Positions 1 through 64,000 of a stretch of DNA of 64,000 nt are shown one piece after another. Origin of the DNA: Diphasiastrum complanatum. Lineage: Eukaryota; Streptophyta; Lycopodiopsida; Lycopodiales; Lycopodiaceae. The translations under genes and the position numbers were made by a program. The first letter of the stretch is position 1, and every line of letters starts with the position of its first letter. The stretch is from positions 23,281,390-23,345,389 of the forward strand of contig CM055102.1 in NCBI GenBank assembly GCA_029204225.1, read 5' to 3'. The notes below the pieces were generated by a model, which saw only the letters and a list, made by a program, of their open reading frames with translations, was not told the origin of the DNA and made no database searches.

Positions 1-905
1 TCCTATAGAGAGTAGTGTCCTTGAAGGATCTTTCACTACCTCTTATAGTTAACTTTACATGAGACTCCATTGGTGTATCGCAAGCTTTTGCATCTACCAT
101 ATGAAATTTTTCTTGAATAGAATTAGCATACTTCACTTGACAAAGGAAAGTGATTGAGAAGATTTAATTACTTCTATTCTCAAAATGTAATGCAAGTTAC
201 CAAGATCATGCACCTCGAATTCTTTCTTAAGAGCAATCTTGATATCCTCCACATCTTGATTGTTTCCACCACTCAAGATGATATCATCCACATAGATTAA
301 CAAGACGGTAACATCATTTCCAGCAAACCTTAAAGAAAGTGAATTATCTTACTCACTCATAACAAAGACTTGAGAGAGTAAAAAAATGTTGAGCTTAGCA
401 TACCAACTCCTTGGTGCTTGCTTAAGGCCATACAAACTTTTTTGTAGTAGAACACATGATTTGGCTTTGTAGAAGAAATGTAGCTCTCGAGTTTAGGGTT
501 TCATGCTCTTCCTCCTCAAGATCACCATTCAAAAAGGCATTTGTAATGTCTAATTTCCATAGATCCCATCATAAAAAGTAGCAAGTGAGATGATCATCTC
601 GAATGCTTACCATCTTTGCCACGTGTGCAAAGGTCTCATCATAGTCAATCCCTTGTTCTTGAGCATATCCTTTTGCCATTAACCTTGCCTTGTACTTGTT
701 GACAGATCCATCTTGGTTTGTCTTCACCTTGAAGATCCATTTGCATCCAATAGCTTTCTTGTCCTTAGGTAACTCCACCAATCTCCATGTTCCATTTTTC
801 ATAAGAGCTTGATACTCAAGATCCATTGCTTGGATACACTCCTCTTCTTTCCTTGCTTCATCTAAACTTGTAGGTTCATCAAAAGAGGCTAGGAAAGCAA
901 CAACC
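1..905 (-). pseudogene. Copia reverse transcriptase remnant (family C), truncated by window start
   Basis: This is part of the Ty1/Copia pol polyprotein, the reverse transcriptase that copies element RNA into DNA. Reading down from 905, the minus strand shows the start of the RVT_2 domain: GTWRLVELP, KAIGCKWIFKVK, KYKARLMAKGYAQ and GIDYDETFA. The frame then breaks near 600. The catalytic box reappears as LIYVDDIILSGG at about 280-294. The DNA at 1-550 is nearly the same as 54582-55127, so both are copies of one family. Several frameshifts and stops show it is dead. No LTR, integrase or gag is attached; homology stops near 905. Confidence 0.9.
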
Positions 906-2287
906 TCGAAGCGAGCTTTTTGGCGTTCGAATCAAACTTCTTTGACAACAATTTGTATAGGTTAATGGATCCAGCGATCACTTCAGTAGGACGGAATCCA
1001 TTACCTCCTTGCCAAAAAAGAATAAGATTTTGCTTTACGGTCTACTGGTTTCTCATGCATCAGGATTTGAGGAGAACAATTTTCCAAAAAAGCATATCTT
1101 TTTCATGACAAACCTAAACCGTACATCATGAATTTAGGCAAAGGCACATTAGATTGGGAGATCACAAGACTCTCTTCTAAGTTAGAACACAATGAAACTA
1201 GAGAATTACTATTTATTCATTTGAAGTTTCCATAGGTTTAAGGTAGCATAATCTAACTCTTTTGTGGTGATTCTCGGCTCTCCATTTTCATGTCACTATT
1301 AGCACTTATAGCCTGCATGTCATTTGTGCTCACACGGTTGGGGTCATGCTTGCAAACAATGATGATTCACGTTTATTCATGTGCATTTATCATCTTCTTG
1401 ATTAATTGACGCGAAATGAGTGTATAGAAGCACACCTGATAAAAGGCTTACTAGTTGTTAAGCGAAATAATGTCACATAGATTCATCTTCGTAGGTGTGA
1501 AAGGTGGAGACGTACTTTTTTTCTAAGCTTTCCATTTAATAAGCTACTCAAAAAATGGCTCGTGATCTTCAAAAGCATGACCTCAACTGATGTAGTTATC
1601 CACATTAAAGTTTGCCAAGTCGAAATCGATGGTATGTTACCTTTCAAGTTTCAGACCCAACTGAGCAAAAATGGTTCTTTCTCATGAATTGTGTAGTACT
1701 TTATTTTGAGGATCTTTGGTTAGAGTGTCTCTAGCGATTGGCAAAATCTTACAGGATGTTGAAGTTAGCTTTGTAGTCCTGTAGGCAGTTGCATTCTCCA
1801 AAAGACACATGAGGGGTGTAGCTTCCATGGCACGAAAGATTAGGGATGAAGAGGCAAGCGTAGGAATAGGTTCTCCATCGGCCACGAAAACCAGCAAATC
1901 TAGTGTTTTGAATGCAAGATGTATTCAAGAAAAATCTTCTTCCGAGGAGTCATCAATGCTTTCAGATGGGCTCAAGGAGGGCTTAGAATCACCTAATCAT
2001 AAAGATCATCTGTTGTTATCTACCTATGTGGTCATGATACAGATCCTGATTTACATCAACGTTGAGGGAGTGAATGGGTATCTAGATCTTAGGTTGCTAC
2101 TTCAGTTTTGAAATGTCTTTCTGCTAGAGTTTTTAAGTGTTTGCTGATAATAGATATGATATAGTATTGGTTTATTGTTCATTCTCTCGTTCATTAATGC
2201 TAATAGTTTGTGTAGCTATGAGTGAAAAAGAGTCATTTAGGCAGGCGTAACTAATGTAGGCAGGCGTGCACTCTAAGCACAGCCAAT

Positions 2288-2290
<3 letters not shown>
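906..2290. other. no recognisable gene
   Basis: AT-rich sequence with only short reading frames (for example 1809-2111 + and 1682-1897 -), which overlap on opposite strands and resemble nothing I recognise. No LTR end, primer site or RNA gene was seen. Confidence 0.5.

Positions 2291-2356
<66 letters not shown>
2291..2356. repeat. (GA)33 microsatellite
   Basis: Uninterrupted GA dinucleotides, 66 bp. Leucine/serine-rich reading frames across it are artefacts of the repeat. Confidence 0.99.
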
Positions 2357-2358
<2 letters not shown>

Positions 2359-2929
2359 CTGAATAGTTGATTGAAACCAAACAACTTTCTTCCAACAACA
2401 AAGAATCGTTACTATTGGAAAATTAGAAAACAGATCGAAGAAAAACTACACCAAATAATTCAAACACAACTGGAAAAGAATCATGTAACCGGAGAGCTGC
2501 ACAGGACCTATTTGGGCTGATGGTTTCTGCATACAGAGGTTTACAGCAAGGCATTTATAGCAAGACAACAATTAAAGGCACTACGCTTGTATCAAGGCTA
2601 TGGTGTTATATGAGGCAATACGCTTGTATCCAACAAGAACCACGCTTCTGAGGTGTGTGTATGTGACAGAGAAAGATAGAGTGAGAGAGAGACACCCACT
2701 TGATCAGGCGTAGACCAGCTGTAGGAAAATATGCAAGAAGATTGCTCTTCATACATATACTCATGCGCCTATGGAGGGAGATGGAGAGAGCAGTGCAGCT
2801 TGCTCCAGATTATTGTTCATGCGATTGCTCTAGATTGCTATTCATGCATTGTTTGATCAGATTTGCTGCTCTAAATCAACAATGGGACTAATTCTCACCT
2901 ACATCATAATCAGCTCTGTGTATATGTGC

Positions 2930-2931
<2 letters not shown>
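2357..2931. other. spacer between GA arrays, no gene seen
   Basis: Holds short GA-rich patches near 2670-2695 and no convincing coding sequence. Confidence 0.5.

Positions 2932-2980
<49 letters not shown>
2932..2980. repeat. (GA)n microsatellite
   Basis: About 49 bp of GA repeat. It is followed by ATGCACTCACCC, a flank almost shared with the array ending at 4022 (ATGTATGCACTCACCCC). This suggests the two arrays were copied together with their flanks. Confidence 0.98.
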
Positions 2981-2985
<5 letters not shown>

Positions 2986-3192
2986 CTCACCCAATTCATG
3001 CTGTTTTTCCTACATATATACATATATACGTGGCTACTCTGCTCTGATCTGTCTACATGAACTACTCTGCTCGACTGCTCTGTCTGCATCAGTTCCATGT
3101 ATCCTCCTATATATCAAACATCTATATCCAAGGCCTCTCCCTTGGTACTCAATGCATCAGTATTTCTGCATGTGCTTCTTCTTGTGCGCATC

Positions 3193-3257
3193 AAGGTGAC
3201 AGGGACTTTGATGAAGATCATCAGGTCGGGCTTGCGGATAAGCACACAGGGCATTCT
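3193..3257. repeat. 65-bp direct repeat, left copy
   Basis: Matches 3652-3716 over the same 65-bp length with about 9 mismatches by eye (about 86% identity). The pair brackets the glyoxal-oxidase relic. Confidence 0.85.
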
Positions 3258-3608
3258 GATTCCAATCCGAAGTGGGAGATAGGGAAGCCCATTTCTCGCT
3301 TAATGGTGGATATGATCATTCTTCCCAATGCACAAATTCGCATCATAAATGGAGCAGAACGAGGCTCTGCGGGTTGGGGACTGGCTTGCGATCCTGTGCT
3401 AACGCCCTTACTCTATTCTCCCTCAGAAGCAATCTCACAGAGATTTCAAATCCTATCAGCGAGCACCATTGCTAGAATGTATCACTCCACAACAAATCTG
3501 TTACCCGATGGTAGGGTCCTTGTGGGTGGTAGTAACACTAACACAGACTATGCCTTCAATGGTGTTCTATTCCTCACTGAGCTCCGCCTCGAAGCCTACA
3601 GCCCCTAA
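3258..3608 (+). pseudogene. glyoxal/galactose oxidase (GLOX-like) fragment
   Basis: About 116 codons resemble the middle of plant aldehyde oxidase GLOX, a copper-radical enzyme of the galactose-oxidase fold that oxidises aldehydes to acids with release of H2O2, usually outside the cell. Diagnostic stretches in order are VDMIILPNAQIRIINGA, GSAGWGLACDPVLTP, TIARMYHSTTNLLPDGRVLVGGSN and FLTELRLEAYSP, corresponding to the family's RMYHS..LLPDGRVLVGGSNP..Y.F..V.FPTELS.EAFSPPYL. The family protein is over 500 residues, so most N-terminal blades and the C-terminal domain are absent and a stop follows the SP. The reading frame runs upstream to 3057, but that part shows no GLOX similarity. It is a gene fragment, possibly one exon of a dead copy. 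Confidence 0.85.
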
Positions 3609-3651
3609 AAGCAACTGGTGTAATAACTGCATCTATACAAAATGTGTTTAG

Positions 3652-3716
3652 AAGGCGACGGGGACTTTGATGAGGAACATCAGGTCAAGCTTCCGGATAC
3701 GCACGCAGGGCATTCT
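3652..3716. repeat. 65-bp direct repeat, right copy
   Basis: Partner of 3193-3257, in the same orientation and 459 bp apart, directly after the GLOX relic. Confidence 0.85.
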
Positions 3717-3952
3717 ATAACAATAATAAAAGCGTGCGATATACATAATAATAAAAGCACGCACATGTGATATACATTTGATAGATGAAGAAGGGAAACT
3801 CGTGTATCAAGTGGATCGGTGGGGTGTCAGGCCGGGATAGAAAAGAGTGATTCGAGATGCTTTTGAAGAATATTGGTGTGCTTGAATTGCAAGGTAATTT
3901 GTGTTATTAATCCGTGTTTGTATGTGAGATTTTTGTTCATACTTAATGTCAA

Positions 3953-3958
<6 letters not shown>

Positions 3959-4022
<64 letters not shown>
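3959..4022. repeat. (GA)32 microsatellite
   Basis: About 64 bp of pure GA repeat, the third array within 1.8 kb. A short imperfect repeat with the core CTGATACRGCTG follows at about 4048-4105. Confidence 0.98.
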
Positions 4023-4025
<3 letters not shown>

Positions 4026-4594
4026 TATGCACTCACCCCGACTCTCAGCTGATACGCTGATACAGCTGCAAGCTGAAATCCTCAGTATCAGCTGATACGG
4101 CTGGAAGCTGAAATCCTCAGTCGCATGGAACAATTTCCTTTTTTATCCTCAGTTGATCTGGCTGCAAGAAAACCTCAGTCAGATGGAAATCCTTAGTGCA
4201 TGGAAGAAGTCTCCGAGTGAGCAGCGAGAGAGGGAGCAATGAGTACGGGAAAGAGGAAGGCGGCGGTTGTGAGAAGCCTATTAAAGAAAGAGGGTGTGTA
4301 ATTTTTGTAATGGACGCCTATTAAAGAGTATGGGTGTGTAATTTTTGTAAGTAACCCTACTTTTTTTTTTTGTAAGGTGTGACATAGGCTTCTAGACTTA
4401 TAGTTAACACCACCATTACACTCTCTCTCTTAAATATATTTATATATATAGATAGATATGGCAACGAAGTAGAAATCAACAGATTTAACCGTGCAGAGGG
4501 GTTTTTGTTCCTGATTTGAGATCATCCTGATTCCAAGTGCACGCATACCTCAGAAGTTAGTCTCCATAGTTGACACTTACGTAGTGATCGACAC

Positions 4595-4930
4595 TCAAGT
4601 AGTCATCAGTCCATACTTCAAGAGTGCGGAGGAGAAACTTGTGTAGTAACTACTGGGAATATGAAGCATCATCCGAGTTTCAGGTTGCAGGTCCACAATA
4701 ATCTGGGCCTTTTGTATTGCTTTCCTCGCACTCCATCTTTCTGGACGGAACTGTAGATCTGTGACCCACCACATGTACACATCTTCGGCAACTCTTCTCG
4801 GATTACTGTGGGTGGTGGAATTTGGGCGTGTCATTTCCACAATATCACCAGGATCAGATGCTGGATCTTTGCCAGAGGTAGAGGCTATATAGTCATTAAC
4901 TGGGACCGCACCAGATTCCCACTCTTCCAA
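4595..4930 (-). CDS. hypothetical open reading frame, possible exon
   Basis: A 111-codon minus-strand frame with balanced composition. It has an acidic, proline- and serine-rich first half, then an aromatic patch with VYMWWVTDLQFRPERW, then a mixed charged tail. The frame stays open above the start until a stop near 4955, so the real 5' end may be an exon edge rather than a start codon. I do not recognise the family. It lies 440 bp from the DUF4408/DUF761 gene on the opposite strand, so the two would be divergent. It could be chance, although it has no low-complexity sequence. Confidence 0.3.
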   Translation of the reverse strand: MEEWESGAVPVNDYIASTSGKDPASDPGDIVEMTRPNSTTHSNPRRVAEDVYMWWVTDLQFRPERWSARKAIQKAQIIVDLQPETRMMLHIPSSYYTSFSSALLKYGLMTT

Positions 4931-5369
4931 TTTCCAATCTCGACTTATAACTCACGTAATTGAAACATAAATGTCTGTTTCCACTACAGTATCGCAGACT
5001 TATACAGTCAATCACATCAACATATAACTAATCGGGGCAGCGGTATTTTTTTAAGCTCAGTCTGCATGTTGATAACTGCTCAGAGGTCTATCTCATTGTG
5101 TGTAGCCTTATGCCTTCTCCGGGTGTCCCCTGAGAGATTCCTGAACTTTGTTGGAAAATACTCATTGCTCCTCTCCACTAATATTTGATTTTGTTGTATG
5201 CTACTTGCACCAAAGAGACACGATGCGCTAACAGATCGAAAAGTAGCTTTCAACTGCAAGTAAATTTATGTGAGCGATTGGAGAAAACCGCAATTTCATT
5301 CATGCTTGCTTGAGTTGTTAGACACCAATATTCATTCTTCCTTCGCCATATCGTGATCATCACTCAGAC
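4931..5369 (+). promoter_or_regulatory. upstream region of the DUF4408/DUF761 gene
   Basis: No gene seen. The stretch must hold the promoter of the gene that starts at 5370; I could not pick a convincing TATA box. No upstream ATG interrupts the last 25 bases before the start. Confidence 0.35.
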
Positions 5370-6221
5370 ATGGAGATGGCAGCGAGGGTCTTCTTTAACG
5401 TGCAAGTCGTTCTACATTCACTTATAAAAACAATTGCTCGGAGAAAATGGATTTTCTCGTTTCTTATCTTCGTCACGTCGTTACTCACCTGGTCTGCTAG
5501 CAATTTTATTCCACTTTTCAGAACCTCTTTCGAGATTCTCGCACCTCAATTATGGCAAAAGGCAACGGAATGGCTCACCCGGCCCGTGCTGTTTCTACTC
5601 GTAAATTTTGTCATTGTTTCAATTTGGGTTACTTCAAGCACGGCCTGCCATGCCAATTTTGATCAGGCTAGCGAGAAAAGATTAAATGAGGAGGAAATTC
5701 AATCCATCAGAATTGCTCCTGGAGAACTTTCTCAGACGCTCTCATCACACAGCCTAGATGCTTTGTGCTGTTCCCAAGCTCATCAACAACAGCAAGATGC
5801 AGAATTTTGTCAACCATTTGGTGGAGCTAATTCCAGTGATCCTCCGAAGGCCAAACTTGTGGAGAAAAAAGCTCTTGATCCAGAGAAGAGAAGTAAAGCA
5901 AAGGCCAAAACCACTACTCGCATTAATTCTGAGAAAAAGATTTCTGCTATTGCAAAAAATTCACAAGCTTCCGAAGAAACAGCCCAGAAACTGACTTATA
6001 AAAAGAAGTGTGCATCATTTCCACGTACTCCTGCCGGTGTTATTGTAAAAGATGTCTCATTTGCAGAAGGAATGGTACCAGACTCTTCCTCGAGCAGGCC
6101 AGAAGTCTTAGTGATTGAGAAGGATGAGCTGAATGACAGGATTGAAGCCTTTTTTGCAAATTTTTGGGAGCAGCAGCGCCTGCAAAGACAGGAATCAATT
6201 CGCCGTCGTCAATACCACTGA
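5370..6221 (+). CDS. DUF4408 and DUF761 domain membrane protein
   Basis: An intact 283-codon gene. The N-terminus has two hydrophobic segments (about residues 27-50 and 73-92), the second reading RPVLFLLVNFVIVSIWVTS, the hallmark of plant DUF4408. The middle (about 100-230) is polar, rich in Lys, Ser and Ala. The last 32 residues (from DELNDRIEAFF to LQRQESIRRR) match the DUF761 C-terminal motif. This pairing and length are usual for plant 'cotton fiber expressed' type proteins, which are membrane-associated with no established biochemical activity. The start is the first ATG of the frame, and a second ATG two codons on is equally possible. No intron is needed. Among few undamaged genes in the window, it is the best candidate for a functional host gene. 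Confidence 0.85.
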   Translation: MEMAARVFFNVQVVLHSLIKTIARRKWIFSFLIFVTSLLTWSASNFIPLFRTSFEILAPQLWQKATEWLTRPVLFLLVNFVIVSIWVTSSTACHANFDQASEKRLNEEEIQSIRIAPGELSQTLSSHSLDALCCSQAHQQQQDAEFCQPFGGANSSDPPKAKLVEKKALDPEKRSKAKAKTTTRINSEKKISAIAKNSQASEETAQKLTYKKKCASFPRTPAGVIVKDVSFAEGMVPDSSSSRPEVLVIEKDELNDRIEAFFANFWEQQRLQRQESIRRRQYH

Positions 6222-7964
6222 ACTTTGGAGATGCAACTAAGCTGGAGCTGCTTGTTAGATCCTTTATCTTTTCTGTGTACAGACATGCCATGGTATCAGA
6301 ACTCCTGAAGAAATCCTAAAACTAGTCTTCCATCCTTTTGAAGTGAATCATTTGAAGTATAATTTTCAGACCGAGCTCTTGTAGTGGCGCTGCAAGATGA
6401 AAAGGATCAAGGGCTCCTCACGGTGTACAAATTTGTTAATATAAATACGTTTTGCTAATTTATGCAGATTTGAGAAACATATGACTTATTGTAATTCATC
6501 AAAGGTAGTGTGCGACGTAGTTGCTGATGCGTTAATGCTTTTATAAACACCTGCTTGCTCCATTTGAATAAATTATCAGCACGCTTTTAAAAAACGAACT
6601 TAATCATGTGCACTCACGATCAGTCAGCAACAGTGAATACTGGTATAAATCGGCCTGGAGTCATGGAAAATTAAAGCAACCTTTTGGTAGTACATTAGCG
6701 CTTAATTTGATTGTTTAGTTTTTATTTAAGTTAGCTTGTCAACATTATATCAGTGGATGCATCAGATAGTATAAAATTATAGCTTTGATTTGAAGTGCTT
6801 GACCTTTTGTCCTTATTTGTATGCTCTCTGAATCTTTGTAATGGTATAACACTCGACATGCAAATTGACGACATTATACATAGATGACATGTCTGAATTC
6901 ATGTTTTCGACCATGATTGCAGATGTAGACATCCTATGCATAAATAATGAATTTTGAATTTGCCATTTCAGTTGAGCTACAGATCAAGTCTTACATGCGA
7001 CTGAACAAGAATATAGTTGAATCCTGTGTTCAACATAAACTGTCGAGTGATGATAATTCTGCAAGAACCATTTCCCAATACCTCAAGACTCAAATTTTAG
7101 TACAGACCAGATTTTGAAAGGAAATATGTTTATTGCCTTTGGTCTTGAGTGTCTATGCTAGCAATGCGACAAGAGCGAAAGCTGAAATTTTTGGCATCTT
7201 AAAAATAAAAATTGAGAGTCTAGGTGGGTTTGAGAGATAACCCCAACACAAAATAATTTTTAACATTTTTGTGAAAAAATACTGCAGCCTCCTTAGAAGG
7301 AATGAGTGCATCTGTTTTAGAAAACATTCCGAGCAGCGGAAGGTGCACTTAAAAGTTTACCTTTTCTACACACCTTTTGCATTGAAGGTGTTTAAAAAAA
7401 GTTTACATAACAAAATAGTTAGAAAATTTTTCTACTAGGCCCCTTCCTCATGCCCTAACGCCTAGGAAAAATTCCTTACCTTACATCTTCTAACTAAAAT
7501 TGAGTGTTACAATCCTTAGAAAATTCAATCTGTATCCAAAATATCCTATCGATCCTAATTCTAAAAACAGGTCCTTCATCTATACATATTTCGGATTTCC
7601 AGCCAATTCATAGATGGATTCTTGGAACCAAAGTGACCTTCCATAGGTCAACAAGTGACCTTCCACAAGTCAACAAATGCTCTAGAGGTCACCAATCAAC
7701 CTACAACACTTGTTCTGCTCACAAAGAAACCCCAAAGAATGTAGATAGAAGAAAGAAACTCCACCTTGCAAAGATAGCGTACAAGACAGCCCAATTGAGG
7801 CCAAAAACTGAAAAAATAGCCCCTATAAGCTATGGTGAAATCATGACAAAACTTCACCTCGAAACCCACGACCATTCCAAAGAACTAGAAATTACCGATT
7901 GTTAACTTATTCTATAGCTAACCTAGAGTTGACAACTCAACGAGGTAGAAGCAAACCGATTCAT
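6222..7964. other. 3' flank and gene-free spacer
   Basis: The first 350 bases are probably the 3' UTR of the upstream gene. The rest is AT-rich. A 133-codon frame at 7504-7905 (+) has no recognisable domain and looks like chance. Confidence 0.5.
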
Positions 7965-8210
7965 CCAAAAACCAAGGTAAACCACCCACTTGGATGATGA
8001 TCGATTCCACACCCACCACAGCTACATATTATGGCTGAAAACTGACAAGCTACATAGTTGGATTGGTAAGCATCACTATTGAAAGATCACCCAAAAACAA
8101 AGGTAAACCACCCACTTGGATGATGATCAATTCCACACCCACCACATATTATGGCTAAAAGCTGACAAGCTACATAGTTGGATTGGTAAGCATCACTATT
8201 GAAAGATCAC
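7965..8210. repeat. two-copy tandem duplication, about 120 bp unit
   Basis: Unit 1 is 7965-8090 and unit 2 is 8091-8210. They are nearly identical and differ mainly by a 6-bp indel (AGCTAC at about 8020) and a few substitutions, so the duplication is fairly young. It directly precedes the RNase H relic. Confidence 0.95.
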
Positions 8211-8211
8211 C

Positions 8212-8705
8212 ACAAGGCTTTTTGAGTGGATCTTACACTATGTCAAAGGTATGCTTTGATTTAGGTCTAGCTCATAAAAGAGAAGATAACACGTATACAC
8301 TGATGGGTTACTCTAATGCAACTTGAATTGGGATGGAAGCATTGATGATAGAAAATTGGTAATAAGTATTGCATTTAATCTTGATAATGGTTATTATTTT
8401 TGTTCTACAAAAAAAACTACAAAGCATTCTAACATTGAAGCTGAATACATTGCATTAAGCTCAACAACACAAGAAGCAACATGGTTATAGTGTATTCTTA
8501 ACAAGATTGGTATAAGAAGAACAATACCAAATAGTTGGCAATCAAAGTGACATTTAGCAAGTAAAGAATTCGGTCTTTCATGGCATATAGAGCACATAGA
8601 AAATATCAATCTATTCAAAAATATTGATATGATGCATTGCAAGACTAAAGACTATACAGACAAGTTCGAATATATCATAAATGTGTTTTGTGTTTGCAAA
8701 ATGAA
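8212..8705 (+). pseudogene. Copia RNase H / pol C-terminus relic
   Basis: In broken frames this reads like the last part of a Copia polyprotein: WILHYVKGM, then the GYSNA box (family GYSDADWAG), STKKTTKHSNIEAEYIALSS (family SSKKQ..ALSSTEAEYIALSS), then HIEHIENINLF and CKTKDYTDKF (family HIEIRYHF...KTKDQLADIFTK). The element resolved its replication hybrid with this RNase H. Stops and indels throughout. No PPT or LTR can be defined downstream. Confidence 0.75.
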
Positions 8706-9902
8706 TTAAAATTTTTGAGAGAGTGTAAAAAATTGTAGAGCTATTAATTAGTGATTATTCAATCATTGTTTATGGTTCTTGTTTAAGCTACTAAGTGAAT
8801 ATAGCATATATTAACATGTAAGTGAATTGGTGTCATGAAGGCTAGAGATTTGGGTCATCTAACCCACATTAATGGCAACATGTGCCATGCAAGGGCTTTG
8901 TTGAAGAAAACATTTGAGTGTTTATGCTTTTATTATATAACTTCCACTTAGGAGATTTCAACTCTTCAATGTGAGTGTGTGCTCTCTCTCCCTTGGTTTT
9001 TACACCAACCACATATGTTGCATACAAAAGGTCTTCTAGAAACTTTAGATGTTGAAATTTTAAGATTTGATCAAGCAAATAGTCATTAAGTACAATAAGA
9101 TATAAAAAAGGCTAAAAATTATAGAAGCATGCTTGAGAAAAACAAATTTATAATTTCATCACCATAGAAAAGTTACAAGTCATAATCAATCATTTCCAAA
9201 TAATGGTTTTCATCTGTGAAAATGGTACTTTCTTTGGAATTCATCTCAAAAGTTCAATTTATAATTTCACAAATAAATAACTTACACATCAAGATTGTAT
9301 TATGTCAAACTTTCATCCTATAAAACACTCATTAAAGATGTACTAGTCAAGTCATCAAAGATGTACCAGTCAGGTCATTGATAAGTAAGATATGATTGAT
9401 GAAAACTAGATATAAAAATAATTCTTAATTTTTCTATTAGAATTGAGGTATTTGTAATGATAATAATGCACCATTAGAACTATATTAGTAGTTGTTGTCT
9501 ATACACATACAAATAAAACTTAGTTATTTTCTATTTGATCAAATAGTTGAATTATTATCATAGATTAGGATGTTCTATAATGTAATCTCATCTTAATTAT
9601 AAATTATCATCGCATGCTATTGTTTGTGTCTGTTTTCTGAGTAAGAGACATGGTCTACATGCTACTATATTTTATTACAAACATGTAATCTCTCTTAGTA
9701 ATAAATGAAATCCCTTAAGATGTTGTGAGTGTACCCACATGACATGCATAATGACATTCTCCTTATTAAATACCATCAAATCAAAAACAAAAATGGTCAT
9801 AATATTTACAACATGATTTGTTAATCGAGATTCATAATGCTTTAGACATTATTGTTGGATAAAAATGAATGTCAAATTAAGTATTTTATAAGAGCAAAGT
9901 AC
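8706..9902. other. AT-rich spacer, no gene seen
   Basis: Only short frames. A small imperfect direct repeat (TCATCAAAGATGTACYAGTCA-like) lies at about 9330-9380. Nothing else recognised. Confidence 0.5.
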
Positions 9903-10641
9903 TTAAAAGTTATGTCTATTCAATCTCACCCTCATTGACAAGGTTACCTGCTTGTTTTGGTTTCCCCTTGCCTTGTTCCACCAGGAATTTGCGACATTCA
10001 CTCTTCCAATGGCCACAATGGAAGCACTTGCCTTTCTTCTTGGTCTTACTGGAAGATCCCTCATCCTCCTGAGACTTGACAAATTGCTTCTTAGACTTCT
10101 TCTTGCCCTTGCCCTTGCCTTGTTTTTGGCATGTCGCAAGTGCCTGATTGTCAGTATTTTGACGTCTAGCTTTCACCATTTCTCGTCGTTGCTCTTCTTG
10201 CATCAAGATTCTTGTGAGCTCGTCAAAGGTTGGCAATCTTTCTCTTGATGCTATTCCGCCCACGAACATCTAATAAGGTTCTACAATGCCGCACAATGCA
10301 TTGTGCACCAGCTCCACATCACGTATGCGCTCACCAATAGAATGCAATTCATCCCTCATTGTCTTGATTCTGGTCATGTACGTCTGAATGTGCTCTCCTT
10401 GTTCCATTCGGGCACTATTCAGCTTTGACTTCAGAAACATGATTCTTGATGGATTTGACGTCTCGAATTGCTCCTTTAGCACATCCCATGCTTGTCTGGG
10501 TGTAACAGCATCACAAATGTGGGTAAGGATGTGATCCTTTACTAACAAGTTAATTTTCATTTTGAATTTCCACACTGCATAGTTGGAAATCTCATCCAAT
10601 TTGTTACTTTCACTCAAAATGGACTCTCCCATGTTTGCCAT
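9903..10641 (-). pseudogene. Copia gag, family A copy A1
   Basis: Gag is the structural protein that forms the virus-like particle. The frame starts at 10641 with MANMGESILSESNKLD, continues through the UBN2-type gag core (AWDVLKEQFETSNPSRIMFLK, MRDELHSIGERIRD), and hits an in-frame TAG right after GIVEPY at 10270. It resumes at once in the same frame with MFVGGIASRERLPTFDELT, a Lys-rich stretch and a zinc knuckle. Compared with copy A2 it lacks 38 residues (114 bp) between KMK and INL, and three residues inside the knuckle (CFHC-GHWKSEC against CFHCDKKGHWKSEC), so Cys/His spacing is wrong. Homology to family A ends near 9919; protease and pol are missing here. Confidence 0.9.
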
Positions 10642-11683
10642 CGCAAAACTGCTTGAAACTTTTGCCTAGGCTAAAAACAATATGTCGAGGCCAACAGTGA
10701 TGTTAGAAGTTCTTGCACTTTTTCCCTTACCAGGCCACTCACTGCTTTTCCACCAATTTGAAAGCCAAATCGGCGTCGCCTTCCAAAATGCACTCAGTCG
10801 TCAACTCCCAACTTCGTGCCCAATGAAATGGTGAAATCACTTTTGGCGCACTCCGAACACTTTCTCTGCTGTAATCACTCTGTTTTGTTGTACTGTACTT
10901 GCAGGTACAGTCCGGGTGCCCTTCATTTGGAGGTTATAGCCTTTCGTTTGGGTCAAAACGGGCAAAGGACCCAAAAATAGGGATTTTCTTTGTTTTTAAA
11001 CCGCTTCATCACCTTGAAGAAACTTCACTTTTCACTTGTGAAGAGACCCAACTCCCATTTTAGTATGAAAATTTTTAATGAAGTTGAAGGCCAAAATGCA
11101 CTTCACTCCTTCAGGGCCCTCTTCAACAACCCTTCAGACTCCATCCAATGGTTGATTTTCATCCAACTGTGGATATCTCTCCTGGACAATCTCAGCTGTT
11201 GATCTTGAAACTTCTCTATCCAACGGATCTGAGCACTCGTGCACTAATGGAGACTCTTAGAAGCATTGTCCACTTCGAAACACAATGGTTTTACCTTGCT
11301 TCGTGCGCGAACATACTCATGACCTGCCTGTCTACGGCCGCGCCTCCCCAAGCTGCCTGTTGCTCAATCAAACGCAATTTTAGATCAATTTCAGCACGAT
11401 CTGAGGCCTGGAGCAGGGTCGCCCTACTGATTCCTAATCTATAGAGTATTCAAACATGACATTCCATGGAGAAACGGTGATTTTAGCTCAACTTGACAAA
11501 GTGGCTTTTTTTCACCTTTTACCGCAAATCTGCTAGGTTAACTGTCTGGAGACAAATCTCTGACATAAACCTCAGAATCTCTCCATGGCTGGTTGACAAT
11601 ACAATTAGCTTCCTTCCTATCCTTACGACATCCAAAACGGTGCGATTTGCCAACATAGGCAATTTTTCACAATACTTAGGTAG
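10642..11683 (-). other. untranslated leader of Copia copy A1
   Basis: This lies between gag and the primer-binding site. It shares clear similarity with the leader of copy A2 (45529-46463), for example the GGCGTCGCCTTCCAAAATGCACT and GGAGGTTATAGCCTTTCGTTTGGG stretches. Plus-strand reading frames here are shadows. Confidence 0.75.
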
Positions 11684-11695
11684 GCTCTAATACCA
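11684..11695 (-). other. Copia primer-binding site (A1)
   Basis: Minus strand TGGTATTAGAGC matches the plant Copia initiator-tRNA-Met type primer site TGGTATCAGAGC with one change. It abuts an LTR edge at 11696. Confidence 0.85.
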
Positions 11696-12200
11696 TGTGA
11701 GAATTCACACGTGTGGGGATTCCCTAAAGTGTGCACACATGTGGGAAGTCTTCATGAAAAAAAACTAAGCACAAAAAGTTGTTGCTCTCGAGTAGAGAGA
11801 GAATGCAACTAATTGGCCTCGGGTAGAGAGAGAGTGGAATTCACACAAAATTGATCAATCTCCAATAAGTCTCAAAAACTCTCATAGATTAATGAAGGAA
11901 ATCAAAGTACATGTAGTATCTCGAGGTAGTCCAAGCTCAATTCCTATTGGACCCTTGACCCTTTCCCAACACATTGACTTTTGTCACTCATCAAATCTAT
12001 CTTTGACACTTGTAGAGAACCTAACTAGCTCGAGCTATGTCATAGTTCACTTTTGGTCTAATAATGAAAAAACATGTGTACATGACTTTTTGCCCCTAAA
12101 GCCAAAAATGGCCCTATCAACTAATGATATCAAGATGCTTGACTACAAAACTTTATGATACTCCTAAAGTCAACATAGATAACTTTTTATGTTTTTCACA
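11696..12200 (-). mobile_element. 5' LTR of Copia copy A1 (outer end not fixed)
   Basis: The inner edge is set by the adjacent primer site; on the plus strand the LTR opens TGTGAGAATTCACACGTG. Two copies of CTCGRGTAGAGAGAGA at about 11787-11840 also occur in the LTR at 52601, showing the two belong to one family. The outer end could be anywhere up to a CTCACA near 12778. No matching 3' LTR was found. Confidence 0.6.
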
Positions 12201-12204
12201 ATAT

Positions 12205-12205
<1 letters not shown>

Positions 12206-12240
<35 letters not shown>
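12206..12240. repeat. (AC)n microsatellite
   Basis: About 35 bp of AC repeat. Confidence 0.97.
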
Positions 12241-12242
<2 letters not shown>

Positions 12243-12467
12243 CCAAAGAAAAAAAAATCTTTTTTGTGGGGCTCGAGGATGGGGCCTCTTTACAGGCTGC
12301 AAAAAATATAAAGAGCCCCCTCAAAAAAACAACATCATAGTTGCATTGGCGATTCTAGAATCACGATTCGAAAATCAATATTAGAAAACCGGTGAATCGT
12401 GTTACGAATTGAAAAAAAAAAAATTATGTTCGCGATTCACAAAACTTAATGAATCATGCTTCGCTGC

Positions 12468-12468
<1 letters not shown>
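12241..12468. other. spacer between AC arrays
   Basis: No gene. It contains several GATTC/GAATC words around 12350-12455 arranged as weak inverted repeats. Confidence 0.5.

Positions 12469-12518
<50 letters not shown>
12469..12518. repeat. (AC)25 microsatellite
   Basis: 50 bp of AC repeat, second array within 300 bp. Reading frames across it on either strand are repeat artefacts. Confidence 0.97.
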
Positions 12519-12523
<5 letters not shown>

Positions 12524-13384
12524 TAGACTAAGAAACCCACAAAACATGTTCCATGGGATCCCATGGTACATAACCATTCTGAACCATGGAGATTCTCTTT
12601 TACTATTATTATTATGTTTTGCAAAAAGAAGTCCCAAAAATGTCAAAAAAAACTCGAAAATTACAGAAAGGCCAAAAAAGTAAAGAAAAAGTTCCAAATC
12701 TATAAATAGAAACTCTAGCAAAGGTCTTTTAGATATTATTTTAGATTTTGTATTTTTTTATTTTTCTATATGTCTCACATTTTTTTGCATTTAAATTAGT
12801 ATATATTGAAAAAAAAATGTTAAAAAAGAGTTTTATGGGTTTTTTTCCCACAAAACTTGTACTGAACAAAACGGTTCCATATTAGTTTTTAGTCTTATGT
12901 ATATATTTGGACATATATGTATATATATACACACACATATTTATAAATATACACACACATACACACGTGTGTGTGTTTGTGTGTAAAAACTGTCAACTAG
13001 TTAAATTGGTCTAATTTGGCAATTTGGAGGCCAAAGTGAAATTTTAACTTAGAGATTTATTTTTATGTGGTGAACTTGTTGTTTTTAAAGAAATAAATGA
13101 TAAAAACAAAAACAAAAATAATGTCAAATATTTAACACTAGAGTCGTGACAAAATGCGCACAAAAATGTGCATTTCAGGCACTTATTCAAAAAATCATAT
13201 CTCATAAATCATGATGAATCCTTTCACATGTGTGTTTTTCATATACACATATACTAATTAAAAATTTTAAGACCTTCATTTTGAGCAACTTCTAAGATAT
13301 GATATGTCAAACATGTTGGGGTACTGATGAAACTTTGATATTTTCATATATGGGACTACATTGTTGTGAATTTTACGTTAAATT
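12519..13384. other. AT-rich spacer with short CA/GT tract
   Basis: A short alternating CA...GTGTGT tract lies at about 12930-12985 and a perfect 16-bp palindrome (CCATGGGATCCCATGG) near 12551. No gene seen. Confidence 0.5.
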
Positions 13385-13900
13385 TTTAGTCTGTCTACTC
13401 TTAAAAATCCTATATGATTATAGAAACATGGCTATTAAAGAAAAATTAAATTTTGAGATCTATAGAGATAGATACGTGCATCCAAAGTTATCCATTTAAG
13501 TGATGATAAAGATCACCAAAATTGAAAATATCGCATTTGAGTGTATAACACCATGATTTTAACAATGTTTTTTGAGTTGTCTACTTTAAAAAGTATTATA
13601 TGACCAGAGAAACATGTCTCTCAATTTTTTTTTCAATTTGAAGTTATGTAGAGATAGATATGTGCATCTAGAGTTACCCATGTCAAGTGTTGAAAATCAA
13701 TGAAAGTTGTTGGAAAGTTGCAACTCTTTTGGAGGTGCTTGTTACAACTCTTTCTTTGGCTATCTACTTTCAAAAAGCCTTTATGACCATAGAAACATGT
13801 CTATAAGAAAAAATTAAATTTGGAGTCCTATAGAAATATCTACATGCACCTAAAGTTACCCATGTGAAGTGCAGAAAAGTGTTGAAAATTGAAAATTTTT
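13385..13900. repeat. three imperfect tandem copies, period about 185 bp
   Basis: Each copy carries TCTAC-TTTAAAAA...TATATGA...AGAAACATG, then AATTRAATTT..., then AGATA...TGTGCATC..AAGTTACCCAT. Copies begin near 13393, 13579 and 13762, giving periods of 186 and 183 bp. This looks like a small, old satellite-type array. Confidence 0.8.
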
Positions 13901-14109
13901 GGGGCCAAATTGCCATCAATTGAGATAAAAAAAATTTAAGTCTTTTAATAACACAATGAAGAGTCAAGTCTAGTTTCACATACAACTAAAGTATTAAAAT
14001 TTCAATGATGGCATGTTATGTCTCGTCAAATGAGTTTTATGCTCACTTTTGTGCGCATCGCACAAAAGTAACTGAAAACAACTCTTGTGTTAAAATCACT
14101 AATATATCT
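13901..14109. other. spacer, no gene seen
   Basis: Short AT-rich stretch ahead of the family A pol fragment. It contains a palindromic-looking TTTTGTGCGCATCGCACAAAA (about 14046-14066). Confidence 0.5.
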
Positions 14110-16105
14110 CAAAAGTAAAAAGCAGGATGATCAGGGAGGTACTTTACGTACCAGGTTTGAAGAAAAATCTACTTTCTGTTAGAGTCATTACTGATCAAAA
14201 GTTGAGAGTAGAATTTGCCCATGATCATTGCTTTGTGAAGGATGTGAACCAAAAGTTCAAAGTTATTGCAGATGGAGTAAGAGAGCTCAATACAAAATTG
14301 TACAGGTTGAATGCTACAATCAAGGGGCAACATGGACTTGTATCGTCCATTCCATCGCAAACTGAGTTGTGGCATAAGAGGCTTGGTCACTTGAACTTGG
14401 GAAGCCTTAGTTTGATGAGAAAATTGGAGATGGTAATAGGATTGCCTACCATAGAGGATCACTTGAAATCGATGTGCAGATCTTGTGTATATGGGAAGCA
14501 GCATCGAGAGAAGTTCAATAAAGGGGATGTTGCAAGAGCAAAGAACATTCTGGATTTAATCCACACATATTTATGCGGGCCTATGAGGACCATGTCCTTA
14601 GGTAAAGCCTTCTATTCATGACCTTTATTGATGATATGTCACGTAAGACGTGGATCTACTTCTTGAAGAAGAAATCTGATGCATTTGACAACTTTAAGAG
14701 CTTCAAAGCATTGGTCAAAAATTAGATAGGTAGGAAGATCAAAGTCCTAAGATCAAATTGTGGAGGTGAGTAATGACTTCAATGGTCTTTGTGATCAATG
14801 TGGGATTAAAAGACAATTTATGCAAGCTCATACTCCTGCTCTCAATGGTGTAGTTGAGCGCAAGAATCGGACAATTGTGGACAGTGCCAGCTCTATGCTA
14901 GCTGAGATGAAACTACAAAAGATTTTTGGTCAAAAGCATGTAGCATGGCAGTCTATCTTCAAAATAGAAGTCCTACTATTGCCATATCAGAGATAACACC
15001 TGAGGAAGCATTCACGAAGAAGAAGCCAAAGGTGAACCACTTGCGAATCTTTGGATGTAAGGCCTTTGTACACATTCCTAAGGAAAAGAAACGTAAACTT
15101 GATGTAAAAGCTATCAAGTGTATATTCCTATGATATGATGATCGTGTGAAGGGCTATAGATGTTTTGATCCAGTGGAAAACAAAGTCCATATAAGCCGTG
15201 ATGTTATCTTTGATGAATCCAAGATGTATGAAGACGAGGATGCTGAGAAGATAGAGACATCCAGTGAGAAAGATGGTATAGTGAGGATACCACCTAATGA
15301 TGATCCATTCATTGACCTTCCAAGTGATGAAAATGAGGATACATCTCAAGATACTACTACTCAACCTCAAGAGATAGGTTGGAGAGGTAGGGACAAACCT
15401 TTTGGTGCAAGAAGGATTGAAGTTGCAGGTGACAAACGCAAGGAGAAGGATGTACCGTGGGATACATTTTCACCAGGAAGCCGATCACCTGACAGGAAGC
15501 TCCCTAAGTGGTTTGAGAGATTGTTGGAGAGCCACAATATGGATGACTTTCCAGGATCATCTAGCCAGGGAGAGCTACAAAGATCAACATGAGAGAAGAC
15601 ACAACCTGAAAGGTATGAAGCAAATTATGCTCTCTTATCTAGCATTATTCAAAGCAAAGAACCTTCGATTTATGGTAAAGCGAAGGATGATGACATTTGG
15701 GTAAAGGCCATGGGAGAGGAGATGGAGTCAATTGCTAAGCATAACACATGGGACTTAGTAGAACCACCAGTTGGCAAGAAACCCATTGGTTGCAAATGGG
15801 TGGTATACAGGACTAAGTACCATGCGGATGGAAGTATAACAAAGCACAAGGCAAGATTGGTGATCAAAGGGTATGCACAAAGTAAAGGCATCGACTATGA
15901 GGAGACCTTTGCGCTGGTTTGTAAGTGGAATACTCTACGTCTACTTGTTGCATTAGCTTCACATTTTGGTTGGGGTTTGCATCAGATGGATGTGAAATCT
16001 ACTTTTCTAAATGGTGAGTTAGAAGAAGAAGTGTTCATGGATCAGCCTGAAGACTTTGTAGTGAAGGGACAGGAAAATAAAGTATGTCGCTTGAAGAAAG
16101 CGCTC
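14110..16105 (+). pseudogene. Copia pre-integrase, integrase and RT, family A copy A4
   Basis: Plus-strand counterpart of copy A2. In order: gag-pre-integrase (VLYVPGLKKNLLSV, ELWHKRLGHLNLGSLSLM), integrase core (IHTYLCGPM, QFMQAHTPALNGVVERKNRT), the KAFVHIPKEKKRK segment, a charged linker, and RT (GCKWVVYRTKYHADGS, HKARLVIKGYAQSKGIDYEE, HQMDVKSTFLNGELEEEVFM). It is broken by a TAG near 14723, frameshifts near 14756 and 14990, and more stops. Homology begins inside the protease-to-pre-integrase region at about 14110 and ends at VCRLKKA near 16105, so the catalytic YVDD part, RNase H and both LTRs are missing. Confidence 0.92.
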
Positions 16106-16118
16106 TCATCCACATAGA

Positions 16119-16325
16119 GAGTGACGATGATGAAAAAATTTGATACAAACTTGAAGTAGACATTCGAGTCTGCTGAATTTGAAATGAAACCATTCTCAAT
16201 AAAAAAATACATTTATTTTTTGGAACCAGGCCTTGGGTGATTGTTTCAGCCCATAGAGTGCCTTGTGAATTTTGCACACGAGGTGTTGCTTTTCTCTCAG
16301 CTTGTATCCTTCTAGCTGTGACATA
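16119..16325 (-). pseudogene. inverted Copia RT fragment
   Basis: On the minus strand this reads EGYKLREKQHLVCKIHKALYGLKQSPKAWFQKI, the Copia RT segment just before the catalytic box, then decays. It is flanked on both sides by plus-strand Copia sequence from other copies, so it has been inverted relative to its neighbours. It comes from a different family than A4. Confidence 0.8.
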
Positions 16326-16359
16326 AAGATTTACTCTTCAATGGTCCCATTGAGAAAAG

Positions 16360-17118
16360 TGGTTTGGCACTATTGTCTCGGAATCAAAAAATTTTGAATT
16401 CGACTCAGTCGTCTGATCAGCAAAGATATCTCACAAACATGCTAGAAAAGTATGGAATGGCCAACTGCAGACCGAGTCTCTTTCCACTCGACCCCAGAGT
16501 GAAGCTATCACAGGAACAATCTCCTCAAACTGAGGCAAAAAAGGAGGAGATGAAGCTATATTTGTTTCACTCCATCATCGGCTCACTAACGTATGCAATG
16601 ATTTGCACTCGACCTGACATTGCATATTCGATTAGTTCACTCAGCCAATTCCTATCAACTAACCTGTTGGAAAGCACTCACAAAAATCATGAAGTACATT
16701 CAGACAACCAAACATCTTAGCATATGTTATGGAGGTAGTCAACCTACCAACATACTTGAAGGATACACAGATGCAGATTGGGCAGGAGATATCGCTTTTA
16801 GATTTGTACTTTTAGAGAATCAAGGTCCAATCTCTTGGAACAACCGAAAGCAAACATTATCATCAACCAAATCAGAATACATTGTTGTCACAAATGCTAC
16901 TAAGGAGACACCTACTTGCAGAAATCGACCTTGCACAGTCACATCCAATGACCATCTATTGTGACAAGAGAAAGTGCAAACCAAGGAGATATCCTTAGTC
17001 TACTGTAGGACAGAATCAATGGCAGCATCTTACTTCACAAAGGCTTTGTCAAAGGAGCACCACCTCAGATTCAATGACATATTGAATCTAGAAATCAAAA
17101 GTTTTCAAGATCCACATT
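16360..17118 (+). pseudogene. Copia RT C-terminus and RNase H (family E)
   Basis: It reads RYLTNMLEKYGMANCRPSLF.PLDPRVKL, then SIIGSLTYAMICTRPDIAYSI, then after a frameshift TTKHLSICYGGSQ and GYTDADWAGDI, then SWNNRKQTLSSTKSEYIV. These are the RT tail and the RNase H catalytic region (first Asp in DADWAG, Glu in the S-E-Y box). Homology continues with stops to the PPT at 17119. Gag, protease and integrase of this family are absent. Confidence 0.88.
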
Positions 17119-17127
17119 AAGGGGGAG
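17119..17127 (+). other. polypurine tract of family E
   Basis: AAGGGGGAG immediately before an LTR edge TGTTGG. This is the typical Copia plus-strand primer position. Confidence 0.85.
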
Positions 17128-18019
17128 TGTTGGAATTCGATGCTCAGCCTCAAATCCATTCAATAATGAGCATCCTGAAAACCAGAAATAGAAGGCTCAA
17201 ATTTATGATCAGAGGATCGAAAAATTTAGGATCAAATTTTCTAGAATATTTCAATACTGAATCGACTCGCAAAATTCTATATTTTTTAAGTCATTGTACA
17301 TTTTTTGATACTTGTCAATTTGGATACTATCGGTCTAAAATCCGACCCAACAACTTCAAATTGATAGTCCGCCCACTTTGTTCATGCATTAACTGTAATG
17401 AGGCGGATATCTCAAATTTACAAAACTGGAAACCCGACAAGCTATTTCTTTATAAAAGATATATTGGTGAAACTCATAAATTAACCCGACTTTTTTGTGA
17501 TTCCTTGGAAGGTAATTCTGATTACCCATTGACCATGGACGATGTCACAAAAATGGTTAATGAAACCATTTTCTAAAATCGTTTTCTCTACTTGAATCTT
17601 CAAGTAATCCTTTGCTGATTTACGGGTCAATTCTCAAGCTTGGTAATAAAGAAGATCTTTTGTTGAGTCACTGTGCTGGGACATCATTGGTATTTGCTTA
17701 CAATGAAGCAACACTTCTTTGACTTTCTCGATTTTCTTGGATCCTGTAATAACTGCAACAAAAGGTAGTTGTAGATATTTTGTAGGATATCAATCCTAGA
17801 ATCTTCATCAAAAAACTTCTTCTGATTATTCAAACTTTATGTAGCCAATGTTATCACGCTCAACAAGCTGAAGTTATTACATCAAGCAGTTGTACTTAGT
17901 GTTTGATAGTAATCAGAGTGTAGATTTTCAATCTCACTATTGTATTGTTTCATTGAGCATTTGTCTAAATCATTCATTTTGAATGTTCTACTATTGTTTG
18001 TGGCGCTTCCGATTCTACA
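17128..18019 (+). mobile_element. 3' LTR of family E Copia (right end tentative)
   Basis: It opens TGTTGGAATTCGATG right after the PPT. The proposed end is TTCCGATTCTACA at about 18019, which gives a weak match to the inverted left end. No second LTR copy is in the window, so the length (about 890 bp) is not verified. Confidence 0.5.
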
Positions 18020-18209
18020 TGCACCCGCTCGAGCTTCCATTGACTAATCTATCAATTTTTGACATGTATCTCTTTCCACACTTGTACTTTATTTATAACA
18101 GGTCCATGTCATAATTGGATGTGCTTCTCCAATCTGATTAACAATAGAAAAGTTCTAGATCTATTCCAAACCCTATACAAATATGGACTAGATTCAATGT
18201 ACCAAACAT

Positions 18210-18475
18210 TCACAACAACACCCGCCGCGATTTGCGACATTTTTGCTACGTGAATTGTGAGCTTAAAATTTTTTTTAATTCGTAGTAGACGTCGGAAAAA
18301 CACGTCGCAATAAGGTCATCGGAGTCCAACGTCCTTAAAACACGTCGCAATCAGACATACATAATTTTTCGGAATCCGAAACAGCAGTTCCTGGTGGATG
18401 AGAACGAATCCGACGTGGATGTTGAATTGCGACGTCCGACGTGGATGTCGGATTGCGACGTTCAACGTGTACATC
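18210..18475. repeat. cluster of direct and inverted TTGCGACGT motifs
   Basis: ACGTCGCAAT occurs at about 18303 and 18345 and the reverse ATTGCGACGT at about 18426 and 18452. Two tandem 26-bp units (CCGACGTGGATGTYGRATTGCGACGT) lie at about 18410-18462, and a diverged GATTTGCGACAT at about 18229. CpG-rich words of this kind, repeated in both directions, are typical of the subterminal regions of plant CACTA-type DNA transposons, but no CACTA terminus or transposase is visible. Confidence 0.5.
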
Positions 18476-20261
18476 TGTCTGCAGCCGCAGATCTATCCCT
18501 CTCCCTATCTCCCTCACGGTCGCGCTACCTCCCTATTCTCATCACCCAATCTTTCTTCAAGGTCAGCGCTCACTGGCACTCCCTCACCCGAACTCTCTAC
18601 CTGACGCGATCTCTCTCTCTCCGCCGATCTATCTCCCTTCTTCCTTCAGCGACCCCCTCCTTCCTATATCTTCTTGTTCCAAAATTTTTAGTGAAAGAGA
18701 TGACCCAAAAAGTGACAATGGGAACTGGCAGTGTGAAAGGAATTTTGTGCATTTACAAAAAATATTCAAAGTGACTTTGAAACAATGAATTATCTATTGG
18801 ACCGGACCTGCTGAAGAATGACTTTGGCCTAAAGGACAGTTCCTTGAAACTTAAGTCAGAATAAAAAGATGGAGGTAATTTTCATTGCTCATCTCTGTTT
18901 TGACTCATGTCTTAATTCACTTCATAATACATATAGAAGATGAGTAAATGTTATTCAGTGTATTATTTCAATGGTTATGAATGGAATCTGATTAGTCTAT
19001 TTATACTAAATGTGTAATGCAGTAAAAGATGACTAATGGATTTACCTTCTGTAGTAAGAAATATAGTTTTACATTCAGTAATAATTCACTAAGTTACTGT
19101 CTGAGGTAAAAAACAGTCAATATAAAATAGATTTCAGTTTCTGTTTTGGTTTACCGAATATGCTCAATGCTTAACAAACATAATGGCAATTTACAAGCAT
19201 AATAAATCCCATATTGCTAATCCATTGAAAAACATGGAAAAGCTACCGCTCAAAGTGGTTGAAAAATACCATTAGAGCTATATATATATTATATATTTCC
19301 AAAACCACATACATTATCATGATAAAACCATTGAAAAAGATGGTCAAGCTTTCGTAGATAAATCATGGCAATTGCATCAAAGATTAAATAAAATTAAGTT
19401 TGTTGGATTGGAGAGAATACAAGAATTAGTAAATGAAAAACATTTATATCATTGAAAAGAATATTTGAGATGGATTACTTATGAGGTGAATGGGTTCAAA
19501 CTTATGTTACCTTCTAGTATAATCTATGGCAATATCCGAACTAGAAACCCAATGACTGGCTTCATAATCATACAAAAACCCCGCTATAGTGTTACGAACA
19601 CTATTAAGCAACACAAAAAATGTACCACATGTTTTATGGCGATCACAATGGAATTTAGATCCATGAAAGCCAGATACTCTAGCGGTATCCTAGTTCATAC
19701 TGCCATAGAGGATTTAGAAGGTTTAGAAGTGTTATCAATGCTCCTAATGTGAAAGAAATTGGACAAATACGAAAGAAAAAGATACATCTTGATGAAAAAG
19801 AAGAAGAAAAAAAAATTGAATATTCCACATGGAATTGACCTCGTGAAATCCTTTATATGTGTTTTGATTTTGAATGGACAATCATTATTTAATGATTGTA
19901 TAGATGAAAAATGAATGATTATAACTGTTGATCATGATGGTAATAATGTGTGATAAAAATTGTTGTTTGGAGTTGGTGATATTTGTGAGATGTGTGAGCA
20001 AGATTGAATGTTTTCATGATTGAGTAGTCCAACAGTTTCAAGATTTGTAGGAGGAGTAAGGTATAGTGTTGGACGGAGAGGTGTAGGTGTGAAGCCTAGC
20101 CCCACCATCCTAGCCTAGTGGGTGCCATCTTGAAGTAGACAAGGAAAGTCACTCAAGAGGACTGTATTGAAATTGCGTGTCTTGAATGAGTGTTATTCAT
20201 ACTTGATAAAATAAATAAATAAATAAAAATTTGTGAAAAAAGAAGAAGAAGCAAACACTTA
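18476..20261. other. CT-rich tract, then AT-rich spacer
   Basis: 18480-18670 is strongly pyrimidine-rich (TCTCCCT words) and resembles a plant 5' UTR, but no gene follows. A 95-codon frame at 19465-19752 is unrecognised. Nothing else identified. Confidence 0.45.
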
Positions 20262-20699
20262 GAAATGAAGAGAACTAGCTAAAAAAGGTATAAGTATTAC
20301 AAACTAAGTAAGTCCAATTCAAAATTGAAATCAATCATCATAAACAAAGCCATAATTGAATAAAAAAAAATCATTTCTACGATCATTTCACAACAATCCA
20401 ATAGAACATATATATATATAAAAAAAAAAAAAAACAATGTCAATGAATGAAGAAAGTGCCAGTCTACCCAGTTTTAATGGAAATGAAAGATGAAGAGAAC
20501 TAACTAAAGAAGCTATAATCAATACTAAGTAAGTCCAATTAAAAATTGAAATCAACAATTATTACGAAAGTCATCTATGTAAAAGTCATTTCTACAATCA
20601 TTTCACAATAATCTAATAGAACATATAGAATAAAAATATAAAAAAACAATGTCAATGGATGAAGAAAGTGCCAACCTACCCAGCTTTAATGGAAATGAA
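20262..20699. repeat. two-copy tandem duplication spanning a gag start
   Basis: The unit at about 20262-20487 is repeated at about 20484-20699 with scattered differences. Each unit ends with the start of the gag frame (ATGTCAATG...GAAGAAAGTGCC), so the duplication left an extra, dead gag start at about 20439. Confidence 0.85.
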
Positions 20700-22350
20700 G
20701 ATGAAGATGCAGATCTACATATTCAAAGATTCATGAATGTGTGTAGACAAAATTATGAAGAAGAAGATGATGATATGTTTAGATTATTTCCAGTAACATT
20801 GGATAATCTTGCTCTTGAATGGTATTCTATACTGAACCAAAAGAAAATTTGCAATTGGACAAAACTTAAAACAAGCTTCTTGGATAGGTTTAGAAAATGA
20901 AATTACTCTTCTGATGTCATCAAATTACTAAGTGAAATTAAATTGAAACAAAATGAATTTATCAAAAGCTTTGTTGATAGAATTAATTGTTTGGCTAAAA
21001 GATTAAGTGAAAAACCAGGAGAAGAGTTTTTCTTATCTTGGTTTATATCAGGTTTGCCTGATGACATGGCATATAGTATCCTCTCAAAAGTTCCTAAGAC
21101 TTTTGAGGGGCAGTTGTTATAGAAAATGCTGATAAGATGATGACAGAAATAGAAGAACTTGATAAGAAGAGTTGGATAAATAGATCCTTGGATGAATTTG
21201 ATGTAGGAATCTCTTCCTACTATGCTAGAGTATCATCTTTTTCTAAATTTTTTACAAGAAAATGAATCTTGTTATTCTGATGATCTTATTCAAACAAATC
21301 AACTTCTCAAAGTTAAAAAAAATATTGTGGTGCAAGAAGGATGTAGTAAAAATGTTGAATATGACTATAAGATTGATCAATCAAATGAAATTACTGCTGT
21401 GATTGAAGAAAACGATTGTTGTGAAGATACTCAAGATGTGGTGCATTCCATTGATGTCTACCCGGAACTGATGGAGTCTTTATATAATGATAATGAAAAA
21501 CTGGAAAATATATATAATGCTATAATTGATAAATATGCTATTGAGGAAGTAGAACAAGAAAGTCAATCAAATTTTGTTGATTCTAACTTGTTGCAAAGTC
21601 AATGTCTTTTGAAGGAAGAAATGATATCAAATGACATATGTATATCACCACCTGAAAGTCAAATCTTACCATTATTAGATAATGATCAAGAAATTGATGA
21701 TAGTTTTGTTGGAGTATAAGAATTCATAAAAAAAATCATTACTTCCAATATGGGTGGCATTCATGAAAGGTTTCAAGGTCAAAATATAACTTCCATTCTT
21801 CCCAAGGAAAAAAATGATGACCCATCTGATTCAAAGAAAGATCAAAAGGATTTATCATCTAAGATGGATGAGTTACAAGTTGTTCATGAATATGATGAAG
21901 AGTTAGAATTAGAATTATCCAAGTTGGATCACTCATCTTTGAAACTGATTAATAATTAGCTATATGAAAAAACTAATATGAAAAACCAGAATGAAAGAGA
22001 AATGGAAGATTCTAAAAAAATAAATTCAATATACGATAATGAGATTTGTACCAAGAATACAAATGAAAATGTTCTTCAAGAGTTTAGCCATTGGAATAAT
22101 GACTATGTTAATTCATATATGGTACAAATATTGAAATATGAATCGATGATAAATTAGTGTTTACACTTGTGGATCAAAATGTTATACATGATAAATTGAT
22201 CAATGACATATCTACTAAAAAGGAACTGAATGAAAATATTTTTAATAAATATATGGTAAATGAATCTTTGGATGTATTACCATATCAATATAGTATTATG
22301 TTACAATTTATAATTATAATACTCTATCAAAATTTTATGAACTCATAAAA
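20649..22350 (+). pseudogene. degenerate retrotransposon gag (Ty3/Gypsy type)
   Basis: The first 83 codons look like a Retrotrans_gag domain: SFNGNEDEDADLHIQRFM, then RLFPVTLDNLALEWYSIL and TKLKTSFLDRFRK (family pattern RLFPFSL...A..W...L....W..L...FL.RF). After a stop the frame resumes with LSEIKLKQNEFIKSFVDR and FISGLPDDMA. From 21222 on there are three Asp/Glu/Asn-rich frames (165, 69 and 63 codons) that I do not recognise; they may be the gag tail. No protease or RT follows. Confidence 0.7.
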
Positions 22351-24800
22351 ATATAACTACGTACGAGCATTAAAACCTCTAACTGACGAAATACTAAGAA
22401 AGCATGATAAGAGATGGAGAAGTGATTATAAGTACAAAAGAGCTAAAGATATTCAAAATAAAGTCTATGAAAAAAATGGTGAATATCAAAGAAAGTCCGA
22501 AAAATCAATGGTTTCAAATATTACAAGATTATTTGTAATAATTGGTATAATATGATATTAAGTCATCATACATATGAGATGCTTCATGATAATTACCATA
22601 AGAAATGTCCAAATAAATTGATATAATTATGATGATGTAGATGTATATAATATGATAGTTTTTTCTTTTAAAAATACAACAAAAACAGAAAATCCTAAAT
22701 TTGAAACAATATAAAAAGACTATTAGAAAAATATATCTATTCGAAATTGAAAAGAAAAAGAAAAAAAAATCACATAAACAATGGCATGACAATGAGATTA
22801 TTTAGAAAAATGACTATCATCCAAAGTTGTTACCTTGATCAACTAGACACATAATTTGGTGACATATTTTAATATGTGAATGGAGGATTAAAAAATTTAC
22901 GTATCAATGTGAACTTCATGTTTGAAATATATATGAGCAGCCTATGAAGATATTGTTTTAATAGAATATACAATATGCAATGACAATTTGAATGTAAGAT
23001 CCAATACAAACTCAAACATGGTGTGTGTTTATGGATGATATGCACAAATTTCAATGGTTATATTTTTACAACCTCAATTTGCCATATCTATCAAATACCT
23101 ATATTTTTTAAGCTTATAGTAAGGAAAAACTAGTGGTTCAACTACCATGAATTGAACAACTAACTTTAGTTTTATCACACAAATGTGTGAGAGGCTATCT
23201 TGAGAAAAATATTTCATCTTATTTGAGAAGGATATAATACACATCTTGGAAGGTGATACACTCTAAATGAAGATTGGAGGTAAAATATCCACACACATTA
23301 CACTTGCATCAATTAGACACAGTGGTGTATGCATCCATCTGATGAAAAATATGAGACCTTGCATTTCATGTCTACTTGCATTATGCATTGATTTGAAGAT
23401 GGGATGCAATGCTCTAATGCATGGGATGGGCATTTTTGTTGAATAGTGTCATGTGGGTGGTATTGAGGGGAAATATGAAGATTTGGAAGGGATAAAACAT
23501 TACCAGTGGGGAGGTGAGTGAAGGAAAAGAAAAAAAAAAAACACCTATTGATGATCATGGATCTATGTCAAAGACATTTTTATGAGAGTGAGAGATATTC
23601 ACAATGTGAATGACAAAGATCCAACTTTTAGAACCAGTTGCATTGCACACACTACATTATATGAAGAACTAGACACAAAGCTGAGAAACTGCATTCATAT
23701 CTTGTTACGACAATGAAGATTGCATCAACATTTCCCAACAATGCATGGTTTTGATGATGGGCATTACATTATGATTTGATGGGAGTGGGAGCATATTTTC
23801 TATAGACACGGGCTGGATGTAATGCAGAATTTTCATTCTGGATAAAGACAATGTTGCTGAAAGATCTAAAGGCTGAATCAATGGCCTTTGGATTCATGCT
23901 GCTGAATAATAATGTTAGCATCACACTATATTGTGTGTTGAGCCCATTAATTAACAAAGAAAACCTTGAGATGCTGAAAAGATGAAAAGATCGTAAGGCT
24001 AAATCAATGGCTTTATGATACAAAATCAAATGTCAAAGACCATTCCTTCTGTTCGCGGGGACGCTTCACATTTAAGTGGGAGGGAAACATGTGGTGCATT
24101 TTTCTGTTCAAAATTTTAAAATTTCAGCAACTACAATCATTGACGTTAATTTTCTAGAAGAAAATGTGCTAGATGTATCTCATGTGCACAAAATCTGCTA
24201 TTATGCCACTTTTTACTGATATACGAATATGGCTGTATTAAAGAGTAGCTATAAAATTCTATGGCAGGTTCAAATGTATCAAGTTGTCAAATGACAATTA
24301 TATCAAAAGAATTAGAGCTATTTTTAAGACTTTACTATTTTTAATAAGTTTGTTAAATAGCAATACTTATAAGTGACTCTGATGGACAAAAATATATATA
24401 GTTGTTAATGGTCATTATTTGCCATGTTGTAATTGATCAATGTATCTTATTTATATCATGATAAATAAAAGATGCCCAGGTACCTTTAAGGCACGGACTT
24501 AAGTTTCAAGGAAAGGTCCAAAGGCTAAGGGTCTTGCAAACAACGACAATCAAAGTTCAGTTCAAGACAAAGACAACCAATCAACGAAAAAACAACAATT
24601 TCTAAGAAGATCACTAACGACAATTGAAAACTTCAAGCTGCAACCAAGTAATGAAGTAACATTACAAATTAATAAGCTCTTGAAAAAAAAAATCGAAGAA
24701 TTCAAATTGGTCAGCTACTAATAGAGATAAAGCCATGCTACCAAAATGGCAGTTGGAATTGTAAATCAATGTAGTGTATGTCTCTACAGAAAATGAAAGA
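22351..24800. other. AT-rich spacer, no gene recognised
   Basis: Low GC, many stops in all frames. A short imperfect direct repeat with the core GCTGAA..GAT...AAGGCTRAATCAATGGC occurs at about 23858 and 23976. I see no RT, LTR end or RNA gene. Confidence 0.5.
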
Positions 24801-25617
24801 CTAAAACATTACTGTTGCAGGTGCGGGCATGTCCACGATAACCTTGATTTTTGATGGGTCGGTAGAAATACTGTCCTTTGATATTATATGCCCGAGTACA
24901 ACCCCGCGAGTGACCCATATTTGACATTTATCAGGGTTTAGTGAGATGCCGAACCTACGACAACGAATGAAAATTTTCTCCAAGGCGTCTAGGTGCATAG
25001 CAGCGGAAGAATGTACACCTAGATCATCAAGATAAATCTCCACGACCCGATGTAACAGATCTTGAAAGGCCGGTTGCATGACCCGTTGGAAAGTTGAGGG
25101 GGCATTACATAAGCCAAAAGGCATAACATTATAGGCGTAAACGCCATTCTCTATGGCAAAAGCCGTTTTATGGCTACCATATTAGGACTATTTGAACAAG
25201 GAAATAACCGCTGAATCCATCCAAGAAGCTGGAAGCTTCAACTCTTGCCATTTCCTCTAATGTTTGGGTCGCTAAGGGCAAGGAAAAATGGTCTTTCTTC
25301 ATAACCACGTTAAGGTTCTTGAGGTCAACACAAATACGAAGCTTGCCATTTTTCTTGGGTACAACCACAATGGGTGATACCCAATCAGTATGTTGGACTT
25401 CATAAATGAAGCCAACATCAAGCAATTTCTTAATATCCTCATCGATCCTCTCACGATAGACTGGGTTACTACGGTAAGGTTTAGCCCTAACAGGCTTAGC
25501 ATTGTCTTCTAGAGGAATCTGATGTACTACTATTTCAGGGGGGATTCCTTTCATTCTGGTATAATTCCATGAAAATACATCCCTGTATTTGCGTAATATA
25601 GTTTCTAGATCAGACAA
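24801..25617 (-). pseudogene. Ty3/Gypsy reverse transcriptase
   Basis: In order on the minus strand: YRDVFSWNYTRMKGI, the proline-rich entry PYRSNPVYRERIDEDIKKLL, VSPIVVVPKKNGKLRICVDLKNLN, SFLDGFSGY, then after a frameshift and small deletion near 25150 FGLCNAPSTFQRVMQ and the catalytic box EIYLDDLGVHS, and the thumb start GISLNPDKCQIW...VLGHIIS. This is the typical Gypsy RT order. It is truncated at about 24801, so RNase H and integrase are missing. It is downstream of gag and protease of the same element. Confidence 0.93.
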
Positions 25618-25847
25618 TTGGGTTGATGACAGATGTGCATTAACATGAACTATGTGATCTATGTCCTCGTCAGGATCTTTAAGGTTTACTGGAATTGTCT
25701 TAGCGGGTCCTTCAAAGGAATTGGAACTTGGTGTAGGTTCCCGATGTGGCTACGGTAACTAGATAACAACGTCATCCAGTGTAAAGTCTTTGAACTTCTG
25801 TGGAAGATCGAAAGGTAGGTCCACAAAATGTTCTAGGACTTTATGAA

Positions 25848-26448
25848 TCATTTGAGTTGATTCTTTACAGACGTGGAAGCTTTGTTAGACTGTTTGTTGT
25901 TTGTCCCCTCTGACAAGGGCTTGATTGGCTGTTTAAGCTTGGCACGCATATGTTTTTTATGCTCAATTAATTTTGTATCAATAATTCTATTTTTTTGTAA
26001 CCGAGGTTTTTGTGATTTTTGAATAGGTGGTGTTGTGGCCTCACTTACCATATCGGCGTCGATTGTATCCCAGACTTCGTCGGGATACACATCCCAAGTA
26101 TATACGTTGGATTTGGGCCTATATGCTTGTGTGTCTGGTACTTTGGATGTTAGTTGGATATGAGCCAACGGTCCTGGTGACTTGATCTCCTTAGGAATGA
26201 CTTTGGACGGATAACGTTGAGCATCTAGATAGTGGAGTACATGATCATCCGTCATTTCGACATCATCCATGGAAAGAATACCTTCTTCCAAAACATGGGC
26301 AGTAGAGACACTAGGTTCTCCTGGGCACCAAGCTATAGGAATGGGGTCTATCATCATAAGCGGGATGATGGGTGTGTCAATGTCTGTAGAAGATGGGAGA
26401 ATATCCACATCTTCTGCAGCCGTTTCGATACGACATCTTTTACAAGTA
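25848..26448 (-). pseudogene. Gypsy element, protease-to-RT linker
   Basis: A 200-codon frame rich in charged and proline residues (for example VYTWDVYPDEVWDTIDAD) between protease and RT. Its position fits the variable linker of Gypsy polyproteins. It is cut at 26449 by the insertion described next. Confidence 0.6.
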
Positions 26449-27246
26449 GAGGTGAGAAAGTCCTCCAAATCCAAGGTAGAGCCTCCAAAAGTCCTCCAAG
26501 CAACTTGCAAGCTTCAAGATGCTTCCCAACTCCAAGCTAGGATGCCTCCACCTGCAAGTAAGGATCTGCAAGCCTCCAAGGATCTCTCCTCCACCTGTGT
26601 CCCTACTCTTTAAACACAAAGATAGATAACAAGCTGGCCTCAAGTATTCACCACCCAACCATAGCTAGATCCAAGCTCCAACAAAGACCTATCTAGCACC
26701 CCCTTGCTAACCATAAACAAATCACAAGCATACCACAACATTCCATAGCATACTCAAGATCCAATCCCTACTTATGTCCCATACCATAAGCAGGATCCAA
26801 ACCTCAAGCATACTACCACAAGAAAGCACTCTACACACTAGTAGCAACACTAGAGCATAAGCCAAGCAAACAAGAGAGATCTCTCTCCTCCACAATGGGT
26901 GCCCTACTACCCTCATATAGATGGCCCATGGACCCCTCCAATGCACTATGGAGTTCCATGCTCATCCAATGAGAGAGAGAGAAGCCTAGGGGAGTTAAAG
27001 AATCTCCAAGAGCCTCCATAGGCTTATGGAATGTCAAGAGACTCCTTCCATAACCTATGACTCTTTGAATGCCTTTCTTGTGGGAGTTGGAAACTCAATG
27101 GACACTTTAGAAGGGTGCCCTCCTACTAGGTCCCATTGCCCAAGTTGTGCAAGTATACTTTGGTCCTAGACCAATAAAGTGATATGGTTCAAGGTTGAGG
27201 CCCAAGGTTTAGAAAAATAGTCATCCAATGACTTTCTAACACCTCA
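26449..27246. mobile_element. unidentified insertion within the Gypsy element
   Basis: About 800 bp without retroelement homology separates two parts of the Gypsy polyprotein. The ends are imperfect inverted repeats: left GAGGTGAGAAAGTC and right, read inverted, GAGGTGTTAGAAAGTC. Many CCTCCAA words lie just inside the left end and ATGACT words inside the right. No clear target duplication was found. It may be a solo LTR (ends TG..CA) or a small inverted-repeat element. Confidence 0.45.
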
Positions 27247-27529
27247 CTAGGTTCCATCCAATGACTATTAGGGGTCTGAAGTACTGCTAGTTACATAGGT
27301 ATGTAACAACATCGATTGAATCCGCATAGTCCACGGTGGCTAGTGCATGACCCCAATTGATTATGTCTGTGGTTCATGTATAGTAGCCTTTTGGTTGGAT
27401 CGGGACACTATCTGATTCGTCATATGTTGTAGAAGACCAATCATCGTACACCTTGGCAGGCTTGACATGGCCATTTGAGTCAACAGTGACTCGTTTATCA
27501 TGGTTGCCAAAGCTAATTTTGGTGCTCTT
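27247..27529 (-). pseudogene. Gypsy polyprotein, decayed segment after protease
   Basis: Minus-strand sequence continues past the protease with a stop after GVVQD and readable pieces such as SFGNHDKRVTVDSNGH and VYDDWSSTTYDESD. Homology fades before the insertion. Confidence 0.45.
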
Positions 27530-28015
27530 CTAGTCTTGGACAACACCTGCCATCTGGAGCCAGGGTGTACCAAGAAGGAGCTTATACGTATTGGCATCTT
27601 CTGGTAGGTCTAAGATGACACAATTGATGATAAACTTGACACCTGCTATTCGAACTTTTATATTTGATAAATGACCAACAGGGTCAGTAACTCGTTGATC
27701 AGCCATACGAAGTTTATAACGTGGTTGATCGAGGGTATTGAAGCCCCATGACTTTGCCAATGACAAAGCCATTATATTAACGCCTGATCCGCTATCGAGG
27801 ATAGCAGATATCGGGGGATAATCTTTATAGGACAAAGGTAGTGTGATGTTATTCCCCTTAGCAACACCTATATTCATCAGATTCATAGGAATCTGAGGAA
27901 TTTCTGGAATCTCTTCTGGTTTTCGCTGTTCATCAGGGATAGGAAGCAGTTGAAAACTACGATGGATATAGCGTCGAAGTCTGGTGAAGGATTTGATCAC
28001 ACTATGGAACAACAT
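27530..28015 (-). pseudogene. Ty3/Gypsy aspartic protease
   Basis: A retropepsin-like domain. ISAILDSGSGVNIMALSLA contains the catalytic DSG followed by the usual hydrophobic turn, and the second half has GVKFIINCVILDLP and KLLLGTPWLQMAG, matching the family's ILLGRPWL. In an active element this enzyme matures Gag and Pol. The frame is open for 161 codons and its start is arbitrary, since the protease is normally part of a polyprotein. Confidence 0.9.
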
Positions 28016-28054
28016 GGTGAGTTGAGCTTGCAGGAGGTCAGAAAATACTTCAAG

Positions 28055-28549
28055 TCAATATAGGGATTGCTCCTTTCTGGGAATATGAGCTGATAACAAA
28101 CTTTCCATATGTTCTTCTTCTCGCAAAAATTCATCTCGAAATTTGTTGTATTGCCTTTGTTCCACCTTTGGGTCTGGGTAATCTTTTGGTAATGTGGAGG
28201 CCGTCAAATGGCTTTCATGTGGGTCAGCTGATTGTCCATGGTTTTGCTGGTGTTCTTGATGTTGGCGTTGTGCTCTAGTAAGAACTCTAACAGGTTCGTA
28301 TGTGATATGACGTGTTCGAAGGATCATGTTAAGTTGTTTAGGATAGTCTTTGAAGCTGTGTTTGCGAACACAGTCACGACATTCCGCATGGTATTGGTTT
28401 TTGACTTTATAGTCGGCCATGAAATGTCCTGTTTCACCACAGATAAAACAACGGTTGCTCATTGGTCCGGTGGCGATAGCGTAACCATCTTGGATGGCTA
28501 GTTGTGTTGGGTTTTCTGGTGGTGTGGAATACTCAGCTTGTTTGCACAA
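28055..28549 (-). pseudogene. Gypsy gag C-terminal region with CCHC-like motif
   Basis: It contains RCFICGETGHFMADYK, a zinc knuckle (C-x2-C-x4-H) whose last Cys has become Tyr, and a second Cys/His cluster CRDCVRKHSFKDYPKQ. A Gln/His-rich tail follows. Separated from protease by a stop. Confidence 0.75.
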
Positions 28550-28745
28550 ACATGAGTTGTCGGTTTGATACTGGTGATGGCTAGATGATGGAATTGATGT
28601 ATCATGATGATATGATTGATCGTAGGAGTTTTCTACCAGGTGTGTGTGGGCAAACTCTCGAGGATGTCTATGTTTTTGTGCTCCTAGATCCTGTTGTCCT
28701 CATGGTGGTGGTCCTAAGAGTGCCAGTTGTGGTTGAGGTTCATGT

Positions 28746-29144
28746 CTAGGTTGTCTGGGCAACTCTTGTATATGGATCTGGTTGTTTCGTGGTGGATAGG
28801 ACATGCGTTGTTGCTGTGAAACAAATGGTTGTCGAGGAGGTTAACAATGTCCTCCTGATTGGTTGTGAGGCTGATGGGTTATAATAGCAATAAAGGGAGG
28901 TATGACCCATAAAGTCGCAGCTTTCACATTTGATCAGGGAGGTATCTGGGACCGGTTGGTATGAACGGCACTCATTGCCAGTGTGTGTACCTTGGCAGTG
29001 AGGGCACCACGTGTTCTCTCGTCTATGGTGGATTTGGCCAGTGGGTAACTGACCTGGCATCGAACTTTGGATAGACTTAGGAATGTTTTGAAACTCTTTT
29101 GTGAGTTTCTCCATCTGTTGGTGTTGCTGATTAAGCAACTCCAT
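28746..29144 (-). pseudogene. Gypsy gag middle region with Cys/His clusters
   Basis: A 132-codon frame with WCPHCQGTHTGNECRSY and KCESCDFMGHTSLYC, two knuckle-like motifs as in the gag of some plant Gypsy elements. Coiled Gln-rich start (LLNQQHQQMEKLTKEFQNI). It follows the gag core after a frameshift near 29270. Confidence 0.7.
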
Positions 29145-29281
29145 CTATGTTTTCCATAATTGTTCTCGTGTGTCATCGTTTGGTCGAGCTTCTTGGATGA
29201 CAAGATGTGCTCTCCGTTCACGTGGTTCATCCACATCTGAGCCCTCGTCTTCTTCCCAAATGGCATCAGACATGGCCTGTT

Positions 29282-29986
29282 TCAATGATGTATATCATCA
29301 TTGGAACAAAGTTCACGTCGTATCCATCGTGGGAGTCCAACGAGAAACCAAATGATGAGCATGGACTCAGTAGGTTGCTCTTGTACCTGACTTTTTAAGT
29401 GTTTAAATCGTTCAACGTAGTCACGTACTTTTTCGTCTTTTGTCATTTTGATATTAGTTAGTTTGACAAAGGGACTTTCTATCAAGCAAAAAGGCTTGAA
29501 CCGTTTGATGAAGGCCTCTTTCAAGAGTAACCAGTCACGTTTATCTTCACGATTGAAGTTAAAAAACCACTCTCGTGCGCGATCGATCATGGTCATCGAG
29601 AAGAGCTGGACCATGGCCTTTGGTGATGTCTCGTCGTAGACGTCACAGGCGTTCTCAAAGACTTGGAGAAATCTTTGAGGATCAGTGTTACCATTGTACT
29701 TAGGTAAGTCTAGCTTTGGGGTCTTTTTTTCAGTACGTGGAACATTATTTGCGAAAGCTCCATTTAAGTGAGCTCGTGCATGTGAGGATTCGGTAGCATG
29801 AAATTGTGATCGCTCGTATGGAGCTTCATAACGCATAGGTTCCCATCTGTCGAATGGGTTTGTGGATGTCTCTTGGTCTTGGGATTTCATCCGGGAATAC
29901 CTGTTAAATCGAGCCTGTTCGGTGGATGGGGAGACCATCTCTGGTGGATAGTCCTCTGTAGTATTCGGATCATAAGGGCGATCCAT
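29282..29986 (-). pseudogene. Ty3/Gypsy gag core
   Basis: A 234-codon frame with the Retrotrans_gag signature: LDLPKYNGNTDPQRFLQVFE, then MVQLFSMTMIDRAREWFFNF, WLLLKEAFIKRFKP, and EKVRDYVERFKHLKSQV. It starts at the first ATG after a leader of about 0.7 kb. This is the first gene of the minus-strand element whose protease and RT lie at 28015-24801. Total element length is consistent with a 5' half plus RT only. Confidence 0.9.
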
Positions 29987-30009
29987 GACAGCTCGTAGAG
30001 TGTCGTAGG

Positions 30010-30660
30010 ATTGTGGAAATAAGACCGTGCACTCTGGTTACGGTGGATACGGTTGTTGGAATGCGATTGTTGTGGTCTGTGGTTGTCGATTGAGGTCTAT
30101 TGCGGTCTATTGCGGTTTATTGCAGTCTATTGCGGGCTGTGACGGTTGTGTGCGGGTGATGGCAGTCGTTGAAGGTCATATGAGTCATAGGCCGTAATAT
30201 GGCGGCGGATGGTGGTCGATTGGGCTGGACCGTCGATGGCAGTTTGTTGTAGTTGTAGGAGTCATAGGCCGTAATATGGCGGTGGATTGCGGTCAAGGGC
30301 AGTTGTGGCTCTCGTGGTAGGCCGTAAGATGCGGTTGTGAAAATCTGTGTCGAGTTGTTACGGTTGTGGAGGTTGTGTCGATAATTTTACGGTCTGTTAA
30401 TGGTTGTCGGAAGTCGTTGGTGGTCGTTTATGGTGGAGGATTACGGCTGTGACGGTTGTTTGTGGGTTGTTAATGATGATGAAGGAGTCGTAGTCCGTAA
30501 TATTGCAGTCTGCTGCGGGCTGTGACGGTGCGGTGTATTCGTAGCAGGTCGTAAGATGGCTGGTGTAAAGGTCACGAAGGGTTAGGAATGGTTGATGGAG
30601 GTCGATGGCGGTTGTTTGCGGGTGGCTACGGTCATGGTGGGCGATGTGCATCCTTGTCTG
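30010..30660 (-). repeat. repetitive leader of the Gypsy element
   Basis: About 650 bp upstream of gag built from degenerate GT-rich words on the plus strand: TATTGCGGTCTATTGCGGT runs near 30100-30140, and GTCATAGGCCGTAATATGGCGG at about 30186 and 30268, with diverged forms at about 30320, 30485 and 30545. It is GC-richer than its surroundings. No primer site could be assigned with confidence. Confidence 0.7.
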
Positions 30661-31159
30661 GCCCAAAATCCCAACATATATTTCTTTAAAGTTGGAAGGG
30701 TGTCTTTCACTTTGTAAGGTAACTTTATCAGATATGGTGTGTGAGATTCATTTATTCTATTAGAACCATGGCGTATAGCATGAGTACTTGACTTGATTTC
30801 ACTTGATCGTATGGTTTTGAGATGGGTTGCTCAATTATTTCCCTCACGGTGCTGAAGGGGCCGACGCACCTTGTTTTTTAGGTGTTCGGGTGCTCATCTC
30901 CCAAGGTCCGTGTGTTTTAACGGATGGCTTGGGCGGGGTGTTCCAAGTGACATGTTGTCAAATAATATAGCATCGCTTCTATGTTGCAAGAGGGTCAATA
31001 ATGATCAACATCAAACACACAGTAAGGTAGTGAAATAGTGATTCATGGCCTATATTTCTCATGCAATCGTAAATTCAAAAATTAATAGGATCATGAAACA
31101 TGCATGTCATATGAGTTTCAAAAAGGATCTTTACCATAAACACAATTAACTGTGAGCAC
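30661..31159. other. probable LTR of the Gypsy element, not delimited
   Basis: Positioned where the 5' LTR of the minus-strand Gypsy element should be. No second copy is in the window, so edges cannot be set. No gene seen. Confidence 0.3.
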
Positions 31160-31640
31160 AGACGTTAGCATTCTACATCCTGCTACAATGGGCTACTAGA
31201 TGCAAAAACAGTCTAATAGAATGTTTATGCTAAGTATAATCATAGCTTAAGTGTTCTTATGCCCAACAAGATCTTATAAATTAGTTCATACTTAGAAAAA
31301 CAAAAATGAGTACAGTCCATCGAAGAGATTAGAAATGGTTGTGTGTGGTATTGCTGAAAAATGGATTTAGTCATAAGTTTAGTTATGAAATAGATTGAAA
31401 GAGCAATATGACAACGCAACTTCCTCAGGCGTTAAAGACAGCCATCGTCTGATCAGAAACTGAGAAGTCGTAGACGTCCGTGTTCTGAACAAAGTGAGTG
31501 AACAAATTTTATCAAATAGCAATGAAGTGCATTCAAATCACAACAAGCATTCATCTACATTATACAAAGATAGAAAAGCGTGTTGCTGCTATATTAGACT
31601 GAAGCACAACAAAATAGCAGTTACAATCCAATTGACGGAG
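31160..31640 (-). mobile_element. fragment of a family B Copia LTR, inverted
   Basis: It matches the reverse complement of about 41690-42150 in the family B LTR, for example TGAAGCACAA, CATTCATCTAC, GACGTCCGTGTTCTGA and CATCGTCTGATCA. Divergence with indels indicates an old copy. No gag or primer site follows in the matching orientation. Confidence 0.8.
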
Positions 31641-32593
31641 CCCAAAAGACGGGATGGTTGGTCAATGAGCTACCATACAACATTGATCACGGACTAAGAC
31701 AGATAGAAGATGGAGCCATCTCACAACTTAAGCAAGATAAGACACAATTGGTGGCTGATTTCAATCAACAACAGCACCAGATACATGATCTCAATGCACA
31801 AATCTAGTATCAACAGCACATGATTAGCCGCCTCCAACAACAAATCCAGCTGAAAGACCAAGACATCTCCACTCTGCAAAATACCATGATCAACCTTACT
31901 ATGGAGCATGATGAAGCCTTGGTAGCAGCAACAGCCGCACGTTCCTCTATGAAGGACTAGCAAGAACAGGTCAAATTCACAGATTTTGCACCTCCAGCTA
32001 TTCCCGATCCACAACATGAACATACCTTGGCAACTGAAGCACCTTCAATAAGACACAGGATCACTCCAAATGCGCCTAGCAAGGATCTGCTGGTGTCTCA
32101 AGAGTTTGCCAAGAAATTTCAACCCAAAGAACGAGGCGGATACATTCTTCCGAACCTCGACGGCTGCCAAACCCATAAAGAAGTAGTGAAACTCCTTGCT
32201 CCACAACCAGCATGGTGCCATGAACTGTTTCTGCAAAGCAAAACCTCCATGGCACGGTATCTTGACGCACCAGTCTATATGCGCATCAATTCCTATTATT
32301 ATCCAATAGGTCATTGAGAGCCATTTGCTGACACGAAGGTTAGAAACAAGATTTATTGGCCCAAGCTAATAGGTGTGAATATCGGCAACCCAGCTAACGA
32401 CATGATTACAAATTTTCGCGTCTTCTACCAACAACACCATGGCAATCCCAATTGTGATGTGAGATATTTGGCGGATAATTGCGGCCTGGTGGCATTTTTG
32501 ACAGAGTTACAAGGATATTGGGATCGTGGACTACCATCAATTGCCCTTGATATCAATCAACCCTTAAGACTGAAGCTGACCACATCAACGTAG
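31598..32593 (+). pseudogene. decayed reading frame of unknown family with coiled coil
   Basis: One frame runs for about 330 codons with only three internal stops (near 31806, 31959 and 32315). The first part is coiled-coil-like and Gln-rich (ISQLKQDKTQLVADFNQQQ, ISRLQQQIQLKDQDISTLQ). The second part is a compact domain (SQEFAKKFQPKERGGYILP, VVKLLAPQPAWCHELF, then after a stop MITNFRVFYQQHHGNP and GYWDRGLPSIALDIN). I do not recognise it. Its first 40 bases overlap the family B LTR piece, so the true start is later. It might be a gag-like gene of a non-autonomous element or a dead host gene. Confidence 0.5.
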
Positions 32594-33255
32594 TGCGGCT
32601 TTACTACAGGGCATCCCTCAATTCGGCACTCCATGTTGATATGATCGAGCTATGGAAGACCCATGGATTTCTGCAAGGTATACTACATTACTATACCCCA
32701 AGGCCGTTCTAACCAATTACGCTCGCAAATGATGGAAGGGATCAGCAAAAAGATCTACCAAACATGCCAACAACAATCATATATGCAATCAAGATCAGGG
32801 AGTCAACTCTAGAAGATATAGAAATATTCATCATTCAAATATTATGGCAAGAAAGTATGTTCTAAAAGCTTCAACTCCCTACAAGTTATGTTAGTGCATC
32901 AAATAATATCCCTCTATACAAGCAAGGCATTGTTCCCCTTATGTGGATAAGACAGTTAGCTTCAAGAGAAAAATGGTTTACTTTCAAGAATGCAACTTTG
33001 CCTAAAGAGAAATGGATGAAGGAAAAAGTGCAAGTCATTAAGAAAGCAAGATCCCAAGTAAGGGAAAGCTCTCTATCTCTTTCCTACTTGATCTTACTTC
33101 TATGATAAATGTACAAAATCTCTTGTATAATACTCATTGATTTTGTTCTTTAGAAACAACAGGCCAAAATTTCAAATGCTCATAAGGCTTTTCAAGTAGC
33201 CAACACCCAATAAAAAATTAACACAACACATGCTTTTCCGATAGAACTTGCAAGT
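32594..33255. other. decayed continuation, no gene recognised
   Basis: Sequence with scattered short open stretches in all plus frames; it may be the tail of the preceding decayed gene. Confidence 0.4.
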
Positions 33256-33342
33256 GGACATCCAACGATGGGTTGCCATATGGCACATGCACGTTCCGGT
33301 AAAATTTGCATGTGTCATGTGACATCCTATCATTGGTTGTCC
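33256..33342. repeat. imperfect hairpin, 36-nt arms and 15-nt loop
   Basis: Arms 33256-33291 and 33307-33342 pair at 29 of 36 positions by eye, and some mismatches would be G-U pairs in RNA. The outer arm reads GGACATCCAACGATGG and the inner end GGCACATGCA. It could be a miniature inverted-repeat element or a small-RNA precursor. Confidence 0.6.
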
Positions 33343-33559
33343 ACATCCACATTCCATCGGCAATATGAACTAACAAAAGTCTATACGTCCAAAAAAAATA
33401 TCCCACAGGTGGTGGAAACCACAATAAAACCAAAAAGAAAACATAAAAAATCGCAAGAAAAGCCGAAGAAAATGTTGCAAAATAAAGAGGAAGGCCCCCG
33501 TCCAAGGGCCTTTTGGGGCATTCCCAAGTAGTGTGGAAGCCCTTGCACCAAGCCTTTCC

Positions 33560-33720
33560 CTGTAACAAGTACCACAAAAAAATGTTGGATATTCTTAGCC
33601 ATGCAAAGCGCAAGTCCTCTTGGCTCTATGCTCTTCGCATCATTTGTAGCTCCCCTGTAACAAGTACCACAAAATTTTGGATAGTCTGAGCCATGCAAAG
33701 CACAAGTCCTCAAGGATCTA
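33560..33720. repeat. two-copy repeat, spacing 94 bp
   Basis: The segment starting CCTGTAACAAGTACCACAAAA and ending AAGTCCTC...CTA occurs at about 33560-33628 and again at 33654-33720, with indels and a few substitutions. Confidence 0.85.
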
Positions 33721-34633
33721 TCAAGGAGTCTTCCTCCCTAGTTTCTTCTTATTCAATGGGTTCACAACCCAAGAAGTTATAAACAGCTCTTCTCAAAATA
33801 CTTCAGAATTTTTTTTCAGCAATGAATATGTTGGACTGACAGCAGTTCACAGAAGACTTTTTCCCAAAAGTGTTGCAATCTCTTCAAGACAATAACATGA
33901 GAACCATTCAAACCATTCCTGGCCAGCTATTCCTGATTAACCCATCTTTACTAGTAGATGGAAGCTAGAACTGTACTGATAAGACTGTATAAAACAAAAT
34001 TGGAATAGATGTGAATATTAAAGCTCTCAAATCTTCCTACCGAAGTTCTCTTTTTTATGAAAATTTTAAATCCATGATTCCTGATCATGAACTGAACAAT
34101 ACACTGACTGAACCCAAAAGGAAAAATGTTCCAATAAAGTTCTGAATCTAAACAATATTTGGGGCTCTTGCAAGATGGCACGGTTTCAGCTCTAGAATGA
34201 AATTTTTACTGGGGTACTTCTAAAAATATGAACTGCGGCTACTTGCAAGCCAAGCTGTAAAACACAAAAATCTCCTCGAAAAACTGAGATGTGGAGCCAA
34301 CAAGAAGTTTATCATACACTTCCATGTACTGGCTCTGTGTTTTGTTCTGTCGGCCGCTACAGTTTTTCTGCTCCAAGTGTTGAAATAAGTTGGACAGCTC
34401 TGCACATGAGAGTATAGGTACAGGTCTTAGATGAATTTGAACGAGTCTGTCACATCTCAAAAGCTAAATTCACAGAAGTTAGCCTTGCATTTGAATACAT
34501 ACACAGATCTCTAAGTATGAGCCTAGATTGAATCAATTGCATCATGTACATCTAATCTTCCAGCAATCAGATCAATCTCCAAACAACCTTATGTGGACCT
34601 TCAAATAGAGTGATGAATTATGCAGGACTCTGA
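33721..34633. other. spacer, probable 3' UTR of the zinc-finger gene
   Basis: No gene seen. The right part lies immediately 3' of the minus-strand zinc-finger gene and may hold its 3' UTR. Confidence 0.4.
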
Positions 34634-36440
34634 TCAAGATCTGGTTCCCAGTTTAATGATTAAATGTCTAGGGAGACGACTGATGCGTTTGGAGACAGAA
34701 ACATTACGCTTGCAGCGCTTTCCACATCCCTTGCAATGAAAATTTTCAGCAGTCAAATCGTAAACAGACTCATCATACTCTTCATGCTCATGGCGAGAAG
34801 AATTAATATGGTTATTCAAACCATTCAGATCCTTGAATAGCTTGAAACACAGAAAGCATACATATCCCCAGCCTTCATGAGACTCTCCCGTTGTGAATTT
34901 TTCGGTTGGATCTTCAAGCTCGTGGCGGGGAGAGTTTAAATGCATGTTCAAAGAATTCAGTTTCGTAAATGGCATTTGACATAGGTGGCATACATAGGTA
35001 CACCGTGCACGAGAGCGTTCTGTTGCAAACGTGCCCAGCTCTGTTAATGATTCGACGTTAGATCTGCACATATATAAAATGTCATGAAAACAAGTAGTAT
35101 TCATTAACAGTGCTGGCGCAGATGTTACTAATTGCTCGTCTCAAGTAATTTTATTCGGCATGTATGCAAAAATAGAGTTGGACCAAAGGACATGACATTG
35201 TAGTATGAGGAAAAGCTTAAAATCAGACTTGTTAATCAGGAGACGGGGGCAGAACGAGGCTTGACTATTATACTAAATTCACGCTTGAATGAGTTCTTAA
35301 ATTTGCAGCTTGCCTCAGAGTTTGGTGGGGGGATTCATTTTCAACTGATCGAGTGAGAAGACCGCAATTTCCAGAGTATTCCTCCCATAACTTGATTGCT
35401 GTCAGAAGATCTTGCTGATGAAGCTGTACCGCGCACCTCTGGCCGGGCCTTTCAAGCTGTAACTCGCGATACCAAAACAAAGCAAAGCTAGTCAGTACTC
35501 AGCATTATTTGAACATCCAAGGTTCATTGAATCGAGTTCCAGCATCTGAACTATAAATCTAAACCATTGCAATGAGGACTGAGCATGTGATGGAGTCCAC
35601 AGGCATGAAGAAAACTGATTCTGTTTCCCAGGACTTTTGCCATTGCAGATTTCTGCTACCAAATTTTGTAAACTCTGATAGTCGTACTCTAACTTAGGAA
35701 GGCTTACAAGGGGATAACTAAAAGACGGGCGCTTCAGACAACAACAATCATATAAACTGCTAATTTCCCATAACAGACTTGTGAGTTCGGAGCGTGATGT
35801 ACCATTCTCGACAAAAATACAGCGCACACCCATCCATATGATTCAAGGTTCAGTCTCGTTATCACTGTAGTAGAGAGATCAGAAGTTGAGGTACTTAATT
35901 CAAGCAGACTCGTGAGATGTCAGTTCTAGAGCCCCAACACTAACACATTTACCATATCAGATCCAACATCCACACGAGAAAGCTCACTGCAACTAAGGAT
36001 AGTTCAAAGTAAAATATTAAGCATGAATATGGAAAGAATATTACAAGCTCGTTTCGTACACTCACGTGCATTGCAAGACCTAAGGGCTTGTTGAAGATGC
36101 TCCCACATTCAGGGCACTTGACCACGGCTCCAGGATTATTGAGATGGAGGAAGGATTTGAAATGTTGCATCAATGCCTTTGAAGTAGTGAAGTCTAGATG
36201 ACATGTAACACAGCAAAATTGGTGGTTCGAAGAGCAGGCCAAGTGTTTTCTGAATCCTTTGATCGTGGAGAATCCCAGCTTGCACTTGATACAATAAAAA
36301 TGATCCTCATGCACATGCTCGTGATAATCTACCCTTTTCTCGAGGGTAAAAGCACAAAATCGGCATACAACGAAGCAATTATCTCCTAGCTTGTAGCAAG
36401 ACATGTTTGCTAAGATTAGTTCACGATCCGCTTTCCTCAC
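34634..36440 (-). CDS. multi-finger C2H2 zinc-finger protein, several exons
   Basis: Exon 1 (36440-36066) encodes a Cys/His-rich N-terminus: VCRFCAF...DYHEHVHEDH, YCIKCKLGFSTIKGFRKHLA..NH, CCVTCHLDFTTSKALMQHF..FLH and CPECGSIFNKPLGLAMH, ending at a good donor (CAC|GTGAGT). The last exon (35063-34634) begins after TATATGTGCAG and encodes YVCHLCQMPFTKLNSLNMHL..PRHE, YVCFLCFKLFKDLNGLNNHI..SRHE and a final FHCKGCGKRC cluster. One or more middle exons lie at 35100-36060; I could not fix them because the obvious acceptors give early stops. The fingers imply nucleic-acid binding in the nucleus. The finger order and the NSLNxHLNSPRHE wording resemble multi-C2H2 proteins common in fungi. No stops occur inside the two clear exons, so it may be a live gene. 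Confidence 0.7.
35268..35833 (-). other. possible middle exon(s) or intron of the zinc-finger gene
   Basis: Two open frames (35833-35492 and 35480-35268) lie between the clear exons. They lack Cys/His fingers and are out of phase with exon 1, so they may be intronic. Transcript data would be needed to decide. Confidence 0.25.
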
Positions 36441-36575
36441 TCATGTGTTGATTCCACAATGCTCTAGTTCACTCATGAGCCTCGGACTCTCACTTTTCTA
36501 GATGACAGCACCCACCGACTGTGATCATACAGGTACAAAGGAATAGAAAGGAAGTGGATGCTTTCCTTATGCTGG
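36441..36575 (-). promoter_or_regulatory. upstream region of the zinc-finger gene
   Basis: Immediately 5' of the first exon on the minus strand. No clear TATA box. Confidence 0.25.
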
Positions 36576-36840
36576 ATGGATTCGGCAATTGGGCTGTCAA
36601 CTGCGTCATCTTTAAAGGAATTGGCAATGAGAAATTTCTATAAGATCTTCATGAATTATCAGTCGATAACTTTCCCAATCTCTTTGAGACTAGACTAGTC
36701 TTCATGTGTGATGGATTCCATAATTGGGCTGTCAACTGCGTTATCTTTGACGGAATTGGCGATGATCTTCTTCGCCGGACAGTATAAAATCTTAGTCTAT
36801 AACTCTCTCAATCTCTTTGACACTGGATTAACTCCGCATA
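36576..36840. repeat. two-copy tandem duplication, period 135 bp
   Basis: 36576-36710 and 36711-36840 share ATTGGGCTGTCAACTGCGT, ATCTTTRAMGGAATTGGC and CCAATCTCTTTGA-type blocks, with many substitutions. An old duplication next to the zinc-finger gene's 5' end. Confidence 0.8.
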
Positions 36841-38576
36841 TGAACTGTTACTTTCTTATTCCATCTTTTCTTTCCTTCCTAGTGGCTGAGTGTGTTTTCG
36901 TGTTTTCACACAAAAAAAGAAAAAGGGTGGCACTTTATATGCTTTAGTGATGGGACACCTCAGAGTTGCCTTTGTTGTTTTTCTTTTTCTTTTGCATTTT
37001 ATAAATTAGGAAAGGTTTCTTTCCTTTGAAATATTGGTGTTTTGTACCAAGGCAAGTCCTTGGGGCTCTTCCATCAAATTTTGCTCTCACCCACTTTTAA
37101 GAGGACTTAATCCCGAGTGGAAGTCCGCCATCGGACCCAAGTTCCAACCGATAGTGTGGCTACTCTTAACTTCCTCCAATGTTGCACATCATCTCCACCT
37201 TTCGGACATCACTTCTTTGTCTCTACATATGAGAGGATCAGAGGATGGTGGGAAGACTCGAGATTGGAGTGTACTTGACGAAAACGAGTCACTTGTATTG
37301 GCATATGTAATGAAATGACTTGCTTAAATTGGCATGCCAAATGGCAATGCCCATCTTCAGAACCAATCTTAATATCACATACAATATATTCATCCATAAG
37401 TCCAATATAATTTTACCTAAAAAGTGTCATGTCAAGTGCTTTTTCCTTTTCGTAATGCTCAGTGCGCAGAGTTCGTGTGTATTTTGGAGGCACCTCCTAC
37501 CACAGAATTTTCAAGCACAAAGTTCGTAATGCCACGATCTGCAGAATGCTCGTTCTGATAGTTGGATTACTAGCGTGTTCTGCCGGAATGATCGATCTGA
37601 CAACTAGATTACTAGTGCATTTTGCGGGAATCTCACCCTTCGCACTGAGCATTACTCAGGGAAGGCCCGGGCCGTCGGGCCTTCCGTGCAGTTCGGGTCG
37701 TGCCCTCGGCCTCCCGCCCTCGGGCAACGGCCCTCCCAACGCGGAAGGCCCTGGGGCAGGGCCTTCCCCCCCACAACAATTGCACTTGAATAATGTCTCT
37801 TTGCCACATGTAAAGGAACTAACTAAGTGGCATTGCAACTTTGGAGGAATTTGTCATTTCAATATTAGCAAATCGGGATAATATAAACTCTCTTTACACG
37901 ACTTGAAGATGGGACTTCTATTGTGCAAAGGTTACTTATGCCAATATTTTGAGACCATAAAACAAATGTGTGCCACATGTTGCTACAATATGGATTTTGA
38001 AATTCCTAAAAACATTCAAAAGCATATTATGGTTCTTAGAAAAAGTATCTAGCCTATGATTAAAGGGTCCAAAATTGTGCACCATAAAAGAACTTCGACT
38101 ATGAAGTAAAATGCTTCACCAATGATTTGTACTTGGAATATAGGTTTTTAGTGACCTTTACACCAAGTTCAACGACAATTTTATTATGGCTCAATGTAAT
38201 AGCCTCGCCATATTTTCAAGGGTGTATTCGGTTTTAGTGCAAACATCACCTAAAAAATTTATATTCCAATACATGAAAACTTTGTCCTAAATCGACATCA
38301 AATGCTATTATTTTAATAAATTTGCACATTACAATTCAAAAACTCACACTTAACATTAAACTAAGGATGGCGCAAGCCTTCAATCCTTCCTCCTAGATCA
38401 AGCCTTGCCCTTAGACCCTTACCCCCCTTTGCCATGAAGGAAAGCTATTGCCATGGGCCTTCCCGCCTATAAAATTAAATAGTTCACATTGAAGGTCTAG
38501 TGTTTGGTAGATTGATGGAAATAATACTATCAGTCTACAATTGTAGATCATAGAGTGCTAACCTCGTTATCGGTCT
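36841..38576. other. spacer with a GC-rich hairpin island
   Basis: Mostly AT-rich and gene-free; the 94- and 139-codon frames here are unrecognised. It contains the GC-rich island listed separately. Confidence 0.45.
37658..37773. repeat. GC-rich island with two GGAAGGCCC hairpins
   Basis: A sharp GC-rich patch in an AT-rich setting. GGAAGGCCC at 37660-37668 pairs perfectly with GGGCCTTCC at 37677-37685 (8-nt loop). GGAAGGCCCTG at 37743-37753 pairs perfectly with CAGGGCCTTCC at 37757-37767 (3-nt loop). A related GGAAGGCCC...GGGCCTTT occurs near 33490. Confidence 0.8.
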
Positions 38577-39863
38577 GGGACAAGCCCCTTTAAAGTCAAC
38601 AAACTTTAAGTACAGAAAGCTTTGATGTAAACTTTTCAAACTTTTCTCTAATAAGTGGCTTAGTGAAAATGTCAGCTAGTTGTTCGTCCGTACTACAATG
38701 AACAACATGAATTTCATTACTAAGAAGCCTCTCACGTATAAAGTGATACTGAATCTCAATGTGTTTGGTTCTCACATGGAACACTAGATTCTTTGCTAGC
38801 TGAATGCCACTCTGACTGTCGCTATGTATAGTTCTGAGATTTTCCCGTTTCATGCCAACTTCATCCAAGATTTGCCTCAACCATATAGCTTCATGTGCTG
38901 CACTACACATTGCCTTATACTCTGCTTCTGTGGTGGATAAAGCAACTTTACTTTGCTTTTTACTAGACCAGAAAAAGCAACTGCCACAAAGCTGGAATAC
39001 ATACCCTTTGGTGGATCTACGATCGTCATAGTCACCTCCCCAATCTGCATCCACATAGCCACATAACTCAGGTAAATCCTCATGCTTCCTAATACACCAA
39101 GCCATAATTGGAAGTGCCTTTGACATATCGCAAAATGCATTTGGCTACCTTCCAATGCGTCTCAGTAGGTGTTGTCATTAACTAACTTACAATACCAACA
39201 TCATAGCATATATATGGTCTAGTTGTGGTAAGATAAATTAAGCTCCCTACTAACTGCCTATACAATGTAGCATCAAATGGTTGTGATTCATCAAGCTTAG
39301 AAAGCTTTTTACCTAGTTCAATAGGAGTGTTCACTGGCTTGCAATCCTGCAACCTGAACCTGTGCAGCAACTCTCTGACATACTCCAAGGCAATAATGCA
39401 TTAGGCTGAGATCTGTCATCTCGAATTGTTCTGTGAGGTCTTTCTTGATCATGTCTATTATCTCTTGATTATTTCCCGTGATAATCAAGTCATCAAGCAA
39501 TCAAAGCAACCATACCATCAAAGCCTAAGACATAAAGATTCGAATTCGAATGTGTTCTCACCATCCCTTTAGAACAAAAGTAGGCATCAATCCTGCTATA
39601 CCACGCACGTGGTGCCTGTTTAAGACCATAAAAGCTTTCTTCAGACGACATACTTTATTCTCCTATCCTTTCGCTACAAAGCCTTCAGGTTCATCCATGA
39701 ACACCTTTTCTTCTAACTCACCATTTAGAAAAGCAGATTTTACATCCATCTGATGCAAAGGCCAACCAAAATGTGATGCTAAAGCAATAAGTAGACGTAG
39801 AGTATTCCACTTACATACTGGCGCAAAGGTCTCCTCATAGTCGATCCCTTTACTTTGTGCATA

Positions 39864-40241
39864 CATTAGAGGAGTTCTAAATCCAAAAAAGACCCTTTGT
39901 AAAGATTCCTTTTATATTTTTTCTCAACTTTTTCTTACACATGGACCAATCAAACACTCAAATTTGAAATCTACGTAACGTAACTTTTTGAGTCCACATT
40001 TTGATTCCACACTAAAAATGGCATAACTTTTTAGTGGTAAGTCCAAATTTAGCGAAATTTGGTGCATTGGAAAGCGCTTGACAAGGGCTTTCCAATGATA
40101 TGTTACATGACCATACTTTTGAGCTACGATTAAAAAGTTATGGCAAGTCAAAAGTATTAGTGCTATAATATTTTAATAATATAAACTACATCTTGCACGA
40201 ATTCTTAAAGGGTCTTTTTGGAGCTCAAAACTCCTCTAATG
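39864..40241. mobile_element. MITE-like inverted-repeat element, copy 1
   Basis: A 378-bp element with terminal inverted repeats of about 40-45 bp: it opens CATTAGAGGAGTTCTAAATCC and closes with the inverted counterpart (GGAGCTCAAAACTCCTCTAATG as written on the plus strand, shown in part). AAAGACCCTTT lies in both ends. The interior has no coding capacity. It sits inside the A3 RT gene. Compared with uninterrupted copies, the junction shows no target duplication longer than one base. Confidence 0.85.
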
Positions 40242-40282
40242 CCCTTTGATCACCAATCTAGCTTTGTGCTTTGCTATACTTC

Positions 40283-40659
40283 CATTAGAGGAGTTCTAAA
40301 TCCCAAAAAGACCCTTTGTAAAGATTCTTTTTATATTTTCTCTCAAATTTTTCTTACACATGGACCAATCAAAGCACTCAAATTTGAAATCTACGTAACG
40401 TAACTTCTTGAGTCCACATTTTGATTCCATACTAGAAATGGCATAACTTTTTAGTGGTAAGTTCGAATTTAGCGGAGTTTAGTGCATTAGAAAGCACTCA
40501 ACAAGGGCTTTCCAATGATATGTTACATGGCTACTTTTGAGCCATGATTAAAAAGTTATGGCAAGTCAAATGTATTAGTGTTATAATATTTTAATAATAA
40601 AAAAGGCATCTTGCACGAATTCTTAAAGGGTCTTTTTGGAACTCAAAACTCCTCTAATG
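40283..40659. mobile_element. MITE-like inverted-repeat element, copy 2
   Basis: 377 bp, same family and orientation as copy 1, clearly alike throughout with scattered substitutions. Only 41 bp of RT sequence (40242-40282) separates the two. The junction again shows no target duplication beyond one base when compared with copy A2 (TATACTTC/CATCTG). Confidence 0.85.
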
Positions 40660-40663
40660 CATC

Positions 40664-42210
40664 TGTTGGAAATTAAGCCCCAATTGCCTCCTTGGTGAAT
40701 CATAACTTAGATAGCCAATTACTTGAAGGATGTCTACAACGGACTTCCGGCTGATCGCCAGCAAAGAATAACCAATCCCGTTATAAATTTAAGTTCAGAT
40801 GTTAAGTTTAAAGACTTGAAGTCATTGAAGACTTGGCCATATTCAAGGACTTCCACAAACTTACATTTAGAACAAGTCTGCAGATTTACATCATTTTTCA
40901 AACAGTCTGTAGAAATACACTAAGTGTCGCACAGTTCGTATTTTTTGAACTCTTAATAAAAATTGCGAAACTTGCCTTCGACTTCTTCCGTTCAATTATT
41001 TTGAAGAAGTTAACTTGTTCACAATTCAAAAGTTTAACTATGTTTCAACACCTTCGGCCTTCTTTCGCATTTTTCCGAAACAATGCGAGAAAGGTTAAAT
41101 TCCAGGTTGTCCTCTATTTTTAAGAGTTAAATTGTTAAAGGCACCTTCGCCAACTTTTTAAGGGCACCTTCAAGTTCTTTTAAAGGTACCTTCGTCTTTT
41201 TCGCTTTCTCCGACTTCGGCTTTTTTGCTTATTCCAAAAAGCGCGAGAAAGTTACTACTAAGACATCTTCGCTTTTCTGAGGGCGCATTTGCCAACTTTT
41301 TAAAGGCACCTTCGCCAACTTTATAAGGGTGACATAAACTTATTTAGAACACCTTCGACCTTTTTTCGCAAAAAATCAGAAGAGAGAAAAATGCCGAAGG
41401 TCGTCTAAAATGAACGAGGTTCGTTCCCACGTTACTTCGCGAAATCTTGTGAGGTGACAAGAATTTGCGATGTCCTCGTCCGCGTCAACGATCCTGATTT
41501 GTTGACCGTATACACTATGTACAGTTGTCACAGAAGCCATATACTTCCAAGTACAACGGCTTTCCCAATTAGGTGATAAACATTCAATGTAATCAATACA
41601 CGGATGAAATCTATAAATAGATCATCCAAGCACAGATTAGTGGTCGCTCCGTCCATGAGACGCATTATTTGAGCCTCCCAGTTACACCATCAATTTTTTG
41701 TTGTAATTGCTATTTGTATTGTGCTTCAGTGTAATATAGTAGCAGCACATTTTTATCTGTGTACAACGTAGATGAATGCTTGTTGTGATTGAATGCACTT
41801 TCATTGTTGTTTGATCACGCTTGTATACTCACTCTGATCAGAACACGGACGTCTATGACTCCTCAGTTTTTGATCAGACGATGGCTGTCTTTGACACGTG
41901 AGGAACTCACGATATCATACTACTCTTCCATTTATGTCAGAACTATACTTCACATTGAATCTGATTTTCAGAAGTACCACACACAAACCATCTCCAATCT
42001 CTTTGGTGGACTGTACTCTTGTTTTAGAATATAAATCAATTTTTAAGATCCTGTTGGGCAATCAGAACACATAAATTTGTAATTATCTTTAGCATAAGCT
42101 GTCTATTAGACTATTTTTGCACCTAGCAGCCGACTAGAATGGGAGAGCTATTCCGCAATATTCCTGCTCTCTTCTTCGTTCACGTTCTTTCTTCTACCTT
42201 GCCCCCATCA
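40664..42210 (+). mobile_element. 5' LTR of family B Copia
   Basis: It opens TGTTGGAAATTAAG at the break in copy A3 and ends CCCCCATCA three bases before a primer-binding site. About 1.55 kb. It contains CTATAAATAGATCATCC near 41611, a good TATA box for plus-strand transcription, and a run of repeated CACCTTCG words at about 40970-41370. An inverted fragment of the same LTR lies at 31160-31640. Confidence 0.75.
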
Positions 42211-42213
42211 GAT

Positions 42214-42225
42214 TGGTATCAAAGC
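42214..42225 (+). other. Copia primer-binding site (family B)
   Basis: TGGTATCAAAGC, one change from the usual plant Copia tRNA-Met primer site, three bases after the LTR. Confidence 0.85.
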
Positions 42226-42277
42226 ATAGTCCAAATAAACCGAGAGATTACGTTTGTTCTATTTGTATACTGTTATC

Positions 42278-43104
42278 ATGTCTCATGTAGGTAGCTCTTC
42301 ATCTTCATCACTTAGTGAAGCTAGAGTCATTGACAAGTTCAATGGTTCTAACTTCTACATTTGGAAGTTGAAACTTAGAATGATGTTGATAGATAGAGAT
42401 CTTTGGGATGTAGTAGAAGGTGCAGACCTGAAACCAGAAGATGGTGATCAAGCAAAGGCCTGGAGGATCAAAGATCAGAAGGCCTTAGTAAGTATCACAC
42501 TCAATCTGGCCAACTCCCAAATATCTCATGTTACCACGTGCAAAACCTCTAAGAAAGCACTGGACTTATTATCAAGTCTCTATGAGACTCACGATGTAAC
42601 CACGAGAGAAGGAATTTCTTTACTCTTAGCATGTCTGATTCTACTGCCATTACTTCTCACATCAATAGCTTCAAGTCCCTGTTAGATCAACTATCAGTTG
42701 TAGGATGTTCTATTCAAGATGATGATGTCGTTATGACTTTGCTTTCTTCTCTTCCAAAGTCCTGTGAGCACTTTGTGGTGATGATCTCCACACAACCGGA
42801 CCTCACCCTTCAGAAGGTAGTTGGTCATCTTCTTCAAAAAGAAATGCGGAGAAAGACTAGCAGCCTGTCCATCAAAGACAAATCCATGGCTCTATATACC
42901 AAGAAGAAAGATCATTCCAAGGGCAAGAATCAGGTGCAGCAGCAACAACAGAAGCCTCACACTCAGACTCATCATGGTGCATCGCAGAAGAAGCTCTTCC
43001 TTAGATATTGCAAAAGAGCTAATCACAACATCAAGGAGTGTCGCATCAAGATCTACAACAAGGCAGCAGCCAGACTTCTCCAACGCGGCGGACTTCAAGG
43101 AGCA
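42278..43104 (+). pseudogene. Copia gag, family B
   Basis: The start MSHVGSSSSSSLSEARVIDKF lies 53 bp after the primer site. UBN2-type gag follows: FNGSNFYIWKLKLRMMLIDRD.W, AWRIKDQKALVSITLNLA, and after a frameshift near 42640 SHINSFKSLLDQLSVVGCSI and LLSSLPKSCEHFV. The zinc knuckle reads FLRYCKRANHNIKECRI, so its first Cys is lost. The reading ends at 43104, where the sequence switches abruptly to minus-strand family A RT; the rest of the element is absent. Confidence 0.88.
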
Positions 43105-45528
43105 AGACTCACCATTTAGAAAAGCAAATTTTACATCCATCTGATGCAAAGTCCAACCAAAATGTGAAGCTAAAGCAACAAGTAGACATAGAGTATTCCA
43201 CTTACATACTGGCACAAAGGTCTCCTCATAGTCGATCCCTTTACTTTGTGCATACCTTTGATCATCAATCTAGCTTTGTGCTTTGCTATACTTCCATCTG
43301 CATGGTACCTAGTCCTATATACCCATTTACAACCAATGGGTTTCTTGCCAACTTGTGATTCCACTAAGTCCCATGTGCTACGCTTAGCAATTGACTCCAT
43401 CTCCTCTTCCATGGCCTTGACCCAAATGTCATCCTCATTCACTTCAACATAAGTCGAAGGTTCTTTGATTTGAATAATGCTAGATAAGATAGAATAATTT
43501 GTTTCATACCTTTCAGGTTGTGTCTTCTCTCTTGTTGATCTTTGTAGCTCTCCCTGACTAGATGATCCTAGAAAGTCATCCATGTCGCGGCTCTCCATTA
43601 ATCTCTCAAACCACTTAGAGAGCTTCCCTGTAAGGTGATCTGCTTCCTGGTGAAAATGTATCCCACGGTACATCTTTCTCCTTGCGTTTGTCACCTGTAT
43701 CTTTCTTGCACCAAAAGTTATATCTCTACCTCTCCAACCTGTCTCTTGAGGTTGAGTAGTAGTATCATGAGGTGTATCCTCATGTCCATCACTAGGATAG
43801 TCAATAAATGGGTCCTACCTGTTTGATTTTTGACCAATGCTTTGAAGCTCTTGAAAGTGGCAAACGCATCCAATTTCTTCTTCAAGAAGTAAATTCATGT
43901 CTTGCGTGACATATCATCAATGAAGGTCATGAAATAGAAGGCTTTACCGAAGGACATAGTCCTCATAGGCCTGCATAGATATGTGTGGATCAAATCCAGA
44001 ATGTTCTTTTCCCTTGCAACACCACCTTTATTGAACTTCTCTCGATGTTGCTTCCCATACACACTTGACTCGGACATCGTCTTCAAGTGGTCGTCCATCG
44101 TAGGCAATACTCTCACCATTTCCAATTTTCTCATCAAGCTAAGGCTTTCTAGGTTCAAATGACCAAGCCTTTTATGCCACAATTCAGTTTGCGATGAAAT
44201 GGATGAGATAAGTCCATGTTGCCCCCTAATTGTAGCATTCAACCTGTACAATTTAGTGTTGGGCTCCCTTATACCATCCGCAATGACTTTGAACTTTTGG
44301 TTCACATCCTTCACAAAGCAACGATCATGGGCAAATTCTACTTTCAACTTTTGATCAGTAATGGCACCAACAGAAAGTAGATTTTTCTTCAAACCTGGTA
44401 CATAAAGTACCTCCTTGATCATCCTACTTTTTTCATCAGGTAGTTGGTTGAAAATGGTGTCTATCCCCTTGATCTTGCACACATCACCATTTGCTTGTGA
44501 AATAGACGTTCCATTATCCAACTCTTTCAAGCTCCTGAAAATGGTGCCTATCGCCTTGATCTTGCACACATCACCATTTGCTTGTGAAACAGACGTTCCA
44601 TTACCTGTCATGTGTCTTGCGGATCCTGAGTCAATGTACCATGCTTGATCATCTTGATTAGATGACAATCCTGATATCAAGATGCTAGAGTCTTCAATCT
44701 CACCTTAGTCGACAAGGTTAATTGCTTGCTTTGGTTTCCCCTTGTCCGATTTCGCCAAGAATTTCCAGCATTCACTCTTCCAATGGCCCTTTTTGTCGCA
44801 ATGGAAACATTTGCCCTTCTTCTTGGTCTTGCTGGAAGATCCCTCATCCTCTTGAGTTTTGGTGAATTGCTGCTTAGACTTTTTCTTGCCCTTGCCCTTG
44901 CCTTGTTTTTGGTGTGTCACAAGTGCTTGGTCATCAGCAGTTTAACGTCTAGCTTTCACCATTTCTCGTCGTTGCTCTTCTTGCATCAAGATTCTTGTGA
45001 GCTCGTCAAAGGTTGGAAATCTTTCTCTTGATGCTATTCTGCCCACGAACATCTAATAAGGTTCTACAATGCCGCACAATGCATTGTGCACCAGTTCCAC
45101 GTCATGTATGCACTCACCAATAGAGTGCAGTTCATCTCTCATTGTCTCATGTATGTCTGAATGTGCTCTCCTTGCTCCATGCGGGCACTATTTAGTTTTG
45201 ACTTCAGAAACATGATTCTTGACGGATTTGACGTCTCGAACTGCTCTTTTAGTACATCCCATGCATGTCTGGGTGTAACAACATCACAAATGTGGGTAAT
45301 GATGTGATCCTTTACTGACAAGTTGATATAAGTCAAGGCTCTTCTTGCTCTTCTATCAAATGCTTTGATGTCAGCTTCGTTCGCCGGTCTTCTCTCCTCG
45401 CCCGTGACAATATCCCACAGTTCCTTCTCTATCAGTATGTTTTTCATTTTGAATTTCCACACTACATAGTTGAAAATCCCGTCCAATTTGTTACTTTCAC
45501 TCAAAATGGACTCTCCCATGTTTGCCAT
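43105..45528 (-). pseudogene. Copia gag to RT, family A copy A2
   Basis: Minus strand from 45528. Gag (MANMGESILSESNKLDG, ELWDIVTGEERRP), the in-frame TAG between EPY and MFVGG as in A1, and a complete zinc knuckle CFHCDKKGHWKSEC at 44800-44850. The protease start is WYIDSGSARHMTG, followed by an internal tandem duplication of about 87 bp (NGTSxSQANGDVCKIK twice), then pre-integrase LWHKRLGHLNLESLSLM and the integrase start TFIDDMSRKT. About 590 bp of integrase core is deleted relative to A4. The linker and RT start (GCKWVYRTRYHADGS, KHKARLMIKG) end at 43105. Leader and LTR continue beyond 45528, split by a nested element. Confidence 0.92.
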
Positions 45529-46463
45529 CCCAAAAATGTCTAAAACTACAACCGTAGGCTACAAACTATATGTCAAGGCCAATTGTGATGTCAGAAGTCG
45601 AAAACGATGACCTGCTATTTTTCCCTTACCAGGACACCCTCGCTTTTCCGCCAAATTGAAAGCCAAATCGGCGTCGCCTTCCAAAATGCACTTTGTCGCC
45701 AACTCCCAACTACGTGCCTAGTATAATGGTGAAGTCACTTTTGGCGCACTCCAAACACTTTCTCCACGGCAATCACTCTATTTTGCGGTACCGCCTTGTA
45801 GGTATAGTCGAGGTGTTGTTCGTTTGGAGGTTATAGCCTTTCGTTTGGGTCAAGACCGATAAAGGACCCAAAAATAGGGACTTTTCTAGTTTTTGAATAG
45901 TTTCTTCAAATGAGGAAACTCTACCCTTCAGTGAATTTGGACCCAACTCTCACTTCAAATTGAAAATTTTTAATGAAGTTGCAATGAACTTTGCACTTCA
46001 GGCCCTTTTCCTTGAAGTTTAGGATGGACCCAAGGCAATCCAATGGTCACTTGAAGATCAATGTCCCACGTTCGTTCTTCCTTCAAAAATCTTGGCCCTT
46101 TACTGTAGATCAGCAAGATCCAATGGTTGATAAAAGTTTGTGCATTGAAGACGATTGCTTGAGGCCACTAAGCACCTCTATACACTGTGCTACTAGTCGC
46201 GTTGGGGGCGCGTGACTACCCGCGACCTCCTCCTCTTTCCTCCAAAGCAAGCTTTTGGCTATGGTGAAGGGTTTTTGCACCCTCATAAGAATTGCTCCAA
46301 CGCCTCCAATTATCCGCGGCTGTCAGCGGCCTCTTAGAAGTTGATTAAGCTAATCAAGGTGCCCTCTCCTACAGTCTCAAAGCACCAAAAAAGATAGCAT
46401 ATAGAGAGAAATCTTTAGTTTTACTGTTGTAAACCCCAACTTCAAAAAGCCAGCGAACTTCCA
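45529..46463 (-). other. leader of Copia copy A2, part 1
   Basis: Similar to the A1 leader. It is cut at 46463 by the LTR element 46464-52062; the leader resumes after 52067. Confidence 0.7.
46459..46463. other. target-site duplication TTCCA, left
   Basis: TTCCA directly before the left LTR edge, matching 52063-52067. Confidence 0.8.
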
Positions 46464-46934
46464 TGTAAAGATCCCAAAGGGATAACCCCTAAGATGAGGA
46501 TAGGAGAATACAATAGCAGAGACAATGGAGCCAAAACCACCCAACCAATCCTAGATCAAACCTGGATCTAGCCGCCAAGCCATGCCATGTGAAGCAAGAG
46601 GAGAAGCGAGAAACTGGTCACCTAAACCCAATATGTCGACGGGAGAATTCCCACAGTAGAGTCCTGTGCATGAGACCATGCAATCTGCATGCAGGTCAAC
46701 TATAAATAGATCACATCTCTTCATGCAGTCCTCCTACCTATATCCGTCACACAGACATGCAATACTCCATCTGTCTCAATTAGAGTGTCTGGGTCCTCTC
46801 AAGGTAACACACACACACACAAACAGGCCTTGACATGGAATTAAATCATGACGTGACCAATAATCTTGAACACTGGAGGGCCAGTCTACCATATTAGGAC
46901 TATTCCAGTTCCTTAACCAGATATGGCCATAACA
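46464..46934. repeat. left LTR of the LARD-like element
   Basis: 471 bp, opening TGTAAAGATCCC and closing CCATAACA. Very similar to 51604-52062 from GACAATGGAGCC onward; the first 40 bases differ. It contains a short ACACACAC run absent from the right copy. Confidence 0.85.
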
Positions 46935-49900
46935 TTCTTCCCTCCTTAAACTGCTTCTATCCTTAGAAGCTCCTCAAGATAGAAAAGAATTACAGGAACA
47001 GTTCCTTTAACTTACAATATTAACCGAGGAAATCATTATTCTTAGTCTGACTTCATATCAAACAAGTACTTAGAGATAAACCTATTTTCACAAATAAAAT
47101 ATTTATCTTGTGAGAATGTTTGTGAGATCCATAGGTTCTCAATAATACTAGATTAAAGAGATTCAAAACACTGATCTGAATTCTTACTAAATTAATAGAC
47201 CAAGACTTAATCGTCATACTTAAGAATCATTACAATTCCTTATAATCTTGTGACAACAATTAAGTATCTGTTTATGATCCGTCAACCATAAATATTTATA
47301 TTCATATGATTTGCCAATCATAATTTTCTGAAATCCAAAACCATAATCATTTACAAGATACTGGAGTATATGTCCAACATAACTCAGGAAAAATAAGAGT
47401 CATTCCAAAATCTTTCCACTAAGAAAATACTGGATTTAGGAATATTTTTCAAACAAGATTCTTTAACTGAAGTGCAAGATTCAAGGTCTATAAACCAATG
47501 GTAATTAGAGATTGAACGCATACCAAAATGACAATCATCTTCAACTACAAAAAAAACTAAAAAACATCTAGATTACAATCTAGAATCAAATCTAGATACC
47601 CAAAGTCCTGCTGAATATCAATTCAGTTATTATTCTTGGATTCATTATGATTCGTTATCCAATTGAGTGCTCTAGGATACAATCACTAATGAGCTGAGTC
47701 TATTTCTTAACTAAGGAATACCCTATTCCAAGAATACGGTATATCCAATGCACATAATTTTAACTGATGAATCCAAATGATTCACTAATCATGCGTCTTA
47801 CAAACAATATAAATCAAAACTATCAGTTTCTGGTGAATTCTTATCACACTGATCGTTTTACCAATTAACTTCATCCTAGAGTAATCAACTACTCAAGTTA
47901 ATTGCCAATGATTCAGAAATCTCAAATGTCTAGGTGCAGGTCTTAATTATACTAGCATAACATCCCATTTAGATCCTTATTCAAATCATTTATTAGTTAA
48001 CTCATAAATCTTCCTTAGACAGATTTGTTAACTCTCCAAGTATCTGTCAAAACAATACTTGATCATATGTTCATGTTCACCAACTAGGTAGTAACCAGGA
48101 ATACATAGTAGATTCATACAAGATTAATCGTGCACATATGTGAATAATCTCACTATGACCCAGTACATAAACACATTCTTATCTAGCAGATTCCTCCAGA
48201 ACCCACATATGTTACTCACATATCTCACTGAGATCTTGTAACTCAGCTACAAAATAATTTTTATTTCTCATGAGTAAATAACATATCCGAGAAATCTCTA
48301 AGACGAATAACATTCAATCTCAGCAGTTTTCCAATCCAACTTACCTTCTAATTACATAATTTCTTCCACTTAATCAACCCCTTTCTGATCCTACTACTAA
48401 ACTAAGATTAGGTTGATTCTGTACAGAACTCTCAGACTTAAATTCTGATCAAACTTACTTCTATTCCAATCAAAATGGAATTAGTAACCTTTGACCTTTC
48501 ACTGTACTACTTATAGATAATGATTCACATATTAAACCTTTCTAGTTCCAGATTGTCCACACAATTCCTAAAGAATTTCTCTTATTCGAAATGTTCCAAT
48601 TAGGTATCTTACTCTGAATTTATCCGAAATTATTTTCAGACCAAATCTCATCTCTATACCACAGCCGTTTCTCTTCCAAAACTATGCAACCCATAGATTT
48701 CCAATTAGAATTTTATCCCACCACTTCACCCCTCCTTTTAAAGAAATTATCAATTTCATTAACAACTGGAAAGATGATCTATGAAAATATCCAAATCCAA
48801 GAAAAGTCAGTAATAAGTGCATTCACTCTATTACACACAGGACTTTCCCTTCAAATATTCAACCTAAGTGACAGAAACTACCATTCCATCAAAATCCATT
48901 TATCCAAAAAGAGATATTCTAGGTTTAATAAATTGAAACACTTAAACCTTAGAATTTATCTGAATTCCAAGTCTATTCTCACAAGTAGTAATTTATATGA
49001 CATAACTGTCTTTCAGAAGAATAACTTCATGCTGGAAAGAATCGTATAAACCAGTCTGATGTCTTATATCAAGAAATTACTAAGTAAAGGATTAATTAAG
49101 AAAGCAAGAAATAGATTTGAAGGCCTCTGATTTTGTAAATAATGAGATACCACATTGGGATCTAGATTAAACCTCAAAATTTTCCAAAATACCCCACATT
49201 TGATCAAATGGTTTTATTTTTCCCATATTGCGACTAGGTACTAAAACACGCCATTGATCATCAGATCTTTACAGTCCTAAATTTTTTTTTTCGAAATTAC
49301 TGATGTCTCATACCATCAGCTTTTTCTTCCCAAAAATTCTTAACCGCCTTATCTGATATTCTAGAGATCCACTGATCATCTAGCTGTCCTATAGTCACTA
49401 AAGGATATTATCTCTTGTTCCCAGACACTAGAGAATCCATTTATTTGGATGATTGACATGCCCATCAGATGGATACCACAAATCCACACCTAATTCTGTG
49501 ATTTAGACAAAAGAACTAACATGGTTCAACACTGCATTATTATCCTTACATGTTAATGATAAGCTTCAAATCCCCTTGGATCCAAGAGCATTAACTCTAG
49601 GGACAAGCTTCTATCAACTAACAGATCCAATGTAATCCATATATCAGATTCTACTCCTAACATCACAATTGACATCCAAAACTGCGGATAACTCAATGGT
49701 TACAAAGATATAAGTTATGAATTCAACTAAATAATTTCAATCCAGGAAATTAATAACTGGTATGAAGCAATTATTTACTGAGATTACAGAAATCCTAATT
49801 GTGAAATACATTTCCCGATCACACTTACTATCTCTCATGTCCACTCCTTCCCTCCTTAGAATTTTCAGTCCCTTGAAAATCTTTCAGCTAAGGTATCAAG

Positions 49901-51603
49901 AAGATGTAACGACATTAATTACTGTAGGAAAAAATCTGAAACAATTTCATTTCTATCCTATACCTAGGCTGAATTACCGATCAACTACTAGTAAAAAACA
50001 CTACTAGTCCGATCATTCCACCATAGGATTTAATTGGAAATGAATTCAATTTTTTTTTTCTTATTATTATTATTATTACGTTCTTCCAATAACATTGGGC
50101 TGTTTTCTTTTTTTATTGATTGGTCTGGCATTACTCCATCAATATTGATAAAAACTATCCAAATCCAAAATATGAAATTGCATGAATGAAAATCCTACCA
50201 ATAGGATTTCAGAACTCTTAAACTATATCCAAACAAGATTCCATTGATCGGATAAAGAGTCCTGTCATCACTCATTTTATTAGGCCATTTCATATTGTTT
50301 AATGATTTTAATCTCAATTTTGACGAGTATCTTGCACAAACGTTCACTTGACCCAATTCCAATGATTAGTATCAATTAGAAATATACCAGGCAAGTAACC
50401 AATTTCAAATTTTAATCAACTTGAAATTCAACAAAAAAAAAAAGAAAACATTCAATTTTAACTTATAATCTAGGGAGAACACATGTTTTCAAAGTTTAGT
50501 CCCTATCAAGCACAGTACCAGAAAAAATTAAATTTTTTTTGAACCGGGTACCGTCTTGGAAAAGGTAGCCCATTAGGAACGATTATCTCGCTGTCAATCC
50601 TAAATCCATGAACCAAAATCATAGACGTTGTGTTAGGATAGCAAAACTTATATCGTCACCCTAGAGAATTCAATATATAGATTTTTCTTGTGGTTATTCT
50701 TGCTAGACCTAATTATTTTTTATGTCGTACTAGAAGAGTAGCTGATGTCGTAATGCCTATTACAACTCCCAAGTTCCCTTCGCATGCAAAATATTCAAAG
50801 GTCGGATAATATAAAAGAAAAAATCCCATGCAAAGTCTCTTAATTAAGCAAAAGCCATAACATTCTCTAGAATTTCCAATTACTAAAAATTCCACGCAAG
50901 GCCACACTTGACTTAAAAAACTTCCTACAAAGTTGCAATTAACCCTAAGGGTTTCACCTTCCAAAAGGTTGAAGTTCATGCGCTCAATGGACAGAAGAGG
51001 CATGCATTGACTGTTGGAAAGAAACTTCCAGATGCACATTTTCAGATCCTTCCAGTCACTTAGGTTTTCAACCATCATTGGAATTCAACTGATCCAACCA
51101 AACGCACTTCAAGAAATTGATCTGTTGCCACTCTGGATCAAATCAACTTAGTGCTCATCAGTACTGAAGTTTCAGGTGCCGATGAATGAGACGCATAAGA
51201 CAATCTCTGGTCAAATGGAAGAACCTTCCATTGACGTCTCTATAAATCAACTCATAGCAGAAGATGACTTCCTACAGCCAAATTACCCATTGTTGCCCTT
51301 CGACTGACGCTTCAAGGACAGCTCTGCTCATAGTCGTTTTCTATTTGCAGAACCTTTCATGCAAATCAATCTCTGAGAAACCGACTCCAAGTAGCAACTA
51401 GCTGTCAAACGGCCTTTGGTAGCACTTCAGAAGTTTCAAAAAAGCCTCTTCTTAACACAGAAAAGCAAGGACATGAATTATATTGATGGATGGCCTGGCT
51501 TTGCTGATTCAATTCCTAAACTAGCTTATTCTCATCAACTAACTAGAGAAAATGATAGAATTGCAGATTCACATCTATGTTATAACTGTCGTAATTAGAT
51601 CCA

Positions 51604-52062
51604 TGTAGCAGCACCACTAATAGGAGAACATAATAGGAGAGACAATGGAGCCAAAATCGCCCAACCAATCCTAGATCAAACCTAGATCTAGCCCCCAAGC
51701 CATGCCATGTGAAGCAAGTGGAGAAGAGAGAAACTGATGACCTAAACCCAATATGTCGATGGGAGAATCCCCACCTCATTATATAGAGAGTAGAGTCATG
51801 TGAATGAAACCATGCAATCTCCATGTAGGTCAACTATAAATAGTTCACATCTATTCATGCAGTCCTCCTGCCTATATCCATCACAAAGACATGCAATACT
51901 CCATATGTCTCAATTAGAGTGTCTGGGTCCTCTCAAGCTAATTAGTCACAAACAAACCTTGACATGGAATTAAATCACGACGTGACCAATAATCTTGAAC
52001 ACTGGAGGGTCGGCTACCATATTAGGACTATTCCAAGTCCTTAACCGAATATGGCCATAACA
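51604..52062. repeat. right LTR of the LARD-like element
   Basis: 459 bp, opening TGTAGCAGCACC and closing CCATAACA, followed at once by TTCCA. Confidence 0.85.
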
Positions 52063-52067
52063 TTCCA
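52063..52067. other. target-site duplication TTCCA, right
   Basis: Partner of 46459-46463. Confidence 0.8.
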
Positions 52068-52588
52068 GCTCTATTTCACCAACACTCTGGCCACAGTTTT
52101 TGCCGAAATCATTGCTCATAGAGGTCGTCCTATTGCTGGTGATCCATACCTTCAAACTGTTTGTTAATCGGTATCTGATTGAATGCACACCAATCGCAAA
52201 TGCCTAGCAGCTTTGTTACAGAATTTTTAGAATTCCATCTCTCTAGTTTTTGATTCTATTGACAAGTCCTGTCCCTGAATCCTCACATAGTTTCAAGCTT
52301 AGCAAGCTTTTGTATGCTGATCTTCTTGGTCCTTTGTGGAGCACGAATGATTTTGTGTCGTGAAACAATTGTGAAAATCTGCACTCATTAATGAGGGCTA
52401 ATTTCACATGTGTGAGATCTCTGTCCGTACAGAGCTCTGCTGGATCAGATCAGCCTTGATTTGATCCACTTATGATCCTCAGATTGCTTGTTTCTCAGCG
52501 AGTTTGAATCCCTCTCCCAAATCTGAGTTCCTGCAAGCAAAAACACTGATGATTTGATGTATACACCCTCACCTCTTCAAAGCATTGA
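52068..52588 (-). other. leader of Copia copy A2, part 2
   Basis: Sequence between the nested element and the primer site, inferred by position to be the distal part of the A2 leader. No gene seen. Confidence 0.5.
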
Positions 52589-52600
52589 GCTCTGATACCA
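52589..52600 (-). other. Copia primer-binding site (A2)
   Basis: Minus strand TGGTATCAGAGC, an exact plant Copia primer site, abutting an LTR edge at 52601. Confidence 0.9.
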
Positions 52601-53340
52601 TGTAAAGTTTTTAGAAAGTGTGAACTTCACCACACACCTTACAGGATCTTACTGAGGTGTTGTGATTGCACAAGATTGATCAAAGAACAGTATGCTTGAA
52701 AAATCTAAGGCAAGGGCACAATGGCATACATCTGATCAAAAATCTAACTCTTCACTATGAGAAATGAATGTCAGAAAAAATTCTACGTGTTTAGTATGGG
52801 AAAAAGAGGCTACTCTCGGGTAGAGAGAGAAAATCAAGCATGAATAACTCGGGTAGAGAGAGAATGAGTCCAAAACACCAAAGTCTCAATATTCACAATA
52901 TGGCAAAACATGCCCGCTTTCCCTACATGAGAGAGACTCGAATCCCTATAGTGGAGTTGCATGGAAAGTCCACTTAACTGAACTAATTCACCTACCAGAG
53001 ATCCACATGTGTAACTGCATGCATGTATGCTGCATGTACTGCATGTCAACTCACAAAACTGCCTAGACATGTGTAGATCACTGAAACTACTTTGCATGTT
53101 GCATGCACTGATTGCATGTGGCTTGCATGCATACAGTATGACTTTGCATGTTATCTAAACTATTGCATGTCATCAAAATAGAACCTATCTAACTCAAATC
53201 CGAGCTACACTAGAAGGATATGTGCTCAATTCACACTCCTTTTATGTTCAACATGAAATTTAGTGGAAATCACCATGGACATGGCCCCAAACTCGAGATA
53301 GGAAGATAATATTTCAATAATCTTCACATAAGCTACCAAA
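52601..53340 (-). mobile_element. 5' LTR of Copia copy A2 (outer end not fixed)
   Basis: Inner edge TGTAAAGTTTTTAG on the plus strand. Like the A1 LTR, it carries two CTCGGGTAGAGAGAGA words (about 52817 and 52848). A run of TGCATG words at about 53018-53175 lies inside. The outer end is somewhere before the reading frame at 53351. Confidence 0.55.
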
Positions 53341-53350
53341 ATGAAGTGGT

Positions 53351-53664
53351 GTGGAGTCCGATTTTGCAAGGTTCGACAAAGAGAACTTGTTGCAAGATGT
53401 GGATGTATCCTACCCAGATCTATGGACAATATACATTAACCAGGAGAATAACTATTCCACACACTATGAGAATGTTGCCTACTGCCTCAGAGACAGAAGA
53501 GCTCGTAAAGACCACATGAAGTTTGTCACCTATTCGGTAAACGGCCTTGGTAATTTCATTGACTATACCCAGAAAGGGAATGAGCAAAATATTCTCTAAA
53601 TTGACATTTCTATTTTTAGAGAGACAAATAGAAATTATTGCTTCAATGCCCTTTATGTCATATT
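53351..53664 (+). pseudogene. unrecognised gene fragment cut by a Copia LTR
   Basis: An open frame of 82 codons (LLQDVDVSYPDLWTIYINQE, HYENVAYCLRDRRARKDHMK, TYSVNGLGNFIDYTQKGN) continues past one stop at 53597 with IDISIFRETNRNYCFNALY until it meets the LTR edge at 53665. Composition is protein-like and not retrotransposon-like. I do not recognise the family. The LTR insertion probably disrupted it. Confidence 0.45.
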
Positions 53665-54260
53665 TGTGAAAGTTTTCAGATCAATTAAGATCCAAACCTT
53701 CAAAATGATGTTGGGTGAGAAAGACAAGCAACTCACCAATCTTGCCAATGTAGAAAAACCAACATCTATCTTGATCAAACATGAATCAAAACATAAATTA
53801 AAGTTTATTTCTGTACAAAAACAATAAGCTACTGTATTTCACATGTGTGGATCTGAAAATAGCTTTTAATGAACATTCTACACACAAAATTGCAAGATAT
53901 CAAAAGTATAGTGCACCAATGGATAGTAGAACCCAAGAGAACCATGTATAAGCATGAATGAGATAAGAGATAGAGAATTGTATCTCTTCCCATGAGTTAC
54001 ATCCTCTTTTAACAGATCCAAACCTAAATATAAACTTTGATTTCCCTCCATAATAGAAAACCCTACTATATTGTGACTAGATTCAATGTCTCTACTACTC
54101 AAATTTGAATATACTAAAACTCGTGTAATATGAATTTTTACACACTTTCCAAAAGTGTTTATTCAAATGCTTTTAGACTAATATAACTTTGAAAAATCAA
54201 ACTCTAACTCTAATATGAAATTGGCCTCAAATGCCATATCAACAAATGTAGCAAATTTGA
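53665..54260 (-). mobile_element. 3' LTR and pol tail of family C Copia
   Basis: 53665-53768 (TGTGAAAGTTTTCAGATC onward) matches 60219-60322 with about 5 differences, so it is an LTR terminus. The inner edge of the LTR could not be placed; the rest to 54260 is LTR or decayed pol tail. Confidence 0.75.
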
Positions 54261-55127
54261 CTAAACTAGTTGAATAGTGGCTTGTTTCTTTGACATCCAT
54301 GATATAGCTCCATCACCTATAAAAATACAATAAGCACTTATGGATTTCCTATCCATTTTATCTCCAGCATAGTATGAATCTGAAAATCCAAAAAAGTTAG
54401 ATGATGATCCCTCACACAATATGCCAAAATCTTGAGTTCCCATGATACACTTCAAAACTCGTTTTCCTAGCTTCCAATGCTCCTCACTAGGATCTTGCAT
54501 GAATTGACTCAATCTTCCAACACAGTAGCTTAGATCTAGTCTAGTAATGGCTAGATAGATGAGTGAACCAACTAGCTTCCTATAGAGAGTAATCTCCTTG
54601 AAGGATCTTTCATTACCTCTTATAGTTAGCTTTACATTTGACCCCATAGGTGTATCACAAGCTTTTGCATCTACCATATGAAATCTTTCTAGAATAGAAT
54701 TAGCATACTTCTCTTGACAAATAAAAGTAAATTGAGAAGATCTGATCACTTCTATTCCTAATATATAATGCAAGTGACACGATCGTGCACCTCAAATTCC
54801 TTCAATAAGAGCACTCTTGATATCCTCCACATCTTGATTGTTTCCACCACTCAAGATGATATCATCCACATAGATTAGCAGTATGGTAATATCATTTCCA
54901 GCAAACCTATAATAAAGTGAATGATCATACTCACTCATAACAAAGCCTTGAGAGAGTAAAAAAGTGTTAAGCTTAGAATACCAACTCCTTGGTGCTAGCT
55001 TAAGGCCATACAAACTCTTTTGTAGTAAACACAAATGCTTTGGCTTTGTAGGTGAAATGTAACTCTCAAGTTGCTCCATTACACTTCCTCCTCAAGATCA
55101 CCATTCAAAAATGCATTTGTAGACATC
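54261..55127 (-). pseudogene. Copia RT and RNase H start (family C)
   Basis: Minus strand from 55127: a frameshifted DV.NAFLNGDLEEE region, then SLYGLKLAPRSWYSKLNTFL, ILLIYVDDIILSGG with the catalytic YVDD (about 54861-54875), LHYILGIEVIRSS, and the tail GSLIYLAITRLDLSYCVG to AISWMSKKQATIQ. It is the same family as 1-905. RT homology stops exactly at about 55127, where the H3-like gene's upstream region begins. Confidence 0.92.
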
Positions 55128-55604
55128 TGTCACGTGCGAGAATGACACGCGACGATTAGGGATTCGCGCATGTGTCTCAGCCCACGTGGCCTCATAATTG
55201 GGTCATCATTGTCAGTACGGACATTCCACATGGTCTAATCATCTGGCGACACGTGTCTCGTCCGTGTTTTCACACATGCAAAAATTTCGTATATATAAGT
55301 TGTGTTTTCATTTTTTTCCGCAAAATTTTCACTTTTAGCTCCCGATATTGCTCTCAAGCGCGCTCTTTCATCTTTCAAGCTTCTGCCCTCTCATAGTGCG
55401 GTCAAGTCCGATATCGCCTGTTGTGCAATATCGCTTTCGAGCGCATATCTCTTTTCTGCAAATAATCTTTGTAGATCTTGCGCTCGAAACTGATATTCAG
55501 TGCTGGTATCGATCTCAAGCGCCCTTTCATCGCAAATTTTTTTGTTTTGATCCACTTTTGTTTTGTTCAAACTTCTTTTTGTTAATTTTCTTCTTCCGAG
55601 AATG
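55128..55604 (+). promoter_or_regulatory. promoter region of the H3-Ulp1-like gene
   Basis: Three G-box cores CACGTG lie at 55131, 55183 and 55250, an inverted CCAAT (ATTGG) at about 55197, and a TATA box TATATAAG at 55292-55299, in the right order for a plus-strand plant promoter. About 300 bp of pyrimidine-rich leader follow to the ATG at 55605. The sequence starts right after the truncated Copia RT. Confidence 0.6.
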
Positions 55605-57700
55605 ATGGCCAGGACCAAATCCACCGCCCGTGCCATCACCACTGTACAACCATCCCATTCTCGTGTTCCTACTGGTACTGGTCGTAGGTGTGACAGGAAG
55701 TAGGTCTGGCTGAGGGAGATCAGAAAACTCCAAAGATCAACTGAATTGTTGATCCCTAGAGCTCCTTTCAGCCGATCTGTATGGAATGTCGCTCTGTCAC
55801 TTGGGCTGGATGTTTGTTTTGCCGTGACAGCCATGTACGGTGCTACAGAAGATTTTCTGTCCTAGTTTTTTGGAGATTCGTGTCTTTTGACAGTGCATGG
55901 TAAGCGTGTCACCATCATGCCAAAGTATTTCGTCATTCTCAAAAGGCTTTGAGACAGATATTATGGTCTGCATGTTGATAATGTCAGCACCTCCAGAGAC
56001 CTGCATCTGGATAGAACCGATTTGCCTACTACCTCTAGGAGGAAGAGAAAGCAGCCTGTCTCCAAGAAGGCTGGATCTCGAAGGCCAGCTGCTTCCCTTC
56101 CTCCTAGAGTTATCCCGACCAAGAGACCCTGTGTCTTCCTGAGCTCTGAGTCAGATGCTGGAGAATCTCACTCAGATCGAGAATCTTCACCCCTTCCTCC
56201 TCCTATTATTCGTCCAGCTCCTTAGCAGGTTTCAACACCAAAAGTGTTGATTACCCAAGAGGAGCTAGACAAAATAGTAGAGAAATATGTAAATATTGTT
56301 TTCACTTCTGTTTCTACTCCTTTACATAATCTTTTTGTGAGAATTCCATACGATCCAGCCCAGGTTTTTTTATATTTTGACCATTATAATCAATACGAGG
56401 CCTACCTAGCTAACAAAATTGATCTTCTTGGCAACTTTTTTTATTTTTTTCTTTCAGATACACGTAGAAGCTTTAGATTAGGTCCCAAATTTTGTGCTGA
56501 GCTAAAAGATAAGACCTCAAAAATTTCAGATGCAATAGTAGAGGCCGGAGTGTTTTTTTTTGCAGAATAATATCAGTTTCGATTCCCATGGTACAGTTTC
56601 TGTAGTTAGTCCATTTTTCATGGGAGCGGTAAAGGCGAAAAAAGCCAATTTTGAGAAGGCTGTCTATTTTATCGAGTGCAGTCCTATGGCAAAATTCTAT
56701 TTGATTCCATATGGAAATAAGTAAGGATTGCTCTTTTGTTTTTGTTGCTTTAATCTGGATTGTTGCATGCCTCATTGCTTTAATAAGAACTAAATTTTTT
56801 TATAAATATGAATTTAACGATATTTGTATCTTGGTTGTTGCAGTCGGCATTGGAGCCTAAACATTCTTTTTGTAAAGATTAATAAGGAGGGAGTATCAAA
56901 TTTTCTATGTGTAAAATTAAACTCAGCTGCAAATACACATAGAGAATTTGTTTTACTACTTCATGATGTCATTCGGAAAATACCGACAATGACAACTTCA
57001 ACTAAGATATAACCATTAAATCTCTCAAGGTATATTCAGTTTACCTCTGATACATGTATTTCTTTTTTAATTCAAATGTATCGTCATATCATAAATAAAA
57101 TTTCTATCATAATATAACTAATTTTCATTCTATGTATGTAGTGTGTACAGCAAAATGACGCTTTTAGTTGTGCATGGTTCGTCCTGTACAATACAAAGCT
57201 ATTTTTTGAATGGTATAATTTACAAACGGATGTAGATATTGAAAAGATGATATTCTATTCATTTGTGGTTCATTTCATTCTGATTTATATTTTATTACTA
57301 TCATTGTTTGTAATCTGCTGATTCTCGTGTTTCGTGATGACGGTTCACTCTTGAGTCGTATACTCCTGATGATGTATATAGATTTCGGCAAGAGTTGATC
57401 AGAACCTTTGCCCAGTACGGTGTAAGCGTTGCACCTGCAATCGAGGGCCCTCAAAAGGAAGCTGCTCCTGCCTTAACAGCCTTTCAGGTTGTTCAGGATG
57501 CAGATCTTATTTTATATGATCAAAAAGAAATAAAAGTCCTTCCTAATACAAAGGCAGGCAATTTTGTAGCAGATATTCCTCTTGCCTTAAAAGACATTGA
57601 GGCCCTTCTCGAAACAGAGGAGGGCGAGATTATAGAAGGACATGTTGCTTTATCAGTTCCTAATACTGATATAGAAAATATAGAAAAATTGATTGAATAG
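55605..57700 (+). pseudogene. histone H3-like domain fused to a Ulp1/C48 protease-like domain
   Basis: The start at 55605 gives MARTKSTAR, one change from the H3 tail start. Residues 37-58 read LREIRKLQRSTELLIPRAPF, close to H3 but with CenH3-like LLIP.APF. Residues 81-107 read TEDFLS-stop-FFGDS then HGKRVTIMPK. In-frame stops lie at codons 33, 87, 116 and 207 and at 56568. The frame continues through a basic stretch (RRKRKQPVSKK), an acidic Ser patch and a helical region. A one-base shift in the T run at about 56551 leads to FYLIPYGN. Proposed introns: 56721-56844, 57030-57141 and 57232-57355. After the first comes RHWSLNILFV (catalytic-type His-Trp) and KLNSAA (where Ulp1 has Asp). After the second comes QQNDAFSCAWFV (Gln-x5-Cys, as in Ulp1), then YTPDDVYRFRQELI. 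An expected role would be chromatin-linked SUMO or ubiquitin-like processing, but this copy looks dead. Confidence 0.65.
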
Positions 57701-58035
57701 AGATCTATTTGTAAATAGAGAGACATAAACAAAAGATACAATCATTTTACTTGTAAACAATCCATTTATGGGTTTTTTTTATTGATATCACAATAGATTC
57801 TTACAATCAGCTTGTGTCCATAGTCTAATAATGGAATACAATTTTCCTATAATGATAAAAAGACATTGACATGTATTTGCTGATAGTGAATCTCAATGTT
57901 CTTCCGTAAGTTGGATTGTTTTGCCAATATCTCTACATTTGATCTCGAGCTCATGTCTTTTACGTAACTGCATAAAACTACTACAAAGTTAGTTAGAATT
58001 AGTACAGAGTTTGTATTAGAAAGTTTTGATTGAAA
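57701..58035. other. short spacer between two convergent genes
   Basis: About 330 bp, AT-rich. It presumably holds both 3' UTRs. Confidence 0.4.
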
Positions 58036-59364
58036 CTATTCATAACAGATCGAGTGTTTACAATTACTTGCAAGTTTACCATTGAAAATGAATCTGAAGT
58101 CTGAAAGTACATCATCTTGTAGGAGCAATAGTTCTTGCCGGACGTAGTTTAGACTCCAATCTTCCTCAACCTCAACACATGTCAAAACAGCATCATTGTA
58201 TATAATTTCAATATATTTTCGTTTTGAATGTCCACTGGCTTTCAAGTCTTGATCAAGTGGCACCCATTTACCTTTATTTTTTTCCATCTTTGATAATGGA
58301 AGCATAAGCTCAACATTTGTTTTTCAATTTGATAACGGAAGCACATGGAAGACATTTTAATTCTGCATTCTATTTCTCCATCTGATCTTTTGTCCCAACC
58401 TTCATCCATAAGTTCAAATAATAAACTATCTAATAAATTTTTGCATACAAACATCGTTGGGGTTTTGTGTACATTGACACTTATATATTCAAGGAAATAA
58501 ATCAACTCAATCTGATTGTTTTTTATCTCGTGCTCATTTTAATGAGTTTTTTATATCATTATATATCTTGCAACAAAATGATTCTAAAACTGTAGCATCT
58601 GGTGCAATCCATTCATAACTTTCAAAACTAGGTAATGGAATTGATACTATTTGTCCAAAATTTTCTTTTGTATCAGGAATGTACATTAATTTATAAAAAA
58701 AGATTCCACTATCAGCTAGATCTTTGCAGTTCTACCTTGATATTGTAGTTGTCCAATTTCAGTGTGAATAACATCTAACACACCTGCTAAAGATCCACTC
58801 GGCTCTCATTCATTTATATTGGATGGATATAAATCCGCAAGAGAAAAATGATCAGATTAGCACGTTTACTATTAGATATTTATGAATGACAAAAATCAAA
58901 GTATCAAAAATATCAATACTCACAGTTGTTTTTTTTGTAATCCTGACGGTTGAATCCTTGCACATTTATCTCTGAATGCATATATACATATTGGACTAGG
59001 GTTTTAGAAATAGATTTTCCTCCTAATGATGTTCTAAAATCCAAAATTCTGTCCTTCCAATAAGATCGAAATAATAGTTTTGACCTTTTTCTTTTTCGAA
59101 ATTCTCCTCTTGATGATGGATGCATCAAAACCCAAGAGTTTTTTGAATATTTTCTTGGCACCCATAATCCATTATCATCTGTCTCGTTGAATAGAAGAAC
59201 AGAGTCGATTGAGGAGCACGGCTTCCTTGATGGCACCATTCGTAATTTGCATGCAAAAATCTGAAACAATAAACTATGAATCTGAAAATTCGCGTAGACA
59301 AAAAGCCATGAATTTGAGAAAAAGTGTTGGCAAAAATTTGAAACATTGATCTATTTGACGCCAC
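58036..59364 (-). pseudogene. unrecognised gene with probable introns, convergent to the H3-Ulp1 gene
   Basis: Coding-like blocks on the minus strand. Block 1, 59262-58924: starts after an acceptor TTGTTTCAG, encodes MVPSRKPCSSIDSVLLFNE, NGLWVPRKYSKNSWVLMHPS, KILDFRTSLGGKS-type and Lys/Arg-rich sequence, and ends at a donor (AACT|GTGAGT). Block 2, about 58800-58530 in broken frames: GVLDVIHTEIGQLQYQGR and PLPSFESYEWIAPDATVLES. Block 3, 58505-58242: VHKTPTMFVCKNLLDSLLFE and GEIECRIKMSSMCF. Block 4, 58305-58036: KRKYIEIIYNDAVLTCVEVE then VRQELLLLQDDVLSDFRFI. Frameshifts separate the blocks, so this copy is likely broken. I do not recognise the family. The LRFIF-N-G ending faintly recalls small ubiquitin-like folds, which is a guess. 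Confidence 0.5.
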
Positions 59365-59692
59365 AAATTAGCTCTAGTTATCCCTATTAACCATGGTTTG
59401 ACAATGCATATACATTAATGGTACATCGATTATCTCATCTCAACCATCTGTCATATTCATTTTCAATATTTTTGGGTCTCTTTGGGCAGTGATGAGCTGG
59501 AAGGGCAGGCCTCATCAACCAATAGCATTTCTACATGTTGTCCGATGAAACAACAATATATTTAAAAAGTTTTTATTTTATTTATATTTGGAAAATTCTA
59601 AGTTCCGTAGAACCCCGAAGCTGAGGTTTTAATTGGTCCACATGGCAACAATAAGAAAAATAATAAAAAAGCATCTTTTTCAAAGGCCCTCG
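59365..59692 (-). promoter_or_regulatory. upstream region of the minus-strand cargo gene
   Basis: AT-rich, with CCAAT-type words on the plus strand near 59519 (ACCAATAG) and 59634 (ATTGGTCC). It ends where Copia gag begins at about 59693. No gene seen. Confidence 0.35.
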
Positions 59693-60198
59693 TCAGGCTC
59701 TAAGTTTCTCTAATGCTTGATCTTGCCCTTTAGACCACTTACTTTTGCTTTTGCCCTTGAATTTGCCCTTGATGAACATAGCCTCCTCTCCAACTTGAGA
59801 TGTTGATGAAGATCCACCTCTTTCTTGAAGCCTATATTCTTCATTGATCAAGATCTCTTGAAGATCAATCAAACTTGGCAAAGTCTTTTGAATAGCAAGA
59901 CTTTGAACAATGTTAGCATGAGCATCCAACAATCCTTTAAGAATAACTTGAACAAGCTCTCCTTCCTTAATGCTCTCATCAATGCAAGCCAATGCTTTCA
60001 CTCTCAAGATAAAAGTATTTGGACTTTCTTCATTCTTTTGAAAACAAGAAAAGATTTTTCTTCTTAGAATAAACACTCTAGATGTAGACTTGGATTCATA
60101 AAGAAACTAGATTTTGGTGTAGAATCCAATCTATCATGCTCTAACATTGATATCTTCTCCAAATCATTGATAAATGTGAATGCTTCCTTCATAACATG
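59693..60198 (-). pseudogene. Copia gag fragment (family C)
   Basis: Minus strand: MKEAFTFINDLEKISMLEH near the primer site, then the frame 60076-59693 with ALACIDESIKEGELVQVILKG, LPSLIDLQEILINEEYRLQE and a Lys-rich tail. This is the central and C-terminal part of a Copia gag. It breaks off before the zinc knuckle at the edge of the two-gene cargo. The first residues of gag are missing or too decayed to see. Confidence 0.75.
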
Positions 60199-60206
60199 AA
60201 ACACAG

Positions 60207-60218
60207 GCTCTGATACCA
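60207..60218 (-). other. Copia primer-binding site (family C)
   Basis: Minus strand TGGTATCAGAGC directly next to an LTR edge. Confidence 0.9.
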
Positions 60219-60327
60219 TGTGAAAGTTTTTGGATCAATTAAGATCCAAACCTACAAAATGATCTTGGGTTAGAAAGACAAGCAACTCACCAATCTTGCC
60301 AATGTAGAAAAACCAACATCTACACTA
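60219..60327 (-). mobile_element. 5' LTR of family C Copia, truncated
   Basis: It matches 53665-53768 at about 95% over 104 bp, then the match stops. The outer part of the LTR has been lost or replaced. Confidence 0.8.
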
Positions 60328-60935
60328 TGAATGAGATGAAAACTCTAATAGATATTGATCATGTTGGTGAAACCATCGGCCGAACAATCAGATCTTTACT
60401 AAGGAAGCCGAGTATTCCGGATTAGGTGACATTCTTGGTTGGGGCTCAGATGGAGCCGATCTGTCGGCAAAGCTACTAATCTGACAATGAGTTTATGGAC
60501 AACAGGTAATGTCTAATGACAGCGGAAGTATATCTACTGACAAAATGAATAACCATCACAATATTCAGAGATTGCACATTGAGCAGAAAAATGTAACTCG
60601 TCTATATTATCAAAAATCGAGTGTACATCAGAAGCTCTTTCTTGAGCGTTGTCTATTTCTCAGATCAATGCATCGGTGTAAGAGAGGTGTTCTCTTCTCA
60701 TGAATGGAACTAGCTAATGCTAGAATTATCTTACTTTCTTGATACACATCTCACTGAGTGTTGCGTTCCAGATTCTCTTCTCATCATTATCTATGCATGT
60801 CTATCCAATACATATATCATATTGGATTGGACTACAAGATTTGATTAGCTAAAAGTTTAGCTAAATGGTCATTAACTATTTCGTTGTTAACGTTGCATGG
60901 AGGCAATGGATCATGGTAGTTTAAAAACTTCACGC
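60328..60935. other. spacer, no gene recognised
   Basis: No LTR, RT or host gene seen. Confidence 0.4.
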
Positions 60936-61607
60936 TCAAGTAGTTGAGGTCTGATAGTTCGTCCATGCCCGATGTGTTGTCTTGAACTTAGCTTGTGGAT
61001 GTCCGATTAGTCGGCATAGCCCAATAGATAGAACTGCCTTGATCCATTTGTCCTTGTCTAGACAGTTGGTGGCTTCTTCGTAAGTTTGTGGTTCACCGCT
61101 GAATCCATAGAATTCTTCTTGAGTAGAAGATGAGATGTTAGGTATATATCTGACTGGTGCTCTTCTTTGTCTTGCAGATCTTTTTGGAGATATTACAGGC
61201 TCAGCAACTGCTTTCCCTTTGTCTTGTCTATTGGCAGCAGAGCTTCGGTGTGTCGTAGGTGTTCTGAACACTTCCGATGTATCGGTTTGCTCGTCGTCCG
61301 AACTATTGTTCAATCTATTTGAAATTTGAACATCTTCATCTGGATGTTCAGGGTCTGCTCCCTCTGTCGATGTGGGTAGGTCATAGTATTGTCTGCTGAG
61401 AACTTCATAGCTGATCGGATCTTCCTCAGCCATTGTTCTTGTCTCGTCAAATCTGACATCTCTAATAGTCTTTACTTTGTTGGTTTGAGGCATGTATACT
61501 TTGTAATATGTAGAATGTATATTATAGCCAACCAAAAATCCTTGCCCTACTTTTTCGTTCAGCCGGGCTGTTTGGGAATGCAGCCCTAAGCGGGTGGTAA
61601 ATTCCAT
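60936..61607 (-). pseudogene. Copia integrase C-terminus to RT start (family D)
   Basis: A 223-codon minus-strand frame. It contains the post-integrase segment GQGFLVGYNIHSTYYKVYMP then KTIRDVRFDETR, a long acidic linker, the PKRSARQRRAPVRYIPN motif, and the RT entry QTYEEATNCLDKDKWIKAVL. It ends before the RT palm. It lies only about 35 bp from the primer site, so gag, protease and the integrase core have been deleted. Confidence 0.88.
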
Positions 61608-61642
61608 CCAAGGCTAAATACGGGCTGTTGATGGATGTATCA

Positions 61643-61654
61643 GCTCTGATACCA
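61643..61654 (-). other. Copia primer-binding site (family D)
   Basis: Minus strand TGGTATCAGAGC, one base from the LTR edge. Confidence 0.9.
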
Positions 61655-61655
61655 C

Positions 61656-62235
61656 TGTAGGAAAAATACTAGGAATTCTTCTTCAGAAAACAAGATGAAA
61701 GTTCGAATAAATCAAACTAATATCAGTGTCTTCAATTGTGTTTGATTCTAGTCTATGCACTAATAGAGTAATTTCTACTTTGATTAAATAAAACATGTGG
61801 ATTTAGGAGATATATGTGTGAGTGTGATAGACAATTTTAGATAATCAGAACAACTGAAAAAAAATCATCTATTGCAAACTTTGATCAATCGAATTTTTAT
61901 AATTCTGATTTTGATTCTTTTGTTACATCTCTTGCTACCTTGTACATATAATGAGTAAGTGAACATGTATTTATATTGTCACAAGATAGGTCTTTTGGCC
62001 TTCTTCCTTTTGTAACAGTCGATCTAACCGTTAAGACGATTGATATAAAATAACGTTATGTTTTAGAGTTCGTTTATTTTTCGAGTTCAAATAAAGTTCA
62101 AACAAGAATAAAGTTCGAGTTCAAATAAAGTTCGAACAAGAATAACAATGTTTTGAGTTCGGTTTCTCAGCCTTTGTCAATTAGACTATGCACTTTGTTG
62201 GTAGAACCGAGATTTGTCTGTGGAGGTGTTCTACA
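61656..62235 (-). mobile_element. 5' LTR of family D Copia
   Basis: On the plus strand it opens TGTAGGAAAAATAC and closes GTTCTACA, giving matching inverted ends (TGTAGgAA / TGTAGAA) and a length of 580 bp. The inner edge is fixed by the primer site; the outer edge is my choice from the inverted ends. A local duplication of AAAGTTCGARTTCAAATAAAGTTCGAAC lies near 62090-62140 (written here in two overlapping halves). Confidence 0.65.
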
Positions 62236-62799
62236 GGTGTTGCTACTATATGAGAAACACAATGATTATGTCTACCATTTTGTATGCAACGATTTCATAA
62301 AAAGTCATGTACTCTAGTTTTACATGTGTGAGAAGACCATGTCAACTTTACTTACAGCTTTGGCCTCAATTAGGCCTCGGATAATCAAAATAACTAAATA
62401 CTAGTTGAAAATTTTCATACTTCTACGTAACTACTTTCCCGACAATGGCACCCAACTTTTGGGTTTTGACATTCTACGAGTAAATTTTTTTTGAGTTTTG
62501 CGAGTTTCTACCCATGATCCCACAAAATGGTAGCACATGGTGTGCTACTCGTTTTATGCCACTACATGATTTTTGAAAAATAAGGCCTCCAAATTCTTTT
62601 TCAATTGGTGTATTTTTTCCTTTTCAAAGGTGGCATCACCACTTGAGTATATTTAGTGGAGCACAATTTGCTTACATGACAATGTGCAAAGCTACCAAAC
62701 AACATTTGTTACAAAACTGTAAAGGAAAATTGCTATATTTTCTGTCCATCTTTCAGCTTCCTTAAAAAGCAAAATGGGCACCCCACCGTTTTCAAGGGT
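62236..62799. other. spacer, no gene seen
   Basis: AT-rich; no coding sequence or repeat recognised. Confidence 0.5.
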
Positions 62800-62919
62800 G
62801 ATTATGTTTGCAGATGCAAATTCTGCTTCATAATGGTCCTATGAAAAAAGCACAATCTAAAACATTGATTATGTTTTCCAAATGAAGATTCTACTACATA
62901 ATGGTCATGTGAAAAAGCA
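62800..62919. repeat. two-copy repeat, 53-bp unit
   Basis: 62800-62852 and 62867-62919 both read GATTATGTTT..., ATTCTRCT, CATAATGGTC, then GAAAAA-AGCA, with about 10 differences. Confidence 0.8.
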
Positions 62920-62938
62920 GCCATTATCCTTACGCATT

Positions 62939-63030
62939 GGAATGAGCCCGGCAGATGACATTCTGCCCGGTAAAGAATCATGGTCTAGGCACTATCTACT
63001 GAGCAAAATGTCATTTGCCCAGCTCATTCC
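62939..63030. repeat. hairpin with 34-nt arms and 24-nt loop
   Basis: Arms 62939-62972 and 62997-63030 pair at 28 of 34 positions, and two of the mismatches would be G-U pairs in RNA. Both arms contain ATGACATT inside nested CCGGCAGA/TCTGCCCGG-type palindromes. It could be a tiny fold-back element or a small-RNA precursor. Confidence 0.7.
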
Positions 63031-63306
63031 ATAGTACATTATCATCAAACAATAGCCAACATAAAAACTCATATCACAATATGCCATATTACCTATATGC
63101 ATAAATACTACATGGAGTTTTCAGATCAATAACTATAATTTAGACAATTCATAGTAAACTTGCCACACCTCTTCTAAAACTCAATGGTATTTTTTCATTT
63201 CAATCATTCTTAGATTGCACCATAGAAGATCAGGGGACTTTCTTTAAGCTCATTTTCTAAGGCAGCAAAGATTAGTAATACATTAGTCTTGAAGTGTCTT
63301 CTTCCT
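63031..63306. other. spacer, no gene seen
   Basis: Nothing recognised. It would be the 3' flank of the tentative exons that follow. Confidence 0.4.
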
Positions 63307-63638
63307 TCAAAACCTGTAGCCGTGAGGTCCTGAAACAAATGTGATGTAGATTATGAAATGATAGAACCATTAAGAAGAGATCCATTGGGAAAGTTACGAA
63401 ATTCAATACAGATGGCTTATGGCGAACTTTCTTAAAAATAAGATCAATATGGATGTTGGTTCGCACCTGGCATTTTCATTGGGAAACAAATCCAATTCCA
63501 GAAAGGATTGTTCATGGAACTTTGAAAATTACGTCCCATGATGAATCTTGAACTCCATAGAGACTTTGGAGGATATTGCATCTTGTCATAATATCCTTCA
63601 AAGTTCATGCTAGAAGGCTGGTCATCTTTCCAACACAT
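63307..63638 (-). CDS. tentative terminal exons of an unknown gene
   Basis: A 58-codon minus-strand block (63638-63466) with protein-like, aromatic-rich content ([33 protein letters not shown]) ends at a donor-like CCAG|GTGCG. A strong acceptor (CATTTGTTTCAG) at 63331 would join it in phase to a short last exon (63329-63307) that adds GPHGYRF and a stop. I do not recognise the protein. The chance of coincidence is high because the exons are short. Confidence 0.25.
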
Positions 63639-64000
63639 GTAATCTCATTTTTAACATTGTGATGCCTCCCACAGATTCCATACCTCCCACAGCAGAATCT
63701 GTGCGAGAAAATAATTTATGGCAAAAAACTTTACATGCACCTTCCGATTGCTGGAAGGTACACATACAAAAATTTACCATTTCTTTACAGGCACCTTCCA
63801 CCCAAAAGGTGCATGCCAAAAAAAGAGAAATTACGTCAGGGAAGGACGCTTCCTCGGTCAGTTCCGCCCAGGGATGGGCGCCCTGGGGCTGGGCAGAAGG
63901 TTCTGGGAGGACTGAAAACGAATCAAAGAACTATAAAGTTTTGGATGAGTAATGGAGTAAACTCTGGAACACAATTATGAACGTTTACAAAGCGTAGTAG
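63639..64000. other. window end, spacer with a GC-rich patch
   Basis: GCACCTTCC/GGAAGGT words recur at 63737-63811, partly inverted. 63860-63912 is GC-rich (GGGATGGGCGCCCTGGGGC). No gene recognised. Confidence 0.4.

Follow-up and report, generated by a model that had tools for sequence, protein, structure and literature searches.

What does a 64,000-nucleotide stretch of the Diphasiastrum complanatum genome (the window, whose positions are used throughout) hold at 55605 to 57700: the remains of one gene in which a histone H3-like domain was joined to a Ulp1-type (C48) protease, or two unrelated pieces that lie side by side? An earlier note, made from the letters alone, had proposed a single ancestral gene, now probably dead. 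We examined the two halves, the frame between them, their relatives and the surrounding mobile DNA. Coordinates of the features are collected in Table 1.

Table 1. Features at and around the H3–C48 locus, in order along the window.
Feature	Positions	Strand	Details
LTR-like direct repeat, presumed 3′ LTR	53665–53768	−	104 nt, 95% identical to 60219–60322
Copia reverse transcriptase fragment (RNase H part by eye)	54264–55129	−	RVT_2 PF07727, E 4.4e-27
Presumed promoter and 5′ untranslated region, as read from the sequence	55130–55601	+	TATATATAA at 55290
Histone H3-like domain	55605–55952	+	PF00125; stops at 55701, 55863, 55950
Linker	55953–56225	+	H3 frame; K/R-rich, then S/D/E/P-rich; stop at 56223; GC 0.50
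Middle region	56226–56567	+	H3 frame continues; stop-free
C48 segment exon 1	56566–56720	+	Frame shifted at T-run near 56555
Putative intron 1	56721–56843	+	GTAAGGA ... TTGTTGCAG; GC 0.28
C48 segment exon 2	56844–57029	+	RHWSLNILF ... VKLNS; stop at 57010
Putative intron 2	57030–57141	+	GTATATT ... TGTAG; GC 0.21
C48 segment exon 3	57142–57264	+	CVQQNDAFSCAWFVLY
Putative intron 3	57265–57355	+	GTGG ... TTGAG; weak sites
Last exon	57356–57700	+	YTPDDVYRFRQ ... LIE, TAG end
Possible second gene remains	58036–59350	−	ORFs, e.g. EVEEDWSLNYVRQELLLLQDDVLSDFRFIFNGK; within the block of about 4.5 kb
Copia gag fragment	59696–60106	−	Retrotran_gag_2 PF14223, E 1.3e-6
LTR-like repeat, presumed 5′ LTR	60219–60322	−	Adjoins possible primer site

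The histone H3-like domain

The histone-fold identity of the 5′ part is certain and beyond chance. It matches the Pfam Histone profile at 60.3 bits (E 2.8e-16; curated cut-off 26.4), and among the best 60 of 174 PDB matches H3 chains appear at E about 1e-15. The stretches that the earlier note had picked out as H3, MARTKSTAR, LREIRKLQRSTELLIPRAPF and HGKRVTIMPK, do lie in a single frame from 55605, and Ala occupies the alignment column of H3 Lys9, the residue it had reported absent. Read through its stops and numbered from Met, the domain lacks any Lys between positions 5 and 32, both of which are Lys. Gaps in the alignment with H3 are whole codons, and a GGT sense codon stands at the aligned place of H3's own stop, beyond which the frame continues.

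Over 85 core columns, identity to plant H3s was 39–40% (n = 4) or, for a fifth, 47%; an H3-like protein of Sanguina aurantia was 42% identical, and 22 aligned relatives ranged from 37 to 45%. The domain has neither the near-identity nor the tail lysines of canonical H3.1/H3.3. It resembles H3 and CenH3 in its MARTK start, alpha-N, LLI..APF region and HGKRVTIMPK, and differs from them in a short loop 1 (3 or 4 residues shorter than in H3), a tail without most of the lysines, and a C-terminal extension. A CenH3 origin was considered and is not favoured over a canonical one by the profiles. Its motifs are attractive, LLIP.APF being presumably CenH3-like, but the domain scored 69.0 bits against a canonical-type profile and 69.3 against an algal variant-type profile, the type that we take to be centromeric, and its loop 1 is shorter where that of CenH3 is expected to be longer. 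Of 121 proteins considered for these profiles, 12 lacked the anchor motif and were left out; patterns divided the remainder into 52 canonical, 35 variant and 22 'other'; distinct sequences (43 canonical, 26 variant) were used and the 'other' class was left out.

The shared frame and the C48-like segment

The same frame, counted from 55602, runs on to 56567 and, as had been claimed, is interrupted only by stops: 4 in 322 codons, at the positions given in Table 1. No dinucleotide shuffle of this interval reached 4 or fewer in frame (0/2000; mean 18, minimum 7), nor did any of a further 2000 in which the best of three frames was taken. The other frames contain 17 and 20 stops on the plus strand and 15, 8 and 23 on the minus strand. 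When each segment was compared with 5000 Markov resamples, the H3 part alone was not significantly depleted (3 stops, 5.1 expected, fraction 0.24), whereas the linker had none in 90 codons (4.9 expected, fraction 0.005) and the middle region none in 114 (7.6 expected, fraction 0.0002); the depletion of the whole interval thus stems from the linker and middle region, not from the H3 part alone. The last exon was also free of stops over 114 codons (7.9 expected), with 0/5000 resamples as low. Across the three codon positions GC hardly varies in the H3 part (0.46/0.50/0.47), which has no codon periodicity, and is 0.46/0.29/0.25 in the middle region and 0.60/0.32/0.27 in the last exon.

The middle region matched no Pfam family in the profile search. 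Reading the linker as an intron was set aside as unlikely by composition, since its GC of 0.50 compares with 0.21–0.34 in the putative introns. From 55917 in the H3 part to 56620 in the C48 part, about 700 bases, there is no in-frame Met, so that a C48 gene standing alone would require a different 5′ exon. At about 56226 GC steps from 0.50 to 0.34, and a possible splice acceptor, TTAGCAG/G, adjoins the step. A perfect 14-nt inverted pair (TCGAAACTGATATT) lies at 55484–55497 and 56569–56582, in the presumed 5′ untranslated region and at the frame-shift point.

C48 proteases carry, in order, His-Trp, Asp and Gln-x5-Cys. The earlier note had connected such motifs to the H3 frame through a one-base shift and three GT-AG introns, a model that held in its first steps: with the shift at the T-run and the first intron allowed for, YGN reads in frame into NRHWSLNILFV. 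Splicing at the GT-AG pair 57030/57141 puts exon 3 (QQNDAFSC) off frame by one base, so that this junction calls for one more small change or a different splice site, and the third intron, assessed with its start one base below 57265, has weak sites.

For profile searches the exons were joined by hand, with stops as X. The C48 peptidase profile, PF02902, was the sole Pfam family found in all four overlapping versions of the segment, at 19.9 bits (E 7e-4) when the middle region and last exon were included, 17.6 bits (E 0.0037) when both were omitted, and 18.7 and 19.4 bits for two other cuts; every version fell short of the curated cut-off of 20.7 bits, by 0.8 to 3.1 bits. The reversed segment, used as a control, gave no PF02902 match. 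His-Trp and Gln-x5-Cys occur in order, and Asn stands where the Asp is expected, in agreement with the proposed Asp-to-Asn change. The Asn follows the His by 24 residues, and the His-to-Asp distance of yeast Ulp1 is shorter. Against the PDB (phmmer, E up to 10) no C48 chain was retrieved, the only match being a pilus protein at E 0.15. Judged from its sequence, then, the 3′ half is likely to be of C48/Ulp1 type, at scores below the curated cut-off.

Relatives, decay and Copia surroundings

The earlier note had looked to an intact copy, or a further locus with the two domains side by side, and the protein collection yielded neither. The joined sequence, scored against the 7993 candidates with the most shared words, matched 34 proteins, 33 of them with Histone, none with C48 and none with both domains. 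A query of H3 plus linker, in a search confined to proteins of about 114–362 residues and thereby excluding a full-length fusion, matched 87, all with Histone and none with C48. Among 2782 candidates for the middle region, C48 part and tail, no relative of the middle region or C48 part and no C48 protein among the homologues was found; the one match, P0011 (Diphasiastrum complanatum O6H91_Y440400), is confined to the last exon (67% over 86 columns, P0011 residues 319–401), the rest of P0011 being without match. It is the sole relative found outside H3, and is perhaps a gene model running into a copy of the same element. A viral origin was set aside: of 3 pattern matches to the middle and C48 parts in one scan of viral contigs, none was confirmed. 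Among the best matches in the open-access literature searched, no H3–Ulp1 fusion was evident by title or abstract start; nothing in that literature combined ulp1, histone fold, transposon and plant, or lycophyte, transposable element and ulp1, and 'ulp' is absent from the available part of the text of PMC5735166.

That this copy is dead, as had been suspected, is supported by its five stops (the fifth in C48 exon 2), its frameshift and the one-base mismatch at putative intron 2. How the H3-like part decayed was approached by simulation. If a plant H3 decayed neutrally until 45% identity was left, 3.2–3.3 stops would be expected, and 3 are seen, so the stop count does not discriminate. With indel rates assumed at 0.05 per substitution or more and four fifths of indels assumed to shift the frame, the same decay would bring at least 7.6 indels (at 0.05) and a probability of no frameshift of at most 0.0024. 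Given these assumed rates, the lack of a frameshift indicates that the H3-like part was probably still coding through most of its divergence and died later. A plain H3 retro-pseudogene is compatible with the stop count; it is disfavoured by the missing frameshift, at the assumed indel rates, and by the open extension.

The gene lies antisense to a Copia remnant, at the place where protease and integrase would be expected. Fragments of gag and reverse transcriptase (the latter queried as two ORFs joined with X) are found in order between LTR-like repeats, the LTR reading resting on one 104-nt repeat pair, and a possible primer site (GCTCTGATACCA, plus strand from 60207), which we take to be of tRNA-Met type, adjoins the presumed 5′ LTR. 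No Copia protease or integrase was seen between the two fragments. What separates them is a block of about 4.5 kb, whose plus strand carries the H3–C48 gene and whose minus strand carries ORFs at 58036–59350; these ORFs gave no Pfam match and are perhaps part of the same mobile element. Reverse transcriptase breaks off at about 55122–55130: a related Copia copy at 1–545 (−) is 88% identical to 54578–55121, its similarity ends at 55121, and by eye it runs past the break point as a Copia-like ORF at 572–931 (−). Absence of the protease and integrase from the Copia around it suggests that the gene was carried by, or is buried in, mobile DNA.

The block ends showed no convincing terminal inverted repeats (25 longest of 64 pairs) and, by eye, no target-site duplication. 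As for a gene of the Kaonashi/KIU MULE type, the neighbouring ORFs that were scanned had no Pfam match, and a search of the window for a second copy returned matches at chance level only. Elsewhere in the window we observed an ORF at 5322–6218 (+) with DUF4408 and DUF761, which we take to be land-plant families and which, together with P0011, fits a clubmoss genome, ORFs with several C2H2 zinc fingers at 34637–36440 (−), and a Gypsy/Ty3-type element at 24804–30037 (−) with gag (PF03732, E 4.2e-14) and, by eye, RT-like ORFs nearby.

One gene or two, and known systems

We favour, without regarding it as proven, a decayed copy of one H3–Ulp1 fusion gene among mobile DNA, and put its chances somewhat above even. 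The main rival, which we hold to be possible and the less probable of the two, is that two unrelated pseudogenes adjoin, one H3-like and the other Ulp1-like with its true first exon lost or elsewhere, that they were never one protein, and that transposon insertion or a Copia rearrangement brought them together. The GC step with its plausible acceptor suits two joined sources, the H3 part alone is neither depleted of stops nor codon-periodic, the protein collection yielded no fusion, and the Copia block is clearly rearranged. However, two pseudogenes do not readily account for a linker that has no stop in the H3 frame and leads, still in that frame, into the middle region, for a sense codon in place of the H3 stop, or for a C48 gene with no in-frame Met before 56620. 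It is on these three features that the single ancestral gene of the earlier note is preferred, in spite of the GC step and the flat codon periodicity of its H3 part. Also counted for the fusion were the H3 profile match, the low stop count of the whole interval, the C48 match that the reversed segment does not give, the lack of a frameshift in the H3-like part, the contrast in GC between the linker and the putative introns, the recurrence of the last exon in Diphasiastrum and the Copia parts on both sides; counted against it were the C48 scores below cut-off, an H3 stop count equal to that of neutral decay, and the lack of a second two-domain copy, of relatives for the middle and C48 parts, of a convincing terminal inverted repeat and of a target-site duplication.

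The remaining alternatives concern the nature of the 3′ half and the route by which the block arrived. If only the 5′ half were what it seems and the 3′ half were some other orphan protein with chance His-Trp and Gln-x5-Cys, the PF02902 scores under the cut-off, the lack of a C48 chain in the PDB search or of a C48 protein among the homologues, and the long His-to-Asn spacing would be understandable; such a protein would not be expected to find PF02902, and no other family, in each of four overlapping versions while its reversed sequence finds none, and we consider this quite improbable. Capture is compatible with the other readings: through a template switch, Copia would have taken up about 4.5 kb of host DNA in place of protease and integrase and moved as a chimeric retroelement. 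The order of gag, block and reverse transcriptase between 95% identical repeats agrees with this, as do the putative introns, whose retention is expected of antisense capture. We nevertheless think it unlikely, given that no second copy of the chimera was seen in the window, that neither ends nor a target-site duplication are established, and that a nested insertion plus a deletion explains the block equally well.

According to the fusion-gene explanation, the ancestor would have been a multi-exon plant gene whose single transcript encoded an H3-like domain, a basic and then acidic linker, the middle region and a C48 domain with its tail, and which came to lie antisense in a foreign block inside a broken Copia without protease and integrase. 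In the living protein the H3-like part would have paired with H4 or provided some other nucleosome anchoring, and the C48 part would have cleaved SUMO or some other ubiquitin-like tag from nearby chromatin proteins; the outcome would most likely have been relief of silencing, by analogy with Ulp1-bearing plant transposons. A much bolder version, to which we give little credence, is that a histone of its own evolved in a mobile element of a clubmoss: lacking Lys9 and nearly all tail lysines, the H3-like domain would enter nucleosomes and direct a protease of Ulp1 type to the chromatin of the element itself (or of centromeres), stripping ubiquitin-like tags so that the element escapes silencing, and intact members would still exist in Lycopodiaceae.

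Several known systems join Ulp1-type domains to mobile DNA, and are compared here on the available parts of the papers cited. Kaonashi/KIU genes place Ulp1 (C48) domains in Mutator-like (VANDAL) elements of flowering plants (PMC6117577; PMC13317346), and the present gene resembles them in having a C48-like domain in a plant mobile-DNA gene; it differs in its Copia setting, where neither a MULE transposase nor terminal inverted repeats were seen, and the word 'histone' is absent from the available main text of both papers. SUMO is described as an improbable target of KIU proteins (PMC6117577); we counted this against the fusion-gene explanation as proposed, and it means that a different ubiquitin-like protein could be the tag. 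Ginger1 transposases, which carry Ulp1 or OTU domains at the C-terminus, likewise have a ubiquitin-like protease domain joined to a mobile-element protein (PMC2836005), whereas no integrase core was found here and 'histone' does not occur in the available main text of that paper. An H3–Ulp1 architecture, if true, would have no other example in the protein-collection searches made. VANC anti-silencing proteins of VANDAL elements cause loss of silent chromatin marks (PMC10398659), and some of them have a Ulp1 domain (PMC13317346); an anti-silencing outcome of the kind suggested for the H3–C48 gene would, by analogy, be common to both. VANCs recognise short DNA motifs, in contrast to the histone-like aiming part proposed here, and the precise role of Ulp1-type proteases in plant transposons is stated to be unknown (PMC13317346). 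Fusion to a histone-like domain, if true, would suggest chromatin itself as the target, and the anti-silencing idea would become testable.
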